From Bacteroidales bacterium (GTDB lineage Bacteria; Bacteroidota; Bacteroidia; Bacteroidales; GCA-2711565), in the NCBI GenBank assembly GCA_028280405.1, contig JANQLW010000012.1, positions 1-64,000 of the forward strand: a stretch of DNA of 64,000 nt, in the 5' to 3' direction. A model generated the notes under the pieces. The model was not told the DNA's origin and searched no databases. It saw only the letters and a list, made by a program, of their open reading frames with translations. The first letter of the stretch is position 1; the number at the start of each line of letters is the position of its first letter. The position numbers and the translations under genes were made by a program. Below, in pieces: positions 1 to 64,000 of the stretch.

Positions 1-112
1 GCATAAACATTTTTGTTTACCCTGTTTTGTTTTTGGCAATAAGTAGAAAAATTGTTTTTTGAAGATTCAGGATGTGCTATTTTTTTAAATTCAGGAAGAA
101 ATAAAAGTGAGT

Positions 113-1267
113 TTAGACTCCGAATGAAGAACTCAGTTTGAATATCGGCAAATACATTGAGATCAGAATGATGGCCACAAATACACCAATAAATACAATC
201 ATTAAGGGTTCAAGAATAGAGCTGATCATACTGCTTTTATGTTCTACTTCCGTTTGGTATTGTTCTTTCAGTATAGAAAAGGTATTGTCCAATTGGTTGA
301 CTTCTTCACCAACTTTTACCAATGAACTCATCCGTTTGTCAAAAATATTTTCCGGCAGCATACTCTCATGAAAGGATTTTCCGTTCATTATTTTTTCTTC
401 TATTCTGCTAATAGCATCATTTAAAGGGTAGAAGGTGATCATGTTTTTAATTAAGCCCAATGCATTGATCAGAGGAAGTTTTGAACTTAATAATAACTCC
501 ATGGATAAACAAAAACGGGATATATGTATCTTTTTTATGATTTCTCCGAACAAAGGGAGCTTCATGAGAAGACTATCCTTCATCTTTTGATAAAAGTCGT
601 ATTTTTTTGCAAATATCCGGAACAGAATGAATGATATTACTAATAAAAATAGAACAACGATGATGGTTGAACTTTGTTCGGAAATCTTAATAATGAATTT
701 TGTTAAAGCCGGAAGTTCTTTATCGAAGCGTTTATAGATTTCGTCAAACATGGGTACAATAAAATTCAGCATGAAAGCAATGGCCAATATTGCTGTGATG
801 ACTACAATGATCGGATACATAAATGCTCCCATAATTTTTCTTTTCTGATCTATTTTCTTTTTGAAATATTCACTGAGATCGGAAAGTACCTGGTTAAGGC
901 GTCCGGTTTCTTCACCAATTTGGATGCTGAAATATTCGTATGCAGAAAATTTCCCGGAATCAATAAAAGCTTTGGAAATAGTGGAACCTTCAACGATGTT
1001 TTTGTATATGGATGAAATGAGTTGTTTGTCTTTTTTATGAGGAAAGTTTTCTTCAATAATTTCAAATGCATTTCGAATGTCAATCCCGGAAGATAAGAGC
1101 ATGCTCAGGTCATTATAAAGCTGTAGCTTTTTTTTATCTGGAAACCTGTTTTTTCCCAGGCTGATATCTTTATTCAATAATTCATTGGCTTTGTCGAAAA
1201 ACGAAGGTGTTTTGTCATTTTTCTTTTTTGTGTTTGTTTTGAATTTTGAGATATCAATATCAGTCAT
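113..1267 (-). CDS. Type II secretion / type IV pilus F-family inner-membrane protein (GspF/PilC-like)
   Basis: A 384-residue polytopic protein of the T2SS_F family, which forms the inner-membrane platform of type II secretion and type IV pilus machines. Two similar T2SSF repeats are visible: residues about 45-170 ending in a membrane segment (MYPIIVVITAILAIAFMLNF), and about 245-375 ending in a second one (EPLMIVFIGVFVAIILISMY). A third membrane segment near 200-215 separates them. The length is close to the family norm of about 400. It is chromosomal and lies outside the integrated element. The operon presumably continues to the left of the window; an ATG-like start on this strand at 8-10 could open the next gene but is too close to the edge to judge. 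Confidence 0.88.
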   Translation of the reverse strand: MTDIDISKFKTNTKKKNDKTPSFFDKANELLNKDISLGKNRFPDKKKLQLYNDLSMLLSSGIDIRNAFEIIEENFPHKKDKQLISSIYKNIVEGSTISKAFIDSGKFSAYEYFSIQIGEETGRLNQVLSDLSEYFKKKIDQKRKIMGAFMYPIIVVITAILAIAFMLNFIVPMFDEIYKRFDKELPALTKFIIKISEQSSTIIVVLFLLVISFILFRIFAKKYDFYQKMKDSLLMKLPLFGEIIKKIHISRFCLSMELLLSSKLPLINALGLIKNMITFYPLNDAISRIEEKIMNGKSFHESMLPENIFDKRMSSLVKVGEEVNQLDNTFSILKEQYQTEVEHKSSMISSILEPLMIVFIGVFVAIILISMYLPIFKLSSSFGV

Positions 1268-1390
1268 TGGATACCGGGCTTTAAGTTAGTGGAGGATAAA
1301 GATAGAAATAAATTTATCTAAGTTAAAAGGACAAAAAGAAAAGCTTACTGCTATGTACTTTTTTATTTATTTGATTATTGTAAGCCCTTG

Positions 1391-1451
1391 CTGCCGCACG
1401 ATTGTATCGTGTGGTAATTATATAGTACCACACGATACAATCGTGCGGTAG
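1391..1451. repeat. Nested palindromic inverted repeat
   Basis: Two 26-nt arms (1391-1416 and 1426-1451) are inverted copies with one mismatch, separated by 9 nt. Each arm is itself palindromic around CACGAT-TGT-ATCGTG, so the element can fold as one long hairpin or as a pair of small ones. It lies in the chromosomal gap 1268-1571, which otherwise holds only AT-rich sequence, a weaker inverted repeat near 1490-1545 and the terminator at 1541-1572. It resembles REP/MITE-type palindromes. Confidence 0.75.
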
Positions 1452-1540
1452 CGGGGAGCTGCAAAAAAGCTTAATGCTTCGCATTTAATCTTTTTTCATT
1501 TATCTCGATTTTTGAGCAAGCTCAAATCTCTATAAATGAA

Positions 1541-1572
1541 AAAAGCTTAACACAAAAGTGTTAAGCTTTTTT
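1541..1572. terminator. Terminator hairpin of the original tRNA-Ser
   Basis: A perfect 13-bp stem (1541-1553 / 1558-1570) with a 4-nt loop is flanked by A-runs on the left and T-runs on the right, so it can work in either direction. It directly follows the displaced tRNA 3' end at 1572-1595 on the minus strand. Before integration it would therefore have been the terminator of the tRNA-Ser transcript. Confidence 0.75.
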
Positions 1573-1595
1573 GCGGAGAAAGAGGGATTCGAACC
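1572..1595 (-). other. Distal att site (displaced tRNA-Ser 3' end)
   Basis: A 24-bp exact copy of 35036-35059. It holds the T-loop 3' half and acceptor 3' strand of tRNA-Ser(UGA) on the minus strand, but no other part of a tRNA. This is the scar expected when an element inserts into a tRNA 3' end and rebuilds it with its own copy. Confidence 0.88.
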
Positions 1596-1643
1596 ATGTT
1601 TGTATCACTCTCTATTCCAAATAAATACTTTTTCTAAAAACGT

Positions 1644-1661
1644 AAGTCCAATAGTTAGTCC
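1644..1661 (+). promoter_or_regulatory. Putative integrase arm-type binding repeats (distal end)
   Basis: The motif AAGTCCAATAG occurs at 1644-1654, followed 12 bp later by a degenerate copy (TAGTCC, 1656-1661). The same motif with the same 12-bp spacing lies at the integrase end (34913-34935). Direct repeats of this kind, near but not in the core site, are typical arm-type sites of tyrosine integrases. The role is inferred. Confidence 0.5.
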
Positions 1662-1747
1662 GTTAAGAATAATTCTACTGCCTTTTGCATAAAGATACTG
1701 AAAATAAAGGGAAAAACGAAGAAAAAAGGTATTTATTAAAACAAAAA

Positions 1748-1769
1748 AAGCCCTGATAATTCAGGGCTT
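1748..1769 (-). terminator. Terminator of the DUF6266 gene
   Basis: A 9-bp perfect stem (AAGCCCTGA / TCAGGGCTT) with a 4-nt loop is followed on the minus strand by a run of about seven T. It lies 21 bp past the stop of the gene at 1790-2434. Confidence 0.75.
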
Positions 1770-1789
1770 AAAGAAAGGCTAAGTGCTGG

Positions 1790-2434
1790 TTAGATTAAGG
1801 TGGTAGATCCAGCATAGGCAGAGTCGGAAATTTGACTTCCATCAGGCGAGGTAAAGAATATCCATCCGTGAACAACATCACCTGCTTCCCAACCATTATC
1901 AATAGCTTCTGTAATACCCCAATCAAGACGTTTCTTAGTGCCGAGAGAGGTATGAAATCGCTCTTTAGTAATGTTGAAGAATAAGCCATAAGCAAGGTCG
2001 TTATATTCAGGATCCGCTGGCACAAAGTTTTGTTCAGTAGTTAATACTAATTCACTTGATGAACTTTCATCCATTTGTGGATTAACTGCAGCTGCTCTTG
2101 GCCCCTGAGCAATAAGAATTTTGGAATGATCGATTGTTTGATCAGGATAGGTCCCGGTGATTGCATTTTTAACGTTGTAAGAAACACATGCATTAAAGGC
2201 ACTTTGTTTAATGGCCTTTAAGGCAAAGCCAATTTTAATAATAGTAATGAATTGCCTTAAGTATTTCACAATAATTGAAAATTTGTTCCTTTGTGTTAAC
2301 TGACCAGGGCTTCTAGGGTTTTGAACATTGGGCTGATATGACCTCATGATATCAATACCAAAGATGGAAGAACCTACAACAGTTCCTACACGGCCAGAGA
2401 ATCCTCCCAGGATTCCTTTTGTAATTTTTCCCAT
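1790..2434 (-). CDS. DUF6266 family protein
   Basis: This 214-residue protein begins MGKITKGILGGFSGRVGTVV, followed by IMRSYQPNVQNPRSPGQLTQ. This Gly-rich start and PRSPGQ signature are characteristic of the Bacteroidota DUF6266 family, whose function is unknown to me. No signal peptide or clear membrane helix is seen. It is the last gene before the distal att site. A small membrane-protein gene lies 76 bp upstream on the same strand and may be cotranscribed. A DUF6266 gene and an amidase in one element hint at phage-derived content, but no virion genes accompany them. Confidence 0.7.
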   Translation of the reverse strand: MGKITKGILGGFSGRVGTVVGSSIFGIDIMRSYQPNVQNPRSPGQLTQRNKFSIIVKYLRQFITIIKIGFALKAIKQSAFNACVSYNVKNAITGTYPDQTIDHSKILIAQGPRAAAVNPQMDESSSSELVLTTEQNFVPADPEYNDLAYGLFFNITKERFHTSLGTKKRLDWGITEAIDNGWEAGDVVHGWIFFTSPDGSQISDSAYAGSTTLI

Positions 2435-2510
2435 GATAATAGATTTTAGTTAATAATAACAGTTAATTGATGTACCGATCAATTGGAAATAACTAGGAGT
2501 TAATTAGGAC

Positions 2511-2741
2511 TTAGTCCGGAGTATGCTTCTTTTTTAAAGATGAAATAGGCTTAAATAGTTTAGGATAACGTGATCTTAAAATATTTAATACTATTGTTGA
2601 AATAACTCCTCCGATAATTGCAATGATTGTACTGAATAACTGGTTGATCAGGCCAGAATCGATGAAGCATATGTGATCTACGGAAATGAATAATCCGTAT
2701 GAGCTTAAGGTACCGGTGAAGAAATCACTAATGCTTTTCAT
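2511..2741 (-). CDS. Small membrane protein, holin-like in size
   Basis: A 76-residue protein with one strong hydrophobic segment (LFSTIIAIIGGVISTIVLNIL, about 35-55), a weakly hydrophobic start and a Lys-rich C-terminus ending KKKHTPD. Size and layout would fit a holin or small phage/element membrane protein, and a peptidoglycan amidase is present elsewhere in the element (19473-20150). There is no sequence motif that proves this. It sits upstream of the DUF6266 gene on the same strand. Confidence 0.5.
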   Translation of the reverse strand: MKSISDFFTGTLSSYGLFISVDHICFIDSGLINQLFSTIIAIIGGVISTIVLNILRSRYPKLFKPISSLKKKHTPD

Positions 2742-3445
2742 AGATTTTTTTGATAAAAGTATGATATAGATTGTGTTAAAACAATTATTTATAGAGCTAA
2801 TTTCTTGAATAATAAAAATTTACACAATCATGCTTTTTGTTGCGTTGTTTTGCTTAGTGGATGAAACAGAATGAAACATTAATAAAAGCTTAAGCATCCT
2901 GCATTGCGGAGCGTGAGATGGAATGCAAGGCTTTTTACGGTTTAAGGTGTGATGGCCTTGTGGGAGGCTAAATAGTAAAAACCCGCAGGGCTTGGCCTTG
3001 CAGGGCGTGAGGGGCAATATCTTTGATTAAGGTTTTATTATTGTCCATTCCTGGATAAAGAATTAGGGAAGTAAGGAGATTCTGCGAGGTAGTGGTGTGT
3101 TTTGGAGGGTGGGAATTGTTGGGAATAGTTGGCACGGAATAGAAATGACTATCTAGGTAGGCTGCAGGTTGTATTTTTTAGCAGAGTGAAGGCTTTATGA
3201 ATTGTTGAGCTATTTTTGGCGTGTGATGGGTTTAGAGGTGGAAAAGCCATAAATAGTGAAAGAATGAAATAAAACGAACTGTGATAAAAAATGAATGTGG
3301 TGTCTTATTGCGGTGGGATGGGAAGTGCGGCAAAGGCTACATTAATGAAGGCTAATTTTATTGGCAAGGGTACAGAGCTGGAAAAATTAGCCGGAATGGT
3401 TGTAGCTTTTGCAAGACATACCCTTATGATTATTAAACGATAAAG

Positions 3446-3501
3446 GCAATTACCAAAAATTTTGGTTGAGGATTAGCATGTGGGATTTTTGGTATTTGCC
3501 G
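3446..3501. repeat. Hairpin-forming inverted repeat
   Basis: The 16-nt arms GGCAATTACCAAAAAT and ATTTTTGGTATTTGCC are inverted copies with two mismatches around a 24-nt loop. There is no T-run typical of a terminator. It lies just after the tiny open frame 3291-3443. Confidence 0.6.
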
Positions 3502-3631
3502 CTACCAGCTAAGAATGACCGTGGGGAGGCCTGTGGGGCTACTTAACATAATTGACTTATAAGGCAGCTTTGGTAGTGGGGAGCCTTGTGGGGCTGTTTT
3601 ATAAGAGATTGTTATGTTAATGCAGCTTTGG

Positions 3632-3785
3632 GTAATTTTTACTGGCGTGTCTTTTTGTTTGAAGGGTAGGGGCAGCGTTTTGTTTTTTTCTTTTACCTTA
3701 AAGATGTATTTATACTAAAAGAAAAAAACAATAGGCTGCTTTTGGGGTGGACAAAAAGCATGACAGTAAAAATTACAGAAGGGTA
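3632..3785. repeat. Large imperfect palindrome (~150 bp)
   Basis: Two arms of about 65 nt mirror each other around an AT-rich centre near 3710. GTAATTTTTACTGGCG pairs with GACAGTAAAAATTAC, CTTTTTGT with ACAAAAAG, GGCAGC with GGCTGC, and TTTTTTTCTTTTA with TAAAAGAAAAAAA. An RNA of this region would form a long rod. It could be a MITE, a folded cassette recombination site or a structured RNA; the sequence alone does not decide. Confidence 0.6.
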
Positions 3786-3883
3786 GGCGTGGGGAGGATG
3801 TAACCGTTTTATCCAGACCTAAGCCTGTTAAGATATGTACAACTAGGGCTTTGGAGCCTTAGACTAATTTTCTCTTAATTTTT

Positions 3884-4008
3884 AGATAACGTGTTTAGCT
3901 AAGTTACGTAGCGTTTTTCGCCACGCTTTCCAGTCCCCCGATATGGAATTTATTAGTGTTAGTTTCGTTATTGGTTGAAATAGCTATGCGACTTAGGTTT
4001 TGTTAGCA
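3884..4008 (-). other. attC-like cassette recombination site A
   Basis: Read on the minus strand, R''-like TGCTAAC (4002-4008) and R'-like GTTATCT (3884-3890) bracket 125 bp. Internal arms CCTAAGTCGCATAGC and GCTACGTAACTTAG are inverted copies. The R'' box extended by three bases is the exact complement of the start of the same cassette (GTTAGCACCA at 4602-4611), as expected for an integron cassette. A sequence related over about 100 bp lies at 5983-6090. Confidence 0.7.
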
Positions 4009-4054
4009 CCAGTTCTTTTCTATTATTTCAATCTATAAATAGATCACAAATGAG

Positions 4055-4531
4055 TTATTGTTTGATTTCTGTCTGACTAAGTTTTCTTAATAATGCTTTT
4101 CTTCTTAAAAGTACAGTTATTAATGACAGAATTAATAATAAAATCAATAAAATGTAATCTGTTTTTAAAAAGTCGTACAGTTTCAACCAAGTATTTTTTA
4201 TAATGTATAAAATCAATAAAACTAATGCAATAATCAATATGCTAATAAAACCGACAAGTTCAGCATATGACTTTGAAACAATTTTTGTTTTTCTTTTAGA
4301 TATATCCTTCATCCAAAAATTAATCAATCCACTAGAGAATGGTTGGAAAATATGTCCAATGAGGTAAGCTAAGAATAATAATTTTAGGAAATTTTTAAAT
4401 AGAAATTCATAATTGTCTCTAAATATTGATATATAAATAATAATACCAATACATCCTGGAATTAACCTACCATACCAGTCAAACCATACATCAGGTATCT
4501 TATCTGTTAATGATTTAATTTCATCTTTCAT
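4055..4531 (-). CDS. Cassette-borne multi-pass membrane protein
   Basis: A 158-residue hydrophobic protein with about four membrane segments (about 25-40, 48-65, 92-112, 124-142), a short acidic/amphipathic N-terminus and a Lys/Arg-rich tail. The N-terminal segment contains IPGCIGIIIY and later AYLIGHIFQPFSSGLI. The membrane protein at the end of the ubiquitin-like operon (27864-28370) has a comparable layout: FPG..., then YYFIGLIISRLGSIII. The two may belong to one family of small defence-linked membrane proteins. The gene is the sole occupant of a cassette bounded by attC-like sites A and B. Function unknown. Confidence 0.65.
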   Translation of the reverse strand: MKDEIKSLTDKIPDVWFDWYGRLIPGCIGIIIYISIFRDNYEFLFKNFLKLLFLAYLIGHIFQPFSSGLINFWMKDISKRKTKIVSKSYAELVGFISILIIALVLLILYIIKNTWLKLYDFLKTDYILLILLLILSLITVLLRRKALLRKLSQTEIKQ

Positions 4532-4604
4532 AAAAATATTTTTAGGTGTTATTTCTAGTTTATTATGTGAAAAAATAGTCTGTAATATGCAGAATTTGTA
4601 TTGG

Positions 4605-4735
4605 TGCTAACGGTCTGAATATGGGGCGTTGGGCACTTTGAAACACCTAACTATCAAACCTCTATATGTTTTAATAAATGTACTCACTTTTAAAATTTGA
4701 ACAAGCTGCCCAATGACCTATATTTTTTGTTGTGT
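4605..4735 (-). other. attC-like cassette recombination site B
   Basis: On the minus strand R'' ACACAAC (4729-4735) and R' GTTAGCA (4605-4611) bracket 131 bp. Internal arms AATATAGGTCATTGGGCA and TGCCCAACGCCCCATATT form an imperfect inverted repeat. The extended R'' (GAACACACAAC) is complementary to the start of its own cassette (GTTGTGTGTC after site C) over nine or ten bases. That defines a cassette holding only the DJ-1/PfpI gene. Confidence 0.75.
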
Positions 4736-4746
4736 GTTCGGCTTTA

Positions 4747-5325
4747 TTATTCACTCCATATTCCGTTTTTAAATAATTGAAACCATTTTCCAATTTCAGC
4801 GTCTGATTTTATCTGTATCTTTCTGAAAATTTCAATTGCAAATTCAATCGGAGCAATTCCATTTGCTGTAATAATATTTTTGTCGGTTTCAGCTAATTTG
4901 TCTTGATAAAATTCTTGTCCAGTATACTCTGGAACTACCGCTTTTAAGTAATTCAAATCGTTACTTGTGTGATTCAATTTATTCAATATTCCTAACTGAC
5001 CTAAGTAAAAAGTTGCTCCACAAATCGCAGCAATTGTTTTCCCGTTTTCAAATAATTTTAACACCAAATTATTAATCGAAGTTATTTCTCTCTTTTCCCA
5101 AACTTCTCCCCCAGGGAGAATTAGAACCTCAATACCTCCAATTTTCAAGTCATTCAGAGATGCCATTGGAATCACTTGTAAACCACCCATTGAGACTACT
5201 TTATTTCCATTTTCGGAGAAATAAACCAATTCAAAACGTTCGCTTTTTGAAATTTCAGGAGTGAGATAAGATATTTCCCAATCAGAATATCCATCAAATA
5301 GAAATACACATATTTTTTTTTTCAT
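4747..5325 (-). CDS. DJ-1/PfpI family protein (cassette gene)
   Basis: A 192-residue protein of the class I glutamine amidotransferase-like DJ-1/PfpI superfamily. The nucleophile elbow is AAICGATFYLG (Cys about 102) and the core strand LILPGGE precedes the usual acidic region. Members act as chaperone-like deglycases, proteases or amidases, so the substrate cannot be assigned. The gene begins about 40 bp after the R' of site C and ends 12 bp before the R'' of site B, the compact arrangement typical of integron cassettes. There is no partner gene. Confidence 0.8.
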   Translation of the reverse strand: MKKKICVFLFDGYSDWEISYLTPEISKSERFELVYFSENGNKVVSMGGLQVIPMASLNDLKIGGIEVLILPGGEVWEKREITSINNLVLKLFENGKTIAAICGATFYLGQLGILNKLNHTSNDLNYLKAVVPEYTGQEFYQDKLAETDKNIITANGIAPIEFAIEIFRKIQIKSDAEIGKWFQLFKNGIWSE

Positions 5326-5367
5326 ATTATCCTCTTTTTATCTTATGTTCGAATCTCTCCAACTGAC

Positions 5368-5459
5368 ACACAACGTTTAGGATTTTATCCTTTGTTTATG
5401 TGTAAAAATAGCTAAAATAGGTAATTTCTAAAAGAATAAAGGATAAAATAAAGTTGGAC
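5368..5459 (-). other. attC-like cassette recombination site C
   Basis: On the minus strand R'' GTCCAAC (5453-5459), which fits RYYYAAC exactly, and R' GTTGTGT (5368-5374) bracket 92 bp. The inner arms TTATTTTATCCTTTATT and ATAAACAAAGGATAAAATCC are inverted copies. The cassette that should precede it has been destroyed: 5460-5679 is AT-rich with no gene, followed by an IS91-like remnant. Confidence 0.68.
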
Positions 5460-5679
5460 TATGGCGCTTGACTATCTATGGGAATTTAATTTTTTTTGTT
5501 TTCATTTAGGGTATCATTTTTTGTATTTTTTTCTATTTATTTTGATATTTTTTTGTATGTGATTATCCGTTTTTAATTTCAACTGTGCTTAAACAGCTTT
5601 GTTTAATGCATACTTTTCCCACTACCCTTTATTGCCGGGTTAAAATATGTAGATATTTCAAAGAACATATTTTCGATAA

Positions 5680-5943
5680 TTAAAAAGGATGCCCCCTTGC
5701 AGGGATTAAGCTAATGATTTTCATTTGTCCTTTTTTACAGTAAGGACATTTGTTTACATCAAAGCCTGTGGTTTTAAGTAATAACTTTTGCCATGTTTGA
5801 GCATCAAGTTTACCAAAACGCTCGGTACCACGCCTCTTAAACACAGCACCTTTTGGTGGTTTGATGCCCTTTCCTGTAAAACGACACCAGTGTTCATCCA
5901 TCTGCTCTCTGGCAGATGTCACCATCTTAATTACAGCATGCAA
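5680..5943 (-). pseudogene. IS91-like transposase, C-terminal remnant
   Basis: Only about 87 codons survive. They end in WQKLLLKTTGFDVNKCPYCK followed by KGQMKII, which resembles the C-terminal tail of IS91-family (Y2, rolling-circle) transposases with its CPxC pair. The catalytic N-terminal parts are missing. A short hairpin (TGCCGA...TCGGCA, about 5957-5980) just to the right could be an element end. It abuts a truncated attC-like sequence at 5983, so insertion or deletion here broke the cassette array. Confidence 0.62.
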
Positions 5944-5982
5944 TGAACTTTATTTTGCCGAATCATTGCTTCTCGGCACACT

Positions 5983-6090
5983 AAGTTGCGTAGCGGTTTT
6001 CGCCGCGCTTTCCAGTCCACCGATGTGGAAGTTTATTTATTTGTGTTTGTTTCGTTATTGGTTGAAGTAGCTATGTGACTTAGGTTTAGC
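5983..6090 (-). other. Truncated attC-like site D
   Basis: Closely related to site A over about 100 bp, including the stretch from the tail-proximal CCTAAGTC box to the GCTACG-AACTTAG box. Its R''-like end reads ACCGCTAAAC, complementary apart from one extra A to the start of its own cassette (GTTAGCGGT at 6947-6955). The R' half is replaced by the IS91-like remnant. Confidence 0.65.
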
Positions 6091-6097
6091 GGTAGTA

Positions 6098-6943
6098 TTA
6101 TTTATACCAACGTGATGTATCAACATCATAATCCTCAACCTCATAATTGACATCAGGAAAATCATCTGATATCTCATATCTAATCTTTGTTTCAAAAGGA
6201 AAGCTTTCTTTAATATCTAGGCCATCTCCTTCTCGTCTATCTTTTCGTGAGCCATATTCAAGTATAACATAAAGATTTCCACTGACAGTAACAATAATCT
6301 CTTCATCATTAATCTCAGAAATATTGTATTCGCTAACTTCACTATCTTTAAGTGAATAATGTGGAGCTAAACTATCTAGATTTTCGAAGTAGGAGGAAAT
6401 TATGGAGTAAACCATATGATCTTCAATATGCCCATCCAAAAAAGATTTAAGCTTTTCTCTATAGATTTCAATAGTTTCAACAAATTTTAAAAATGTATTA
6501 AGTACTTTGGTGCTGTTTTTATCAACATCATCCTTATTAAGGTCAAATATTTCAGGATTTATATGTGTGAATTTACTTAATGTGTTAATTGAATCAATAA
6601 TTGAGCTTATAGTATTATTTAAATTTAAAACATTAAATCCAAGTTTTCTTAGAGTGTCATCACATATTCCTCCTTGGATAGCATATTTAATTTTTTGTCT
6701 TCTTGTTGGTTTATTATTTTGCGTTTCTGGTTTATACCAATTACAATTCAAAATACTTTGTTCTGGCGAAAGTGATTTGAGAAAATGTCTTGATAACTCT
6801 CTTATACTAAAAGCAAAATTATTATATCTAAGTTTATTTGAAGTGTCATAAAGACTTTTTAAAGAAGCTTCAAACAAATCGTTTTCAAATTGAGTAGATA
6901 ATATTGTTCTTATTTTATCAATGTTGTTCATGTGATTTGACAT
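6098..6943 (-). CDS. Cassette gene resembling pPIWI-associated nuclease
   Basis: A 281-residue soluble protein. I choose the ATG at 6943, 6 bp after the R' box GTTAGCG of site E; a longer open frame extends to 7120 but reads through the recombination site. The central part contains FAFSIRELSRHFLKSLSPEQ, a W, then TRRQKIKYAIQGG. To my memory this matches the pattern (RELxRH...LxP...W...TRRQR..YAIQGG) of the predicted pPIWI-associating nuclease domain. The C-terminus is acidic. The gene directly follows the Argonaute/SIR2 operon, but as a separate cassette. Domain identity is from memory and should be tested by profile search. Confidence 0.55.
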   Translation of the reverse strand: MSNHMNNIDKIRTILSTQFENDLFEASLKSLYDTSNKLRYNNFAFSIRELSRHFLKSLSPEQSILNCNWYKPETQNNKPTRRQKIKYAIQGGICDDTLRKLGFNVLNLNNTISSIIDSINTLSKFTHINPEIFDLNKDDVDKNSTKVLNTFLKFVETIEIYREKLKSFLDGHIEDHMVYSIISSYFENLDSLAPHYSLKDSEVSEYNISEINDEEIIVTVSGNLYVILEYGSRKDRREGDGLDIKESFPFETKIRYEISDDFPDVNYEVEDYDVDTSRWYK

Positions 6944-6948
6944 ATTAC

Positions 6949-7077
6949 CGCTAACGGTTTTGTGTATGAAGCGTGGGGCATTTTTTAAAATTTCTCTTTC
7001 TCTGTGGGTAGGGACTTGGAAGCTCTTTTGCAGGTTTTGGTCGTGTGGTGGCATTGTGTGACCTGCAAATGTGCTTA
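6949..7077 (-). other. attC-like cassette recombination site E
   Basis: The minus-strand R' GTTAGCG (6949-6955) is clear. The far end (AAGCACATTT, about 7068-7077) matches only the first part of the expected R'' for the hsd cassette (AAGCACAAC). Inner arms GCACATTTGCAGGT and ACCTGCAAAAGAGC are inverted copies. A sequence alike over about 55 bp lies upstream of hsdR at 15231-15287. Confidence 0.55.
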
Positions 7078-7091
7078 TAAGTATGCGATGG

Positions 7092-8162
7092 CTATAAAAC
7101 TTCCTCATCTTCATTATCATTTGGAAAAAGATTTAGTAATTTTTCAGTTGTTAATTCATTTTCAAAAAACTCCTTTGCTTTTGTTTTCTGAATTTCAATT
7201 TGGTTTTCCTCAACTTTTAATAAATCTATTACTTCCTTTTTAATTGTTGTCAATTTCCTGCCGTCAAATGTAGCAACAAGTAATTTTGAAGTTTCATCTT
7301 GTTTTAAAGCCTGAGAAATCAATCCATTTATATGTTCATCTGAAAAACTATATCCAACACAAATAATCAATTTGGCTCTCAAAGTATGAAATCTGAAAGC
7401 TGAAAAAAGATATAAATAAGGGTCTGCAAATTGAAGTTTGTTTTGTGTTCCAAAAATCAAATCTGGTTTTGATGGTGTTCCATCAATGCAACTAACAACC
7501 TTAGTTTCTTCGTCTCTTTCCCAATCAATTGAACCGTGTAATTTGTATAAATAAATATCAGGTTCTGTATCGGGTGAAACTTCATCAAATCGTTTGTAAT
7601 TCCATAACCGGTTTGTTTCTTCTTCCTCAAAACCCCTTTCAATTGAAAATTCAAACCCTCTTCTATTACAGTTTTCTTCTATGCAACGGTCATAGTTTAA
7701 TGTAAAAACTCTAAGAGGAAAAGTTAGCTCATCTTTTAAACGTTTATAGTTTTTAAAATAATCTGCATTTCTGTAGTCTCTTGGGATAACCCACCTTTGT
7801 AGTTTCTGTTTAATTTCATTTTGGAAATCTTTTATTAATTCAAAATCATCTTTGATGACTTCATTAAATTTAACATTCCATGAACCGATAAACGGGTAAA
7901 GCAAATGGTTTTCTTTTTGTATTAATTCTTCTAAAACAAATAATAATATTTCGATATTGAAATTGTTGGTTTTACCAGATAAACCTGCTGAATATTGAAC
8001 TCCACTTTTTATTAAATAATATAAGTCCTTATACTTTTTCCATTCACTATTATTTATGGAAGTCTCAATTTCATCAACCATTTTTTTCGAAACGGGAATA
8101 CCTGCATCTGCACTGGCACCTGCACCCAATAAAAAAATTATGTCATTATCTCTAAAATTCAT
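7092..8162 (-). CDS. SIR2-like (predicted NADase) effector, last gene of the hsd-pAgo operon
   Basis: A 356-residue protein with an N-terminal SIR2-type NAD-binding fold: FLLGAGASADAGIPVS at about 10-25, FTLNYDRCIEENC at about 153, LYKLHGSIDW with the catalytic-type His at about 208, and ICVGYSFSDEHIN at about 267. In defence systems such domains consume NAD+ to stop phage growth. The start lies 12 bp after the stop of the Argonaute gene, so cotranslation is likely. An inactive pAgo next to a SIR2 protein matches the logic of known short-pAgo and long-B pAgo systems, where the pAgo senses nucleic acid and triggers NAD+ depletion. There is no APAZ domain that I can see. Confidence 0.85.
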   Translation of the reverse strand: MNFRDNDIIFLLGAGASADAGIPVSKKMVDEIETSINNSEWKKYKDLYYLIKSGVQYSAGLSGKTNNFNIEILLFVLEELIQKENHLLYPFIGSWNVKFNEVIKDDFELIKDFQNEIKQKLQRWVIPRDYRNADYFKNYKRLKDELTFPLRVFTLNYDRCIEENCNRRGFEFSIERGFEEEETNRLWNYKRFDEVSPDTEPDIYLYKLHGSIDWERDEETKVVSCIDGTPSKPDLIFGTQNKLQFADPYLYLFSAFRFHTLRAKLIICVGYSFSDEHINGLISQALKQDETSKLLVATFDGRKLTTIKKEVIDLLKVEENQIEIQKTKAKEFFENELTTEKLLNLFPNDNEDEEVL

Positions 8163-8174
8163 AATTAACTCTTT

Positions 8175-10037
8175 TTATAAAAACCAAGGCTTTTCAGTAT
8201 CCTTTGTAATTAGGTTCAAATTCAATTCCTTAAAATGCTTACTAAAATCGGCTATTAGTTTTGGATAAAATGATGAAACAGGCAAAGACTTAGCATTAAA
8301 TCCACGATAATTTGCACCTGAGAGGTTTAGAATATCTTGCAAATAAGCTTTATTATTTTTAAAGCTATCAGCTTGATTGCTGTAATGAAAATCTATATGA
8401 AGTGGATTTCCGTAACTTTTAATAGCTTTAGAATTATGAAAGTTTAATCCTTCTGTCCATAATAAATATTGCATATCACTAATTTGAACATATGAACTTT
8501 CAAAAGGAACCAATGAGTTCTTTCCTAAATTAAACCCAATAAAATCTGATTTGTCATTAATCTTGATGATGGATAATTCAACATCATTGCCAGCTTCTGA
8601 TAAAATCTGTTCAATGGTTTTTATCTCGTCTTTGTTCAATTTCTGAGGAATATGAAATATAATTTTTTTATAACTATCGTTTTCTTGAAGAATTTCAGAG
8701 ATACTATTTGTAATAGCTTCTATAAATTTTGATTTAACGGTTTCGTCTGCTAATTGCTTAATGGAAATGAATTTACCTGATGAATCAATTAATACTGAAT
8801 ACGAAAAGAAACGTTCATATCTTTTTTCCTCTCTATTGTATTTATGAGACTGACCAATACCCACAATTAAGCAGTTTTTGTGACTTGGTTCTACAATCCA
8901 GGGAACTCCACCAAGTTTTGAAAATATTTGAATAGCTATATTACTGACAGACCATTTTATAGTATTAGGATTTCTAATAGTTTCGGTATGTACAGTTTGT
9001 ACAGGAATGTTTTCCTGTAAGCACTGATGCTTCAATTGATAATAAAATTCTTCTTCTTTTTCGGGAGTAACCGAGATAACAATAGGATTATTTTGCTCGC
9101 TTGTTTTCACATCTTCTAAAACCCTTTTTATTTCTTGTAATGAAAAATCGGTTAAAATAATCCCCTTTGTATTCACTTTACTTTGTTTAGATAGGTATAG
9201 TTTGTCCAAGCCTTTAAAGGTGAAAAAAGAACCGTTCAATGCTTTCACTAATTCCTGAGCAAAACTTTTATGCTCTTTCTTATACAGATAAAAATAAAAC
9301 GGCTGTTTTGAAACTTCTTCAATAGGACCATGTTGCATTACCCCATTAAATTGAGAATTGGCTGTTTTATTTCCATTAAAAATATAAGTTTTCGGTTTTA
9401 AGGTATCAGCCTTAACTTTTTGTAACTGTTTTGATATTGATAATTCCTGAGAAATAGTTTGAATAGCAGAAATATACTTTTGAATAAATGATGATATGAT
9501 TTCGTATCTGTCTATATTGAAATTTTTATTTTCTCTATAACTTACATCTAAACTTAAAGAGTATTTCTGTACTTCCCGATTAAATGGATAGTCTTTGTTT
9601 TGCAAAAATTTATAATCCAGTAAAAAGCCGAACTGTTTAGTTTCTTTTAGATAATAAGGCTCAATCCAAACTGTTTTTTTGCCGATAACTGTACTGTCTG
9701 CTGATTTTATAGTTTGTAAATAAACATAAGTACGATTTCTATTTATCTTACTGTGTTTTTCGGTAGTTTTTATTTCTGTTTGTTTAAGTTTTTCCTTTAA
9801 AAGAAAATGCAAATAGCGATTAACCAAGCCCAAAGGTACATTTAACGAATTGACTTCTGCCCGTTCCGCTTGCTCAAAATCTGAGAACGATACCCAATAT
9901 TGCTCATCATCAATCCAAAATTTTCTAATATCGTCACTCCACAGTTTTTCTTCCGTAAGTGCTTGTTTTCGATAAATCTCAAAATTGAAATTTGAAGTAT
10001 TAAGCGGTAAAAAATTTAATGTAATATCATATTTCAT
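8175..10037 (-). CDS. Argonaute/PIWI-domain protein (pAgo), apparently nuclease-dead
   Basis: A 620-residue protein. The N-terminal half (1-270) is probably N/linker/PAZ-like but diverged. A MID-like region spans about 280-380, then a PIWI region starts at LGGVPWIVEP (about 375) and LIVGIGQSHK (about 387). In active PIWI domains the first catalytic Asp follows VGI; here it is Gly (GIG). The second catalytic position, normally near RDG, reads IIFHIPQKLNKDE. Guide-directed cleavage is therefore unlikely. The gene overlaps hsdS by 4 nt (10034-10037) and precedes the SIR2 gene by 12 bp, making a single transcriptional unit with the type I R-M genes. Assignment rests on the GG-PW...VGI signature and size. 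Confidence 0.75.
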   Translation of the reverse strand: MKYDITLNFLPLNTSNFNFEIYRKQALTEEKLWSDDIRKFWIDDEQYWVSFSDFEQAERAEVNSLNVPLGLVNRYLHFLLKEKLKQTEIKTTEKHSKINRNRTYVYLQTIKSADSTVIGKKTVWIEPYYLKETKQFGFLLDYKFLQNKDYPFNREVQKYSLSLDVSYRENKNFNIDRYEIISSFIQKYISAIQTISQELSISKQLQKVKADTLKPKTYIFNGNKTANSQFNGVMQHGPIEEVSKQPFYFYLYKKEHKSFAQELVKALNGSFFTFKGLDKLYLSKQSKVNTKGIILTDFSLQEIKRVLEDVKTSEQNNPIVISVTPEKEEEFYYQLKHQCLQENIPVQTVHTETIRNPNTIKWSVSNIAIQIFSKLGGVPWIVEPSHKNCLIVGIGQSHKYNREEKRYERFFSYSVLIDSSGKFISIKQLADETVKSKFIEAITNSISEILQENDSYKKIIFHIPQKLNKDEIKTIEQILSEAGNDVELSIIKINDKSDFIGFNLGKNSLVPFESSYVQISDMQYLLWTEGLNFHNSKAIKSYGNPLHIDFHYSNQADSFKNNKAYLQDILNLSGANYRGFNAKSLPVSSFYPKLIADFSKHFKELNLNLITKDTEKPWFL

Positions 10038-11350
10038 AATACTTCCTCTTTAATGGTTATTTCCTTAGGCTTCAGAGCCTCCCTTAAAACCTGACTTAAA
10101 AGCATTTCGTTTTGTACTTGGCTGTTTTTTATACTCACTTCCAAACTATCGCAATATGCCATTAACTCATCTAATTTGGCTACTATGCGTTGCTGTTCGG
10201 AAAGAGGAGGCAGAGGTAAAAGAGTATTCTCAAATTGAACATTTGTAATACTGGGTGAATTAAAGCCAACCATCATTTCCTCAAATTTTTTATTTAGGTC
10301 AGGATTTAACAAGAAATAAAAGATATATTTTGTGTTTACTGAAATTGGTTTAAAAACATTAAATCCTGTCGTACCAATCATTTGAGGTAGTTCTTCTTCA
10401 ATAATTGCAATATTTCTCAGGTAAGGTCTTACAGTTGAATAAACAATAAAACCTTTCTTTAAAATTCTCCTTGCTCTTGTTGAAAGTTCAGAAACACGAC
10501 TTGTTTTCATTTCTCTAATCAACTGTCTTGAATTGTCTATACAGTCAATATCAACATAGTTTATAATTGTATCTGCTGATAATTTTTTTTGAATGTCTAA
10601 ATTATCAGTATAAAATATTGGAATACCCAGCCTGCACCAAACCCAACTTTCAGGAATTTCAAATGGAATTTCATCTTCTGAAATTGGAGGTAAAGGTTTT
10701 TGTTTCTTGATTTTTTTCTCTTTTATCAATTTGTCTTTTTCGGCTTTTATTTTGGCAAGGAGTTCTGTTGCTGTTTCGTTCGCACCGTTTTGCTTTACCA
10801 GTTTGCCTTGCATGGCTTCACGTAAAAAGGCTTGGCGAAGTTGTTTTACTAAATCAAGCTGATAGAGTATTTCTGCAGATAAAGTGTTATTTGCCGTTTC
10901 CAATTCTTTGTATTCTTCAACAAACTTTCTCTGTTCATCCAAAGGTGGTAAAGGAACTTCAATATTTGCAATTTCTTTCATTGGCAAAGTTACATTTGCC
11001 ATTCCTCGCATACGGCTAACAAGTTCTTTTTCTCTATTTGAGTCAAGAAAACGATATAAAAATTCTGCACTTAAAATATTGCTATCATTTGGAATAACAG
11101 CGCAAAGTATATTACCAACGGCAAATTTACCTGTTTGATAATGAATTCTTTTTAAACTTCTGTGTCCATGACCTGTTGAAGAAACTAAAGGAATGACAAC
11201 TGCATCTCCTTCAAAATGATATTCATTGTGCGATTTTCTTTCTTCGCTGGTAACAACTAAAGGATATTCGCCTGGAATAGCTTTGGTAATTCCAATCTTT
11301 CCTTTTGTAATTGAACTCAAATCGCCTAATTTTCTTTTCTCCCAACTCAT
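10034..11350 (-). CDS. hsdS: Type I restriction enzyme specificity subunit HsdS
   Basis: A 438-residue protein with two target-recognition domains, each followed by a conserved helical repeat. The first ends LPPLDEQRKFVEEY...LRQAFLREAMQGKL (about 135-185) and the second LPPLSEQQRIVAKLDELMAY...LREALKPK (about 380-430). Each TRD reads half of a bipartite DNA target. The start overlaps the hsdM stop by 4 nt and the end overlaps the pAgo start by 4 nt, so all three are translationally coupled. The sequence is full length with no frameshift. Confidence 0.95.
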   Translation of the reverse strand: MSWEKRKLGDLSSITKGKIGITKAIPGEYPLVVTSEERKSHNEYHFEGDAVVIPLVSSTGHGHRSLKRIHYQTGKFAVGNILCAVIPNDSNILSAEFLYRFLDSNREKELVSRMRGMANVTLPMKEIANIEVPLPPLDEQRKFVEEYKELETANNTLSAEILYQLDLVKQLRQAFLREAMQGKLVKQNGANETATELLAKIKAEKDKLIKEKKIKKQKPLPPISEDEIPFEIPESWVWCRLGIPIFYTDNLDIQKKLSADTIINYVDIDCIDNSRQLIREMKTSRVSELSTRARRILKKGFIVYSTVRPYLRNIAIIEEELPQMIGTTGFNVFKPISVNTKYIFYFLLNPDLNKKFEEMMVGFNSPSITNVQFENTLLPLPPLSEQQRIVAKLDELMAYCDSLEVSIKNSQVQNEMLLSQVLREALKPKEITIKEEVL

Positions 11351-12783
11351 TTAACAGCTTCTCTTATTTGAGTTAATAAATTATGGCTTTTGTCAAAAGA
11401 AGCATCTAACATTTCCATCAATTCCGAACTACTGTATTCAATTACTTCTTCTTTTTTATGCGGATTATTAATGTCTAAATCGTAATTGCGTTCAATTATG
11501 GTTTGTATATCAACTTTCCAACAAACTTCACTTTCTTTTCGGTCATTCCACCATTTTTTAATTGGTTTAAGTTCCTTTAGTTGTAAAGGCTTTGTCATAC
11601 TGTACGACTTGTAATCTTCTGGCAGACGATGTTCGTAATACCAAATCTCTTTCGTTGGTTCTCCTTTAGTAAAAAACAAAAGGTTTGTAGCTACCGTTGC
11701 ATAAGGTTTGAAAACAGAATTTGGCAAACGGATAATGGTGTGCAAATTACAATCTTCTAAAAGTTTTTGCCTTACCCTTTGTTTTACGCCATCGCCAGTA
11801 AGTGAACCGTCAGGTAAAACAATTCCTGCACGTCCGCCTTGTTTTAACAAGTATATCATTAAGATTAAGAATAGGTCGGCACTTTCTTTTGTCCTGAAAT
11901 TCTGAGGAAAATTGTTTTCGTTATTATTTGCAACAATACCACCAAAAGGAGGATTTGCCAAAATTGCGTTTACTCTATTTTTCTCTGTGTAATTGCTTAA
12001 TGGTTGGTCTAAACTATCACGGAACGTAATGTTTGGCACTTCCATGTCGTGCAAAATTAAATTTGTTGTAGCCAACAAATAAGGTAATGGCTTGTATTCC
12101 CAACCGATTATATTTTCCGCAATGCTTTGGCGTTCTTCAACGCTATTGGCTTGTTTTTTCAAATGCTCAATTGCAGCCGTTAAATAACCACCAGTTCCAC
12201 AAGACGGGTCAAGGATTTTCTCGCCCAATTGCGGATTAATTATTTCAGTAATAAACTGAGTAATGGCTCTTGGTGTATAAAATTCACCAGATTTACCAGC
12301 AGATTGTAGTTCCTTTAAAATGGTTTCGTACAGCTCGCCAAATGCGTGTTTGTCTTTGGTGGTGTTAAAATCAATTTCATTGAGCTTATTCAACACCTTG
12401 CGGATATTTGTTCCGCTTTTCATATAGTTGTTGTTGCCCTCAAAAACTTCACGAAGTATCAACGCACGTTTGTATTTCACATCTTCCGATGGCACAAGCT
12501 GAATATCTTTCAATTGCTTGAACAGCTTATTGTCAACAAAGCTTTGAAGTTCATCGCCTGTAATTCCTTCATCATCGCCAGCCCATTCGTCCCAATGCAG
12601 TTCAGCTGGTATCGGACTAACATAGTTGTCGTCCATTAATTCCAATTCCTTGTCTTTATCGGAAAAGATTTTGTAGAAAAGCATCCATCCCAATTGCTCA
12701 ATTCTTTGAGCATCACCATTCAGCCCTGTGTCTGTCCACATTATTTTGCGGATGCTGTCCAATATTCCTTTTAAATTTGCCAT
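11347..12783 (-). CDS. hsdM: Type I restriction-modification DNA methyltransferase HsdM
   Basis: A 478-residue N6-adenine methyltransferase. It has an N-terminal HsdM helical domain (1-140), GEFYTPRAITQFI (about 168), SAM-binding motif DPSCGTGGYLTAA (about 193) and catalytic motif NPPFGG (about 276). With HsdS it methylates the host target; with HsdR it completes the restriction complex. It starts 3 bp after the hsdR stop codon and overlaps hsdS by 4 nt. All key motifs are intact. Confidence 0.96.
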   Translation of the reverse strand: MANLKGILDSIRKIMWTDTGLNGDAQRIEQLGWMLFYKIFSDKDKELELMDDNYVSPIPAELHWDEWAGDDEGITGDELQSFVDNKLFKQLKDIQLVPSEDVKYKRALILREVFEGNNNYMKSGTNIRKVLNKLNEIDFNTTKDKHAFGELYETILKELQSAGKSGEFYTPRAITQFITEIINPQLGEKILDPSCGTGGYLTAAIEHLKKQANSVEERQSIAENIIGWEYKPLPYLLATTNLILHDMEVPNITFRDSLDQPLSNYTEKNRVNAILANPPFGGIVANNNENNFPQNFRTKESADLFLILMIYLLKQGGRAGIVLPDGSLTGDGVKQRVRQKLLEDCNLHTIIRLPNSVFKPYATVATNLLFFTKGEPTKEIWYYEHRLPEDYKSYSMTKPLQLKELKPIKKWWNDRKESEVCWKVDIQTIIERNYDLDINNPHKKEEVIEYSSSELMEMLDASFDKSHNLLTQIREAVK

Positions 12784-12786
12784 TTA

Positions 12787-15183
12787 TTAAGCACCTGTAT
12801 TATAAAGTTCGTATTCCAATTCTTTAACCGCCTCTAAATATTTTGCCTTACTTCCAAACTGTTTTATAATTTCCATTGGAGAGCCATAATCGGTTAAAGG
12901 TTTTACTTTTAAAATATCCATACTTTCAATATTGGTAACGCCTTCGTCAGCGTATTTATCAAGCAGACTTTCTAAAACCTTATGGGCTTCGCTACCATAT
13001 TTTGTAAAGTAATCTCGTTTTTTCACATTGTTTACCCGTTCTTTTCTTGTAAGTGGTGGTTGGTCATAAGCAACGTGGCAGATTAAATCGAACAAGTCAA
13101 CTTCTCGGTTTACTGCATCTCGCAAAGCTTCAACCAAAACACCTTGCTCTTCCAGTTCTTTTATAATTGTTTCTTTTTTGTCAGAGCTGTTCCACTTATT
13201 CAAAAAATCATCAAGCGAAGCATATTGCCCTTTAATCAGTTCTTTTGTATGGTCTTTTAAACTTGTGGTGATGGGTTTTCCGTCATTGTCGAAATACATT
13301 TCACGACTTATCAAAATAGAAACGTCAACACCGTTTACATAAACCTTTTGTCGTGGTTCACTTACTTTGTCGGTAGTCGTTTGCGGTTCGGGATAACGAA
13401 TTTCAGGTTCAATTTCTATTTCTTCGCCTGAAATTTCATCAACGATTGGCGAAGTGTCGTTTTCTTCTTCGTCAACAATATTGCTTAAATCGGTGTCTTC
13501 CGCAACTGGTTTTACACGAATTGGGTCACCGTCAAAATCAGGGTCAGCAAATAAGTCTGTTACATTTCTAAAGTCAAGAATTGTAAAATACAGCTTATTA
13601 AATTCCTCATTAATTCGTGTTCCTCTACCAATAATTTGTTTGAATTTGGTCATTGATTTAATCTCGCTATCCAAAACAATTACTTTGCAGGTTTGAGCGT
13701 CAACGCCAGTCGTCATTAATTCCGATGTAGTTGCAATTACAGGATAACGTTCTTCGGGATTTATAAAATTATCAAGTTCCCTTTTCCCTTCTTCATTATC
13801 ACCTGTAATCTGCATAATGTATTTATGATTGTTAGCAACTAAATCACTGTTCAGATTTGATAATGCTGTACGCATTCTTTCTGCGTGGTCAATATCAGAG
13901 CAGAATACTATTGTTTTTGCGAAGCGGTCTAAACCGCTCATAAATTCGGTCAACTTTTTAGCAACAATCTGAGTCCTTTCATCAATTACCAACGTGCGGT
14001 CGAAATCCTTTCTGTTGTAAACACGGTCTACTACTTCATTTCCGTCTTTATCTTTCTTTCCTTTTTCTGGTCGCCACCCTTCAGCATCAACGTTCAGGTT
14101 TACTCGAACAACACGGTAAGGAGCCAAGAAACCATCGTCAATTCCTTGTTTCAAAGAATACGTATAAACTGGCTCACCAAAATATTCAATATTTGAAACT
14201 TCATTGGTTTCCTTTGGTGTAGCTGTCAAACCGATATGAGTTGCCTTTTTGAAGTAAGTCAATATTTCCCGCCAGGCACTATCTTCTTTTGCACTACCTC
14301 TGTGACACTCATCAATTACGACTAAATCAAAGAATTCAGGAGAAAATTGTTTGTAAGCATTTGCTTGTTCATCAGCACCCGACAAACCTTGATACAAAGC
14401 CAAGTAAACCTCATAGCTTTTATCAATCATTCGGTGTTTTACAACCGTCATTTTGTCTTTGAAATGTTTGAAATCTCCTCTTCGGGTTTGGTCAACTAAA
14501 GCGTTACGGTCAGCTAAAAACAGTATTCTCTTTTTAGTTCCACTTTTCCAAAGTCTGTGTATGATTTGAAAAGCAGTGTATGTTTTTCCTGTTCCCGTTG
14601 CCATTACCAAAATAATTCTGTCTTGTCCTTTCGCAATGGCTTCAATTGTCCGGTTGACTGAGTTTTGTTGGTAATATCGTGGTGTTCTTCCACTACCGTC
14701 AAAAAAGTAATCTTGTTCAACTACTTTTTCAGCTTCTGGAGTTTCAATTCCTTTGAATTGTTTGTATTTCGCCCAAAGTTCTTGTGGATTTGGGAAACTG
14801 TTATTGTCTAACTCGGTTTCAATGTTACCAGATGTTTGGGTTTTGTCATGAAACAAAAATCCGTCTCCGTTGCTGCTGAAAACAAAAGGAATATCTAATG
14901 CTTTAGCGTAATTGAGTCCTTGTTGCATTCCTGCACTTACAGAATGTTTGTTGTCTTTTGCTTCTACAATTGCAATCGGAATGTTTGGTTTGTAGTAAAG
15001 AATATAATCAGCTCGTTTTCTTGCTCCACGGGCAGTCAGTTTACCTCTGACATATATTTTCCCATCAGTAAAAGAAACTTCCTCAAGCAGTTGTGTTTGA
15101 GTATCCCATCCAGCTTTTTTGATAGCAGGAGTAATAAACTTTGTGCATATATCTCTTTCCGATAAACTTTTCTTATCTATCAT
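12787..15183 (-). CDS. hsdR: Type I restriction endonuclease subunit HsdR
   Basis: A 798-residue motor/nuclease subunit (EcoEI-like size). The N-terminal endonuclease domain contains ADYILYYKPNIPIAIVEAKD (about 57-77, a PD-ExK type core). The SF2 translocase has Walker A VMATGTGKTYTAF (about 195), DECHRGSAKED (about 290), TATP and QIIGRGTRINE (about 520). A C-terminal helical region follows. This is the first gene of the five-gene minus-strand operon. The start at 15183 lies just downstream of an attC-like remnant, and no second ATG with better context is seen. Confidence 0.95.
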   Translation of the reverse strand: MIDKKSLSERDICTKFITPAIKKAGWDTQTQLLEEVSFTDGKIYVRGKLTARGARKRADYILYYKPNIPIAIVEAKDNKHSVSAGMQQGLNYAKALDIPFVFSSNGDGFLFHDKTQTSGNIETELDNNSFPNPQELWAKYKQFKGIETPEAEKVVEQDYFFDGSGRTPRYYQQNSVNRTIEAIAKGQDRIILVMATGTGKTYTAFQIIHRLWKSGTKKRILFLADRNALVDQTRRGDFKHFKDKMTVVKHRMIDKSYEVYLALYQGLSGADEQANAYKQFSPEFFDLVVIDECHRGSAKEDSAWREILTYFKKATHIGLTATPKETNEVSNIEYFGEPVYTYSLKQGIDDGFLAPYRVVRVNLNVDAEGWRPEKGKKDKDGNEVVDRVYNRKDFDRTLVIDERTQIVAKKLTEFMSGLDRFAKTIVFCSDIDHAERMRTALSNLNSDLVANNHKYIMQITGDNEEGKRELDNFINPEERYPVIATTSELMTTGVDAQTCKVIVLDSEIKSMTKFKQIIGRGTRINEEFNKLYFTILDFRNVTDLFADPDFDGDPIRVKPVAEDTDLSNIVDEEENDTSPIVDEISGEEIEIEPEIRYPEPQTTTDKVSEPRQKVYVNGVDVSILISREMYFDNDGKPITTSLKDHTKELIKGQYASLDDFLNKWNSSDKKETIIKELEEQGVLVEALRDAVNREVDLFDLICHVAYDQPPLTRKERVNNVKKRDYFTKYGSEAHKVLESLLDKYADEGVTNIESMDILKVKPLTDYGSPMEIIKQFGSKAKYLEAVKELEYELYNTGA

Positions 15184-15442
15184 AGTTATTCCAATTTGTC
15201 ATTACAAAGATACTCGTCAATGGAACGCAGGCAAGATTTGGCTCTTTTGCAAAGTTTAGGTTGTGGGTCGGTTTGTGTGACTTTGCAAATGTGCCAAATG
15301 TGGGTAGGCAGAGAAATTTAAAAAAATGCGAAGCGAGGGCTTTTTCTTTCTTGTTCTTTTTCAGTTCATTTATTCCACTTTTCATATTTAAATTATCCTG
15401 TCTGTTTATAATGTATTCGGTCTTTTTAGTATGAAGCACAAC
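15184..15442 (-). other. Operon leader holding R' box and attC-like palindrome (site F)
   Basis: The R'-like box GTTGTGC (15436-15442, minus) marks the start of the cassette that carries the hsd operon; the other half of this recombination site is missing beyond about 15460. Within the leader, 15231-15287 resembles the core of site E: GCTCTTTTGCA...TGCAAATGTGC in both. A short open frame read through this region (15173-15439) is an artefact of the repeat. Confidence 0.5.
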
Positions 15443-15823
15443 GTTTGTGTAAGTGCTAATTGTATTTATTTAATATATGTGATAATTATTAAAAACATAC
15501 TATTTAATAGTTATATATAATAAATAGGTGCCAAGAGTACCTTTGATTTTTTGTAAAATATTTATTGTTAACAAAATAAGTTATATATAAGATACTCTTG
15601 ATAACATCTATTAATATTTACGTAGTCACATTAAAATCAATCTCGAATACTTATTATTATTCGTGGGGAGTATTGCCAAAAAATCTTCTATTTATAATAA
15701 TAAGTATGCCTTCCAATTATTCTTTCTAATGTTAAAATCATGTTTTTAGAAAGAATAAAGTAAATTTAAGAAAAGTAATGAGATTCACAATTATTTAGAC
15801 CTATAATAATTGTATTATTTACT
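15443..15823. other. AT-rich spacer between the two cassette arrays
   Basis: About 380 bp of very AT-rich DNA with no open frame of note. Near-repeats ATAATAATAAGTAT and TTTCTAGAAAGAATAA-like stretches occur around 15645-15770. It separates the minus-strand array from the HTH gene and plus-strand array. I see no recognisable integron integrase or attI. Confidence 0.4.
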
Positions 15824-16066
15824 TCATTGTATTTGCAAGTATTCATTAAGCGATGTTTCCGTAATTAAACCTGATTTAGTGGTTTTGAGGTAGTCATTTT
15901 TAACAAGTTTCTGGATGGTTGCGTGTGCTTTTCCTAATCTTTTTGCAACTTGGTTGATACTATAAAGTTTTGGTATTTCATTTTTCTTTTTCCCTTCGTC
16001 TGTTTCTTTGATAGCTTCTTTTATTAGTGCTTTTAGTTTTTCAGGTGTTGTGATAATTAGTTCCAT
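15824..16066 (-). CDS. Small helix-turn-helix (HTH_17/excisionase-like) protein
   Basis: An 80-residue protein. An acidic/basic N-terminal helix is followed by LYSINQVAKRLGKAHATIQK, a MerR/excisionase-type winged HTH, and a short C-terminal strand-helix GLITETSLNEYLQ. Such proteins bind DNA near the att sites or promoters of mobile elements and act as excisionases or regulators. It stands alone between two cassette arrays, far from the integrase, so it may be a relic of an older insertion. Confidence 0.72.
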   Translation of the reverse strand: MELIITTPEKLKALIKEAIKETDEGKKKNEIPKLYSINQVAKRLGKAHATIQKLVKNDYLKTTKSGLITETSLNEYLQIQ

Positions 16067-16560
16067 AGATTTTATTTATTATTACTTTATTTAAATTTAA
16101 TATTAGTAGTGGTTTTATTATATTTGATATTGCTTAGTATTACTGTTTTATGATAAAAATTGCACTCCCCTATACAATGGGAAAGATGATAGCTATTATT
16201 GTAAATACAGGTAAATAAGCCTATAGATAGGCACAGAGGTTAGATTTTTATGGTAGAATAAAGTTAGTTACATAATTACCAAAACAGGGATGCAAAGGGC
16301 TAGTTCCGACTTTGGTTTGGCAATGATGGCTTAACTTGAGAAGACTTGTTAGTATTATCGGCTTAGACAGCTTAAAGCAATACCTGGGAAGTATTGTGCA
16401 TTTAATTTGGATAGCCTAACCATATTAAAGCCTATTTTAAGCTGTTTCCTCATTTTTAAGAAACAGTTGAAAGAAAAAACCGAAAATGCTCTTTTTAAGC
16501 TGAATTTAATAAAACAGAACTATATAAACCCGATGCAAAGAGGTTTTTAGACAGACTGCC
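16067..16560. other. Non-coding stretch with decayed sequence before the plus-strand array
   Basis: No intact gene. Short fragments in different frames look like remains of a coding sequence near 16320-16460, for example LRRLVSIIGLDSLKQYLG from about 16338 on the plus strand; I cannot identify it. The stretch ends at the R'-like box GTTAGGT at 16561-16567, which opens the next cassette. The left half of that recombination site is missing. Confidence 0.35.
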
Positions 16561-16567
16561 GTTAGGT
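16561..16567 (+). other. Integron-type R' box opening the plus-strand array (site G)
   Basis: GTTAGGT fits the consensus GTTRRRY. The ten bases from here (GTTAGGTGTA) are complementary to the R'' end of the same cassette (AACACCTAAC, 17887-17896) at nine of ten positions. The left half of the site is absent. Confidence 0.65.
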
Positions 16568-16623
16568 GTAATACAGTCCGCGATGATGAACAAATATTAC
16601 TATGAGATTTAAAACTGAAGCAA

Positions 16624-17829
16624 ATGGATTTCTATTGGACAAAGAATATCGAATTAGTTGATGAGATTTCAAAAATTTATAAGAGTGGTGGTCTAACTCT
16701 AGTACTAGGTGCTGGGGTCTCAAAGGGGTGTGGTTTACCATCATGGCCTGAACTTGTAAAAGACCTTCATACTGAAGTATGTCGAAAGAATTATAATACA
16801 GCAGATGGATTGTATGGCTCTTTTGAAAACCCTAAAGGATGGGGTGGACTCCAAACCGCTCGTAATGGTTTAGAGGCAAAAACACTAAATAACTTACCAT
16901 TACCGATCCAAAGTCGTTTTTGCAAGAGCAAACTTGGTAAAAACTACACTAAGACTCTGCAGAAAACATTATATAAAAACAACTTCACCATATCAAAAAC
17001 TGTTGATTCTATAATTAAGCTTCAATCGCTGAAAGCAATTTGTACATACAATTATGATGATATAATCGAGACGTCAGGAAAAAAAGGACAATTCAGGTCA
17101 ATTCCAAAATCTGAAATTAGTTATAAATCAGGAATCCCTGTTTACCATGTGCATGGAATGTTACCTTCGGATATTTCAAAAAGGCCTAAAGGAGACATAA
17201 TATTCTCTGAAGATGAATATCATGAACTATATTTGAATTTTGGGCATTGGTCAAATATTATACAATTAAGTCTTTTTATAGAAAGTGAAATAGTCCTATT
17301 TATTGGTTTGTCATTTGATGATCCAAATTTACGGAGGCTCCTTGATGGTGCTAAATCTGCAAAAAAGGGACTAAAACTATATAATATTTGCAAACTTCCA
17401 TTTGAAAGGTATTTAAATCATAGTACTAAAACTCCCTTAGATCCAAATGAGGTAGAAGTCTCAGTTTACGATCAAGTTTATAAAAATATTGGAGTTGAGA
17501 ATATTTGGGTCGATGAATATGATCCAGATATATCTATTTTACTTGAAGCCTTCGTTGCTAAAGATTCAATTGAATCTTATACAGATAGTACCAGGAAAAA
17601 TTTGAAGGAGAAACTAAAAGCTATTGGTATTACCACAGAAATATGCCATCTACATGGTTGTAATGATCGCTGTGTTAAAGGATCTCAGTTTTGTATTTTA
17701 CATACCTTAGGAGATAAAGATAGATACATGCCTTTCGCACCAATGCCAAAGACATCAAAAGATATTTGCTCTGTAAAAGGATGTGATAAAATTACTTCTG
17801 GTGTGTCAAACACTTGCAGATACCATTAA
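16624..17829 (+). CDS. SIR2-like protein with two C-terminal Cys/His knuckles (cassette gene)
   Basis: A 401-residue protein. The N-terminal SIR2-type domain shows LVLGAGVSKGCGLPSW (about 26-41), CTYNYDDIIETS (about 140), VYHVHGMLP (about 177) and VLFIGLSFDDPNLRRLL (about 223), consistent with an NAD+-consuming defence effector. After residue 335 are two similar Cys/His clusters, CHLHGCNDRC-x6-C-x2-H and CSVKGCDKI-x7-C-x2-H, which look like paired zinc-binding knuckles of the kind seen in phage and defence proteins. They could bind nucleic acid or a trigger protein. It is the only gene of its cassette and has no partner. Confidence 0.82.
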   Translation: MDFYWTKNIELVDEISKIYKSGGLTLVLGAGVSKGCGLPSWPELVKDLHTEVCRKNYNTADGLYGSFENPKGWGGLQTARNGLEAKTLNNLPLPIQSRFCKSKLGKNYTKTLQKTLYKNNFTISKTVDSIIKLQSLKAICTYNYDDIIETSGKKGQFRSIPKSEISYKSGIPVYHVHGMLPSDISKRPKGDIIFSEDEYHELYLNFGHWSNIIQLSLFIESEIVLFIGLSFDDPNLRRLLDGAKSAKKGLKLYNICKLPFERYLNHSTKTPLDPNEVEVSVYDQVYKNIGVENIWVDEYDPDISILLEAFVAKDSIESYTDSTRKNLKEKLKAIGITTEICHLHGCNDRCVKGSQFCILHTLGDKDRYMPFAPMPKTSKDICSVKGCDKITSGVSNTCRYH

Positions 17830-17889
17830 TCATTAGAAATAAAGAAATTAATTAAGAAGTAGCTATTTAAGATTATGAGAAAATACAAC

Positions 17890-18015
17890 ACCTAACAGCC
17901 AATATAAGTCATAGACTGGTTTGTGGCACTGTAGATAAGAACGTAATGCGCTTTTTCTTATCTTGCTAATCAAAAACATTGCAACGCAACGTCTCATATT
18001 GGCAACACGTTAGGT
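17890..18015 (+). other. attC recombination site H (consensus-matching)
   Basis: R'' ACCTAAC (17890-17896) fits RYYYAAC and R' GTTAGGT (18009-18015) fits GTTRRRY, 126 bp overall. Inner boxes GCCAATAT and ATATTGGC are exact inverted copies. The next gene begins 19 bp after R'. This is the clearest integron-type site in the window. Confidence 0.85.
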
Positions 18016-18033
18016 TGCATAAAACATCGTGCC

Positions 18034-18912
18034 ATGAATGAAACTTCTTGGAGACATCATTATATACCTGAATTCTATCTTGATGGATTTACATCGAGTA
18101 ATGGCATGTTTAAGATTTATGATGTTAAAGCAAAAAGGTTTAAGAAGAATGGAAAAGAATTTTCACCAAGGAGTCAGTTTTTTGAGAAAAATGGTAACAG
18201 TTGGATTTCCGAGGATTTGATTGATGATAAGCAAGAGACAAAATATAGTAAAATTGACAACAGAGTTGCCAAGGTATTCCAACGAATTCATAAATCTAAT
18301 TTTCAAGATAAATTCAATGTAGATAGTGATGATATTGCATTGCTTCAATATTTCGTTGGAGTTATGTATTGGAGAATTCCAACAAACTACTCCGAGATTA
18401 AAGATATTATTCAGAGAAAGGAATTAAAAGAATTAGGACTTGTTCTAAAAAAGATTGACGATTCTTCAAACCTTGATATCAGGGAATTTGAGGAAAGAAT
18501 AAAAAACGATTCTAATTTCTTTAAAATGATGAAATATTGGTTTCCAAATATCTCTTTTCCTGAGATTTTTGATTGTACTACACCTTTACATATTATTCCG
18601 TTCTTTAAGTCTTTTCCTCCCGTTTGTAGTGATAACCCCGTGATTTCAAGAGACCCAGATAGATTTAGAGTGTATAAGGATGATTTTATTTTTCCTTTAA
18701 GTGATACAAGAACTTTTTTTCGAGGGAATAAAATTAAAAAGCTCAACGGTGTTATTAAGATATTAATTGATACTTTAATATATAAACAAGCTCTTGAATT
18801 TGTGAGTTGTACTAATGAGAGATATTTAGAACAATTAGACTCTTTTTATGACAAGAATTTTAGTAATTTAAAGGAACTTAGAGAATTAATTTTTGAACTA
18901 GTATTTGAATAA
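18034..18912 (+). CDS. DUF4238 domain protein (cassette gene)
   Basis: A 292-residue protein beginning NETSWRHHYIPEFYLDGFTS, followed by MFKIYDVK, the hallmark HH-IP-YL-F start of DUF4238 proteins. Their function is unknown; they occur widely in variable regions and defence islands. No membrane segments are seen. Its cassette starts GTTAGGTTGC and its R'' reads GCAACCTAAC, perfectly complementary over ten bases. The gene has no cotranscribed neighbour. Confidence 0.8.
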   Translation: MNETSWRHHYIPEFYLDGFTSSNGMFKIYDVKAKRFKKNGKEFSPRSQFFEKNGNSWISEDLIDDKQETKYSKIDNRVAKVFQRIHKSNFQDKFNVDSDDIALLQYFVGVMYWRIPTNYSEIKDIIQRKELKELGLVLKKIDDSSNLDIREFEERIKNDSNFFKMMKYWFPNISFPEIFDCTTPLHIIPFFKSFPPVCSDNPVISRDPDRFRVYKDDFIFPLSDTRTFFRGNKIKKLNGVIKILIDTLIYKQALEFVSCTNERYLEQLDSFYDKNFSNLKELRELIFELVFE

Positions 18913-18919
18913 TTACGCA

Positions 18920-19049
18920 ACCTAACAATTCATAAAAATAATAGCTAAAATAGTAGTAAATTTAAGGGGTATAGCCTGTTTCAACTTTCCTGTAACTTGA
19001 TAAGAAAGTGCTACGTAGTCGGCTACTATTCTTATACTCAACGTTGGCT
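18920..19049 (+). other. attC-like recombination site I
   Basis: R'' ACCTAAC (18920-18926) and R' GTTGGCT (19043-19049, one departure from GTTRRRY) bracket 130 bp. Interior arms around TAGCTAAAATAGTAGTAA and CTACGTAGTCGGCTACTATT form an imperfect palindrome. R'' matches the start of the DUF4238 cassette, and R' matches the R'' remnant of the following one (19449-19455). Confidence 0.75.
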
Positions 19050-19063
19050 GCGATTAATGGAAA

Positions 19064-19444
19064 ATGCTATCTAAAAAAAACATATTCAAGACAAATTTAA
19101 TAATCCAACTAAATGTTTGGTTCATTCTTGTAGGACTTATTGCACATTCAATTTTTGTAAAAGGATCAAACATTGCAGTTTATGATCCATTAACCATTGG
19201 CTATGCTATATATTTGCTTGGATTTTTAATATCCATTTTTTTAGGCAAAGTAAATAAACTATGGCTTACTTTTATTATTATTCCACCCTTGATAGTTATA
19301 GGATTTATTTTTCTTGAAAGCTTTCCAAAGAATAGTTCATATGATAGTATGACAGTTTTTACTTTTACAATAACACTTCTTATGCTATGCTTTACACTCC
19401 AAATTATACCCATCTTAATAAATTTATTTAAAAAATCAGATTAA
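19064..19444 (+). CDS. Cassette-borne four-helix membrane protein
   Basis: A 126-residue, very hydrophobic protein with four predicted membrane segments (about 10-30, 40-60, 66-86, 98-120) joined by short loops. No enzymatic motif is visible. It starts 14 bp after the R' of site I and ends just before an R''-like remnant, AGCCAAG (19449-19455), complementary to the cassette start GTTGGCT except for one base. The rest of that attC site is cut away where the amidase region begins. Function unknown. Confidence 0.65.
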   Translation: MLSKKNIFKTNLIIQLNVWFILVGLIAHSIFVKGSNIAVYDPLTIGYAIYLLGFLISIFLGKVNKLWLTFIIIPPLIVIGFIFLESFPKNSSYDSMTVFTFTITLLMLCFTLQIIPILINLFKKSD

Positions 19445-19472
19445 CAGCAGCCAAGACCAAGAACTTTGTTAA

Positions 19473-20150
19473 TTATATATTATGTTTTAAAGCTGGTCCC
19501 GGATCCTTTTTTCTTTCAGGGGCAATGTCGTCATGGCCTAAGATATTTTTAATATTATATTCCTTTTTTAAGAGTTTACAGAGTGCTTTGAGAGAGACAA
19601 GTTGTTCTTTTGTGTAAACTTCCCAGACTTTTACCTCCTTATCGAATTTGTGTTTGGCCAACACTACATTTTTTCTATCAACTTTTTTGTAAAACCAAGT
19701 ATAGTAGCCATCTTCTCGTTTTTGTAGTTGTCCGGCATTATCGAGTTCGATACCGATGGAGTAGTTGTTGAGGTTGGTGCGATCTTTCCATTTGCTTTTG
19801 CCGGCATGCCAAGTGATGAAGTTAAATGGGGCCAGTTGTATGATGTTTCCGGATTTACCTATTATTACATGGGCTGAGGCTTTGGATTTTGGATTGCAGA
19901 GCCATTCAGCTGAGGATTGGAGTGAGTATCCTGCAGTGTAGTGGAGGATGATAGTATCAGGAAGATTATTTTTGAATTCTCCAGAGTGGTTTGGAGTTAT
20001 TTTATAGGATATTCTGGGGTTTTCGGTTTTGGGAAGAAGTATATGATCCTTGATTTTTAAAGTAGTTTTCTTTTTTGGCTTTCTTATTCGTTTAATAAGA
20101 GATGTCCAGAGTTTTTTGATTTTGAAGATGATTTTTTTTATAAAGTTCAT
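19473..20150 (-). CDS. N-acetylmuramoyl-L-alanine amidase (Amidase_2 / T7-lysozyme-like)
   Basis: A 225-residue protein with a very basic N-terminal 35 residues, then an Amidase_2 domain: TIILHYTAGYS (first zinc His about 70), AHVIIGKSGNIIQL, ITWHAGKS (His about 113), SIGIELDNAG, and GHDDIAPERKKDPGP supplying the last zinc His and the catalytic-loop Lys. It cleaves the amide bond between muramic acid and the peptide stem. No signal peptide is clear; the basic N-terminus could bind membrane or wall. Such genes in Bacteroidota elements may be phage-derived lysins. Confidence 0.88.
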   Translation of the reverse strand: MNFIKKIIFKIKKLWTSLIKRIRKPKKKTTLKIKDHILLPKTENPRISYKITPNHSGEFKNNLPDTIILHYTAGYSLQSSAEWLCNPKSKASAHVIIGKSGNIIQLAPFNFITWHAGKSKWKDRTNLNNYSIGIELDNAGQLQKREDGYYTWFYKKVDRKNVVLAKHKFDKEVKVWEVYTKEQLVSLKALCKLLKKEYNIKNILGHDDIAPERKKDPGPALKHNI

Positions 20151-20476
20151 TTTTATTAGGTTTTTGTGGAATTAAAAGTCCATTTATGAATTATTGAATG
20201 AAGTGTTGTTATTAGTTAATACCAGGATTTAGATTTTGTCCCCTTTTTTTATGTATATATGAGTATTTGCTGTTGTTTGCGATGTAATATAGTTTATTTC
20301 TTAAAGACCCACTCCGGGTCTCCTCCCATCCCGGAGAGCTTTGGGATTGGGAGGAGGTTTGGTTGAATCAAGTACATGTGACGACCTCTTGCAGGAAAGA
20401 GGGATGGAGTGGGGGGAAAGATATTTCATGTCCGGTTTATGATTTCTAATTTTTAATGTTCCATTTGATTCTATAG
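20151..20476. repeat. Intergenic region with GC-rich hairpin
   Basis: No gene. The main feature is the inverted repeat CCTCCCATCCC / GGGATTGGGAGG (about 20320-20353), with the related words AAAGACCCACTCCGGG to its left. Words of this type recur widely between genes in Bacteroidota and look like small dispersed palindromes. Confidence 0.45.
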
Positions 20477-20887
20477 TTAAGTTTTGGCAGTTAAGCATTT
20501 TGTTATTGTTTTTAGATAATCTGGCCAATGTATTGGTTTTTGGAAATAGGCTTCTGCGCCATGGATGATGCAATTTTCTTTATGTTCCTGGGGGAGCTGG
20601 CATGTTTGGATGATGATTGGAACCATTTTTTCCTTTAGGATCATGAATAAATGATCATAAATGGTGTATCCATTGAAATAGATCTCCGTTAATACCAAAT
20701 CAATTTCGAGTTCTTGTACCAGCCAAATGCCATGAAGAATACTTGGAGTTGATAAAAATGTTGCCTGATCCAGATAGAATTGATGCAATAAATGGTTTTT
20801 TTCATCTGCATCGATTAATAGAATTGTTTTGCCAATAAAGGCCTGGGGAGCCTTTGTGGTTTTTTGACCAGTTTTTGGTTTTTGCAT
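20477..20887 (-). CDS. Response-regulator-like pseudo-receiver domain protein
   Basis: A 136-residue single-domain protein with the receiver fold pattern: ILLIDADEKNHLLHQFY at about 22, LVLTEIYFNGYTIYD at about 59, VPIIIQTCQ at about 88 and AYFQKPIHW at about 112. The acidic pair (IDAD) and the conserved Lys-Pro are present. The phospho-acceptor position is Glu (TEI) rather than Asp, so it probably cannot be phosphorylated normally and may mimic a permanently active state. There is no output domain. The amidase gene lies on the same strand beyond a 326-bp gap. Confidence 0.72.
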   Translation of the reverse strand: MQKPKTGQKTTKAPQAFIGKTILLIDADEKNHLLHQFYLDQATFLSTPSILHGIWLVQELEIDLVLTEIYFNGYTIYDHLFMILKEKMVPIIIQTCQLPQEHKENCIIHGAEAYFQKPIHWPDYLKTITKCLTAKT

Positions 20888-20980
20888 AGCTGTTCGTTTT
20901 TAGTTATACTTTTAATTAATGGGGAGTATAATTAGCTATGTTCCACTGATTGATTTGAGGAGACTCTTAATTGACTTTGG

Positions 20981-21163
20981 CCAGCTAAGATAAGACCCTC
21001 CTTCGCTAAAGCTTCGGAGGACAAAGAAAAAGCGTGGAACTCTTCTTATCTGAGGGAGGTACCGCCAAAGCACCCAGACCTACAAATAAACAAGCCCACG
21101 CTATACGTGAACGCTTGCTTATTTTCTCGTAGGTCTTTAAAAAATATTTGGCGGTTTTCCCTC
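20981..21163. repeat. Long compound palindrome
   Basis: A small hairpin CCTCC...GGAGG (20997-21020) nests between the inverted words AGATAAG and CTTATCT. Next comes a large imperfect palindrome, 21052-21163: GAGGGA pairs with CCCTC, CCGCCAAA with TTTGGCGG, AGACCTAC with GTAGGTCT and AAGC with GCTT. The gap 20888-21377 has no gene, so this would be a structured leader or a non-autonomous repeat. CTCCTTCGCTAAAGCTTCGG-type words are common in Bacteroidota intergenic DNA. Confidence 0.6.
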
Positions 21164-21377
21164 AACAAGAAAATAGCTAACGCTATATTTTATATGTCTT
21201 TAGTTTTTTGTATCCGCCTAAGGGGGACAAATTTTCATATGTTTTGTTTTTGGTTTGTGATTCAAAGATAGTTATTTGATTGTTTACTTGTTATTGGACT
21301 ATTGTTATTTTTTATAAGGAACCTCTTTATAATTAATACAAGAAAAAGGAAATTGTCACCCTAAAAATTTAATAAAA

Positions 21378-22061
21378 TTACATCTCAACTTTGCGATTTA
21401 TATGTTTTGTCAGCTTATCTAATTGAGGAAATAATGTATATTCATTAATATTAACATGATTTAGTTCTTTTAGAATTTCTTCTTTATTAGATATAATTAA
21501 TATGTTTGAAATATCTATGATACTATTTGTTGGACAGGATGGTAAAACGAATACACTGGATTGAGAAACTATTCGATTATCAAATTTTGGAGGAATAATA
21601 CATAGTGATTCATTTGATTTGTTGAAGATCTTATCAATTGGTTCATTTTTATCATATTTTTCAGAAAAGTAGGAAATTCTATCTGATATATAAATATAAC
21701 CTCTTCTATATGGATGTTTATTTGCAGCAAAAAAAAGAGCAACTAACGGATTGAGTGTAAAATCAACTAATCTCGTATAAAGACCATGGTGTTGTGCAAT
21801 CATTAAAAAATCTAGATCACTATAATTATGACTTTTTAAATGAGCAATAGAATTATTTTTAAATTGATAAAAAAGATTTAATTCCCTGTCTAAATATTTA
21901 TCAGGGGCTTTACCTTTAATCTTTAATAGTCTGCCCCAATTTGAAAGCATCGGAAAGTCATATTCTTTACTTTCTCCTCTGTAAATGTTTTCTTTACTAA
22001 TATCAACTTTTTCTATGATTTTTAAATAATCTTTAAGTGATTTAATAATTTTTTTTGACAT
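21378..22061 (-). CDS. FRG-domain protein
   Basis: A 227-residue protein with the FRG domain signature: NIYRGESKEYDFPMLSNWGR at about 25, DLDFLMIAQHHGLYTRLVDF at about 81, then NPLVALFFAANKH. The name-giving RG, the QHHG and the TRL-DFT-NPLVALFFA block are intact. The family is linked to toxins and antiphage systems and may bind or modify nucleotides or DNA, but its chemistry is not settled to my knowledge. It stands alone, divergent from the RloAB operon across a 331-bp AT-rich gap. Confidence 0.82.
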   Translation of the reverse strand: MSKKIIKSLKDYLKIIEKVDISKENIYRGESKEYDFPMLSNWGRLLKIKGKAPDKYLDRELNLFYQFKNNSIAHLKSHNYSDLDFLMIAQHHGLYTRLVDFTLNPLVALFFAANKHPYRRGYIYISDRISYFSEKYDKNEPIDKIFNKSNESLCIIPPKFDNRIVSQSSVFVLPSCPTNSIIDISNILIISNKEEILKELNHVNINEYTLFPQLDKLTKHINRKVEM

Positions 22062-22332
22062 ATTTTATTCGTTTGCACGCATTTAAAAATTTGACAATCA
22101 CCCCTTTCTCATCAAACATATTTTTTATTTGAAGAAGCTACAAGAAATATCTTTCTTCTAATATAGATAAAGGTATTACAAATTCAATATATATAGCCAA
22201 TTAAGCATTCAGTACAGATAAATATAAATACTAATTAGAAAGAAAATTTATAGTTGAATTTAAACAAAATACTCAATAATCCTGTTTTTATTTTTAAAAT
22301 TTGCATATTAATTTCATTATTTTAAATTAGAG

Positions 22333-22363
22333 TTGTTTTCTGCGTTTTTATTCTATATATTTG
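22333..22363 (+). promoter_or_regulatory. Bacteroidota-type promoter for the RloAB genes
   Basis: The -7 box TATATTTG (22356-22363) fits TAnnTTTG exactly, with TTG (22333-22335) 20 bp upstream as the -33 element. Predicted transcription starts near 22370, leaving about 22 nt before the ATG at 22393. The rest of 22062-22332 is AT-rich and shows nothing else. Confidence 0.55.
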
Positions 22364-22392
22364 CAATTAACTTACAATAAACACATATAGAA

Positions 22393-23667
22393 ATGATATT
22401 AGAACTTAAGATTAAGAATTTTCTATCCTTCAAAAATGAGGTTATTTTTAGTTTTGAAGCCACATCAGATAAGACTTTAGAAGATTATTATGTGACTCAA
22501 ATGGAGGATGGTACTCGCATCTTAAATATGGCTATGGTTTATGGTGCCAATGCATCCGGTAAAAGTAACCTAATTCATGCTTTTGAATTTTTGAATGAAT
22601 TTACTCGTAATTTACATGAAAAGGATGGTATTAATAATATGTTTGTGCCATTTTTATTTGATGAAACCTCAAAGGAACCTGGTGTTTTTGAATTGGTATT
22701 CTATGCTATTGGTAAAAAGCATAAATATCAACTAATTGTTAATAAAAATGTAGTACTTGAAGAAAAACTATTCGTTTATCCGGGAACACAACCTGCAAGT
22801 ATTTTTAATAGGTATTTTAATGCAGAGAAGGAGATATCTGTTGTTGAGTTTGGTCCAAAAATTAAAATATCTGCCCAGGCATTAGAAGCTATTCAGTTAA
22901 AAGCTCTTAAGAATATTTCTGTATTTGATGCGTATAGCCAGGTAAATATTTCTATACCAGAGTTAGAAATAGCAACTAAGTGGTTTGATGATCAGTTTTT
23001 AAGTCCAATCAATCCTTATACTGAACTGACTGAATTTTCTGATGAGGCAATTAAAAATAGTATAGAAACTAAAATGAATGCTTTAAACTTTCTTAAAGAA
23101 GCTGATTTTAATATTACAGATGTTGAATTTGTTGATAAAGTGGAGAAAATACCTAAAGCATTGGTTGAATTTTTTGAAAAGGCACCTATTTCAGAGGAAA
23201 GGAAAGCCCAAATTAAGAAGGAGGGAGCTATTCCTGTTGAAGAAACTTTTTTCACTCATAGAGTCCTTAAGAATAATAATGAGGAATTTCATCCTCTTTC
23301 TGAAAATAGACAGTCTAGAGGGACTATGAGATATTATGGGTTATCAGCTCCGTTTTTTCATGCAATTGAAAATAATGCTTTTTTACCAATTGACGAAATT
23401 GGGTCGGCACTTCATCCTTTATTAGTATTCCATTTTTTGAGGGAGTTTTTACAGAAATCAAATCAGGCTCAATTACTGTTTACGACACATAATATGTCTA
23501 TTCTGAATGAAAAGGATATGTTAAGAAAAGATGCTATTTGGTTTACTGAAAAACAAGAAGATGGTGCAACTGAATTATTTTCTATGGCAGATTTTAATTT
23601 CAGAAAAGAGTTATCGTTTTATAATGCTTACAAAATCGGAAAATTTGGAGGTATACCAGAATTATAA
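22393..23667 (+). CDS. AAA15-type ATPase, RloA/AbiLi-like
   Basis: A 424-residue ABC-like ATPase of the AAA15/RloA type. It starts MILELKIKNFLSFKNEV (a RecF/OLD-like first strand), then Walker A YGANASGKSNLIHAF (about 52). Late motifs are FLPIDEIGSALHPLLV (Walker B with acidic pair and D-loop, about 329) and LLFTTHNMSIL (H-loop, about 360). The following gene starts 2 bp after the stop and encodes an RloB-like TOPRIM protein. The RloAB pair corresponds to the AbiL abortive-infection arrangement. No Cys-rich or coiled-coil insert is obvious. Confidence 0.85.
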   Translation: MILELKIKNFLSFKNEVIFSFEATSDKTLEDYYVTQMEDGTRILNMAMVYGANASGKSNLIHAFEFLNEFTRNLHEKDGINNMFVPFLFDETSKEPGVFELVFYAIGKKHKYQLIVNKNVVLEEKLFVYPGTQPASIFNRYFNAEKEISVVEFGPKIKISAQALEAIQLKALKNISVFDAYSQVNISIPELEIATKWFDDQFLSPINPYTELTEFSDEAIKNSIETKMNALNFLKEADFNITDVEFVDKVEKIPKALVEFFEKAPISEERKAQIKKEGAIPVEETFFTHRVLKNNNEEFHPLSENRQSRGTMRYYGLSAPFFHAIENNAFLPIDEIGSALHPLLVFHFLREFLQKSNQAQLLFTTHNMSILNEKDMLRKDAIWFTEKQEDGATELFSMADFNFRKELSFYNAYKIGKFGGIPEL

Positions 23668-23669
23668 TC

Positions 23670-24278
23670 ATGGGAAGAAAGAGGAATATAAGACGATTTA
23701 ATGTAAAATATGCAGTTCTGGGTGAAGGTATCACAGAACAATGGTATTTGAAACACTTAAAAGCTCTCAATAATTATAAATATACTATTCGTCCTTCATT
23801 ATTCTCAGATGTAGGTATTGAAAAAGCCGAAGATATAATAGATGAGTTGTTAAGTGGAGGTTGCGATCATATAACGTTTTTGACTGATTATGATACTATT
23901 GTGGCACAACGTAAACAAAAGGCATTTAATCGGATTGTAAAAAAATATAGTAATAATGATAATGTACTTATTTGTGATAGCATGCCTAGTATTGAATTAT
24001 GGTTTCTATTGCATTTTAAATATACGACCCAAGAATTTACAAATTGTGAAGAATTATTAGTTGAATTAAAGAAATATTTGCCTGATTATATGAAGAAAAG
24101 AACTTTTTTAGAAAAAGTTTCCTGGTTTAATACTTTGGTTGATAATAAGGGGCAAGAGAAGGCTATAGAAAATGCCAACAAGCTTTTAGAATATGTGGAA
24201 GAAGGTAATATAGGTAAACATTTTCCATTTACTAAAATGCCGTTGGCAATTGAAAAATTTGAAAATCGAAAAAAATAA
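23670..24278 (+). CDS. rloB: RloB-like (AbiLii-type) TOPRIM-family protein
   Basis: A 202-residue protein. It has a basic N-terminus MGRKRNIRRF, then a TOPRIM-like core: AVLGEGITEQWYLKHLKA with the conserved Glu (about 19), and HITFLTDYDTIVAQRK with paired Asp residues (about 75). SIELWFLLHFKY follows, characteristic of RloB proteins. The C-terminal ENANKLLEYV and PFTKMPLAIEKF also fit. It is the predicted nuclease/effector partner of the upstream ATPase and directly coupled to it. The known role of such pairs is abortive phage defence; here this is inferred from architecture. Confidence 0.85.
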   Translation: MGRKRNIRRFNVKYAVLGEGITEQWYLKHLKALNNYKYTIRPSLFSDVGIEKAEDIIDELLSGGCDHITFLTDYDTIVAQRKQKAFNRIVKKYSNNDNVLICDSMPSIELWFLLHFKYTTQEFTNCEELLVELKKYLPDYMKKRTFLEKVSWFNTLVDNKGQEKAIENANKLLEYVEEGNIGKHFPFTKMPLAIEKFENRKK

Positions 24279-24299
24279 TTATAGGTAAAACAAGAACAT

Positions 24300-24388
24300 A
24301 AAAAAAGTCGCCTTTCGCAAGCGACTTGGATTTGGAAAATTTGCTTGGCCGCAATTGAGGCTTACCACCTCAATGAATTTCCAAATGA
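24300..24388 (-). ncRNA. Predicted ~90-nt structured small RNA
   Basis: On the minus strand a promoter at 24394-24422 predicts a start near 24388. The RNA would begin with an extended hairpin: ATTTGGA/TCCAAAT outer stem (24330-24336 with 24380-24386) and CCTCAATT/AATTGAGG-type inner stem (24353-24360 with 24368-24374), separated by an asymmetric internal loop. It would end in a strong terminator, AAGTCGC/GCGACTT (24305-24311 with 24321-24327), followed by seven T. It has no open frame. It lies between rloB and the metallo-beta-lactamase gene and is transcribed against both. I do not recognise the family. Confidence 0.65.
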
Positions 24389-24393
24389 GACTT

Positions 24394-24422
24394 CAAATAT
24401 AGAAAAATAATTTATATCCAAA
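24394..24422 (-). promoter_or_regulatory. Promoter of the predicted small RNA
   Basis: The minus-strand -7 box TATATTTG (24394-24401) matches TAnnTTTG exactly. The -33 box TTTG (24419-24422) lies 17 bp upstream. The resulting start coincides with the first base pairs of the predicted RNA hairpin. Confidence 0.6.
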
Positions 24423-24508
24423 GTCTCTTTCTAGAACAACTGTGAAAGAACCGTTAAGAAAATAATTTTAGCTGTTTATAATGTATTGTTTAATTTATTA
24501 AAAAAGAG

Positions 24509-25651
24509 ATGAGTAATAAACATTTTATAAAGTATTATCCGGTTGACAATGCGGATACATCACTAATAAAGTTAAGTGATAAAGCAACTATACAAGTTGA
24601 TTGTCAAATTAGAGAAGGAGATGAAAACTCTGATGGTGTTAAAATTTATGATGTTAAAAAGGATATTTTAAAGGAATTACAAAAGGATAGTAATGAAAAT
24701 CCATATTTAGATTTGTTTGTTTTATCGCATCCACACAAGGATCATTGTGCAGGGTTTGAAGGTAATTATTATTGTGGCGATCCCGATGATTATTCTGATG
24801 ACAATAGAGATAATGATGAAATCATAATTGGTGAATTGTGGGTTACACAAATGGTTTTTGGAAATCATATTTGCGAGGAAGCAAAGCCAATTAGAAAAGA
24901 AGCTAAAAGAAGGAGAAAACTTTTTGAAGATAATCCTGAGGAAGCTGATAAGCAAGGTAACAGATTGCATATTATTGGTTACAATGATAATGATAAAGTT
25001 GTAGATGGTTTGCATTATATTCCTGGAGAGTCTATAGAAAAAATCAATGGAGAAGAAAATGATTTTGCTTCATTTTTTATCCATGCTCCATTTAAAAGTG
25101 ACTTAATCTCAGGGAAAGCAGATAAGGACCATAATGCAACAAGTATTGTTTTTCAGTTGTCACTCAAAACAGAAATAAATGGAGAAATAAAATCAAAGGC
25201 AATGTTTGGTGGCGATGCTGATCATTATATTTGGGAAAAGATAAAAACTATCTCAGAAAACAATGATAATCAGAAAAAGTTGAAATGGAATTTATTTTTA
25301 GCACCTCATCATTGTTCCTGGTCATTTTTTAATGATAGATCATATGATGACAATAAAGAACCTAAAGATTATTCTTTAGAAATTCTTGATTACGGAGAGA
25401 GTAATGCTCATGTAATAGCATCAAGTATAAAAATTAAGAATGAAAAACCTAATCCACCACATTTTCCTGCAAAAGAGGAGTATGTTAAAAAAGTTGGTAG
25501 TGGGTATTTTAGGAATACTGCTAAAAATAAAAGTGAAAAGGCTCCTAAACCATTAGAGTTTGAAATTTCAGATGGTGGTACGAAATTGAAAAAAGTAGCT
25601 GCTTCTGCTGCTACCGGAGTTATAAATACACCAACTCCTCGTGCTGGTTAG
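24509..25651 (+). CDS. Metallo-beta-lactamase-fold protein of a ubiquitin-like operon
   Basis: A 380-residue protein with a metallo-beta-lactamase (ComEC/Rec2-like) fold. It opens YYPVDNADTSLIKLSDKATI, then shows the metal motif LSHPHKDHCAGF (about 71-82), MFGGDADHY with metal Asp (about 234) and LAPHHCSWS with metal His (about 265). A 60-residue C-terminal tail rich in Lys, Pro and Ala ends TPTPRAG. The stop codon is 1 bp before the ATG of the E2-E1-JAB gene. MBL genes beside E1/E2/JAB genes were noted in comparative surveys of prokaryotic ubiquitin-like systems (Iyer and Aravind). Its substrate is unknown. Confidence 0.8.
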   Translation: MSNKHFIKYYPVDNADTSLIKLSDKATIQVDCQIREGDENSDGVKIYDVKKDILKELQKDSNENPYLDLFVLSHPHKDHCAGFEGNYYCGDPDDYSDDNRDNDEIIIGELWVTQMVFGNHICEEAKPIRKEAKRRRKLFEDNPEEADKQGNRLHIIGYNDNDKVVDGLHYIPGESIEKINGEENDFASFFIHAPFKSDLISGKADKDHNATSIVFQLSLKTEINGEIKSKAMFGGDADHYIWEKIKTISENNDNQKKLKWNLFLAPHHCSWSFFNDRSYDDNKEPKDYSLEILDYGESNAHVIASSIKIKNEKPNPPHFPAKEEYVKKVGSGYFRNTAKNKSEKAPKPLEFEISDGGTKLKKVAASAATGVINTPTPRAG

Positions 25652-25652
25652 A

Positions 25653-27860
25653 ATGAAATATCAATATCCAATTATAAAAGGGGAAACTGTACAGTTTAAA
25701 GAGCTCAAATTGGCAAGAGCAAAAAAAATTGCTCTTGCTACTCTTGAGCATCCATATTGTATAAATGACTCAATTTGTTTTGTTTCCCGTGAAGATGGTG
25801 CAGAAATTATTCTTGTAACTTTTGATAATGAAATACCCGATAGTCCTATAAATGGGATTCAGGTTTTTGAAGATGTTGCAATAATTTGCTATAAAGAAGA
25901 TAAATGTTTCCCAGAAGTATATGCTTTAAGAGATGATTTTAATGGAGGTTTACCACACACAAATGCTCGTCCATTTGAACACCCTGTTAATCTATGTGTT
26001 ACAGAACAGTTGTTCGAAGAAGTAAAACATAAATTTAATGCATTTGAATTTATCGAATTAATTCGAAGATGGTTTTCATTAAGCTCGGAAGGAATACTTC
26101 ATCAAGAAAACCAGCCTCTAGAATCCTTCTTCTACACAAAAGGATATATAATTATACCAGCAAATTCATCTCCCAAAGATTTCAACTTTCTTCGAAAAAT
26201 AGGTAATTCAATGTTGTATTCTTTAAGTAAAGAACCAACAGGGGAATATCCATTTTCTTTGATAAGTTTCAAAGCAGATGCTCAGGTTCATGGTTTTATC
26301 AGGAGAGAACCTGTAAGAATTTCAGATTTGGATGAAGTAGTAAGACTTAAAGAGGTTCCTTTTTCGGAAGCTGTGCTTAAACTCTTTAATGATATACTTA
26401 GTCGGTTTACTGCAAGTGAAGCTTTTTTTAAGTGTAATTTTGCTTTCCACTGTGAAATTCCTGTATTAAGAAATTATAAAGATAAATCTCCTTCAGGTTT
26501 GAAAAATTTATTCTTTCTTACTCAGCAAAGTTATATGGATATTGGGTTAAAGTCAGGATGTATTGGAGAAGCTGAAGGCAATTATAGTATTTTGATCCCA
26601 AGAAAGTTTGATTTGAATATAATAAAAGATACTCCAATCGTATTATTTTCACCATTAATTGATTTTAGTCCTGCATCTGCAGCCCTTTTAAATAATATAA
26701 AACCAAACAATTTGAATTTATTATTAGTTGGAGCAGGTGCATTGGGATCACAGGTTTTAAGTGTTTTTTCTCGATTAGGCTTTGGTAAATGGACGGTTAT
26801 AGATCATGATTTTATGTTACCCCATAATTTAGCAAAACATGCATTGAACAGAAAAGATATTGGATTTAATAAGGCAACAAAAATTTCGGAGGAAGTAAAT
26901 GAATTACTTGGCGAGGAAGTCGTAAAACCAATTGAGAAAAATTTCTTAGAATTAGTGAAAGACAAAGAATTTGATGAAATAATAGCTAAGCCAGAAGTTA
27001 TAATTGATATGTCAACATCAATTGCTGTTGCCAGAAAAATATCTAGAGATATTGATAAGGAATCTGATAAACCCAGAATATCAGCATTTTTAAACCCGAT
27101 AGGAACTGATTTGGTAGTTCTTGCTGAGGATGAAAAAAGAACACATCGTTTAGATTTTCTGGAAATGCAATATTACAGATGTATCTTCAATGAAAAAAAA
27201 CTACATGACCATCTAAGAATTAATGATTCTGATAAAATCCGATATAACCGAAATAGTTGCCGTGATATAACGAATAAGATAAATCAAACGGATGTTGCCA
27301 TTCATGCATCAATTTGTGCAAAGTCGTTAAAAAAGATAATTGAAGAAGGGAATTCTTACTTATCTATTTGGAGTGTTAATAATGATACACATGAGGTTAA
27401 TCATTTTTCTTTTGAACCATCAAAGTGGATAGTAAAGAAGTTGGATAATTGGGAGATTTGTATAGATGAATGGTTGGTTCAAAAAATGATAGCTTATAGG
27501 TCAAAAAAGTTACCAAAAGAAACAGGTGGTATATTGATAGGTTCAATTGATACAGAAAGGAATATACTATATCTTATTGATACAATTATTGCTCCTGCTG
27601 ATAGCGTCGAAAATAGTACTAGCTTTGTACGGGGAACACAAGGATTGCTTGAAGAATACAATTTATATCAGGAGGTAACAGATAGTCAAGTAAATTATTT
27701 AGGAGAATGGCATTCACATCCTCAAGGTTGCTCAATAAATCCAAGTAAATTAGATAATGTATTATTTCACTATTTATCGGAGCAACTAGAACACCAAGGA
27801 CTACCAGTAGTTATGTGTATAATAGGAGATAATGGTTTCAGTTTAATTTTCAAAACTTAG
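25653..27860 (+). CDS. E2-E1-JAB triple-domain ubiquitin-like conjugation/deconjugation protein
   Basis: I start at the ATG at 25653, 1 bp after the preceding stop (735 residues); a GTG at 25641 in the same frame is less likely. An E2-like domain is suggested by FEHPVNLCVTEQL, whose Cys (about 116) sits in the NLC context of E2 active sites. The E1/ThiF domain shows LLLVGAGALGSQVLSVFSRL (about 356) and NSCRDITN as a candidate catalytic Cys. The JAB/JAMM domain has PKETGGILIG (Glu about 622) and GEWHSHPQGCSINPSKLD (His, His, Ser, Asp, about 684-700), with one residue more than usual in the loop. One chain could thus adenylate, transfer and remove a ubiquitin-like modifier. Confidence 0.82.
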   Translation: MKYQYPIIKGETVQFKELKLARAKKIALATLEHPYCINDSICFVSREDGAEIILVTFDNEIPDSPINGIQVFEDVAIICYKEDKCFPEVYALRDDFNGGLPHTNARPFEHPVNLCVTEQLFEEVKHKFNAFEFIELIRRWFSLSSEGILHQENQPLESFFYTKGYIIIPANSSPKDFNFLRKIGNSMLYSLSKEPTGEYPFSLISFKADAQVHGFIRREPVRISDLDEVVRLKEVPFSEAVLKLFNDILSRFTASEAFFKCNFAFHCEIPVLRNYKDKSPSGLKNLFFLTQQSYMDIGLKSGCIGEAEGNYSILIPRKFDLNIIKDTPIVLFSPLIDFSPASAALLNNIKPNNLNLLLVGAGALGSQVLSVFSRLGFGKWTVIDHDFMLPHNLAKHALNRKDIGFNKATKISEEVNELLGEEVVKPIEKNFLELVKDKEFDEIIAKPEVIIDMSTSIAVARKISRDIDKESDKPRISAFLNPIGTDLVVLAEDEKRTHRLDFLEMQYYRCIFNEKKLHDHLRINDSDKIRYNRNSCRDITNKINQTDVAIHASICAKSLKKIIEEGNSYLSIWSVNNDTHEVNHFSFEPSKWIVKKLDNWEICIDEWLVQKMIAYRSKKLPKETGGILIGSIDTERNILYLIDTIIAPADSVENSTSFVRGTQGLLEEYNLYQEVTDSQVNYLGEWHSHPQGCSINPSKLDNVLFHYLSEQLEHQGLPVVMCIIGDNGFSLIFKT

Positions 27861-27863
27861 CTT

Positions 27864-28370
27864 ATGAAAGAAATTATTGATAAAATCTCATCTTACAATC
27901 TCTTTAACTATTTGTTTCCAGGGATACTATTTGTTGTATTATTGAAAGAGGTTACATATCTCAATTTAATACAACAAAATATCATTGAGGGCATATTCCT
28001 ATATTATTTTATTGGGTTAATAATTAGTCGGTTGGGGTCAATTATTATTGAGCCTTTCTTGAAGTATCTCTCATTCGTAAAATATAAAAGTTATAAGGAT
28101 TATTTAAAAGCTATTGAAATTAATAAAGAATTAAAGTTGTATGTTGAAATTAATAATATGTTTCGTACACTTTGTGCATTATTTTTTCTTTTGGGCACGA
28201 TAATCCTTCTTGATTGGATTGGTGTAAAAATTGATTTTACAAACAAATTAGTAAGATTATCAATCATTATTTCTCTTTTGGGATTGCTATTGTTCTCATA
28301 TAGAAAACATACAAAATTTATTTTCAAGAGAATAGAAGCTATTTTAACTAGTTCAAAAAAAGAAAGTTAA
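27864..28370 (+). CDS. Multi-pass membrane protein of the ubiquitin-like operon
   Basis: A 168-residue protein with membrane segments near 15-30, 40-58, 100-125 and 130-148 and a basic C-terminus. It opens KISSYNLFNYLFPGILFVVL and then YYFIGLIISRLGSIIIEPFL. It starts 3 bp after the E2-E1-JAB stop, so it belongs to that operon and may be the membrane effector or target. A similar PG...Y-IG layout is present in the cassette protein 4055-4531. No CD-NTase (cGAS-like) gene is in the operon, so it is not an ordinary CBASS locus. Confidence 0.7.
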   Translation: MKEIIDKISSYNLFNYLFPGILFVVLLKEVTYLNLIQQNIIEGIFLYYFIGLIISRLGSIIIEPFLKYLSFVKYKSYKDYLKAIEINKELKLYVEINNMFRTLCALFFLLGTIILLDWIGVKIDFTNKLVRLSIIISLLGLLLFSYRKHTKFIFKRIEAILTSSKKES

Positions 28371-28723
28371 AAAAATGCTATAACAGATTTGAAATTGGGA
28401 TTAATGAAAATTATTCAAAATCCAACTCTTTAAATAATATGAGTTGTGAATTATTGAGGAATATGGAATACCATTAATCCTGTCAAAGTTAATTATCCTT
28501 TTGTTTCCAAAATTCTTATACACCCACATCATGGAAATAAATTTTATGAACTACAAGATAGGATGATGCCGGATTGGAGGAGATGGAAGGATCGATTAGA
28601 GAAAGTTTCTTCTTAGTAGAAGCAATTTATGAGGTTTTTACAATATTAACATTGCCATTAAATCATTTCGTCTTTTCATACTTAGAAGGTAAAACAGATA
28701 AAATATTGAGTTCTTTGAGGGGC
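28371..28723. other. Non-coding stretch downstream of the ubiquitin-like operon
   Basis: No convincing gene. An 83-codon open frame at 28574-28825 runs into the repeat cluster and has no recognisable features, so I do not call it. Weak remnants of coding sequence may be present. Confidence 0.4.
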
Positions 28724-28927
28724 TTATGTGTGCGATACATTTATCAGGCTGATATACTGAACAAAATAGTGAACAGAAGCATGCGCACAGATTTTACCTG
28801 TGCGCGTTTTTATGCGAACAGGTAACGCACAGGTAGTGCACAGTTTTTTAGTGTTTAGGATTATGTGTGCGCTATATTTAATTGATTATTAATAGTATAT
28901 AATGGAGCGCACAGATCGCACAGGTAA
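28724..28927. repeat. Iteron-like repeat cluster, candidate replication origin of the element
   Basis: A 20-bp direct repeat TTATGTGTGCG(A/C)TA(C/T)ATTTA lies at 28724-28743 and 28861-28880. Between and beyond are many copies of a GCGCACAG / GCACAGGTA word in both orientations: 28783-28804 forms a perfect GCGCACA/TGTGCGC hairpin, with others at about 28815-28842 and 28906-28926. AT-rich DNA separates them. The cluster lies on the island just past the 3' end of a primase-helicase gene. Dense short repeats plus a primase suggest an origin or a regulator-binding site. Confidence 0.55.
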
Positions 28928-29368
28928 TTTGGCTATCAGGAAACTTTTTATTATGCAGAATTATTAAAGGGGTAGTTCGACAAGCTCACCAACCATGGGG
29001 TCGACACTTCGACTATCCGCTCAGTGGGGCCAAGCTCACCAACCGTGGTTTCGACACTTCGAGTATCGATGCAAGCCAACTGTCTGGCTTTATGTCGAGC
29101 ATCGTCGAGACATTTACACAGAAATTAAACATAGACAAGGGTGCCTGAGGAAACCGAGGGACTATAAAATTTTGTGATCATCACTAACTTGACGGATATA
29201 GGATAGAAACCCCTCTGTCACTGTCCGCCTCCATTTCATTACGGACGGACAAGCGTGACATCTCCTCAAGGGGAGAATTATTAGTTGAAAGGGATGCCCT
29301 CTTGATTGCTTTGTTGACTTCGACGAGCTCAGTCACCGGGTTTTTGAAAGAATTGAATGTAATTATTG
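28928..29368. other. Non-coding stretch with dispersed TCGACAAGCTCACCAACC-type repeats
   Basis: Contains two imperfect copies of a ~45-bp unit (about 28975-29015 and 29028-29068) built from TCGACAAGCTCACC, ACCATGGGG/ACCGTGGTT and TCGACACTTCGA words. A relative, TCGACGAGCTCAGTCACCGG, follows near 29319. Such words are dispersed repeats in many Bacteroidota genomes. No gene is called; an open frame at 28995-29177 is made of the repeat. Confidence 0.5.
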
Positions 29369-31678
29369 TTAAAAGGGGATATTTTCCTGAAGGTCAGGTT
29401 TTGGATGATTTATTGTATTATCATAAGGATCTTTTACATATTGGATGTTTTTGTCTTCTTCGGGATTGATGAAGTATTCACGTTTGAATTCGAATGGGCG
29501 TCCGCGGTGTTTTATGTAGATGACTTTTTCGATTTGTTCGCCTTCATCCCAAATTTGTGTTTGTTGAGGGTATTGGTAGACTTTGACAATGTACTGTCCT
29601 TTATCGTTTTTAAGGTTGTCTATTCCCAGGTTTTCCTTTATAAGTTTACTTATGTACTTTTCATTGTAGCGACCTTTGAAAAATTGTTTGTTAATAATAG
29701 CAGAAGACATCATTATTTGATCATCACCCGTATCATATAATAATTCTGTTATCCGGGATTTGATTTCCTGTTCTGCCCAGGGTTTGCTGTTTTCCTGAAC
29801 TAATTTGAGCGCTTCAGTAATTAATAAGTCGGGATGGAACCACATTCGACTTTCATTTTGTGTACTAAGTTTACGTTTGTTGAGGTAATCCAGAAAAGCA
29901 GGAATTTCATATTGGAGATCTTCGAGGATGTTTACGTTTATATTTTTGGGTATGGGGATTTTACGAACCCAGTATCTAATGTCGTTTTTAGAAGCATAGA
30001 TGAAGTTATCTTCATTATTTGAGAGTAGTATGAATTTTCCAAAGAAGTCAAGTTCTATATGATCTTTGCCTTTGGCATTCATTAGTATTTTATCTGCAGT
30101 AGAAAGGGCTTTTATCTTTTCAATGATCTGTTTTTTATCCAGGAAGGTTTCTTCGGATATAATAATGAGTTTGTTGGCGTAGGTGGTGTTAAAACTGGCA
30201 GAGAGTTCATCGTTTCCGACGATGGTGACATTTTGAGTAAAGATTTCTTTGAGGTATTTGGCAAAGGTTGTTTTTCCCGTATGGTTCTCTTTAGAAACCA
30301 GGCATAAGATCGGGAGTATTTGTGTGGGCTTTTGAAAAAGCAATTGGATATAATCCAAACCCAGTTCCATTTGCTCATTGAATATATGCTTTATAAAATT
30401 TAAAGTAATATCGCAATTACCTTCTTCCGGTTCATGGCCAAAAGGAGCATAAATGTTAAAACAGTTGTTAATAACAAGATGAAAGTTATTATGATCAGGA
30501 ACGTTGCAAAAAGATTTATACTTAGGAACATGATCCAGGAATCTTTTTCCATGATCATCGATGATGGTGCTTTTTAACCGCCTCTCAAACCTTCTTTCCA
30601 GGCTTTGGAATTTATTAGGGACCTCAACAAATTCATAATAAGAGTCGCCTACCCTGAAATAATTTCGTGCTGCTGCAGGAATAACGATCTTTAGTTTTTC
30701 GTTTTCATTGTCCCAACAATATTGGGTGCCGTTATAGATAAATTTCCGGTCCTTTATAGTTTCTTCATGAAAAGAATAAAAATCATCGGGTGTATTGATT
30801 TGGAAGTATTTTCGGAGTTTGTGGGTAGAGTGTGAGATATCGAGTTTATAGAAATATTTTCCGGGTTTGCTGAATAAGGATATGTCTTTGGCCAGTTTCC
30901 ATTCTTCACCTCTATGTAAAATTAAAATATCATCAAGGCCTTTGGGATTTTCAGGGTGATTAGCACTAATTATATGCGAAAAATAGATGTTAATTTCGTA
31001 ATCTTTTAGAAGTTCCTGGATACTACGTGCAGAGGAATAAAATCCGCCGGGGCGCTTGTATAAGTCATCGTTATTTTCAATGGCTTTTTCAGAGATGTTA
31101 AGACAATCACCATCATATAGAATGATCACATTTTGAACTTTACATACTTTGATGAGTTCTAAAATTTCAGGATGGAGGGTTTTTGTTTTTTTATTTCGAT
31201 AATGGGTGATAGAAGATAAACCGACTACATCAATATTGTGCATGCAGCCTTTAAAGGCTTTGAAGAAACCTTCAGTTAAAATAAGTGTTTTAATCGGGAC
31301 TTTGTTTTCAAATTTTTCAATGAGCCCCGGAGGGAAAAAAGGAAAAGTACCGGCTCCTTTTGGAATGTGATACTTTTTCTCTTTTCCGTTTTTATCAATG
31401 AGTGGTTCTTTGAGCCTGGTAATGTAGTAGGTTTGCTCACGATTATTATTAATGTTTGGTTTTAAGGGAGAAGCTCCCGGGTGATCATAAACAATTGCTC
31501 TTCGATATAGTGAGTAAACCAGGATTTTAATATTACCAAAATCATCCTCTGAGAATATTTTGTCTTGATATTTACGATCCATATAGCCGTAAAGATCAAT
31601 TGTATTCAAATTTTCATCGACACCCAGCTCATTGATAATTCTTTTTGTGAAATATTCTCCATAAGATGTTTTATTCAT
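29369..31678 (-). CDS. TOPRIM primase / DUF5906-type helicase replication protein
   Basis: About 769 residues from the ATG at 31678 (MNKTSYGEYF); an in-frame upstream ATG at 31693 is possible. The N-terminal part has a TOPRIM-like core, LILTEGFFKAFKG (about 132) and NVIILYDGDCLNIS (about 185), as in DUF3854 primase-type proteins. The C-terminal half is a primase-associated SF3/DUF5906 helicase: VSKENHTGKTTFAKYL (Walker A, about 465), NKLIIISEE (Walker B) and FILLSNNEDNF (sensor). It would drive replication of the excised element. It follows a small gene and an HTH gene with overlaps, forming an operon 32202-29369. Confidence 0.82.
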   Translation of the reverse strand: MNKTSYGEYFTKRIINELGVDENLNTIDLYGYMDRKYQDKIFSEDDFGNIKILVYSLYRRAIVYDHPGASPLKPNINNNREQTYYITRLKEPLIDKNGKEKKYHIPKGAGTFPFFPPGLIEKFENKVPIKTLILTEGFFKAFKGCMHNIDVVGLSSITHYRNKKTKTLHPEILELIKVCKVQNVIILYDGDCLNISEKAIENNDDLYKRPGGFYSSARSIQELLKDYEINIYFSHIISANHPENPKGLDDILILHRGEEWKLAKDISLFSKPGKYFYKLDISHSTHKLRKYFQINTPDDFYSFHEETIKDRKFIYNGTQYCWDNENEKLKIVIPAAARNYFRVGDSYYEFVEVPNKFQSLERRFERRLKSTIIDDHGKRFLDHVPKYKSFCNVPDHNNFHLVINNCFNIYAPFGHEPEEGNCDITLNFIKHIFNEQMELGLDYIQLLFQKPTQILPILCLVSKENHTGKTTFAKYLKEIFTQNVTIVGNDELSASFNTTYANKLIIISEETFLDKKQIIEKIKALSTADKILMNAKGKDHIELDFFGKFILLSNNEDNFIYASKNDIRYWVRKIPIPKNINVNILEDLQYEIPAFLDYLNKRKLSTQNESRMWFHPDLLITEALKLVQENSKPWAEQEIKSRITELLYDTGDDQIMMSSAIINKQFFKGRYNEKYISKLIKENLGIDNLKNDKGQYIVKVYQYPQQTQIWDEGEQIEKVIYIKHRGRPFEFKREYFINPEEDKNIQYVKDPYDNTINHPKPDLQENIPF

Positions 31679-31913
31679 TTCTATAGGCCTCAAGTAAGTT
31701 GCTTAATTGTTTTATATCCTTACTAAGTGAATGAATTAAGAAGCGGTTGGTTTCAATTGATGATTCCAGGAAACATTCTTTTTTGTTTGCTATCCTTACA
31801 ACTAAATGGATTGTTTTTAAGTGGAAACCGTGAATTCGAAAAGAAATTAGGAGTACTGAGAGGTAAGTTCTTTTTCTTAAGAGCCTATATAAATAGTTAT
31901 GATCCTTGCTCAT
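31671..31913 (-). CDS. Small hypothetical protein of the replication module
   Basis: I choose the ATG at 31913 (MSKDHNYLYRLL, 80 residues) over the longer frame, because it sits just after the HTH gene stop at 31918. It has a basic, hydrophobic N-terminus and a C-terminal helix with SIETNRFLIHSLSKDIKQL. No motif is recognised. It overlaps the start of the primase-helicase gene by 8 nt, so its translation is likely coupled. Confidence 0.5.
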   Translation of the reverse strand: MSKDHNYLYRLLRKRTYLSVLLISFRIHGFHLKTIHLVVRIANKKECFLESSIETNRFLIHSLSKDIKQLSNLLEAYRNE

Positions 31914-31917
31914 AGTT

Positions 31918-32202
31918 TTATTTATTAATATAATGATCATCAAAATAAGCCTGGATATCTTCAGCTTTGTAGTATATTTTTCCGTGAATCCTTGAGTAAG
32001 GAATGATCCCCTTATCCCGATAAGTTTGCAGTGTCCGTTCTGAAATCATGAGTTTTTTGCAGACTTCATGTTTGTTAAGCCAGGCTTTATTTTTTGTATT
32101 TGAGCTATCATTAGACAGATTGTCCAGTACAATTTTTTTAAGTTCGTCAACACTTTCCATTAGTTTTTTGAAAGCGGAGGATTCGATTGTGATTACTTCC
32201 AT
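31918..32202 (-). CDS. HTH_17 / excisionase-like DNA-binding protein
   Basis: A 94-residue protein. A helical N-terminus (FKKLMESVDELKKIVLDNL) is followed by AWLNKHEVCKKLMISERTLQ and TYRDKGIIPYSRIHGKIYYK, a MerR-type winged helix. It is very typical of the small HTH gene that precedes replication genes in Bacteroidota integrative elements, where it acts as excisionase or transcription factor. It is the first gene of the module. Confidence 0.82.
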   Translation of the reverse strand: MEVITIESSAFKKLMESVDELKKIVLDNLSNDSSNTKNKAWLNKHEVCKKLMISERTLQTYRDKGIIPYSRIHGKIYYKAEDIQAYFDDHYINK

Positions 32203-32390
32203 TTTATTAATTATTAAATTAGTAAGTCTGTTTTACCCCTCTCCCGAAAAATCGGGATCCCTGCCTGCAGCAGGCAGGTCCCCAAGGGGAGGATTGTTCT
32301 ATCTATCTCAAGTCGATATTTTTTAAGTTTGAAGAAATAGAGACTGAGAAATTTTGAGCAATACTAGGATTAATAAAAAAGTCCGGGAGT

Positions 32391-32419
32391 AAAAAAATGG
32401 TCTCCGAGACCATTTTTTT
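32391..32419. terminator. Bidirectional terminator hairpin
   Basis: A perfect 13-bp stem, AAAAAAATGGTCT / AGACCATTTTTTT with a 3-nt loop, lies 35 bp past the stop of the RteC-like gene on the minus strand. Its A/T ends allow termination in both directions. A separate GC-rich palindrome (CTGCCTGCAGCAGGCAG) lies near 32262-32278. Confidence 0.75.
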
Positions 32420-32453
32420 AGTAAGTAAAAGATTATTAGCAGATTAGCTGCTT

Positions 32454-33497
32454 TTAGGTGATTTTGTCCAGATTTATTCCGTGAGACCTTTTGGATTTTT
32501 TGTCAATTCTCTTTGGATTTAGGTATGTTCTCAGCGTTTCTTTCGAAAGCGTGTGACCTTTGTTATCCAGAAAGTTAAGGTGAATAAAATCGACTAAATC
32601 CATATTTGTCAAAAAGGTCTCAGGAAACTTTGAGACTTTTTGTGAGTATGAGGTATTTTCATCTTTTATTTCAATTATTCCTTTCTCAAGGAGATCTAAA
32701 AACAGGGTTGTAAGCTGATTTATTTTTGAGGTCCATCTTAATTTAGGAGATCCGGATTTATTATATGTTTGTTTTTCATAATCGGAGGAATTATCATTTA
32801 TCATATTTACGTTATCCTGATAAATGTATTTAATGCAATCGGCAGAGGTAGTCTTATCAATATTATTGATTAGTTTTTTTGAGCTATTATAATACTCAGT
32901 AATGAAGGGATTAAATAAGCGATGATAGAATCGAATTGATTTAATTAAAAATTTTTTCAAGCAGTCGTTAATATAGTACAGGGTTTGTTTTTTATTGTCG
33001 TTTTCAGGAATGACTAAGTAATGACTATAGGCTGATGACTCTCTTAATAGAAATTCAGCATTTCTAAGGTTTTTTGTAGCTAATATTTTTAATTCTTCAG
33101 TCTGAGTATTCATGTTTAGTAAGTTACGTGCCCTTATTTTAATTCTTTCAAATTCATCCATTAAAAGCTGTAAGTAACATTTTGATTTATAACATGGAGG
33201 CTTTATAATATCATTATCCAGTTTATCCCCAATCAAATAATATTTATTTGGGATAATGGTAACTGTTTCAAGGTTGTTAGTTGACCCTTTCAGAATAATA
33301 AAGTCTTCCGGGGTTCTATAACCAATCTTTAAATATTCTTTTTGAGGAATTTCTAAATTTAGAAATTCCTGAGTATTTGCATATTCTATCAGATTAGCTA
33401 ATAAATGTGGATCATCAAATTGTGTTCTTGTGGGTTGTAATTTCCCATGTAGGATTTCACAATAAATTGAGAACTCCTTTCTAAGTGAAGCGTTCAT
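32454..33497 (-). CDS. RteC-like protein (putative element regulator)
   Basis: A 347-residue soluble protein. The N-terminal two thirds are helical with few conserved words. The C-terminal third, KLRWTSKINQLTTLFLDLLE then GIIEI, later FIHLNFLDNKGHTLSKETL and LRTYLNPKR, resembles the RteC domain (W-x-L-LxxLL, then a short 'fn' and 'TFLdxL' region). RteC controls excision in CTnDOT. Its place next to the integrase supports a role in mobility, but the match is by eye and remote. The gap to the integrase gene is about 100 bp. Confidence 0.5.
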   Translation of the reverse strand: MNASLRKEFSIYCEILHGKLQPTRTQFDDPHLLANLIEYANTQEFLNLEIPQKEYLKIGYRTPEDFIILKGSTNNLETVTIIPNKYYLIGDKLDNDIIKPPCYKSKCYLQLLMDEFERIKIRARNLLNMNTQTEELKILATKNLRNAEFLLRESSAYSHYLVIPENDNKKQTLYYINDCLKKFLIKSIRFYHRLFNPFITEYYNSSKKLINNIDKTTSADCIKYIYQDNVNMINDNSSDYEKQTYNKSGSPKLRWTSKINQLTTLFLDLLEKGIIEIKDENTSYSQKVSKFPETFLTNMDLVDFIHLNFLDNKGHTLSKETLRTYLNPKRIDKKSKRSHGINLDKIT

Positions 33498-33594
33498 ATA
33501 TCTTTAATTAGGCATAAATAAAAATGGGGAGAATCAAGTCTGTCTATTAATTCTATATTTTGTATAATAGTAACCTGATTGTTAGTAAGTTTGC

Positions 33595-34815
33595 CTATGA
33601 AGAATATTTATTTGCGATATGATCCATATCTCTACTGACTTTTTTATCAAGTAGACGGGCATATATTTTAGTCATTTCAAGAGAGCTATGGCCAAGCATT
33701 TTTGAAACACTTTCAATGGGAACATCATTGTTCAGGGTTACTGTTGTTGCAAAAGTATGACGGGCCACATGACTTGTGAGTGTTTTTGAAATCCCGCATA
33801 AATCGCCTATTTCCTTTAAATAAGCATTCATTTTTTGATTAGAGTTTACCGGTAGCAAAACTCCTTTTTCTTGTACTATCGGATGATCTTTGTATTTATC
33901 AATTATCTTTTGAGCTGAGGGAAGAAGAGGAATATTGCTTTGAATATTGGTCTTTTTTCTTTTGACGCTTATCCAGGGTTTCTTATCAAGCCCAATAATA
34001 AGATTTTCTTTTTTTAAACGGCTTAAGTCTGAATGAGCTAGTCCTGTAAAACAAGCAAAGAGAAAGCAATCTTTTACTGTTTCCAACCTATTTATTGAGA
34101 ACTTCTTTTTAATCAATTTTTCTAATTCAGTTTCAGTTAAAAAATCCCTATTCACCTTTTTTAAGGGAAGTGGATAATTAGCAAAAGGATCTATTTTTAG
34201 TTTTCCTGTATTTAAAGCAATCCTAGTAATTTTTTTAAAGTTTTTCAAATACTTCATAGTAGTATTATGACTACAACCAATAACACTTTTTATAAAAAAC
34301 TCAAGTCCACTTATAAAATCATGATCTACCTTGTCTATCGACAAATCTTCCACCTCATAGTCTTTCCGTATATATTTTTGAATATGGCGATAACAGGTTT
34401 CATATCGCAAACAGGTTTCAGAAGCGAAATCAATTCCTTCCAAAGAACGAGCTCTTTTATTATGATCCATAAAAATATCAAGAATAGTAGCTTTTTTAGG
34501 TTCGATTCCTAAGAACTTTTTTTTGAGTAATTCTGCAGTAATCTCAACTCCATCGGTCATTAAATGATTTATAATGGATTGAAATCTGAATTTAACTGAA
34601 TGAATATAGTCATTAATAATTTTTGATTCCTTACTATTCCCTTTAGCTATGCCACTTTCAGCATCCCACAACATTGGGTTTACTGTACATTTCAAAACAA
34701 ATTCAGTGTGCTTTTTATTAACTGTTATTTTTACAAATAAAGAGGCATTGCCATTTTTTAATAGTTTCTTTTTTTTAATAAAGAATAATATTCTATAAGA
34801 AGTCCATCGTTCCAT
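33595..34815 (-). CDS. Tyrosine site-specific integrase of the element
   Basis: A 406-residue phage-type integrase. It has an N-terminal arm-binding-like domain (KLLKNGNASLFVKITVNKKH at about 14), a core SAM-like domain (about 110-215) and a catalytic domain. Catalytic words are CFTGLAHSDLSRLKKENL (about 252), SHVARHTFATT (His/Arg, about 347), LGHSSLEMTKIY with the nucleophile Tyr about 386. The usual Arg in TGLR is Ala (TGLA), as in several Bacteroidota integrases such as IntDOT relatives. It lies 220 bp from the tRNA-Ser gene and points away from it. Confidence 0.95.
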   Translation of the reverse strand: MERWTSYRILFFIKKKKLLKNGNASLFVKITVNKKHTEFVLKCTVNPMLWDAESGIAKGNSKESKIINDYIHSVKFRFQSIINHLMTDGVEITAELLKKKFLGIEPKKATILDIFMDHNKRARSLEGIDFASETCLRYETCYRHIQKYIRKDYEVEDLSIDKVDHDFISGLEFFIKSVIGCSHNTTMKYLKNFKKITRIALNTGKLKIDPFANYPLPLKKVNRDFLTETELEKLIKKKFSINRLETVKDCFLFACFTGLAHSDLSRLKKENLIIGLDKKPWISVKRKKTNIQSNIPLLPSAQKIIDKYKDHPIVQEKGVLLPVNSNQKMNAYLKEIGDLCGISKTLTSHVARHTFATTVTLNNDVPIESVSKMLGHSSLEMTKIYARLLDKKVSRDMDHIANKYSS

Positions 34816-34890
34816 ATAAATTTCAGCCTTTTTTAAGATGATTAATTAAACTTGAAAAGGGAGCAATAAATAGGAATTCGAGTCGCCTCA

Positions 34891-34935
34891 TTGGACTTTT
34901 TTTATAAAAATAAAGTCCAATAGTAAGTCCAATAG
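34891..34935 (+). promoter_or_regulatory. Putative integrase arm-type binding repeats (proximal end)
   Basis: AAGTCCAATAG occurs twice as a direct repeat 12 bp apart (34913-34923 and 34925-34935). An inverted partial copy, TTGGACTTT, lies at 34891-34899. The same motif and spacing appear at the distal end of the element (1644-1661). They lie between the integrase gene and the core site. Confidence 0.55.
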
Positions 34936-34976
34936 AAATGCAAAGAAAAGGGGGTAAAAACCAAGAAAGGTAAAAA

Positions 34977-35013
34977 CAAAAAAGCCCTGTTAAATGATGA
35001 TTTACAGGACTTT
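34977..35013 (-). terminator. Element-supplied terminator for tRNA-Ser
   Basis: AAAGCCCTGT and ACAGGACTTT form a 10-bp stem with one wobble around a 13-nt loop, followed on the minus strand by a T-run. It lies just past the 3' end of the tRNA-Ser gene, replacing the chromosomal terminator that was displaced to 1541-1572. Confidence 0.6.
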
Positions 35014-35035
35014 GCGTTTTTCTTCTATGCATTTC

Positions 35036-35059
35036 TGCGGAGAAAGAGGGATTCGAACC
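35036..35059 (-). other. Proximal att site within tRNA-Ser
   Basis: A 24-bp repeat identical to 1572-1595. It covers the tRNA 3' part from the T-arm to just past the discriminator base, so integration keeps the tRNA gene functional. Confidence 0.88.
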
Positions 35060-35122
35060 CCCGGAGGTGTTACCCTCAACGGTTTTCAAGACCGCCGCAT
35101 TCGACCACTCTGCCATTTCTCC
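35038..35122 (-). tRNA. tRNA-Ser (anticodon UGA)
   Basis: 85 nt without the CCA end. The acceptor stem GGAGAAA (35116-35122) pairs with TTTCTCC (35039-35045). The D-arm, the anticodon loop CTTGAAA with anticodon TGA, a long variable arm (GTTGAGGGTAACACCTCC region) and the T-arm GGGGGTTCGAATCCCTC are all visible. The long variable arm and anticodon identify tRNA-Ser. CCA is not encoded, as is usual in this phylum. It is the integration target. Confidence 0.95.
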
Positions 35123-35406
35123 GCTGCAAAAGTACATAAATTTTTTATTCTTGAAATATTATCTTCAAAAAAAAATGGATTTTTTGAAAACCCCTTTGTA
35201 ATCGCATAATGCAGAAGAAAATAGAGATTGTTTTTTTGTGCATGGCTTTTTATTTGTACTACAATTAGGATAAGAACTTGCAGATATATGATGAAGATAC
35301 CAGCATAAATAAATATATTTGTTATCCGAAAAATTCTATTCGAACACAAGCTTATAATTGGTTGTTTTCGCATATGACATGTGATAATTTCTTAATAGAG
35401 TCGTAA

Positions 35407-36429
35407 TTGAAAAAAATAGCAGTAGTCATATTAAACTGGAATGGTAAAGTCTTCCTTGAGAAATTTCTTCCCCATGTTATAAAGTATAGTAAATATGATG
35501 CTGAAATTATTGTGGCTGATAATGACTCATCTGATGATTCTGTAGAATATCTTAAGAAGAATCATCCTGAATTACGGATCATCCATAACACATATAATGT
35601 AGGTTTTGCATCCGGATATAATATGGCCTTAAAACAGATTGACGTTGATTATTATGTTCTTTTAAATTCTGATGTTGAAGTTACTGAAAATTGGATCAAC
35701 CCGGTCATCCAATTTATGGAAAAGGATGAGAGGATTGCTGTATGTCAACCCAAATTAAGATCCTATTACGAAAAGGATAAATTTGAATATGCCGGTGCTG
35801 CCGGAGGCTATATAGATAAATATGGTTATCCGTTTTGCAGAGGCCGTTTATTTCAATCTTTAGAAGTTGATAAAGGCCAGTATGATGATGCCTGTGAAGT
35901 ATTTTGGGCATCCGGAGCCTGTTTGTTTATCAGGGCTGCATTATTTCATAAAGCCAATGGTTTTGATGATGATTTTTTTGCTCATATGGAAGAGATCGAT
36001 TTGTGCTGGAGATTGAAAAATATGGGATATAAGATCATGTATTGCCCGGAATCTACGGTTTATCATGTTGGTGGAGGTACCCTTCCCAAAACATCTTCTA
36101 GAAAGACTTATTTTAATTTCAGAAATAACTTTTTCTTACTTTACAAAAATCTTCCTTATAACCGTTTGTGGAAAATGTTTTTGTCCCGTTTATTCCTGGA
36201 TGGTTTAGCAGGAGTTAAATTTTTGATGCAAGGCGGGTATAAAGATATGTTTGCAGTTGTGAGAGCTCATCTGAGTTTTTATAAGAACTTTGGCAAATTG
36301 AGAAAAAAACGAAAGCAACTTAGACAAAAAGATGTATCAATGGTATATTGGTCAAATGTAGCTTTTGACCATTATCTCTGGAGAGTAAAGAATTTTTCAG
36401 AGTTTAACCCGGAAAAATTTTCAAAATAA
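35407..36429 (+). CDS. Family 2 glycosyltransferase
   Basis: A 340-residue GT-A fold protein. The start KKIAVVILNWNGKVFLEKFL is the standard GT2 opening and supports the TTG at 35407 as start codon. AEIIVADNDSSDDSVEYLKK, NVGFASGYNMAL and VLLNSDVEV (the DxD-like metal site) follow, then GACLFIRAALFHKANGFDDD and HMEEIDLCWRLKNMGY (the ED-W catalytic region). It is a rhamnosyl/hexosyl-transferase-like enzyme of cell-surface glycan assembly; donor and acceptor are unknown. It overlaps by 1 nt the truncated SMR gene that follows. Confidence 0.9.
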   Translation: MKKIAVVILNWNGKVFLEKFLPHVIKYSKYDAEIIVADNDSSDDSVEYLKKNHPELRIIHNTYNVGFASGYNMALKQIDVDYYVLLNSDVEVTENWINPVIQFMEKDERIAVCQPKLRSYYEKDKFEYAGAAGGYIDKYGYPFCRGRLFQSLEVDKGQYDDACEVFWASGACLFIRAALFHKANGFDDDFFAHMEEIDLCWRLKNMGYKIMYCPESTVYHVGGGTLPKTSSRKTYFNFRNNFFLLYKNLPYNRLWKMFLSRLFLDGLAGVKFLMQGGYKDMFAVVRAHLSFYKNFGKLRKKRKQLRQKDVSMVYWSNVAFDHYLWRVKNFSEFNPEKFSK

Positions 36430-36644
36430 TGGCTTGGCTGTATTTATTTCCTCTCTCGGCCCTTAAATCCTTACCCATTGGTGTAGCTTATTCCATATGG
36501 ACAGGCATAGGTGCTATTGGAACCGTAATTCTTGTAATCATCCTGTTCAATGAATCCCGAGAAGTTCTAAAAATAGTATTTGTGTTAATGATCGTTTGCG
36601 GAATAGTTGGGCTTAAGCTGATAACTGGAAATACATCAAATTAG
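36429..36644 (+). pseudogene. N-terminally truncated SMR (EmrE/SugE-type) transporter
   Basis: The 71 residues WLYLFPLSALKSLPIGVAYS...WTGIGAIGTVILVIILFNES match small multidrug resistance proteins from the end of TM1 onward. The family is normally about 105 residues; the first membrane helix with its essential Glu is missing. The ATG overlaps the TAA of the glycosyltransferase (TAATG), and no upstream frame supplies the missing part. It is likely a degraded gene; a functional short form cannot be excluded. Confidence 0.6.
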
Positions 36645-36649
36645 TATAT

Positions 36650-36717
36650 CCTGTCATGCTGAACTTGTTTCAGCATCTCAGACGACTCAGATGCTGAAAC
36701 AAGTTCAGCATGACGGG
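36650..36717. repeat. Perfect 26-bp inverted repeat
   Basis: Arms 36653-36678 and 36689-36714 (built on GTCATGCTGAACTTGTTTCA) are exact inverted copies with a 10-nt loop and partial pairing beyond. The hairpin separates convergent genes (SMR remnant and aroQ) and probably also terminates transcription. This word is a common dispersed palindrome in Bacteroidota. Confidence 0.75.
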
Positions 36718-36722
36718 TGTTA

Positions 36723-37139
36723 TTACTTTATAAAGCTAAGTATTGCCAAGCGATAAGAGTCTAAGCCAAACCCACTAATCATCCCTTTTACATAAGGCCC
36801 GATCATGCTGGTGTGCCTGAATTCCTCTCTGGATAACACATTGGAGATATGAACTTCAATTGTCGGACAGTTGATCGCTTTTATAGCATCTGCAATGGCT
36901 ACGGAAGTATGTGTATATGCCCCTGCATTTAAAATGATCCCATCATAATCAAATCCGACTTCATGAATTTTATTGATGATCTCGCCTTCTACATTGCTTT
37001 GATAATAATCAATCTGAATCTCAGGGAATTTTGTACTCAATTCTTTCAGGTAATCTTCAAAAGAAGCAGAACCATAAATTTCGGGCTCACGTTTTCCAAG
37101 TAAATTTAAGTTAGGTCCGTTAATGATGCAAAGCTTCAT
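36723..37139 (-). CDS. aroQ: Type II 3-dehydroquinate dehydratase
   Basis: About 138 residues from MKLCIINGPNLNLL; an ATG two codons earlier is possible. It dehydrates 3-dehydroquinate to 3-dehydroshikimate, step three of the shikimate pathway. Motifs of the type II fold are intact: GPNLNLLGKREPEIYG with the catalytic Tyr and Arg, NAGAYTHTSVAI, and EVHISNVLSREEFRHTS with the catalytic His. It is a single gene. Confidence 0.96.
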   Translation of the reverse strand: MKLCIINGPNLNLLGKREPEIYGSASFEDYLKELSTKFPEIQIDYYQSNVEGEIINKIHEVGFDYDGIILNAGAYTHTSVAIADAIKAINCPTIEVHISNVLSREEFRHTSMIGPYVKGMISGFGLDSYRLAILSFIK

Positions 37140-37145
37140 GTTCAT

Positions 37146-37454
37146 GATGATTGAGAGTTTGAATTTATATTACAAAGTTAAACTTTTATGGGGATAGTGT
37201 AGAGAGGTAAATTGGTATATTGGTAAACCTGCTTGGAAGCATAAAAGTTGGGATATTAGTGTTAGTTGACGCTATTTAGTTGGGGCAGGTCATCGAGTGG
37301 AGCGAAGCGTAATCGAGATGGAAGTATATTATAATTTTTCAACTTTAACCAGTAACCAGCAACCAGCAACCAGCAACCAGTAACCAGTAACCAGTAACCA
37401 GTAACTTGTAACCAGCAATATCCTCTAGCAATTTTCGAAAAAATTTAACTTCTA
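37146..37454. repeat. Intergenic region with 7-bp tandem repeats
   Basis: About ten head-to-tail copies of CCAGYAA (CCAGCAA / CCAGTAA) lie at about 37347-37412. The complementary repeat occurs at 57400-57486. Nothing else is recognised here apart from AT-rich DNA. Confidence 0.7.
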
Positions 37455-37487
37455 TTTGCATACTTATAAGTTTTAAGCTTAAATTTG
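37455..37487 (+). promoter_or_regulatory. Promoter of the thiamine receptor transcript
   Basis: The -33 box TTTG (37455-37458) and -7 box TAAATTTG (37480-37487) are separated by 21 bp, matching the Bacteroidota TTTG/TAnnTTTG pattern. Transcription would start just before the TPP riboswitch. Confidence 0.6.
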
Positions 37488-37496
37488 CACAAATTA

Positions 37497-37576
37497 TTCC
37501 AATAGGGGTGCCCTATCATTACGGGCTGAGATCATACTCTTAAAACCTGATCCGGGTAATGCCGGCGTAGGGAAAA
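37497..37576 (+). promoter_or_regulatory. TPP riboswitch (thi box)
   Basis: The conserved elements are in order: AGGGGTGCC, GGGCTGAGATCAT, ACCTGATCCGGGTAATGCC and GGCGTAGGGAA. These form P1-P5 of the thiamine pyrophosphate aptamer. It precedes a TonB-dependent receptor by about 55 nt. When TPP is plentiful it should lower expression of the receptor. Confidence 0.95.
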
Positions 37577-37631
37577 GAAAGATTCACAATTTTCCTCTAT
37601 TGTTTTTTTAAATCTTTAAAAATTCAATATT

Positions 37632-39995
37632 ATGAAAAAAACTATTCTTGCAGTTATTATTATTGTAATACCTCTGCTTACATTCTCACAGTATTCCTTA
37701 AGTGGGAAAATAACAGATGCTGAAACAGGGGATGCTCTTTATGGAGCTCATATCGTATTAAAAGGAAAATCTTTAACAACTGTTACTGATAAAGAGGGAT
37801 TTTATAGGTTCAAGTCTCTTAAAGCAGGTTCATATACTTTTGAAATAAGTTATGTTGGTTTCAAATCTCAAATTCTGGAAGTTGAGCTTAACAGTAATCA
37901 AACAAGAAATTTTCAACTTGAACCAAATGCTTATATGACGGATGAAGTATTGGTTGTTGCTACAAGAATCGCAAAAAATACGCCAACTACATATAAAAAC
38001 CTTGATAAAGAAGAAATTGAAAGTACCAATCTTGGGCAAGATATTCCATTTCTTTTAGATATGATGCCATCTACCGTTACAACTTCAGATGCCGGAGCTG
38101 GAATTGGATATACCGGTATCCGTATTCGTGGTACGGATATCACCAGAATTAATGTTACAGTAAATGGAATCCCTTTGAATGATGCCGAATCCCATGGTGT
38201 ATTTTGGGTAAATATGCCAGATTTTTCAAGTTCTATTGATAATATTCAGGTTCAACGTGGTGTAGGTACCTCTAAAAATGGTGCGGCTGCTTTTGGAGCT
38301 TCAATTAATCTTCAAACGACAACTTTAAATGCGAAACCCTATGCAGAAATTAATAGTACCATTGGTTCTTATAGTACTTTTAAGAATAATGTACGATTCG
38401 GAACTGGATTGCTAAATGGAAAATTCACAATTGATGGCCGCTTGTCGAAAATTACATCCGATGGGTATATTGACAGAGCATTTTCTGATCTTAAATCATT
38501 CTATTTGTCAGGTGCATTCTATGGAAAAAATAATATCGTAAAATTAAATATCTTCTCCGGTAAAGAAAGAACATACCAGGCCTGGGGAGGTGTTCCAAAA
38601 GATATGCTGGAAACAAACCGTAGATTTAATCCTTATACTTACGAGAATGAAACGGATAATTATCAGCAAAGCCATTATCAGTTACTTTATACTCAGAAAC
38701 TAAGTACTGAATGGCAATTTAATGCCGCATTGCATTATACTAAAGGTGCCGGTTATTATGAGCAGTTTAAAGAAGGTCGGGCATTCTCCGGGTATAAAAT
38801 TGATCCGATCACAATAGGAGGGGAGACCATTGATGAAATGGATTTGATTCAGCAAAAGTGGTTGGATAATAATTTCTATGGAGCCACTTATTCTGTTAAA
38901 TATGAAGATGAAAAAACAAATGTAATTGTTGGAGGTGCATGGAATAAATATATTGGAGACCATTTTGGTGAAGTCATTTGGTCACAATATGCGGTGAATA
39001 TTGATAAGAACTACCGCTGGTATTTCAATAAAGGCCATAAAAAAGATTTTAACCTTTACACAAAAGTAAATTATCAGCTTTCTGATAAAGTAAATCTTTA
39101 TGGAGATATACAGTATCGGGCCATCAGATTTGATATTAAGGGTATTCATGATGACTTGAGAAATATTACAACAGATGGTAAATTTGATTTCTTCAATCCC
39201 AAAGCAGGAGTCTATTATACTATAAATAAGAATAGTGCTGCTTATGCAAGTTTTGCTGTTTCTAATCGTGAACCTTCCCGTAATAGTTATAGAGATGCTG
39301 ATGCCGATCATAATCCAACCCGTGAAAAATTGTTTGATTATGAATTCGGCTATTCATTTAGGAACAGTACTTATGCTATAGAATTAAATGCATACTATAT
39401 GGATTATACGGATCAATTGGTGATGACCGGGGAAATCAATAATGTTGGATCTCCAATCATGACCAATGTGCCGGATAGTTATCGTTTAGGGCTTGAGTTT
39501 GCAGGAGGAGTTCAGATTACACCTGATTTAAGATGGGATTTAACCGCAACGATTAGCAAGAATAGGATAAAAGAATTTACAGCATATGTTGATAATTGGA
39601 CGGGCGATCGTGTGATTGAACAATATGAAAACACCCATTTGTCCTTTTCCCCTTCTTTAATTACCGGAAGTACGATTAAATATAATCCTGTAAAAGGTTT
39701 TAGCATGGCCTTGATATCAAAATATGTAAGTCGACAGTATATTGACAATACTTCCAGTAAAGAAAGGAGCCTTGATCCATATTTTGTAAGTAATATAAAC
39801 CTTAGCTATACGTTTAAAACAAAATTAATCCCTGAAGTTGGATTTAAATTATTGGTTAATAATATATTTAATGAGATATATGAAACCAATGCCTGGACTT
39901 ATCGATATTTCAATAATGGAACTCATTTAACAGATTTTGGTTTTTATCCGCAGGCAGAAACCAATTTCTTATTTGGAGTAACTTTAAAATTTTAA
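37632..39995 (+). CDS. TonB-dependent outer-membrane receptor, probable thiamine uptake
   Basis: A 787-residue protein. It has a signal peptide (KKTILAVIIIVIPLLTFSQY), then a CarboxypepD_reg-like domain (SLSGKITDAETGDALYGAHI, about 22-95), the plug domain (about 115-225, with GAGIGYTGIRIRGTDITRIN and VQRGVGTSKNGAAAFGASIN) and a beta barrel ending in an aromatic Phe (LFGVTLKF). The TPP riboswitch upstream points to thiamine or its phosphate as substrate, in line with known riboswitch-controlled receptors of this phylum. A carrier for the inner membrane is not nearby. Confidence 0.9.
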   Translation: MKKTILAVIIIVIPLLTFSQYSLSGKITDAETGDALYGAHIVLKGKSLTTVTDKEGFYRFKSLKAGSYTFEISYVGFKSQILEVELNSNQTRNFQLEPNAYMTDEVLVVATRIAKNTPTTYKNLDKEEIESTNLGQDIPFLLDMMPSTVTTSDAGAGIGYTGIRIRGTDITRINVTVNGIPLNDAESHGVFWVNMPDFSSSIDNIQVQRGVGTSKNGAAAFGASINLQTTTLNAKPYAEINSTIGSYSTFKNNVRFGTGLLNGKFTIDGRLSKITSDGYIDRAFSDLKSFYLSGAFYGKNNIVKLNIFSGKERTYQAWGGVPKDMLETNRRFNPYTYENETDNYQQSHYQLLYTQKLSTEWQFNAALHYTKGAGYYEQFKEGRAFSGYKIDPITIGGETIDEMDLIQQKWLDNNFYGATYSVKYEDEKTNVIVGGAWNKYIGDHFGEVIWSQYAVNIDKNYRWYFNKGHKKDFNLYTKVNYQLSDKVNLYGDIQYRAIRFDIKGIHDDLRNITTDGKFDFFNPKAGVYYTINKNSAAYASFAVSNREPSRNSYRDADADHNPTREKLFDYEFGYSFRNSTYAIELNAYYMDYTDQLVMTGEINNVGSPIMTNVPDSYRLGLEFAGGVQITPDLRWDLTATISKNRIKEFTAYVDNWTGDRVIEQYENTHLSFSPSLITGSTIKYNPVKGFSMALISKYVSRQYIDNTSSKERSLDPYFVSNINLSYTFKTKLIPEVGFKLLVNNIFNEIYETNAWTYRYFNNGTHLTDFGFYPQAETNFLFGVTLKF

Positions 39996-40036
39996 AATTT
40001 TATACACAACCTATTCGATTTAAGAAACTGCTTCAA

Positions 40037-40122
40037 AAGTCAGGGTGTGAATGTATTTGTTAAGTTTTTCAAAAAATAAAAGAAATACATTTAATGAATT
40101 AACAATTCATACCCTGACTAAT
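40037..40122. repeat. AT-rich imperfect palindrome
   Basis: GTCAGGGTGTGAATG and CAATTCATACCCTGAC lie at the ends, and AATGTATTT / AAATACATT pair inside. It could serve as a terminator of the receptor gene or be a small MITE. Confidence 0.5.
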
Positions 40123-40211
40123 ATTCAAATTATTAATACGATTGAGACAGCCTTTTGTTTTTTTATATCTTTGCTGTAAGGCAGAACAATTTTTAACTTA
40201 AATATAAAATC

Positions 40212-41045
40212 ATGGCACAAGAAGAAATTAACCTAAGAAAAGTTTTACCTGTTACTTTTATTATTGTAGCAGTTATTTTGGTAATTATATTTTGGAGTAG
40301 AATGACAGTCACTATACAATCCGGAGAAGGTGGTGTGGTATTCCGTTTGCTTAGCGGAGGTGTTGATACTGAAGCAACCTATGGAGAAGGCTTTCATTTT
40401 ATTTCTCCATTAAATAAAATGTTTGTATACAATGTTCGTCAGCAAGAAGTTTCTGAGAAAATGTCTGTTTTGTCCTCAAACGGACTTGAGATTTCTGTAG
40501 ATGTTTCTATGTGGTATCAGCCGGTTTATAATAAACTTGGGTTTTTGCATAAAGAAAAAGGGCAGGACTATTTAAATACAATCGTACGCCCTTCCATTAG
40601 ATCTGCTACGCGATCTGTTATTGGACGGTATACACCTGAACAAATTTATTCTTCCAAAAGAGATGCTATTCAAGATGAAATTTTTGAAGAAACTAAGAAA
40701 ATACTAATTGCACAATACGTTCAACTTAACGATGTGTTGGTTAGAGATATTACCTTACCGCCAACCATTAAAACTGCAATTGAGAAAAAACTGAAACAAG
40801 AACAGGAAGCCTTAGAATATAAATTTAAATTACAAAAAGCTGAACAGGAAGCAAAACGCCAGAAAATTGAAGCTGAAGGTAAGGCAAATGCAAACCGTAT
40901 CTTAAGTGCGAGTTTAACAGATAAAATTTTAAGAGATAAAGGAATAGAAGCTACATTGAAATTAGCGGAGTCTCCAAATGCGAAAGTAGTCGTAGTTGGT
41001 AGCGGTAAAGATGGGCTTCCTTTAATTTTAAATACAGACAAATAG
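40212..41045 (+). CDS. Prohibitin/SPFH-domain membrane protein
   Basis: A 277-residue protein with one N-terminal membrane anchor (VLPVTFIIVAVILVIIFWS), then an SPFH/prohibitin domain (about 35-215): GEGGVVFRLLSGGVD, GFHFISPLNKMFVYNVRQQE, SVDVSMWYQP, and IVRPSIRSATRSVIGRYTPE. A C-terminal coiled coil is rich in K/E/Q. Prohibitins form large rings that organise membranes and chaperone proteases. It is a single gene with a -7 box-like TATCTTTG at 40166-40173. Confidence 0.92.
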   Translation: MAQEEINLRKVLPVTFIIVAVILVIIFWSRMTVTIQSGEGGVVFRLLSGGVDTEATYGEGFHFISPLNKMFVYNVRQQEVSEKMSVLSSNGLEISVDVSMWYQPVYNKLGFLHKEKGQDYLNTIVRPSIRSATRSVIGRYTPEQIYSSKRDAIQDEIFEETKKILIAQYVQLNDVLVRDITLPPTIKTAIEKKLKQEQEALEYKFKLQKAEQEAKRQKIEAEGKANANRILSASLTDKILRDKGIEATLKLAESPNAKVVVVGSGKDGLPLILNTDK

Positions 41046-41047
41046 AA

Positions 41048-41117
41048 TTGTTACAAGTTACAGGTTGCAGGTTGTTGTAACAACTTGCAACTTGAATCTT
41101 GCAACTTGCAACCTGAA
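41048..41117. repeat. Short degenerate repeat ahead of smpB
   Basis: Words of the type TTACAAGTTACAGGTTGCAG and GCAACTTGCAACCTG recur in both orientations between the prohibitin and smpB genes, giving a palindromic 70-bp region. It resembles, but is not the same as, the CCAGYAA tandem repeats. Confidence 0.5.
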
Positions 41118-41567
41118 ATGAGTGAGAGAATAAAAATTAAGAATAAAAAAGCTTCTCATGAGTATTTTTTGATTGAAAGGTTTGTGGCGGGCATTCAATT
41201 GACAGGTACGGAAATTAAATCAATTAGAGCCGGAAAAGCAACGCTGGCTGATTCCTATTGTGCTTTTACCGAAATGGAATTGTTTGTGAAAAACATGCAC
41301 ATTTCGGAATATAAAATGGGAAGCTATAATAATCATGAACCTAAACGTGATCGTAAATTACTGCTTACTAAAAGAGAATTGAAAAAGCTTTCCGGTAAAG
41401 TCAAAGAGAAAGGCTTTACTTTGGTTCCTGTTTCTTTATTTATAAATGACAAAGGGTTGGCTAAGCTCGAAATAGCCCTTGCTAAGGGTAAACATACCTA
41501 TGATAAAAGAGAAAGCTTGAAGCAAAAGGATTCTCAAAGAGAAATAGAAAGGTCCCGGGATTTTTAA
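41118..41567 (+). CDS. smpB: SsrA-binding protein SmpB
   Basis: A 149-residue protein from the ATG at 41118 ([20 protein letters not shown]); an upstream TTG start would translate the repeat and is rejected. Features include [22 protein letters not shown]-rich loops, [21 protein letters not shown]-type core strands and the basic C-terminal tail [20 protein letters not shown]. It binds tmRNA to rescue stalled ribosomes. No tmRNA gene was found in this window. Confidence 0.95.
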
Positions 41568-41627
41568 TTCGTAATGCTCCTATTCTGAATTTAGCTAATA
41601 AAGATTTTTTAAATAACAGGAATGAAA

Positions 41628-41651
41628 AAACCCTTCGGGAATGAAGGGTTT
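41628..41651. terminator. Bidirectional terminator after smpB
   Basis: AAACCCTT / AAGGGTTT pair around a CGGGAATG loop with A- and T-rich flanks. It separates smpB from the convergent small gene at 41657-41845. Confidence 0.65.
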
Positions 41652-41656
41652 AAAAA

Positions 41657-41845
41657 CTATTTAGTGATGCTGAGAACATCAAGCTTTACTGTCTTTCGAT
41701 GGTAACACAAAAAACAATAAGCACCGGGTTTGCCGTTCGAATACCTTCTGAATCCGGTAAATCCATACTCCGGATTCTGAATAATCTCCTTTAAATTGCT
41801 TCTTGAAATAAAACCTGTGTTATCTAACCAATAGTTAAAACTCAT
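41657..41845 (-). CDS. Small hypothetical protein
   Basis: A 62-residue protein, FNYWLDNTGFISRSNLKEII then GFTGFRRYSNGKPGAYCFLC. It has a compact mixture of aromatic and charged residues and a pair of Cys near the end (CFLC). It ends next to a terminator. I do not recognise the family, and only the good composition and placement support it. Confidence 0.4.
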   Translation of the reverse strand: MSFNYWLDNTGFISRSNLKEIIQNPEYGFTGFRRYSNGKPGAYCFLCYHRKTVKLDVLSITK

Positions 41846-42212
41846 ACCAAATTATTTATCCATACATTAATTCCCAAAATAGATAAAAGGTTACCCGGGA
41901 TAAGAGAAATAAGAATATATGTTTGGATAAACCATTTTAAGCTGATTGCTCCTGAGATTTGAAAAATGAGGAAACCTCTCTTCTTTATAAAAAAAATAGA
42001 GTATACTAAAGCTCATTCCCGAAGGGAATAAACAATATTACCAGGCTTTGGAATTTATGGCAAAACCCCGGAGGGGTTTAACACTTATGAGTCTGAAAAA
42101 GTGCATAATATGTGATTACTTAAAATAAAAAAAGAGGCTTGTTTCTCTACACAGAAGACGACCTCCAATTTTTAGTCCCGATAGTTATAGGGATTCACTA
42201 TTAGTTTTTAGT
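41846..42212. other. Intergenic region with short hairpins
   Basis: No gene. Small hairpins such as ATTCCCGAAGGGAAT (about 42014-42028) and ACCCCGGAGGGGTT (about 42065-42080) are present, of the dispersed palindrome type common here. Confidence 0.45.
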
Positions 42213-42716
42213 TTAGAAAGGCCAGAAGTTATTATCATGCCATACACTCTCTTTTAAATCTTCATTTAAACGATGAAGTAAATGATGATGTGATTTTTCC
42301 CAATCTGCAAGCATTTGGTACATTTCTTTCTCATTTGGGTCAGTAGCTTTTTCAGCCCTTTCAGAATATACGGCAATAGCTCTGTTTTCAAAGTCAATGG
42401 CTGCTGAAATAGCTGCAGCTTCAAAACTTGCTGCTGAGATTTGATCTTTGATTTCTTTAGTTAAAATCTCTATGGCAGCTGTATCATCTACCTGGTTATT
42501 TTCTTCATTCTTCTGGAAACTTTTGGTCTTTTCATAATGGGCAAACTGTTTTGATAAGAAATTGATATGCTCATCTTCTTCCTCTGCCATCATTGTAAAA
42601 ATTTTACGTACGGCAGCACTTCTGGTTTGCTTTGCAATGGTTGAATAAAAAGCTTTTCCCCTTCTTTCTAAAAGTATGGCTGTCTTTAAAATATCTGATG
42701 CGGTATTCTTTTCCAT
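42213..42716 (-). CDS. Ferritin-like / rubrerythrin-type diiron protein
   Basis: A 167-residue four-helix-bundle protein. ILLERRGKAFYSTIAKQTRS, then MMAEEEDEHINFLSKQFAHY give a first ExxH-type half-site. IDFENRAIAVYSERAEKATD and ADWEKSHHHLLHRLNEDL give the second. This places Glu/His ligands for a diiron centre in the usual helices. No C-terminal rubredoxin Cys are present. Likely role: peroxide or iron handling. It is monocistronic. Confidence 0.88.
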   Translation of the reverse strand: MEKNTASDILKTAILLERRGKAFYSTIAKQTRSAAVRKIFTMMAEEEDEHINFLSKQFAHYEKTKSFQKNEENNQVDDTAAIEILTKEIKDQISAASFEAAAISAAIDFENRAIAVYSERAEKATDPNEKEMYQMLADWEKSHHHLLHRLNEDLKESVWHDNNFWPF

Positions 42717-42879
42717 AATATTTTCAAATAATAATTAATACTCGTTCTTCACTAACAAATATAAATGTTTCTGCTAAGAATAGAAAAGATTATTCAATGG
42801 ATATTTATGATCTTCTAATAATTTGTAATTACACTATATAATGAAGTTGTCAAAAGTTGGAAGCCAAACCCCGATTTCT

Positions 42880-43190
42880 ATAACTTGTCTGCCTAAGCTA
42901 CCGTGTACCCACACCTTTATAAATAGTTTACAAAGGCAGACAGCACTGATCTTAGGAATTTGTCCTATTTTATCATTTATCCTATAGAAATAACAAAAGG
43001 ATCAATAGCACCGCGCCTTTAGGCCGGTGAACAGGAAATAAAACACAACAACATTTTCAGGACTTTAGTCCTTTTAAACCTTACAGTTCGATCAGATTAA
43101 AATAAAAGGCTAAAGGGTTTTCGTTCGCTTCATAACCACCGGCCTAAAGGCGCGGTGCTATTGATTTGATAAAAAAGATGTGGGATACAG
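42880..43190. repeat. Nested long inverted repeats
   Basis: Perfect 28-nt arms at 43002-43029 and 43137-43164 (containing AGCACCGCGCCTTTAGGCCG) face each other across about 107 bp. Outside them a second, weaker pair matches: near 42895-42915 (TAAGCTACCGTGTACCCACA) and 43170-43195 (ATGTGGGATACAGTAGCTG). The arrangement is typical of a non-autonomous MITE-like repeat inserted in the 42717-43388 gap, which has no gene. Confidence 0.7.
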
Positions 43191-43388
43191 TAGCTGCCTA
43201 AGGCAGATATAATATTACCTTGAGTTGATCGAATTTATTTCAATAATAGAATCTTGAGTCGGGGCTTGGCTAATCAGAAAATGAAAAATAGTTCTAACTT
43301 TAAACAACTTCAATTCAAAAGGGTTAATTATTTTCCTGTTTAGTATTCCCCGGATAAAATAAATATCTTTGTGTATAATTTCCATTGA

Positions 43389-44810
43389 ATGAATCAACAA
43401 TCATTAATACATAAAAATTTAGAGAAACTTTTCAAAGACTGGTCAGGTGAAGCTGTTGTGGGTATTATAAATCTGCCTGTGTCCGGTTCAAGCAGGTATT
43501 ATTTCAGAATTAAAGGAAAAACTAAAACTGCAATTGGAACGGTAAATAATGATTTAAGAGAAAATCAGGCTTTTTTCTCTTTTACAAAATGTTTTTATCA
43601 ACAGGGTTTGAACGTTCCGGAGCTTTTTAAATATGACGAAAACAGCCCTTATTATTTAATTGAAGATTTAGGAGATGATATTCTTTTAAATCATTTGCTC
43701 AAATCAGGAATGAATGCTGAAATAAAAGCTTATTATAGATCTGCTTTAACAGCCTTGTTGAAGTTTCAATTTATTGGAAAAAATAACATCAATTTTAAAG
43801 ATGCCTATCCCCGGGAAGAAATGGATGCACAATCTTTTCAATGGGATCTGAATTATTTCAAATATTACTTTTTAAAGCCAAAGAATATTTTATTTGATGA
43901 GCAGAAGCTGGAATATGATTTTGAAAAATTTACTTCTTTACTTTTGGAAGCAGAACATAATTATTTCTTGTTTAGGGATTTTCAGGCCAGGAATATTATG
44001 ATCAGAGATCACACTCCTTATTTTATCGACTATCAGGGTGGACGAAAAGGTGCTTTACAATACGATGTGGCTTCCTTATTATTTCAGGTGAAGGCAAATT
44101 TGTCTGATGAAATCAGGGAAGAATTTCTCAATCATTATGTGAGTGAACTTGAAAGAAACTATGGAGTGTCCGGAAAAGAATTTATGACCCATTTTTATCC
44201 TTATGTACTTATTCGTCTTATTCAGGTAATGGGTGCTTATGGATTTAGGGGCTTGATTGAAAACAGGACTCATTTTATAGAAAGCATTCCTTATGCAATT
44301 GATTGTTTAAAAAACTTATTGCCTGAATTTGTTTTCTTAAATCAACTTCCTGAATTGAAAAAGTGCCTGAGTTTATTAGTGGAGAGTTCTGAAGAGAAAT
44401 TATCTTCTGATACCTTGGTAATAGGTATTAAAAGCTTTGCTTATAAAGCGGGAATTCCAGAAGCTGATTCTGATCATGGAGAGGGTTTTGTTTTTGATTG
44501 TCGTGCCTTGCCTAATCCCGGAAGATTAAAAGAATACCAGGAGCTTTCAGGCCTGGATAGTGAAGTAATTGCATATTTGAAGAAGTATCCCGAATTAAAT
44601 AGGTATCTTAATCAGGTATATAATATTGTAGATCAATCAATCGATAATTATATTGAAAGAGGCTTTACCAATCTTAATGTAAATTTTGGTTGTACAGGTG
44701 GGCAGCACAGGTCTGTTTATTGTACCGAATCATTGAAAAGACATTTAAATAATAAATATAATGTTCAGGTAAACATTTTGCATACACAAAAGGAGAACTG
44801 GAGAAAATAA
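43389..44810 (+). CDS. Kinase-RapZ C-terminal fusion, AmgK-like
   Basis: A 473-residue protein of two parts. Residues 1-330 form an aminoglycoside-phosphotransferase-like kinase (YYLIEDLGDDILLNHLLK, FLFRDFQARNIMIRD catalytic loop, FIDYQGGRKG metal site). Residues about 340-473 are the RapZ/YvcJ C-terminal domain (FDCRALPNPGRLKEYQELSG, VNFGCTGGQHRSVYC). The next genes include a MurU-like nucleotidyltransferase, so the pair resembles AmgK-MurU of cell-wall recycling, which turns MurNAc or GlcNAc into UDP-MurNAc. A -7 box TATCTTTG (43364-43371) predicts a short leader. Confidence 0.85.
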   Translation: MNQQSLIHKNLEKLFKDWSGEAVVGIINLPVSGSSRYYFRIKGKTKTAIGTVNNDLRENQAFFSFTKCFYQQGLNVPELFKYDENSPYYLIEDLGDDILLNHLLKSGMNAEIKAYYRSALTALLKFQFIGKNNINFKDAYPREEMDAQSFQWDLNYFKYYFLKPKNILFDEQKLEYDFEKFTSLLLEAEHNYFLFRDFQARNIMIRDHTPYFIDYQGGRKGALQYDVASLLFQVKANLSDEIREEFLNHYVSELERNYGVSGKEFMTHFYPYVLIRLIQVMGAYGFRGLIENRTHFIESIPYAIDCLKNLLPEFVFLNQLPELKKCLSLLVESSEEKLSSDTLVIGIKSFAYKAGIPEADSDHGEGFVFDCRALPNPGRLKEYQELSGLDSEVIAYLKKYPELNRYLNQVYNIVDQSIDNYIERGFTNLNVNFGCTGGQHRSVYCTESLKRHLNNKYNVQVNILHTQKENWRK

Positions 44811-44820
44811 TATTATTTTT

Positions 44821-44958
44821 ATGAGTAAGAAGTTGTGTAAGAAAGATGAAGGTAAAATAAAAAAAGATTCTTCAAAAGAGTCTAAATTTGAATGTAAATC
44901 TTGTGGATTGAGATCAAATAAAGAAAAACATTTGTGTAAATCCAAAAAGATAAAATAA
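44821..44958 (+). CDS. Small Cys-rich (zinc-ribbon-like) protein
   Basis: A 45-residue open frame, MSKKLCKKDEGKIKKDSSKE...KFECKSCGLRSNKEKHLC. It has a CxxC and a following Cys, plus a highly basic composition. It starts 11 nt after the kinase stop. Very similar short proteins with the MSKKLCKKD start and CKxC pattern recur in Bacteroidota, so I regard it as a real gene. It may bind zinc or RNA. Confidence 0.65.
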   Translation: MSKKLCKKDEGKIKKDSSKESKFECKSCGLRSNKEKHLCKSKKIK

Positions 44959-45018
44959 TGAAAAGGGGATAAGATCCCCTCATTTTTAGTTTTTAGATAT
45001 TAGATTTTAGTTAATCAA

Positions 45019-45720
45019 ATGAATGCAATGATTTTTGCTGCCGGTTTAGGCAGCAGGCTCTATCCCTTAACAAAATATAAACCTAAAGCTCTGGTTGAGG
45101 TTCAGGGGAAGCCATTGTTGGATCACTGTATTCAAAAACTTTCAGGTATTGGTGTTCATAAAATTGTAGTGAATGTACATCATTTTGCTCCTCAGATTTT
45201 AGCTCATATTAATAAGTCTGATTATGAGATTCCTATTATAATTTCTTATGAAAAAGATAAGTTACTTGAAACAGGAGGAGGGTTGAAGTTTGCATCTAAA
45301 TATTTACTTGATGGGCCAACTCTTTTGTATAATGTTGATATACTAAGTAATATTGATTTAAACGGACTGATAGAATTTCACTCCCGGCATAAGCCTATGG
45401 CAAGCCTTGTGGTCAGAAACCGGGATACACAACGTTATTTGTTATTTGATAGTAGCAAGAGGTTAATAGGTTGGAAGAATATTAAAACTCAGGAATGTAT
45501 TAATCACTTTCCAAAACTGGATTTTTCATCATTGGCTTTTAGTGGTATTCATATTATTGATCCGGAAATTTTCAGTTTTATGCCGGATAAAGATAAGTTT
45601 TCGATGATAGAATTATATCTTGAGCTTTCTAAACAGCACAATATTCTGGCATTTGTAGATGAGAAATCAAATTGGGTTGATGTAGGTAAGCCGGATGATT
45701 TAAACAAAATGAATAAATAG
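45019..45720 (+). CDS. Sugar nucleotidyltransferase, MurU-like
   Basis: A 233-residue NTP-transferase. The start MNAMIFAAGLGSRLYPLTKY carries the GxGxRLxPLTxxxPK nucleotide loop, followed by PKALVEVQGKPLLDHCIQKL, KDKLLETGGGLKFAS and LLYNVDILSNIDL (metal Asp). WVDVGKPDDL is at the end. It would add a nucleotide to a sugar phosphate. With the kinase fusion upstream, the likely product is UDP-MurNAc or a related sugar nucleotide. The following gene starts 2 bp after the stop. Confidence 0.88.
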   Translation: MNAMIFAAGLGSRLYPLTKYKPKALVEVQGKPLLDHCIQKLSGIGVHKIVVNVHHFAPQILAHINKSDYEIPIIISYEKDKLLETGGGLKFASKYLLDGPTLLYNVDILSNIDLNGLIEFHSRHKPMASLVVRNRDTQRYLLFDSSKRLIGWKNIKTQECINHFPKLDFSSLAFSGIHIIDPEIFSFMPDKDKFSMIELYLELSKQHNILAFVDEKSNWVDVGKPDDLNKMNK

Positions 45721-45722
45721 TT

Positions 45723-48584
45723 ATGCAGAGTTTTCTTCAAAAAGTTGCACAATACATCATTGAAAAACATCCGGATGGTTTGGATGATATTTGTTTGATA
45801 TTGCCTTCGAAAAGAGCTAGCTTATTTTTGAAAAGACATATTTCTGCATTATTTCAGAAAACGCTTTGGAGCCCGGAAATTCTTTCCATTGAGGAATTTA
45901 TAAAAAAGCAATCTGATCTTAAAATCCTGGATGATATTATACTTCTATTTGAACTTTATGAAATTCATAAAAAGATCGCCGGAGCTAAAAAACAGGATTT
46001 TGATGAGTTTTCTAAATGGGGGCAGGTATTACTCCGTGATTTCAATGAAATAGATATGCACTTAGCCTCAGCTGAAAATTTATTTAATTACCTAAGTGAT
46101 ATAAAATCTCTGACTCATTGGAATCCTGAACATTTGGAACCTACAGAGTTTCAAAAGCAATATATCTCATTTTTTAAATCCTTATATACATATTACAAAG
46201 AGTTTAAAGAACGATTGATCAGTCAGAATACGGGCTATATAGGGTTGGCATTTAAACAAACAGCTGAACAGCAGGAAATACTTAGAGATCGTTATCAGGA
46301 TAAAAAAATATATTTTATCGGATTTAATGCTTTAACTAAATCTGAAGAAACAATTTTATTCGGACTTAAAAAGTCGGGAAAAGCTGAAATTTTTTGGGAT
46401 GCTGATTCATTTTATATGAGCAAAATTGAATCAGGATTGTTTCATGAAGCCGGTTTCTTCTTGAGAAAATACTTTAAAGAGTATACAGGGCAGGAATTTA
46501 ATTGGATACAGGATAATTTTGGAAAAGGATCAAAACAAATCAATATTTATGGAATACCCAAACAAATCGGACAAGCTAAGTTTTGTGGTCAGCTAATATT
46601 GGATCATCCGGGAATTGTTGATGATAAATATAATTCTGCAATTGTATTAGCCGATGAAAATTTGTTATTTCCTGTTTTAAACTCATTGCCCGAACTAAAG
46701 GAACTGAATGCAACGATGGGAGTTCCTTTGAATTCAAGTGCTGCTTTTGATTTTATCAGTGCTTTTCTGGAGATGCATTATAAATCAGAAACTTATTCAA
46801 AAGCAAATAAAAACTCTGATATTGTATTTCATATCAATGATATTAAAAAGGTTATTGGACATCCATTTATCAACAACCTGATTGAAAGCTTACTTGGTAT
46901 TACATTTGGCGAATACCGTTCCATAATATCCAGTATGCATAAATCCAATAAGATTTTTTATACAAGCAAGTTATTAAAAGAAATGTTTGGATGTAAGGAT
47001 GTGGATATACCGGAGTTTGTTAGGGTGCTTTTCAGTAAATGGGAAAATACTGAACAGGGAATAGCTATTATTAAAAATATGTTGCTCCTGATAAAGGATG
47101 CTTATTTAAGGAAGGGACAGAATGAAAAAGCCAGTTATAAAATTGAATTGGAGTATTTGTTTCAGTTTTCACTTATTTTTAATAAAATAGAAAAATTTCA
47201 AAAAGCATATCAATCCATATCCGGTTTAAAAACATTTGTCTCATTGTTTAAACAATTGTGTAAGTCAGAGAAATTATCTTTATTTGGCGAGCCTTTACAG
47301 GGTATGCAACTGATGGGGATGCTTGAAACCAGGGTGCTGGATTTTAAAAACTTAATTCTTTGTTCTGCAAATGAGCATATACTCCCTTCATCATCAAAAC
47401 AAAATTCATTTATTCCTTTTGATATAAAGAGAGCGTTTGGCCTCCCAACATACAGGGAAAAAAATGCCATTTTTGCGTATCACTTTTTCAGATTGTTACA
47501 AAAAGCTGAAAATATACATTTGTTGTATAATACAGAAGCTGATGTTTTAGCCGGTGGAGATAAAAGCAGGTTTTTGTTCCAGATTCAGGAAGAACTATCT
47601 GCTCATAATCCTGACATCCAAATAAAAGAATACATCATTAAATCTGAGGTGCAATCTCTGGATAATATAGATATTGAAGTTCCCAAAACAAAAGCTGTAT
47701 TAGAAGCATTGTATGATAAAGCAACTAAGGGATTTTCTGCAACAGGCCTTATTTCTTATATACGTTGTCCGCTGCAGTTTTATTATAAGGAAATTGCGCA
47801 AATAGGTGAATACAAACAAACGGAAGAGACAATTGATGCAGCAACTTTAGGGCAGATTATCCATGATGCACTGCAGGAGATTTATGCCCCATTGATCAAT
47901 AAGGTCGTTGATGTAAATTACCTGAAAAGTAACCTGAAAAACCTGGATGCGATTCTTAATTCTTCTTTTAGTAAGTTATATAAAGACGGAAATTTGAAAT
48001 TCGGTAAGAATTATTTAATAAACAGAATTGCAAAAATCTATCTTGAACGCTTTTTAAAAAAAGAGATAGAAAATATAAACTCCGGTACACAAATAATGAT
48101 TAAGTCGTTGGAAAATAAATATACCAGAAATCTTGATGTAGAAGGATTAGATAATACAGTTGTTTTAAAAGGATTTGTGGATCGCATTGATGAACAGAAC
48201 GGAGCATTAAGGATTATTGATTATAAAACCGGGACGGTATTGAAACGAGATTTGGAAGTTAAAGACATAAATCAAGTTTTTGATAGCCCGAATAAAGAAA
48301 AATGCTTTCAGTTAATGTTTTATTCATTGTTGCTTCAGGATTTAATAAAGGTTTACCCTGACACTTCCTGCGGCATATTTTCTCTGAAAAAAATGTCACA
48401 GGGGTATATTCAGTTACAACTCCCCGATCAAGATGACTTGATTTCAGATAATATTCATTTATTTGAAGAAGGGATTAAAAATTTATTGAAAGAGATTTTT
48501 GACCCGGGAATTAAGTATGTTCAAACTTCAGATTTGAATAACTGTAAGTTATGCGACTTTAAAACTATATGTAACAGGGCCTGA
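45723..48584 (+). CDS. PD-(D/E)XK nuclease family protein, AddB-like
   Basis: A 953-residue protein resembling the AddB-type subunit. It has an N-terminal inactive UvrD-like helicase region (LPSKRASLFLKRHISALF), with no intact Walker A. A C-terminal RecB-like nuclease contains GLISYIRCPLQFYYKEIAQI (first Fe-S Cys, about 682), LGQIIHDALQEIY, LRIIDYKTGTVL (catalytic D-YKT, about 832) and NCKLCDFKTICNR (three more cluster Cys). It fits a DNA double-strand-break repair nuclease. No AddA partner is near. It follows the MurU-like gene by 2 bp. Confidence 0.87.
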   Translation: MQSFLQKVAQYIIEKHPDGLDDICLILPSKRASLFLKRHISALFQKTLWSPEILSIEEFIKKQSDLKILDDIILLFELYEIHKKIAGAKKQDFDEFSKWGQVLLRDFNEIDMHLASAENLFNYLSDIKSLTHWNPEHLEPTEFQKQYISFFKSLYTYYKEFKERLISQNTGYIGLAFKQTAEQQEILRDRYQDKKIYFIGFNALTKSEETILFGLKKSGKAEIFWDADSFYMSKIESGLFHEAGFFLRKYFKEYTGQEFNWIQDNFGKGSKQINIYGIPKQIGQAKFCGQLILDHPGIVDDKYNSAIVLADENLLFPVLNSLPELKELNATMGVPLNSSAAFDFISAFLEMHYKSETYSKANKNSDIVFHINDIKKVIGHPFINNLIESLLGITFGEYRSIISSMHKSNKIFYTSKLLKEMFGCKDVDIPEFVRVLFSKWENTEQGIAIIKNMLLLIKDAYLRKGQNEKASYKIELEYLFQFSLIFNKIEKFQKAYQSISGLKTFVSLFKQLCKSEKLSLFGEPLQGMQLMGMLETRVLDFKNLILCSANEHILPSSSKQNSFIPFDIKRAFGLPTYREKNAIFAYHFFRLLQKAENIHLLYNTEADVLAGGDKSRFLFQIQEELSAHNPDIQIKEYIIKSEVQSLDNIDIEVPKTKAVLEALYDKATKGFSATGLISYIRCPLQFYYKEIAQIGEYKQTEETIDAATLGQIIHDALQEIYAPLINKVVDVNYLKSNLKNLDAILNSSFSKLYKDGNLKFGKNYLINRIAKIYLERFLKKEIENINSGTQIMIKSLENKYTRNLDVEGLDNTVVLKGFVDRIDEQNGALRIIDYKTGTVLKRDLEVKDINQVFDSPNKEKCFQLMFYSLLLQDLIKVYPDTSCGIFSLKKMSQGYIQLQLPDQDDLISDNIHLFEEGIKNLLKEIFDPGIKYVQTSDLNNCKLCDFKTICNRA

Positions 48585-48704
48585 TTGTTAAAAACCCATT
48601 GTTAACATTTAAATGTAATTTGCTTTAAATCGATTTGGAATTTTTGTATTTTGCATTTTAAGACATGAATCAATTGAAAACTCTGAATATAAAACATTTC
48701 TGAT

Positions 48705-50744
48705 ATGGAAATAAAAGAGAAATTTAATATTCTGATTGTAGATGATAGAGAGGAAAATCTACTTACTCTCGAAAGTATACTTGAAAACCCTGAACTGAAT
48801 ATCATTAAAGCCCGTTCAGGTAATGAAGCTCTTGGCTTGATGCTGGAATATGACTTTGCCATGGTGTTGCTCGATGTCCAAATGCCTGAAATGGATGGTT
48901 TTGAAACAGCAGAATTAATGCGTAGCAATGAAAGAACCCGAAATATTCCTATAATCTTTGTAACCGCTATCAGTAAGCAACGACAGCATGTGTTCAAAGG
49001 ATATGAAGCGGGTGCTGTAGATTATCTTTATAAACCATTGGATTTGGAAATCCTTCAGAGTAAAATTAAAGCCTATATTGAGTTCTTTAAACAGAAACAT
49101 TCTCTGGAATTAACTACTAAAAAGCTGGAACGTACAATTCAGGAATTAGATCATGCTAAAAGGATCGCTGAAGAAGCTACTCTTGCAAAAAGTTCTTTCC
49201 TTGCAAATATGAGCCATGAGATCAGAACTCCTTTAAATGGTATTATTGGCATGGCTGATTTGGTGTTGATGGGAAATGATATGACAGAACTCCAAAAAGA
49301 ACGGGTTCTGGATATAAAAAGCTCGGGAGAATCTTTGTTGGATATCATTAACGAAATTTTGGATATTTCAAAAATTGAGGCTGATCGATTAGAACTTGAA
49401 CATATCGAATTTAGTTTAAGAGATGTATTGCAAAAAGTTATTCGCTTGTTGTCAGTTAAAATATTCCATGATAAACTGGAATTTTTATGTAATATTTCTC
49501 CCGAAATTCCGGATATCCTGATTGGAGACCCTGTTAGGCTTAGGCAGGTTTTGATAAATTTTGTTGGGAATGCTATTAAGTTTACTGATAATGGATATGT
49601 AATCATAAATATCACTTCTGATAAGATTGATGAAAAATCAGTAGATTTATTGTTCTCTATTGAAGATTCGGGTATTGGAATAGGAGAAGATCAAATTAAT
49701 AAGTTATTTGAATCATTTAGTCAGGCTGATTCATCTACTACAAGAAAGCATGGAGGCACAGGTCTGGGATTGTCAATTTCTAAAAAACTTATTACCAAAA
49801 TGGGTGGGAATATTCAGGTTAAAAGCAAAATCGGCAAAGGAAGTAAATTTTTCTTTAATTTGAATTTTAAACTTGGAAATCAGGAAAAGGCTAAATGTTT
49901 TAAAGATATGGAGCTTCCTGCAGATTTTAATATCCTGATTATTGATGATAATAAAAAAAGCATGGATATTGTCTCAAATATTCTGAATTATCATGATATT
50001 TCATATAATGTTGCTTTTTCTTATAAAGAGGCACAGGAGTTTCTGAAAAATAATAAAGAAGCTAAAAAAGTAGATATGCTTTTAGTAGATTACTTTATGC
50101 CAGAAATGAACGGACTTGAAATGGGGCAAAGCTTGCTTAAGGATTATTTTGAAACTGATCAGACAGAATTGGTAATTATGGCACCTGTACAGTATTCTGT
50201 TGAAGGAAGTAAATTGAAAATTGCAAATTTCAAACATAAGATAACCAAACCAATACTTCAAAAAGAATTAATGGCATTGATCTGTAAAATTTCCAAAAGA
50301 GAAAATTGTGATGAAATAATAGAACCTATTGCCCCAAAAACAGAAACAACTATTAAAGAAGATTCTATTCCTGAAAATTTAAACATCTTAGTTGCCGAAG
50401 ACCAGGTGATTAATCAAAAAATTGTAAAGCAGTTTTTAGAAAGAAAAGGATTTGATGTTACCATTGCCGCAAATGGACGAATAGCCTATGAATCCTTTCA
50501 AAAGGAAAAGTTCAATATTGTGTTGATGGATATTCAGATGCCCGAAATAGATGGATATGAGACAACCCGGTTGATCAGAAAATTTGAAGAAAACAGTGAG
50601 TCTCATATTCCTATTGTTGCTATGACTGCTCATGCGATGAAAGGTGACAAAGAAAAATGTTTAGCAGCCGGAATGGATTACTATATAACTAAACCAATCA
50701 ATCCTGATGAATTATATAAGGTGATCGATTTATATGCTAAATAA
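48705..50744 (+). CDS. Hybrid two-component sensor: REC-HisKA-HATPase-REC-REC
   Basis: A 679-residue cytoplasmic protein. The receiver at 1-125 has [13 protein letters not shown] and [12 protein letters not shown] coiled coil leads to HisKA with [20 protein letters not shown] (His about 169), then the HATPase_c (about 270-395: [33 protein letters not shown]). A diverged REC (about 407-525, [12 protein letters not shown]) and a final REC (about 560-679, [12 protein letters not shown]) follow. No sensor domain or membrane helix, so input probably comes through the N-terminal REC. It starts a cluster with another hybrid kinase and CheR/CheB genes. Confidence 0.92.
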
Positions 50745-50785
50745 AGTGTGAAATTTTGATTATTCTTTAAACAAGAAAAGTTTAT

Positions 50786-53700
50786 ATGAGTCAGTATTTT
50801 CAACGTCGGAATTTAAAAGATTTTTTTAAATCTTTCTTTATTATTGGAGTAGGTAAGTCTTTGTTTATATGGTTTTTGGCGATATCGTTTATTCCGTTGG
50901 CTTCATTAAGCTTCATCAATTATTTAAGTGTTTATCTTAATCTTACTATTATTGCTGAACGGGCTATTACTACGACTTCCCAACTAAGAATTGAAAATAT
51001 TGAAGATTTTTTTAAAACGAAGGTAGATTACCTGACTATTGAAGGCCAACAAGAGAATACCATAGCTTTTTTTAAAGCTCAAACTAAAAAGAACGACCAA
51101 ACTGAAGTTTATTACAAATCAATTTTAGAATCTTATAAAACTCATTTTCAGAATGGAGATTTTAATAACCTCATGTATGTAGACAGAAATGGAACACTTA
51201 TTTTCTCATTAATTGAAAATATTCCATATGGAACGGATATACTAAGGTCGAAACAAAGTTCAGATTTGCTAAAGAAAGTTTTTAATAAGTCGATAAAAAA
51301 CAATACCACACAGTTTTCTGATATTGCTAAGGATAAAAAAGGAAATACAGTTTCTTATTTAGCTCATCCTGTTGCTGATTTAAAAGGTAAAAACCTAGGG
51401 CTTATCATTATGGAAATAGATACTTATCAGCTTAATGACATCCTCTTAAATGAAGCAAACCTTGGAGAAACAGGCGAAGCATATTTAATTGGAGAAGACT
51501 TAAAGTATCGTTCCAATTCCAGATTTCAGGAAGGAAATATTATTTTGAGCCAGGCAAAACCAAATATTAAAACAGAGGCCTGGCTTAATTATATACAACA
51601 TCAGGGTGATCAGCAATATCTATCTATAAGTAAAGCGGATAAAGAAGGTATTGAAACTTATCAAAACCATCAGGGAAAGAATGTTCTTGGGATTTACAGA
51701 AATCTCTTTTATTTACAAAAACTTGGGGTTAATTGGGCATTAATTGAAGAAATTGAACATAATGAAGCATTTGCTCATGCTCAACAATTATCCGATATCG
51801 CAAAGTTTGCATTTGCAATTACAATCATCATTGTATTCTTCGTTTCTATTTTTGTTACCCGATGGTTTGTAAATCCTATTAAGAGGTTGTCAGCATGGAC
51901 CAAACAAGTTGAAATAGGTGAATTGGTTCAACAAGATGTTAAAGCTCCTCGAAATGAAGTTGGTGAAATGGTTCATTCTTTTAATTCATTGGTAAATTCT
52001 TTGAAATCATATACTGATGTGAGTCAGGCCGTAGCTTTTGGTGATTATTCCAAACAGGTTAAAGTGAAGAGTAAGGATGATGTGATGGCTAAATCTATGA
52101 ATAAGATGGTGGAAAGCTTCAGGACAGTTGTTCAGGAAGCCAATAAAATTGCCAGTGGTGATTATAGTACTACGATTAAGCCTCGCAGTGATAAAGATAC
52201 CTTAGGAGTTGCTTTGTTTGAAATGACCAAAAAGTTACAAGCTAATTCTCTTGAAATTCAAGAGCAGGATTGGTTAAAAAGTGGGTTAAATGAACTAAAT
52301 AGTACGTTAAGCGGACAAACGGATATAAGCAGTCTTTCAAAGAATGCTATATCCTTTTTAACCAAATATCTCGATTCGTCTGTAGGACTATTGTATACTT
52401 TGAACGACAAAAAAGAACTTGTCTTGAATGCTTCTTTTGCAGTAGGTAACAGCAAAAAAATAAAACGGAAAATTGAACTTGGTGAAGGTGTAATTGGTCA
52501 GGCTGCTGAAGAATTAAACACGATTACTATAGAAGGTGAATTTGAAAATTTACCTGAGATAAATATTGGATTGGATTCAAAGTCTCCAACTGTATTTAAA
52601 GCAGCTCCTTTTCTTTATGAAGATGAGCTGTTAGGAGTTATTCTGATAGGAACTTTAACACATTTTACAGAACTCCATGAGCAGTTCTTTGATTTAAGTC
52701 TGGACCGTTTAGCGATTGCCATAAATACAGTTAAAGCAAGAGAGCATGTCGAAACCCTATTAAAGCAAACCCAGGATCAGGCGAGTGAACTCACCGTTCA
52801 ACAGGAAGAACTTCGCCAGGCTAATGAAGAACTAGAGGAACAAACGAAAGCACTTAGGATTTCTGAAGAAAATTTAAAAAGCCAACAAGAGGAATTGAAG
52901 GTTACTAATGAAGAACTTGAAGAAAGAACCAATGATCTGGAAATCCAAAGAGATAATATTCGCAGAAAGAATGAAGAACTGGAGAAAGCAAGGGCTGAAA
53001 TTGAACAGAAGGCAAAAGATTTGCAAAAAGCCAGTCAGTATAAGAGCGAATTCCTTGCGAATATGTCTCATGAATTAAGAACTCCATTAAATAGTATCTT
53101 GGTATTATCACAGCTATTAGGTGATAATAAGAATAAAACATTGATTAATAAGGAAATTCAGTTTGCCAAAACAATTAATTCATCGGGTTCTGATTTATTG
53201 GACCTGATTAATGAAATCCTTGATTTATCTAAAGTGGAAGCTGGTAAAATAGATCTATATATTGAAGACCTTTACTTCGACGATATAAAACAATTTATTG
53301 AAAGAACATTCTCTCCATTAACAGATAAGAAAAAGCTTAAGCTTGATTTTAGAGTAGAAGAAGGCCTTCCTGCTTCTGTAAGAACCGATATTCAAAGAGT
53401 TTATCAAATTATAAAAAACCTGCTTTCGAATGCGATTAAGTTTACTGAGAAAGGAGGCGTAACAGTTGATATATATAAGCCAACTTCTGAAATTGATTTA
53501 TCAAAGAGCGGATTGGAACATGATAAAGCAATTGCTATTGCTGTTCGGGATACGGGTGTAGGCATTCCTGTTGAAAAGATCGATTTAATTTTTGAAGCTT
53601 TTAAACAAGTTGATGGAACAACCAGTCGTAAATATGGCGGTACCGGATTGGGCTTAACTATATCCAGAAGTTTTGCTCAACTTCTTGGTGGAGAAATCAG

Positions 53701-55090
53701 GCTTGAAAGTAAAGAAGGACAAGGGACTACATTTACTCTGTTTCTTCCGTTGGAACTGAATGAGAAAAAAGTTCAGCAACAGGAAGTTAAAAAGGAAACT
53801 AAGGCTGAAAAACCACAGCGAAAGAAAAAAACTGCTAAGAAGAAAGCCGATATTAGTGAATTGAAAACTGAAGCGATCATTAAAGATGATAAAGAAAATA
53901 TTGAAGTAGGAGATAAATTTATTCTTGTAATTGAAGATGATGAAAACTTCTGTAAAGTTCTGTATGAACTTGCACATGAAAAAGGTTTTAAATGTATCAT
54001 CGCTCTTGATGGAGAAACCGGACTTCATTTTGCTGATTATTACCAGCCTCATGCAATTATTCTGGATATCGGATTACCGGGGATTGATGGTTATGAGGTG
54101 ATGGACCGTTTAAAAGATAATACGAAAACCCGTCACATCCCAGTACACTTTATCTCGGCAGCTGATAAGAGTATTGAAGCTATGAAAATGGGGGCTATCG
54201 GATATCTGACCAAACCTGTTAGCCAGACTAAGCTGGATACTGTATTCAAAAAAATTGAAAACATTATTTCAAAGCCGATCAAAAAAGTATTGGTAGTTGA
54301 AGACGATAAGCTGATGCGTAAAAGCATCGTTAACTTATTAGCAGGAAGTGAGAATGTAAAAATTGTGGCAGTTGAGAATGGTGAAGAGGCTTATGAATTG
54401 TTAAAAAAGGAAACATTTGATTGCCAGATATTGGATCTTGGGCTAAAAGATATGTCGGGCTTTGATTTATTGGAAAAAATCCGGAAAAATAAAAAAATAG
54501 TTGACCTTCCGATAATTATATATACCGGTAAAGATCTGACCAAAGAGGAAGAAACTCGTTTGAATAAGTATGCGGATAGTATTATCCTTAAGGGAGCACG
54601 TTCTTTTGAAAGGCTATTATCAGAAACTAGTTTATTCCTGCATCAATTGGAAGCAGATATGCCGGAAGACAAGCGACAAATTCTGAAAACCATGCACGAC
54701 AAAGAAGCTGTTCTTGAAAATAAGAAGATTCTTATTGTTGATGATGATATGAGAAATGTATTTGCCTTAAGCAGTTTATTGGAAGATAAAGGCATGCAAA
54801 CTGTAGTTGGCAAGAATGGAAAAGAAGGACTGTTAAGACTTGATGAGAACAAAGATATAGATTTGGTATTAATGGATATCATGATGCCCGAAATGGATGG
54901 ATATGAGGCTACTCAGGAAATCCGAAAACTAGAGAAATACAAAGAACTACCGGTAATTGCATTGACTGCTAAAGCGATGAAAGAAGATAGGGAGAAATGT
55001 ATTGCTGCCGGTGCTAATGATTATCTTTCTAAACCTGTTGATACCGAGAAGCTATTATCATTATTACGAGTATGGTTATATAATAAGTAA
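50786..55090 (+). CDS. Large membrane hybrid histidine kinase (Cache-HAMP-GAF-HK-3xREC)
   Basis: A 1434-residue protein. Two membrane helices (about 24-46 and 345-367) flank a periplasmic Cache-like sensor. HAMP and a second HAMP-like linker span about 365-480, a GAF domain about 500-650, and a long coiled coil 655-755. HisKA has [20 protein letters not shown] (His about 762), then HATPase (about 870-990). Three receivers follow, with phospho-Asp at ILDIGLPG (about 1092), ILDLGLKDMSG (about 1215) and VLMDIMMPEMDG (about 1363). A Lys-rich linker precedes the first REC. It is the main sensor of the cluster. Confidence 0.92.
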   Translation: MSQYFQRRNLKDFFKSFFIIGVGKSLFIWFLAISFIPLASLSFINYLSVYLNLTIIAERAITTTSQLRIENIEDFFKTKVDYLTIEGQQENTIAFFKAQTKKNDQTEVYYKSILESYKTHFQNGDFNNLMYVDRNGTLIFSLIENIPYGTDILRSKQSSDLLKKVFNKSIKNNTTQFSDIAKDKKGNTVSYLAHPVADLKGKNLGLIIMEIDTYQLNDILLNEANLGETGEAYLIGEDLKYRSNSRFQEGNIILSQAKPNIKTEAWLNYIQHQGDQQYLSISKADKEGIETYQNHQGKNVLGIYRNLFYLQKLGVNWALIEEIEHNEAFAHAQQLSDIAKFAFAITIIIVFFVSIFVTRWFVNPIKRLSAWTKQVEIGELVQQDVKAPRNEVGEMVHSFNSLVNSLKSYTDVSQAVAFGDYSKQVKVKSKDDVMAKSMNKMVESFRTVVQEANKIASGDYSTTIKPRSDKDTLGVALFEMTKKLQANSLEIQEQDWLKSGLNELNSTLSGQTDISSLSKNAISFLTKYLDSSVGLLYTLNDKKELVLNASFAVGNSKKIKRKIELGEGVIGQAAEELNTITIEGEFENLPEINIGLDSKSPTVFKAAPFLYEDELLGVILIGTLTHFTELHEQFFDLSLDRLAIAINTVKAREHVETLLKQTQDQASELTVQQEELRQANEELEEQTKALRISEENLKSQQEELKVTNEELEERTNDLEIQRDNIRRKNEELEKARAEIEQKAKDLQKASQYKSEFLANMSHELRTPLNSILVLSQLLGDNKNKTLINKEIQFAKTINSSGSDLLDLINEILDLSKVEAGKIDLYIEDLYFDDIKQFIERTFSPLTDKKKLKLDFRVEEGLPASVRTDIQRVYQIIKNLLSNAIKFTEKGGVTVDIYKPTSEIDLSKSGLEHDKAIAIAVRDTGVGIPVEKIDLIFEAFKQVDGTTSRKYGGTGLGLTISRSFAQLLGGEIRLESKEGQGTTFTLFLPLELNEKKVQQQEVKKETKAEKPQRKKKTAKKKADISELKTEAIIKDDKENIEVGDKFILVIEDDENFCKVLYELAHEKGFKCIIALDGETGLHFADYYQPHAIILDIGLPGIDGYEVMDRLKDNTKTRHIPVHFISAADKSIEAMKMGAIGYLTKPVSQTKLDTVFKKIENIISKPIKKVLVVEDDKLMRKSIVNLLAGSENVKIVAVENGEEAYELLKKETFDCQILDLGLKDMSGFDLLEKIRKNKKIVDLPIIIYTGKDLTKEEETRLNKYADSIILKGARSFERLLSETSLFLHQLEADMPEDKRQILKTMHDKEAVLENKKILIVDDDMRNVFALSSLLEDKGMQTVVGKNGKEGLLRLDENKDIDLVLMDIMMPEMDGYEATQEIRKLEKYKELPVIALTAKAMKEDREKCIAAGANDYLSKPVDTEKLLSLLRVWLYNK

Positions 55091-55113
55091 AATTTAAAGG
55101 AAACAGGAAGGAA

Positions 55114-55965
55114 ATGAGTGAATATGATTTAGAAGTCCAATCTAATATAAATATCGAAGTAAATTTATTTTTAGAGGCGATTTATCAAAAGTATGGCTAT
55201 GATTTCAGGGATTATAGTAAAGCTCATATTAAGAGAAGATTAATGCATCGGATGTCTGTATCTCAATTTGTCAGTATATCTGAGATGCAACATAAATTAA
55301 TCAATAATGAAAGGTTTTTTGAGCAGGTCTTAAAAGATTTCTCCATTAATGTTACGGAAATGTTCAGAGATCCCCACTTCTATTATAGATTCAGAGAGGA
55401 AGCGATACCTATTTTAAAAACCTATCCTTTTATAAAAATCTGGCATGCAGGCTGTTCTACAGGAGAGGAAGTGTATTCAATGGCCATTATTCTTAAAGAA
55501 GAAGGCTTATATGAAAGAAGTCAGATTTATGCTACCGACTTTAATCAAACTGTTTTACAGAAAGCAAAAGAGGGAATCTATCCTATAAATAAAATTAAAG
55601 AATATACTTATAATTACCAGAAATCGGGTGGTATTAATTCGTTTTCTGATTATTATACTGCAAAATATGATTCGGTAATAATTAATAATGACTTAAAACA
55701 GAATGTGGTTTTTGCAGATCACAACCTGGTATCAGACAAAGTATTTGCAGAGGTTCATTTAATTGTATGCCGAAATGTATTGATCTATTTTAATAAGAAA
55801 TTACAGGATAAAGTATTACGCTTGTTTAAGGATAGCTTAATACCGGGAGGTTATCTGTGCCTGGGATCAAAAGAGAGTATTAGGTTTTCAGATAGCTATC
55901 ATCAGTTTGATACTATAGATGAAGAAGAAAGGCTCTTTAAAAGAAAACTTCATTTTAAGAGATAG
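55114..55965 (+). CDS. cheR: CheR-type protein-glutamate methyltransferase
   Basis: A 283-residue protein. The N-terminal CheR helical domain (YDFRDYSKAHIKRRLMHRM) is followed by a SAM-binding domain: ITEMFRDPHFYYRFREEAIP-like SVTEMFRD motif, KIWHAGCSTGEEVYSMAI (motif I), YATDFNQTVLQKAKEGIY and VDLIVCRNVLIYF-like HLIVCRNVLIYFNK. It methylates glutamates of receptors or, here, perhaps of the neighbouring kinase. It starts 23 bp after the large kinase gene; cheB follows 3 bp on. Confidence 0.93.
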   Translation: MSEYDLEVQSNINIEVNLFLEAIYQKYGYDFRDYSKAHIKRRLMHRMSVSQFVSISEMQHKLINNERFFEQVLKDFSINVTEMFRDPHFYYRFREEAIPILKTYPFIKIWHAGCSTGEEVYSMAIILKEEGLYERSQIYATDFNQTVLQKAKEGIYPINKIKEYTYNYQKSGGINSFSDYYTAKYDSVIINNDLKQNVVFADHNLVSDKVFAEVHLIVCRNVLIYFNKKLQDKVLRLFKDSLIPGGYLCLGSKESIRFSDSYHQFDTIDEEERLFKRKLHFKR

Positions 55966-55968
55966 AAA

Positions 55969-56535
55969 ATGAAACCTAAAGCCATTGTTATAGGAAGTTC
56001 TGCTGGTGGATTAAATGCGCTGAAAGAGATTTTTTCGGTATTGGATAGTCGTTTCTCTATTCCTATAATTGTAGTGCAGCATGTGAGTCCTCATTCAGAT
56101 AATTATATAACCACTTATTTGAATAAAATTTGTGCTATTACTGTTAAAGAAGCCGATGAAAAAGAACCCATTGAAGGAGGTAAGATTTATTTTGCCCCGC
56201 CTAATTTTCATTTGTTAATAGAAGAAGATAATACGATTTCTTTTTCTACGGAAGAACGGGTTAATTTTGCCCGCCCATCTATAGATATTTTATTTGAAAC
56301 AGCAGTTTTTGCTTATGGCTCAAATATAGTGGGAATAATACTTACAGGAGCAAATAATGATGGTGCTAAAGGGATGAAATTAATCAATCAATATAAGGGG
56401 GTGACGATCGTACAGGATCCCAAAACTGCTGAAGTAGATACGATGCCAAACTGTGCTATTGCTGCTACTAAAATAGACCATATATTATCATTAAAAGAAA
56501 TTGGAAAACTATTAATGAAACTGGATAGGGAATAA
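55969..56535 (+). CDS. cheB: CheB-type protein-glutamate methylesterase (no receiver domain)
   Basis: A 188-residue catalytic CheB domain only. The start has the nucleophile motif VIGSSAGGLNALKEIF, then IIVVQHVSPHSDNYI with catalytic His, PIEGGKIYFAPPNFHLLIEE and LTGANNDGAKGMKLI with catalytic Asp. The regulatory receiver of classical CheB is absent. It should remove methyl groups added by CheR. It is directly coupled to cheR, so the cluster is a complete adaptation pair for non-flagellar signalling. Confidence 0.93.
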   Translation: MKPKAIVIGSSAGGLNALKEIFSVLDSRFSIPIIVVQHVSPHSDNYITTYLNKICAITVKEADEKEPIEGGKIYFAPPNFHLLIEEDNTISFSTEERVNFARPSIDILFETAVFAYGSNIVGIILTGANNDGAKGMKLINQYKGVTIVQDPKTAEVDTMPNCAIAATKIDHILSLKEIGKLLMKLDRE

Positions 56536-56580
56536 TTTTTTAAAATTTTAGTATATTTATAAACACTTCATTTTGATTTA

Positions 56581-57384
56581 ATGCCACTTGTTAAGCTTGA
56601 ACATATTAACTTGTATTATGAAATTCACGGCAAAGGAGAACCCTTAATGTTGATAACTGATATTGCAGATGATATTCAAACCTGGCAATTCATAATCAAT
56701 AATTTGTCTAAACATTTTAAGCTTATCATTTTTGATAACAGAGGTTCGGGAAGAAGTGACTATCCTAAGGAAAGTTATAGTATAAATAGATTCGTTGCTG
56801 ATACAATGGCTCTGCTTGATTACCTGAAAATCGATCAGATTCATTTATTAGGCCATGGGATGGGAGGGTTTATTGCTCAGGAAATAGCAATTCAATGTTC
56901 TGAAAGAATCCTGAAATTAATACTAGCCTGTACAGCTCCATACTTAACCATAAGAAATAGTCAACTTTATAAAACGCTGAATAAATTATATGATAATAAT
57001 TCAAAATCAGATTGGTTTAAGAATTATTATTATTGGATATATTCTCATAAGTTTCTTGAAGATAAGGAATTTGCTGAGGCATTAGTGCAATTTATTATCA
57101 ATTATGAATTTGTGCAAAAACCGGAAGGTTTTAAAAAACAAGTTGAAGCAATGAGTGTTTTTGATTCCCGAACCAGGCTTTCAAAGATAACAGCTGAAAC
57201 ATTGGTTATTATTGGGGAAGATGATATTTTGATCAGAGCAAAGGATGCTGAAAAACTATATCAGGGAATTACAATGGCATCCTATCCGGTATTTATTGAA
57301 AATTGTGCTCATGCTATTCATAATGAAAACCCAAAAGCCTTTGTACATGCCGTACTTTCCTTTTTATATAAGTACATAAGATAA
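56581..57384 (+). CDS. Alpha/beta-hydrolase fold protein lacking the nucleophile Ser
   Basis: A 267-residue protein. Core words are present: LYYEIHGKGEPLMLITDIAD, IIFDNRGSGRSDYPKESYSI, and LLGHGMGGFIAQEIA. The middle residue of the nucleophile elbow, usually Ser (GHSMGG), is Gly (codon GGG). The acid (GEDDILIRAKDAEKLY) and late His (NCAHAIHNENP) positions are intact. The protein may be non-hydrolytic, perhaps a binding or lyase-type relative. Upstream is cheB, 45 bp away. Confidence 0.82.
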   Translation: MPLVKLEHINLYYEIHGKGEPLMLITDIADDIQTWQFIINNLSKHFKLIIFDNRGSGRSDYPKESYSINRFVADTMALLDYLKIDQIHLLGHGMGGFIAQEIAIQCSERILKLILACTAPYLTIRNSQLYKTLNKLYDNNSKSDWFKNYYYWIYSHKFLEDKEFAEALVQFIINYEFVQKPEGFKKQVEAMSVFDSRTRLSKITAETLVIIGEDDILIRAKDAEKLYQGITMASYPVFIENCAHAIHNENPKAFVHAVLSFLYKYIR

Positions 57385-57399
57385 GTTATTAATAATTTA

Positions 57400-57486
57400 C
57401 AAACCAACCAGCAACTGGTTACTGGTTGCTAGTTGCTGGTTGCTGGTTGCTAGTTGCTGGTTGCTAGTTGCTAGTTGCTGGTTACC
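57400..57486. repeat. 7-bp tandem repeat array
   Basis: About ten head-to-tail copies of a GGTTGCT / AGTTGCT unit, the complement of the CCAGYAA array at 37347-37412. It fills most of the gap between convergent genes. Arrays of this kind vary in copy number between strains. Confidence 0.7.
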
Positions 57487-57493
57487 AAACTCT

Positions 57494-58045
57494 CTAATTC
57501 TCTTTCATAGAAACTACCTCATAAATGTAAAGATTTGCCTCTTTCCAACCATCCCATCCCAAACCGGCTTTTGATTCAGCACAATGACCCAAAAACTCAT
57601 CTACGGTCCAGTTTTGATTTGTTGCTACCTGAGGTAAAAAAGTTCCGCTTAAACCCGACCATTCCACATATATTCCATGTTTGCCTAATTCAATTTCTTC
57701 TTTAGATTGAATTTTTTGTAACGGACTTAAAACAGAAAGTTCAATACTTATATTTTTTACTTCTTCTGCTTCAACTTTATCAAACCGGTGATCTCTTGTT
57801 GCAGCTGCAATAGACATTTCCTCTATCGTTTTGTACAAAGGTAAGTCAGAGGTAATACGCCCCAGACAAGCTCTCAACTGATCTTGGTTGTAGAGGCTAA
57901 CAAAAAGGCCACATTTTGCTGAATATAAATTTAAAAACTCATTATTTAGTTCAAAATGTATATATTCATTACAAAGTTCTCTGCAGATGATATATCGTGC
58001 ATAAGCTAGTAAAGTAGTTTTATCTTTCTGAGTAAAATAGAGCAT
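57494..58045 (-). CDS. AMMECR1-domain protein (AmmeMemoRadiSam system A)
   Basis: A 183-residue protein with the AMMECR1 fold: GLFVSLYNQDQLRACLGRIT, then YKTIEEMSIAAATRDHRFDK, IELSVLSPLQKIQSKEEIEL with GKHGIYVEW, and GTFLPQVATNQNWTVDEFLG. The family is often found with a MEMO and a radical SAM partner, but none is next to it here. Biochemical role unknown. Confidence 0.9.
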   Translation of the reverse strand: MLYFTQKDKTTLLAYARYIICRELCNEYIHFELNNEFLNLYSAKCGLFVSLYNQDQLRACLGRITSDLPLYKTIEEMSIAAATRDHRFDKVEAEEVKNISIELSVLSPLQKIQSKEEIELGKHGIYVEWSGLSGTFLPQVATNQNWTVDEFLGHCAESKAGLGWDGWKEANLYIYEVVSMKEN

Positions 58046-58075
58046 TGTTTTTTGTTTAAATATAAGAAATCCATC

Positions 58076-59059
58076 TTAATCATATATTATTAGTTTTAAT
58101 AGAATTGGCAAATGATCACTGTATCCTCCTAAATATTTATATCCAGAATATGTTCTAAACGGTTTTTTTCCAAGAAATCTTGAGTCTTTAATGAAGAGAA
58201 AATCTGGTTTCCCTACGTAAGCATTTTTTATGAGTACGTTCTTCTGAAAATTCCCGGATACAATAAAATGATCAAATGCATTCCATACACTTTTATATTT
58301 CAGTGTTTCACTATTTGATTTGTCAATGGCAATTCTTAATTCATGTTTTGCAGATTTTAAAAGATTCTTTATGCTTTTATTATCCTGTTCATCGTTGAAG
58401 TCACCCATAATGATAATGTTTTGATTTTTTGGTATTTCATTTAATTTCTGAACTAAACTTTGAGAAGCTGTTTCCCTGTGTTTTTCAGATTTTAATTCAC
58501 CCAAATACCTGGAAGGCCAATGGCATACAAAAACATGAAATCGTTTGTTTTTTATCTTTAATTGGGCATATAAAATATCTCTGGAATATTTTTTATTGGA
58601 TAATTTTACTTCGATAAATGAATGCTCAATAAGAATAATTTTTTCCGGATTATAAAGCAGACAAACATCTATACCTCTTTTATCCTTTGAATCCCTATGT
58701 AATACTTTCAGCTTCTTTTTTCGCAATAAAGATTTACTTATTAGGAGCTTAATAATATTTTTGTTTTCCACTTCTGCCAGCCCTATAATATCTGGAATCT
58801 CCCAGTTATTAGAAGCTATAATTGCTTTAGAAATATTGTTCAACTTCTTATTTAATCTATTGTAATTCCAATACCGGTTGCCTTTGGGGGTAAATTCATC
58901 ATCCAGGCAGGTAGAATCATTTTTTAGATCAAACAAATTTTCAACATTATAAAATAGAATGGAAATAGAATCGTTTTTATTCTGATTGCTTGCATAAGAT
59001 GAATAGAAACTAAAAATTGAAATGAATAGAATTGAGTAGTAAAAAAAAATAAATTTCAT
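58076..59059 (-). CDS. Secreted endonuclease/exonuclease/phosphatase-family protein
   Basis: A 327-residue protein with an N-terminal signal-like segment (FIFFYYSILFISIFSFYSSY). EEP-fold motifs follow: ILFYNVENLFDLKNDSTCLD, DIIGLAEVENKNI, CLLYNP, FVCHWPSRYLGELKSEKHRE, IIIMGDFNDEQDNK and a final GGYSDHLPILL. These give the metal-binding Glu, Asp/Asn and His. The likely substrate is nucleic acid or a phosphoester outside the cytoplasm. No neighbour suggests more. Confidence 0.88.
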   Translation of the reverse strand: MKFIFFYYSILFISIFSFYSSYASNQNKNDSISILFYNVENLFDLKNDSTCLDDEFTPKGNRYWNYNRLNKKLNNISKAIIASNNWEIPDIIGLAEVENKNIIKLLISKSLLRKKKLKVLHRDSKDKRGIDVCLLYNPEKIILIEHSFIEVKLSNKKYSRDILYAQLKIKNKRFHVFVCHWPSRYLGELKSEKHRETASQSLVQKLNEIPKNQNIIIMGDFNDEQDNKSIKNLLKSAKHELRIAIDKSNSETLKYKSVWNAFDHFIVSGNFQKNVLIKNAYVGKPDFLFIKDSRFLGKKPFRTYSGYKYLGGYSDHLPILLKLIIYD

Positions 59060-59275
59060 CTTTTAATGGTGGGGGAGTGATTGTTAAAAACAAAATTAAA
59101 ATTTTTTTACAAATCTTTTTACACTATGTTTTTTTTGTTTTACTTGCAATAAATATATTAAATCTGTTCGAAGTGCTTATTAACTCTTCTTTTTAGAAGA
59201 TTTAATTTTTTTTTATTATATAATTTTAAAAATCAAGGTTACTTTTTTATTAAAAAAAGAATTAACTAATAACAA

Positions 59276-59842
59276 GTGACGAAGTTAAAAGTTGAAGAAA
59301 TACTAGACGGGATTCGTCAGAACGATGTTGAAATACTGCAATATGTTTATAAAACATTTTATCCGCAAGTAAAATACTTTATAAATGCCAATAGCGGAAC
59401 TGAAGATGATGCACAGGATATATTCCAGGAAGCCATAATCATTATCTTTAGAAAACTAAAAGATGAGCAGTTAGAAATCAGTTGTACGTTTAGCACCTAT
59501 CTTTATTCAGTTTGTAAATTATTATGGCTGAAGCAGCTTGAAAAAAGAAAAGTACAAAACGAACTTTCAATTGATAAAACAGACTACATTGATCTGCCAG
59601 ATGATACTCAGACACTAATGGAAAGTTCTGAACGTTACCGATTGTATCAGGACAACTTTAAAAAACTTAGCGAAGACTGCATAAGAGTATTGGAACTTTC
59701 ACTTCAAAAAATACCATTAAAAAAGATAGCTGAAATTATGGGCTATAAAAGTGAGAAGTATGCCAAAAAACGAAAATTCATTTGTAAAGAAAGATTAATT
59801 GAAAAGATTAAAAGTGACCCAAAATTTAAAGAATTAATGTAA
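59276..59842 (+). CDS. ECF-type RNA polymerase sigma factor
   Basis: A 188-residue sigma-70-family protein with a GTG start (TKLKVEEILDGIRQND). Region 2 is DDAQDIFQEAIIIIFRKLKD; region 4 is LSEDCIRVLELSLQKIPLKK, then IAEIMGYKSEKYAKKRKF. It overlaps by the TAATG junction a membrane protein that looks like its anti-sigma factor. Extracytoplasmic sigma factors of this type control stress or surface functions; the regulon is unknown. Confidence 0.88.
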   Translation: MTKLKVEEILDGIRQNDVEILQYVYKTFYPQVKYFINANSGTEDDAQDIFQEAIIIIFRKLKDEQLEISCTFSTYLYSVCKLLWLKQLEKRKVQNELSIDKTDYIDLPDDTQTLMESSERYRLYQDNFKKLSEDCIRVLELSLQKIPLKKIAEIMGYKSEKYAKKRKFICKERLIEKIKSDPKFKELM

Positions 59843-60573
59843 TGAAGAATCAAAATGAACTAATTGAGAAATACATTGACGGCGAACTCTCCCCCGAGGA
59901 ACGTCAGGAAGTGGAAAAGCTTATTGAACAGGATGAGCAATTTTCACAGGAGTTCCAACTGCGCCTGAATGTAAACCATGCTATCATGGAAAATGATGTT
60001 ATGAAACTCCGCGAAAATCTGGAAGAAATTTGCCGTAATAGTAATCAGCAAAAAGGTACGATCATTCGCAGGCTGTATGAAAGAAAGTGGCATCTGGTAG
60101 CTGCTTCCACAACTATACTTGTCGTTATTGGTAGTTTTGTTTTGTCAGAGTTTAATACTCCAACTCCCGAGCAATTATTTAATAAACATTATAAATTTGA
60201 GACCTGCATAGAAGGGGAGAGGGGAAATAGTTCTTCAATGGATGTTAATATTAAAACTGCCTTAACTCATTACAATAACTCTGAATTTACTGAAGCCATT
60301 AAAATTTTGAAAAACTACGAAGACAATATTCTTTCTAAATTTTATCTTGGACTATCTTATGTAGAAACTAAAAAATATTCTAAAGCCATTCGTTGTTTCC
60401 AATATGTTTTAGACGATAATAATAATTTATTTCTTGAACAGTCCAGATGGTATAAAGGATTATGTTTTTTGAAACTTAATAAAAAAGTTGAAGCTAAATT
60501 TGTTTTTGAAAAGATCATTGAAGAGAAAGAACTTTATAAAGATAAAGCAGCAGAAATCTTAAAGTCCTTATAG
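59842..60573 (+). CDS. Putative anti-sigma membrane protein with TPR-like C-terminus
   Basis: A 243-residue protein. The N-terminal cytoplasmic part (YIDGELSPEERQEVEKLIEQ) is typical of anti-sigma domains that bind ECF factors but lacks the zinc His/Cys. A single membrane helix (LVAASTTILVVIGSFVL, about 88-106) follows. The C-terminal extracytoplasmic region has two or three TPR-like repeats (ALTHYNNSEFTEAIKILKNY, FYLGLSYVETKKYSKAIRCF, YKGLCFLKLNKKVEAKFVFE). The ATG overlaps the sigma stop codon, so the pair is translationally coupled. Confidence 0.82.
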   Translation: MKNQNELIEKYIDGELSPEERQEVEKLIEQDEQFSQEFQLRLNVNHAIMENDVMKLRENLEEICRNSNQQKGTIIRRLYERKWHLVAASTTILVVIGSFVLSEFNTPTPEQLFNKHYKFETCIEGERGNSSSMDVNIKTALTHYNNSEFTEAIKILKNYEDNILSKFYLGLSYVETKKYSKAIRCFQYVLDDNNNLFLEQSRWYKGLCFLKLNKKVEAKFVFEKIIEEKELYKDKAAEILKSL

Positions 60574-60608
60574 CGTATTTCATAGTATAAGTGATTAAAA
60601 TGAGGGGG

Positions 60609-60636
60609 GCCTGGCATTATTGCCAGGCTTTTTTTA
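60609..60636 (+). terminator. Rho-independent terminator of the sigma/anti-sigma operon
   Basis: GCCTGGCA / TGCCAGGC form an 8-bp perfect stem with a TTAT loop, followed by eight T. Confidence 0.9.
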
Positions 60637-60757
60637 TTTATAGAAGATAGATGTCTTCTTTTATATCAATAATTACATTTTTTAACCTGTAAGCTGCAAT
60701 CAGCATCTTATAACTTTTTGCCCTTGCCAGTAGCTAATAGCCTGTATATTTCACAAT

Positions 60758-60787
60758 AAAAAAGGGAACCCTCACGGATTCCCTTTT
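60758..60787 (-). terminator. Terminator of the Sus-type locus
   Basis: AAAGGGAA / TTCCCTTT stem with flanking A- and T-runs, lying 24 bp past the stop of the 60811 gene on the minus strand. Confidence 0.7.
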
Positions 60788-60810
60788 GAAATAAAATAAT
60801 TTAAGTGAAA

Positions 60811-61872
60811 TTATTTTTTATATGCTTCCATCATTTGAAGTTTTTTAGCTTTTTGCTCTTCAGTTAACTGTTTAACAGCTTTCAGAACTTCAGCAGTATG
60901 AATATTTGCTGGCCAGTTATTACCATCAGTTCTTGACAGTCTAACCTTACCATTAAATGAACCATATCCATTTTCTACATACCAAGGATCAGGATCTTCA
61001 TAGAAAATATCTAAGTGCTCCCCATTAACGTTTGAAATTGTCCAAGTCTCACCCAACTTTCCTTCAGCTTGAACTAATCCACTTAGAAAATCATGAGTTA
61101 ATGTACCGTCTGAACCGAAACCAAGGAATAAGAATCCAGTTACACTATAACTTCCAGGAGCTTCAATAAGAGTACAAGATATAGTACCATTATCACCCAC
61201 AGCAATCCCAAACCAATCAGCTACTACATCACTTACTTCTAAATATTCATAATTAAAAGTACCTTCCCATACAGGTGGAGCATAGTCTTGGTATTTAACT
61301 TCTACACCCCAACTATTATCAGGATGAGCTTCTTTCCTGGAATCAAAAGAAGTTCCGTCTTTATGATAAATTACCCAGTAAAAATCGAAAATATCACCAT
61401 CTAATAAATGTGCTGCTGAACGATCATTTAGGAAATCATGTTTAAATAATTCATAAAGATCTTCTGCTTCAATAGAAACAGTTTCAAAAATTTTACTTTC
61501 AGGTACTTCATTTATAGTAGTGAATAATTTGCCGGTTTTATTAAATGGAGCGCTGGCATTATAACCATTTGCTTCATAGGCCACGGCATAAATATCAATT
61601 TTAGTAAAGCTTTCGGCAACTTCATCAGATTCTAACTTAATGTTTAATTTCAATATATCGTTTAGCCAATATTGATCTAAAGATAACAGGTTGGTCTCCC
61701 AGATGAATTTTTCAAATCCAGGAACAGCTTGTACGACAAGCTTAGTCGTGGCTGTCCATCCAATTTCAGAAGGGTCGACTGCAGGATCAAATTCATCATT
61801 CTCACTACAGGCTCCTAATGATACGATAAACACAACAGCCAGTATATATTGTATTAATTTAATTTTTTTCAT
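60811..61872 (-). CDS. SusE/SusF-like surface lipoprotein
   Basis: A 353-residue lipoprotein. The signal peptide ends in the lipobox SLGAC (Cys about 22) followed by SENDEFDP. The first domain resembles SusE-type Ig/beta domains, and the rest is beta-rich with many aromatic residues. It is third in an operon after SusC- and SusD-type genes. It likely binds the nutrient (glycan or peptide) at the cell surface. The C-terminus ends in a charged helix, EEQKAKKLQMMEAYKK. Individual ligand unknown. Confidence 0.75.
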   Translation of the reverse strand: MKKIKLIQYILAVVFIVSLGACSENDEFDPAVDPSEIGWTATTKLVVQAVPGFEKFIWETNLLSLDQYWLNDILKLNIKLESDEVAESFTKIDIYAVAYEANGYNASAPFNKTGKLFTTINEVPESKIFETVSIEAEDLYELFKHDFLNDRSAAHLLDGDIFDFYWVIYHKDGTSFDSRKEAHPDNSWGVEVKYQDYAPPVWEGTFNYEYLEVSDVVADWFGIAVGDNGTISCTLIEAPGSYSVTGFLFLGFGSDGTLTHDFLSGLVQAEGKLGETWTISNVNGEHLDIFYEDPDPWYVENGYGSFNGKVRLSRTDGNNWPANIHTAEVLKAVKQLTEEQKAKKLQMMEAYKK

Positions 61873-61910
61873 AATTCTTAAATCTTTAAGTATTAATAAA
61901 TTTGATCGTA

Positions 61911-63317
61911 TTAGTCAATGTCAAGATTAGGATTGAATTTAATGATCTTTCTTGGGATCGGTACAATATACTTATCACTACCCGGAGCAAGCGTATGAAC
62001 TTGGTCATTGATTGTTCTGGTATATGTAGGTATGATATCTCCATAAGAATGATAACGTTTCAAGTCCTGAAAATTGTTACAAGTAAAGACCAATTCTTTA
62101 CGTCTTTCGTTTTTAACGGTTTGTAATGCACTGGCATTATCTACGAATGTTAAAGGTGTATTGTTCTTAATTCTTTTATTTCTAAGAATATCAAGCATAG
62201 CTAAAGCTCCGGCACCATCTCCGGTTCTTGCTTTTCCTTCAGCACTGATCAAATAAAGCTTTGGAACAGTAATACCACCACTTCTATATTGATAGTATGT
62301 TGCATAGGAAGTATATGGGCTAATGTCAGTTCCATAGTAGTCAATTTTTGAACTAAATAAAACATATCTCATATCATTGACTTGATCCATCATATCTTCC
62401 AGTTCCATGTTCCAGTAAACACCAGGATTACCATAAATAAACATACTGGATTTATTCCAAATAGTTTCTTTATTAGCAGTTTGGTATCTTAGATCATTAC
62501 CATTATCTCCTTCAATTCCACCCCATGGATTACCTTCATACTTATGAGTCCATGTAGTCATGTCATATAGGAAACTATATTGAGCTAATGCTGCATCTGC
62601 TTTTTGAGCCGCTTTTGCAAATTCACCTTTTCTTAAAGCAATCTCAGCCTGTAAACCCAGAATACTAGCATAACCAGGTCTGAAGTTAGCATGATCATTT
62701 CTTCCGGGCCTTTTTTCCATTAAAACAGATGCTGCAGTTTCAAGGTCTCCTTCAATTTGAGTATATATTTCTCCTATGGGTGTACGTGGTAGTTGTGCCT
62801 GTAAATTAATTTCTAACGGCATAGGTACACCTGGAGCATCCAGATTATTTGCATCATAGTGGGCGGCATATTCATTAACTAAAATATAAAGATTCATTGC
62901 TCTCATCGCTAAAGCTTCAGCTTTAATTCTTACTCTGTCACCTTCAGAAGCGGTTCCAAGAGGAGCATCATCAATCTCACCTAAAATCATATTATGAATA
63001 TAAATATACTGGTAGTTGTAGTTCCAATCATAATCATTTTCATCTTCATTAAAAATGTGTTCAGCCCATTCATATTGCCTTTTCATTGAAAGACTCCATA
63101 AACGTTGATCTCCATTTGGCCCTAATTCAACATCAGGATCCATATAAAAAGTGTTACGGTATGCGTAATATTGGTTACTTGGATTCTCCAATAATTTATC
63201 AAAGTCTGCTACCGTTTCTGGAATTAATTTTCCGGTAGGTTTAACATCAAGAAAACTATCTGTATCACATGATGCTAATAAGACTGAAATAAGTAATATA
63301 AATATTGTTTTTTTCAT
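61911..63317 (-). CDS. SusD/RagB-family outer-membrane lipoprotein
   Basis: A 468-residue lipoprotein. The lipobox LLASC is followed by DTDSFLDVKPTGKLIPETVA, the hallmark SusD start. TPR-like helices occur through the middle (RIKAEALAMRAMNLYILVNE, YASILGLQAEIALRKGEFAK) and PIPRKIIKFNPNLDID closes the protein. It would sit over a SusC-type TonB channel and pass on nutrient; the upstream SusC gene ends 12 bp before its start. Confidence 0.93.
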   Translation of the reverse strand: MKKTIFILLISVLLASCDTDSFLDVKPTGKLIPETVADFDKLLENPSNQYYAYRNTFYMDPDVELGPNGDQRLWSLSMKRQYEWAEHIFNEDENDYDWNYNYQYIYIHNMILGEIDDAPLGTASEGDRVRIKAEALAMRAMNLYILVNEYAAHYDANNLDAPGVPMPLEINLQAQLPRTPIGEIYTQIEGDLETAASVLMEKRPGRNDHANFRPGYASILGLQAEIALRKGEFAKAAQKADAALAQYSFLYDMTTWTHKYEGNPWGGIEGDNGNDLRYQTANKETIWNKSSMFIYGNPGVYWNMELEDMMDQVNDMRYVLFSSKIDYYGTDISPYTSYATYYQYRSGGITVPKLYLISAEGKARTGDGAGALAMLDILRNKRIKNNTPLTFVDNASALQTVKNERRKELVFTCNNFQDLKRYHSYGDIIPTYTRTINDQVHTLAPGSDKYIVPIPRKIIKFNPNLDID

Positions 63318-63329
63318 GATTTCCTCCTT

Positions 63330-64000
63330 TTAAAATATTGCTTTAACACCGAATGTAATCGTTTTCATATTCATCCATGGCCTTGGCCCCCAATATTGAG
63401 TACTTGGGTCAATTCCATGTCTGTTTTTCGCCCAGAACCAAGGATTTTGAATCTGACAGCTTAACTTTAAACTTTGAAGATGAAGTTTTTGTGCAAAATC
63501 TTTTGGAACATTATATGACAAAATAATGTCTCTGATTTTAACAAAGCTACCTGAATGTATATTATCCTGGGAATAATCGAAAAATACATTGGCGTCATAA
63601 ATATCCCACATATTTTCTTTTAATCCGTTATAAGGGTTAATACCTACATAAGGAATTTTAGGAATTCGAGTGGTTAATTCATCACCCGGTTTTTGCCATC
63701 TGTCAAGGTATATTTTGTCGATACGTGATTCACCAGCAAAGGGCATATAAGGAGAGTAGTTAAAGTAGCCACCGAATTTGTAGGTAATATTCATGGTTAA
63801 ATCCCAACTTTTATAAATCAGTTTAGTATTTAAACCTCCGGTATATGGAGAAATTTTTGCACCATAATAAATAAGCTCATCCTTACTACTTACATCCTCA
63901 TGCCATGGTTTCTTTTGTTGTTCACCGTTTTCATCTGTATAAATCAATTGAATTACACCGGCATCATCCAACCCACCATAGTTGTATGTCCACATGTTTT
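63330..64000 (-). CDS. SusC/RagA TonB-dependent receptor, C-terminal part (cut by window edge)
   Basis: The open frame continues beyond the right edge. The visible 220 or so residues form the end of a beta barrel: LIYKSWDLTMNITYKFGGYF, YLDRWQKPGDELTTRIPKIP, GSFVKIRDIILSYNVPKDFA and the C-terminal FGVKAIF. The block SFVKIRDIILSYNVP is diagnostic of SusC/RagA proteins. It is first in the operon with the SusD- and SusE-type genes. The substrate cannot be told. Confidence 0.93.
   Translation of the reverse strand, partial: NMWTYNYGGLDDAGVIQLIYTDENGEQQKKPWHEDVSSKDELIYYGAKISPYTGGLNTKLIYKSWDLTMNITYKFGGYFNYSPYMPFAGESRIDKIYLDRWQKPGDELTTRIPKIPYVGINPYNGLKENMWDIYDANVFFDYSQDNIHSGSFVKIRDIILSYNVPKDFAQKLHLQSLKLSCQIQNPWFWAKNRHGIDPSTQYWGPRPWMNMKTITFGVKAIF

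Follow-up and report, generated by a model that had tools for sequence, protein, structure and literature searches.

A conserved, structured small RNA predicted beside exchangeable defence cargo in Bacteroidota islands

Rna0, the 88-nt antisense RNA that controls EcoRI (Mruk et al. 2011, reviewed in PMC3874152), lies within the restriction gene and opposite the methylase promoter. SymR of E. coli, a small reverse-strand RNA at restriction-modification-associated loci, overlaps the start of the SymE toxin mRNA (PMC1891008). In E. coli DarTG2 is embedded between hsdS and hsdR, together with its own repressor (PMC12255303). A phage RNA activates a staphylococcal CBASS cyclase (PMC10686824). The regulators that we found described for keeping toxic immune systems of defence islands silent before infection are DNA-binding proteins.

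We analysed a 64,000-nt stretch of a Bacteroidales contig (the window), in which an initial annotation had proposed a structured RNA between two defence operons. Like Rna0, the predicted RNA is about 90 nt long and lies on the reverse strand inside a defence gene array, and it would likewise control co-directional expression. In contrast to Rna0, it is intergenic, structured and conserved, and it occurs with several kinds of cargo. It resembles SymR as a small reverse-strand RNA at such loci, but no gene lies opposite to it. As in the RptR-controlled hsd/DarTG2 island, defence cargo is embedded between hsdS and hsdR and would have a control of its own; there, however, control is exerted by a DNA-binding repressor, and the terms 'small RNA' and 'non-coding' are absent from PMC12255303. 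The staphylococcal case also ties a structured RNA to CBASS function, but that RNA is phage-derived, whereas this one is host-encoded and adjoins a CD-NTase at one of six loci. No earlier description of such an RNA was found in the open-licence literature. Judged by its sequence, it represents a new family within a general kind already known, the small regulatory RNA, in an unusual arrangement.

Sequence, fold and homologue comparison place the predicted RNA on the minus strand at 24298..24388 (~90 nt including the terminator). From 24401 to 24298 the order on this strand is TATATTTG, AAGTCTC, a 59-nt body, a linker, a terminator and a T-run, with the body at 24388-24330 and the terminator stem at 24327-24305. 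The TAnnTTTG promoter of the initial annotation is present as TATATTTG (24394..24401, minus strand), a Bacteroidota -7 element that reads TA[TC]ATTTG in all six copies of the RNA described below. A -33-like TTTG lies 17 nt upstream of it (24419..24422, minus strand) in the window copy alone and is not conserved elsewhere. The TAnnTTTG motif occurs 87 times in the AT-rich window versus 102 times expected by chance; with a strong terminator 50-140 nt downstream it occurs at just two places in the 64 kb. The strong terminator was also found as claimed, as a 9-bp stem followed by a T-run (24298..24327, minus strand); it is near-identical in all copies and is the sole terminator detected within the surrounding 2 kb. 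The promoter spacing makes a start at the first paired base plausible. An imperfect inverted repeat at 24384..24430, with halves AAAGAGACTTTGGATATA and TATATTTGAAGTCTCATT, is centred on the RNA promoter and is possibly an operator; it was not seen in the other copies. The cargo leaders of other loci contain different inverted repeats, CCTCT-N13-AGAGG at L013 and L014 and GCTGACC-N8-GGTCAGC at L125 (L numbers denote loci).

The body and terminator together have a folding energy of -30.9 kcal/mol, which no dinucleotide shuffle out of 200 matched (z -4.35). The 'long bulged hairpin' that had been proposed is thus a stable fold, but its shape is better described as a three-way junction. In this fold, all on the minus strand, P1 (9 bp) joins AUUUGGAAA (24378..24386) to UUUCCAAAU (24330..24338), and P2 (7-8 bp) joins AUUGAGG (24368..24374) to CCUCAAU (24354..24360) beneath the apical loop L2, UGGUAAG (24361..24367); the arms of both stems were assigned from fold and covariation. 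P3, a weak hairpin modelled as UGC-GGCCAA-GCA (24342..24353), is uncertain, and only its two G-C pairs are seen again elsewhere.

An alignment pairing the adjacent MBL protein with one relative was used to scan genome contigs for homologues of the locus. The three closest MBL relatives (L013, L030 and L014; 68-69% identical) bear the same RNA at the same position, and it is absent beside 47%-identical relatives (L015-L025 and L027) and beside L026 and L012. A covariance model built on three RNA sequences was then used for wider genome searches. It detected a second copy, L122, in the genome of L030, and a diverged copy, L125 (53 bits, E 1.9e-7), among 393 genomes of the order. Further searches of the class, the phylum and the carriers' families or orders gave no additional copies. 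The RNA is therefore known from six loci in five genomes out of ~1,900 searched (the searches overlap), five of these loci lying in four other Bacteroidota genomes. It is rare; the window genome has a single copy, and the five other genomes of the genus have none. Phage and plasmid collections and IMG/VR gave only chance-level matches. In Rfam release 15 no match reached the gathering score, and the best sub-threshold matches of a lenient search were at chance level; this result and the covariation described below agree with the initial claim of an unknown structured RNA. With regard to the check that had been suggested, a covariance search beside rloAB or E2-E1-JAB genes, copies occur at E2-E1-JAB loci and also at hsdS with a STING CBASS. 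The MBL/E2-E1-JAB/PDC-M48A operon of the window (24509-28370) is itself rare, with E2-E1-JAB present in 2 of 393 genomes of the order; in a distinct 47% clade in Bacteroidales the operon has in addition a second MBL gene and a membrane or patatin-like gene.

Covariation was examined in an alignment of the six copies, which comprise five distinct sequences, three of them close relatives. Standard pairs fill 98.8% of the pair cells. Both sides have changed in five of the 16 base pairs, which are spread over P1 and P2, so that the compensatory changes whose absence was to count against the RNA are present. This level of covariation was matched by one of 500 shuffles, and slid-structure controls gave 0-2 such pairs. 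The loop UGGUAAG is constant across the six copies while the stems covary. Two positions form G-U pairs on the minus strand that would be C-A mismatches on the plus strand; these pairs, together with the promoter and the terminator, fix the strand of the RNA. In comparisons of the window with L013, L030 and L014 the RNA block shows 83-88% identity, against 66-70% for the neighbouring coding DNA, and the -7 element and terminator are kept across copies. From these comparisons we consider it very likely that the element is a conserved, transcribed and structured RNA. Two loop contacts were also examined. L2 (UGG) could kiss the P3 loop (CCA) in four of the six copies but not in L013 and L030; L2 could pair with the terminator loop (CUUAC) in L013, L030, L122 and L125, with a wobble in the window, and this pairing is broken in L014. 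Neither contact was established.

In the window the flanks are as first annotated, with RloA/RloB (AbiL) on one side and MBL, E2-E1-JAB and TM proteins on the other. All of these genes are on the plus strand: rloA, encoding an AbiLi-type AAA ATPase of the upstream operon (22393..23667), and rloB (23670..24278), which is convergent with the RNA, then an MBL-fold protein as the first cargo gene, divergent from the RNA (24509..25651), an E2-E1-JAB fusion with Prok-E2_A, ThiF and Prok-JAB domains (25641..27860) and a membrane protein, PDC-M48A, the probable effector (27864..28370); no hsdR follows the cargo. At L013 and L030 the RNA is preceded by hsdM and hsdS, and the same three cargo genes are followed by hsdR. 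At L014 it follows brxL, and the contig ends after MBL and E2-E1-JAB. L122 has a WYL-domain gene, hsdM and hsdS upstream and DUF2188, CD-NTase, TM-STING and then hsdR downstream, and L125 has hsdM and hsdS upstream and MBL, E2, TM, RloA and RloB genes before hsdR. The upstream neighbour is thus rloB, hsdS or brxL, and the cargo is MBL/E2-E1-JAB/TM at four loci, MBL/E2/TM at one and a CD-NTase/TM-STING CBASS at one. At all six loci two defence genes run in the same direction, and the RNA occupies the gap between them on the other strand, its promoter pointing away from the cargo. Wherever the end of the cargo is readable, a membrane protein (PDC-M48A or TM-STING) is among its products, and no protein is common to the six loci.

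L030 and L122, the two loci that share one genome, match at ~90% identity over hsdM, the hsdS end, the RNA and the leader. Their cargo then differs, and the likeness returns (93%) 58 bases before hsdR. The RNA and leader thus stay fixed while the cargo behind them is exchanged. The RNA and cargo of L014 and of the window do not lie next to hsdS. Because the neighbours change while the position and orientation of the RNA stay constant, the RNA is, on the evidence of these gene orders, an element of a swappable platform for defence cargo, often at an hsdS-hsdR insertion site. The L122 cargo (8854-10943) is an operon that likewise follows the RNA and sits between hsdS and hsdR, and its DUF2188 protein (PDC-S16) may be part of this CBASS variant. 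A WYL-domain regulator, likely a BrxR/CapW-type repressor of the islands, is encoded directly upstream of hsdM at L013 (1693-2700) and L122 (4531-5538).

Three known classes of RNA do not fit this arrangement. A riboswitch or 5' leader is excluded by the next gene on either side, which is on the opposite strand at all six loci. A type I toxin-antitoxin RNA such as SymR or Sok would be antisense to the 5' or 3' part of a toxin mRNA; opposite this RNA the short plus-strand ORF MNFQMRLQI is lost in L125, and no conserved frame exists there. A type III, ToxI-like RNA is contradicted by the lack of tandem repeats at the element and by a strand opposite to that of the neighbours. Frames through the RNA itself are short or unconserved among homologues, in agreement with the initial annotation, so a small ORF was rejected, as was a repeat or mobile element, given the single copy in the window genome and the lack of tandem repeats. 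A cis-antisense RNA of the Rna0 kind would need a complementary transcript of neighbouring genes; this RNA is complementary to any hypothetical transcript that reads through from the upstream gene into the cargo, and an overlap with such an mRNA is possible. A trans-acting small RNA would need an exposed seed complementary to the translation starts of its targets; the UGGUAAG loop is exposed in the fold, and the island genes show no enrichment of its complement.

We believe that the RNA probably controls the adjoining immune genes. It is not the leader of a same-strand gene, overlaps no toxin gene and is not tied to one protein; a regulatory role for the cargo platform fits best. Our main reading, to which we give a probability of roughly 40%, is that it limits or insulates expression of the cargo, the simplest version being an antisense action on read-through mRNA. 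The RNA would then belong to an expression platform that has received different defence cargo operons. A transcript running from the upstream defence gene (hsdS, rloB or brxL) into the cargo would contain a perfect 90-nt complement of the RNA; such a transcript is the simplest target that every locus could offer. In the hairpin of the complement the loop would read CUUACCA, in which CUUA matches the YUNR motif of U-turns; in every copy tested the plus strand folds so that this loop is open. Contact between the loops UGGUAAG and CUUACCA would initiate pairing, after which the read-through message would be cleaved or blocked. As a result, expression of the cargo, and of hsdR where present, would depend solely on the controlled promoter that belongs to the cargo. 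The constant loop suggests that there may be a second partner in trans as well, either protein or RNA.

This antisense reading agrees with a single orientation at six loci in five genomes, across three upstream neighbours and three kinds of cargo, with covariation and with conservation above that of adjacent coding DNA. It is also consistent with the shared hsdM, hsdS end, RNA and leader of L030 and L122, where the cargo differs before a common hsdR. It has precedents in the EcoRI antisense RNA, in DarTG2 between hsdS and hsdR, and in YUNR loops, which speed sense-antisense pairing (PMC6562991). However, the RNA overlaps no ribosome-binding site, its predicted start being ~120 nt from the cargo start codon; the window cargo is not followed by hsdR; read-through transcription is itself hypothetical; and just five distinct RNA sequences are known. 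The initial annotation had suggested a regulator of either operon. A regulatory role is indeed the most likely one, but the comparison does not support a role specific to rloAB or the ubiquitin-like operon. A broader version, which we regard as speculative and rather unlikely, is that this new RNA family acts as a common control part within a modular immune platform, with ubiquitin-like conjugation or a STING CBASS behind one RNA-plus-leader, usually at hsdS-hsdR, and that it couples or uncouples restriction and a second-line suicide system during infection. An RNA that stays put while the adjoining immune cargo is swapped would be an RNA control layer common to unrelated systems. It would also serve as a sequence marker for locating exchange sites in Bacteroidota islands, where kinds of cargo beyond those at the six loci may exist.

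A plain cis-antisense RNA needs no fixed loop sequence. The constancy of UGGUAAG therefore makes a trans partner, RNA or protein, the main rival, which we consider possible but on balance unlikely. The loop would pair with unlinked mRNAs or bind a host protein, and the islands would carry the RNA to tune host physiology or a shared regulator. A loop that is constant while its stems covary is typical of a recognised loop, and the RNA is a free-standing unit with its own promoter and terminator. However, it always adjoins defence cargo, it is single-copy in the window genome, and the genome with two copies has each at an hsd locus. In a search that covered island genes, complements of UGGUAAG were not enriched at cargo, hsd or rlo translation starts and stayed at background. 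A recurrent loop match near the starts of membrane-protein genes was likewise not above background in an energy test.

It is improbable that the RNA works within the defence itself, either as an antitoxin that restrains a toxic membrane effector or nuclease or as a sensor that signals infection. The membrane protein in every fully readable cargo would suit such a role, and CBASS regulated by RNA does exist (PMC10686824). An RNA sensor or antitoxin for one system, as initially suggested, is nevertheless unlikely because the RNA adjoins different cargo (L122, L125) and related MBL/E2-E1-JAB operons do without it. Neither ToxI-type repeats nor an overlap with a toxin gene were found, and the six loci have no protein in common. 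An obligatory role in the MBL/E2-E1-JAB system was rejected, since 14 related operons (L012 and L015-L027) have no RNA.

It is more improbable still that the element acts at the DNA level, as a recombination or insertion site for cargo exchange whose RNA features are incidental. The cargo does change abruptly right after the RNA and leader, and the element is at the boundary in all loci. However, the compensatory changes keep pairing in the transcribed strand, G-U pairs included, the promoter and terminator are among the best-conserved parts, the element is not a genomic repeat, and homology runs on into the cargo in four loci. Least probable of all is a by-product of a divergent promoter, in which the hairpin and terminator only stop antisense transcription into the upstream gene; at every locus the terminator does end transcription ahead of that gene, but a terminator alone needs no conserved three-way junction and constant loop upstream of it.

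Three other features of the window were noted. A block on the minus strand at 6098-11350, directly downstream of a type I hsdS, encodes a class II pAgo, a SIR2 protein (Aga) and a pPIWI-associated nuclease, and is another cargo behind hsdS, here without the RNA. A Group II intron D1D4-2 match lies at 5784-5902 on the minus strand, with no reverse transcriptase among nearby ORFs of at least 120 aa. A SIR2-like protein resembling ThsA, with a cysteine-rich C-terminal region, is encoded at 16624-17829, near a DUF4238 protein at 18034-18912.
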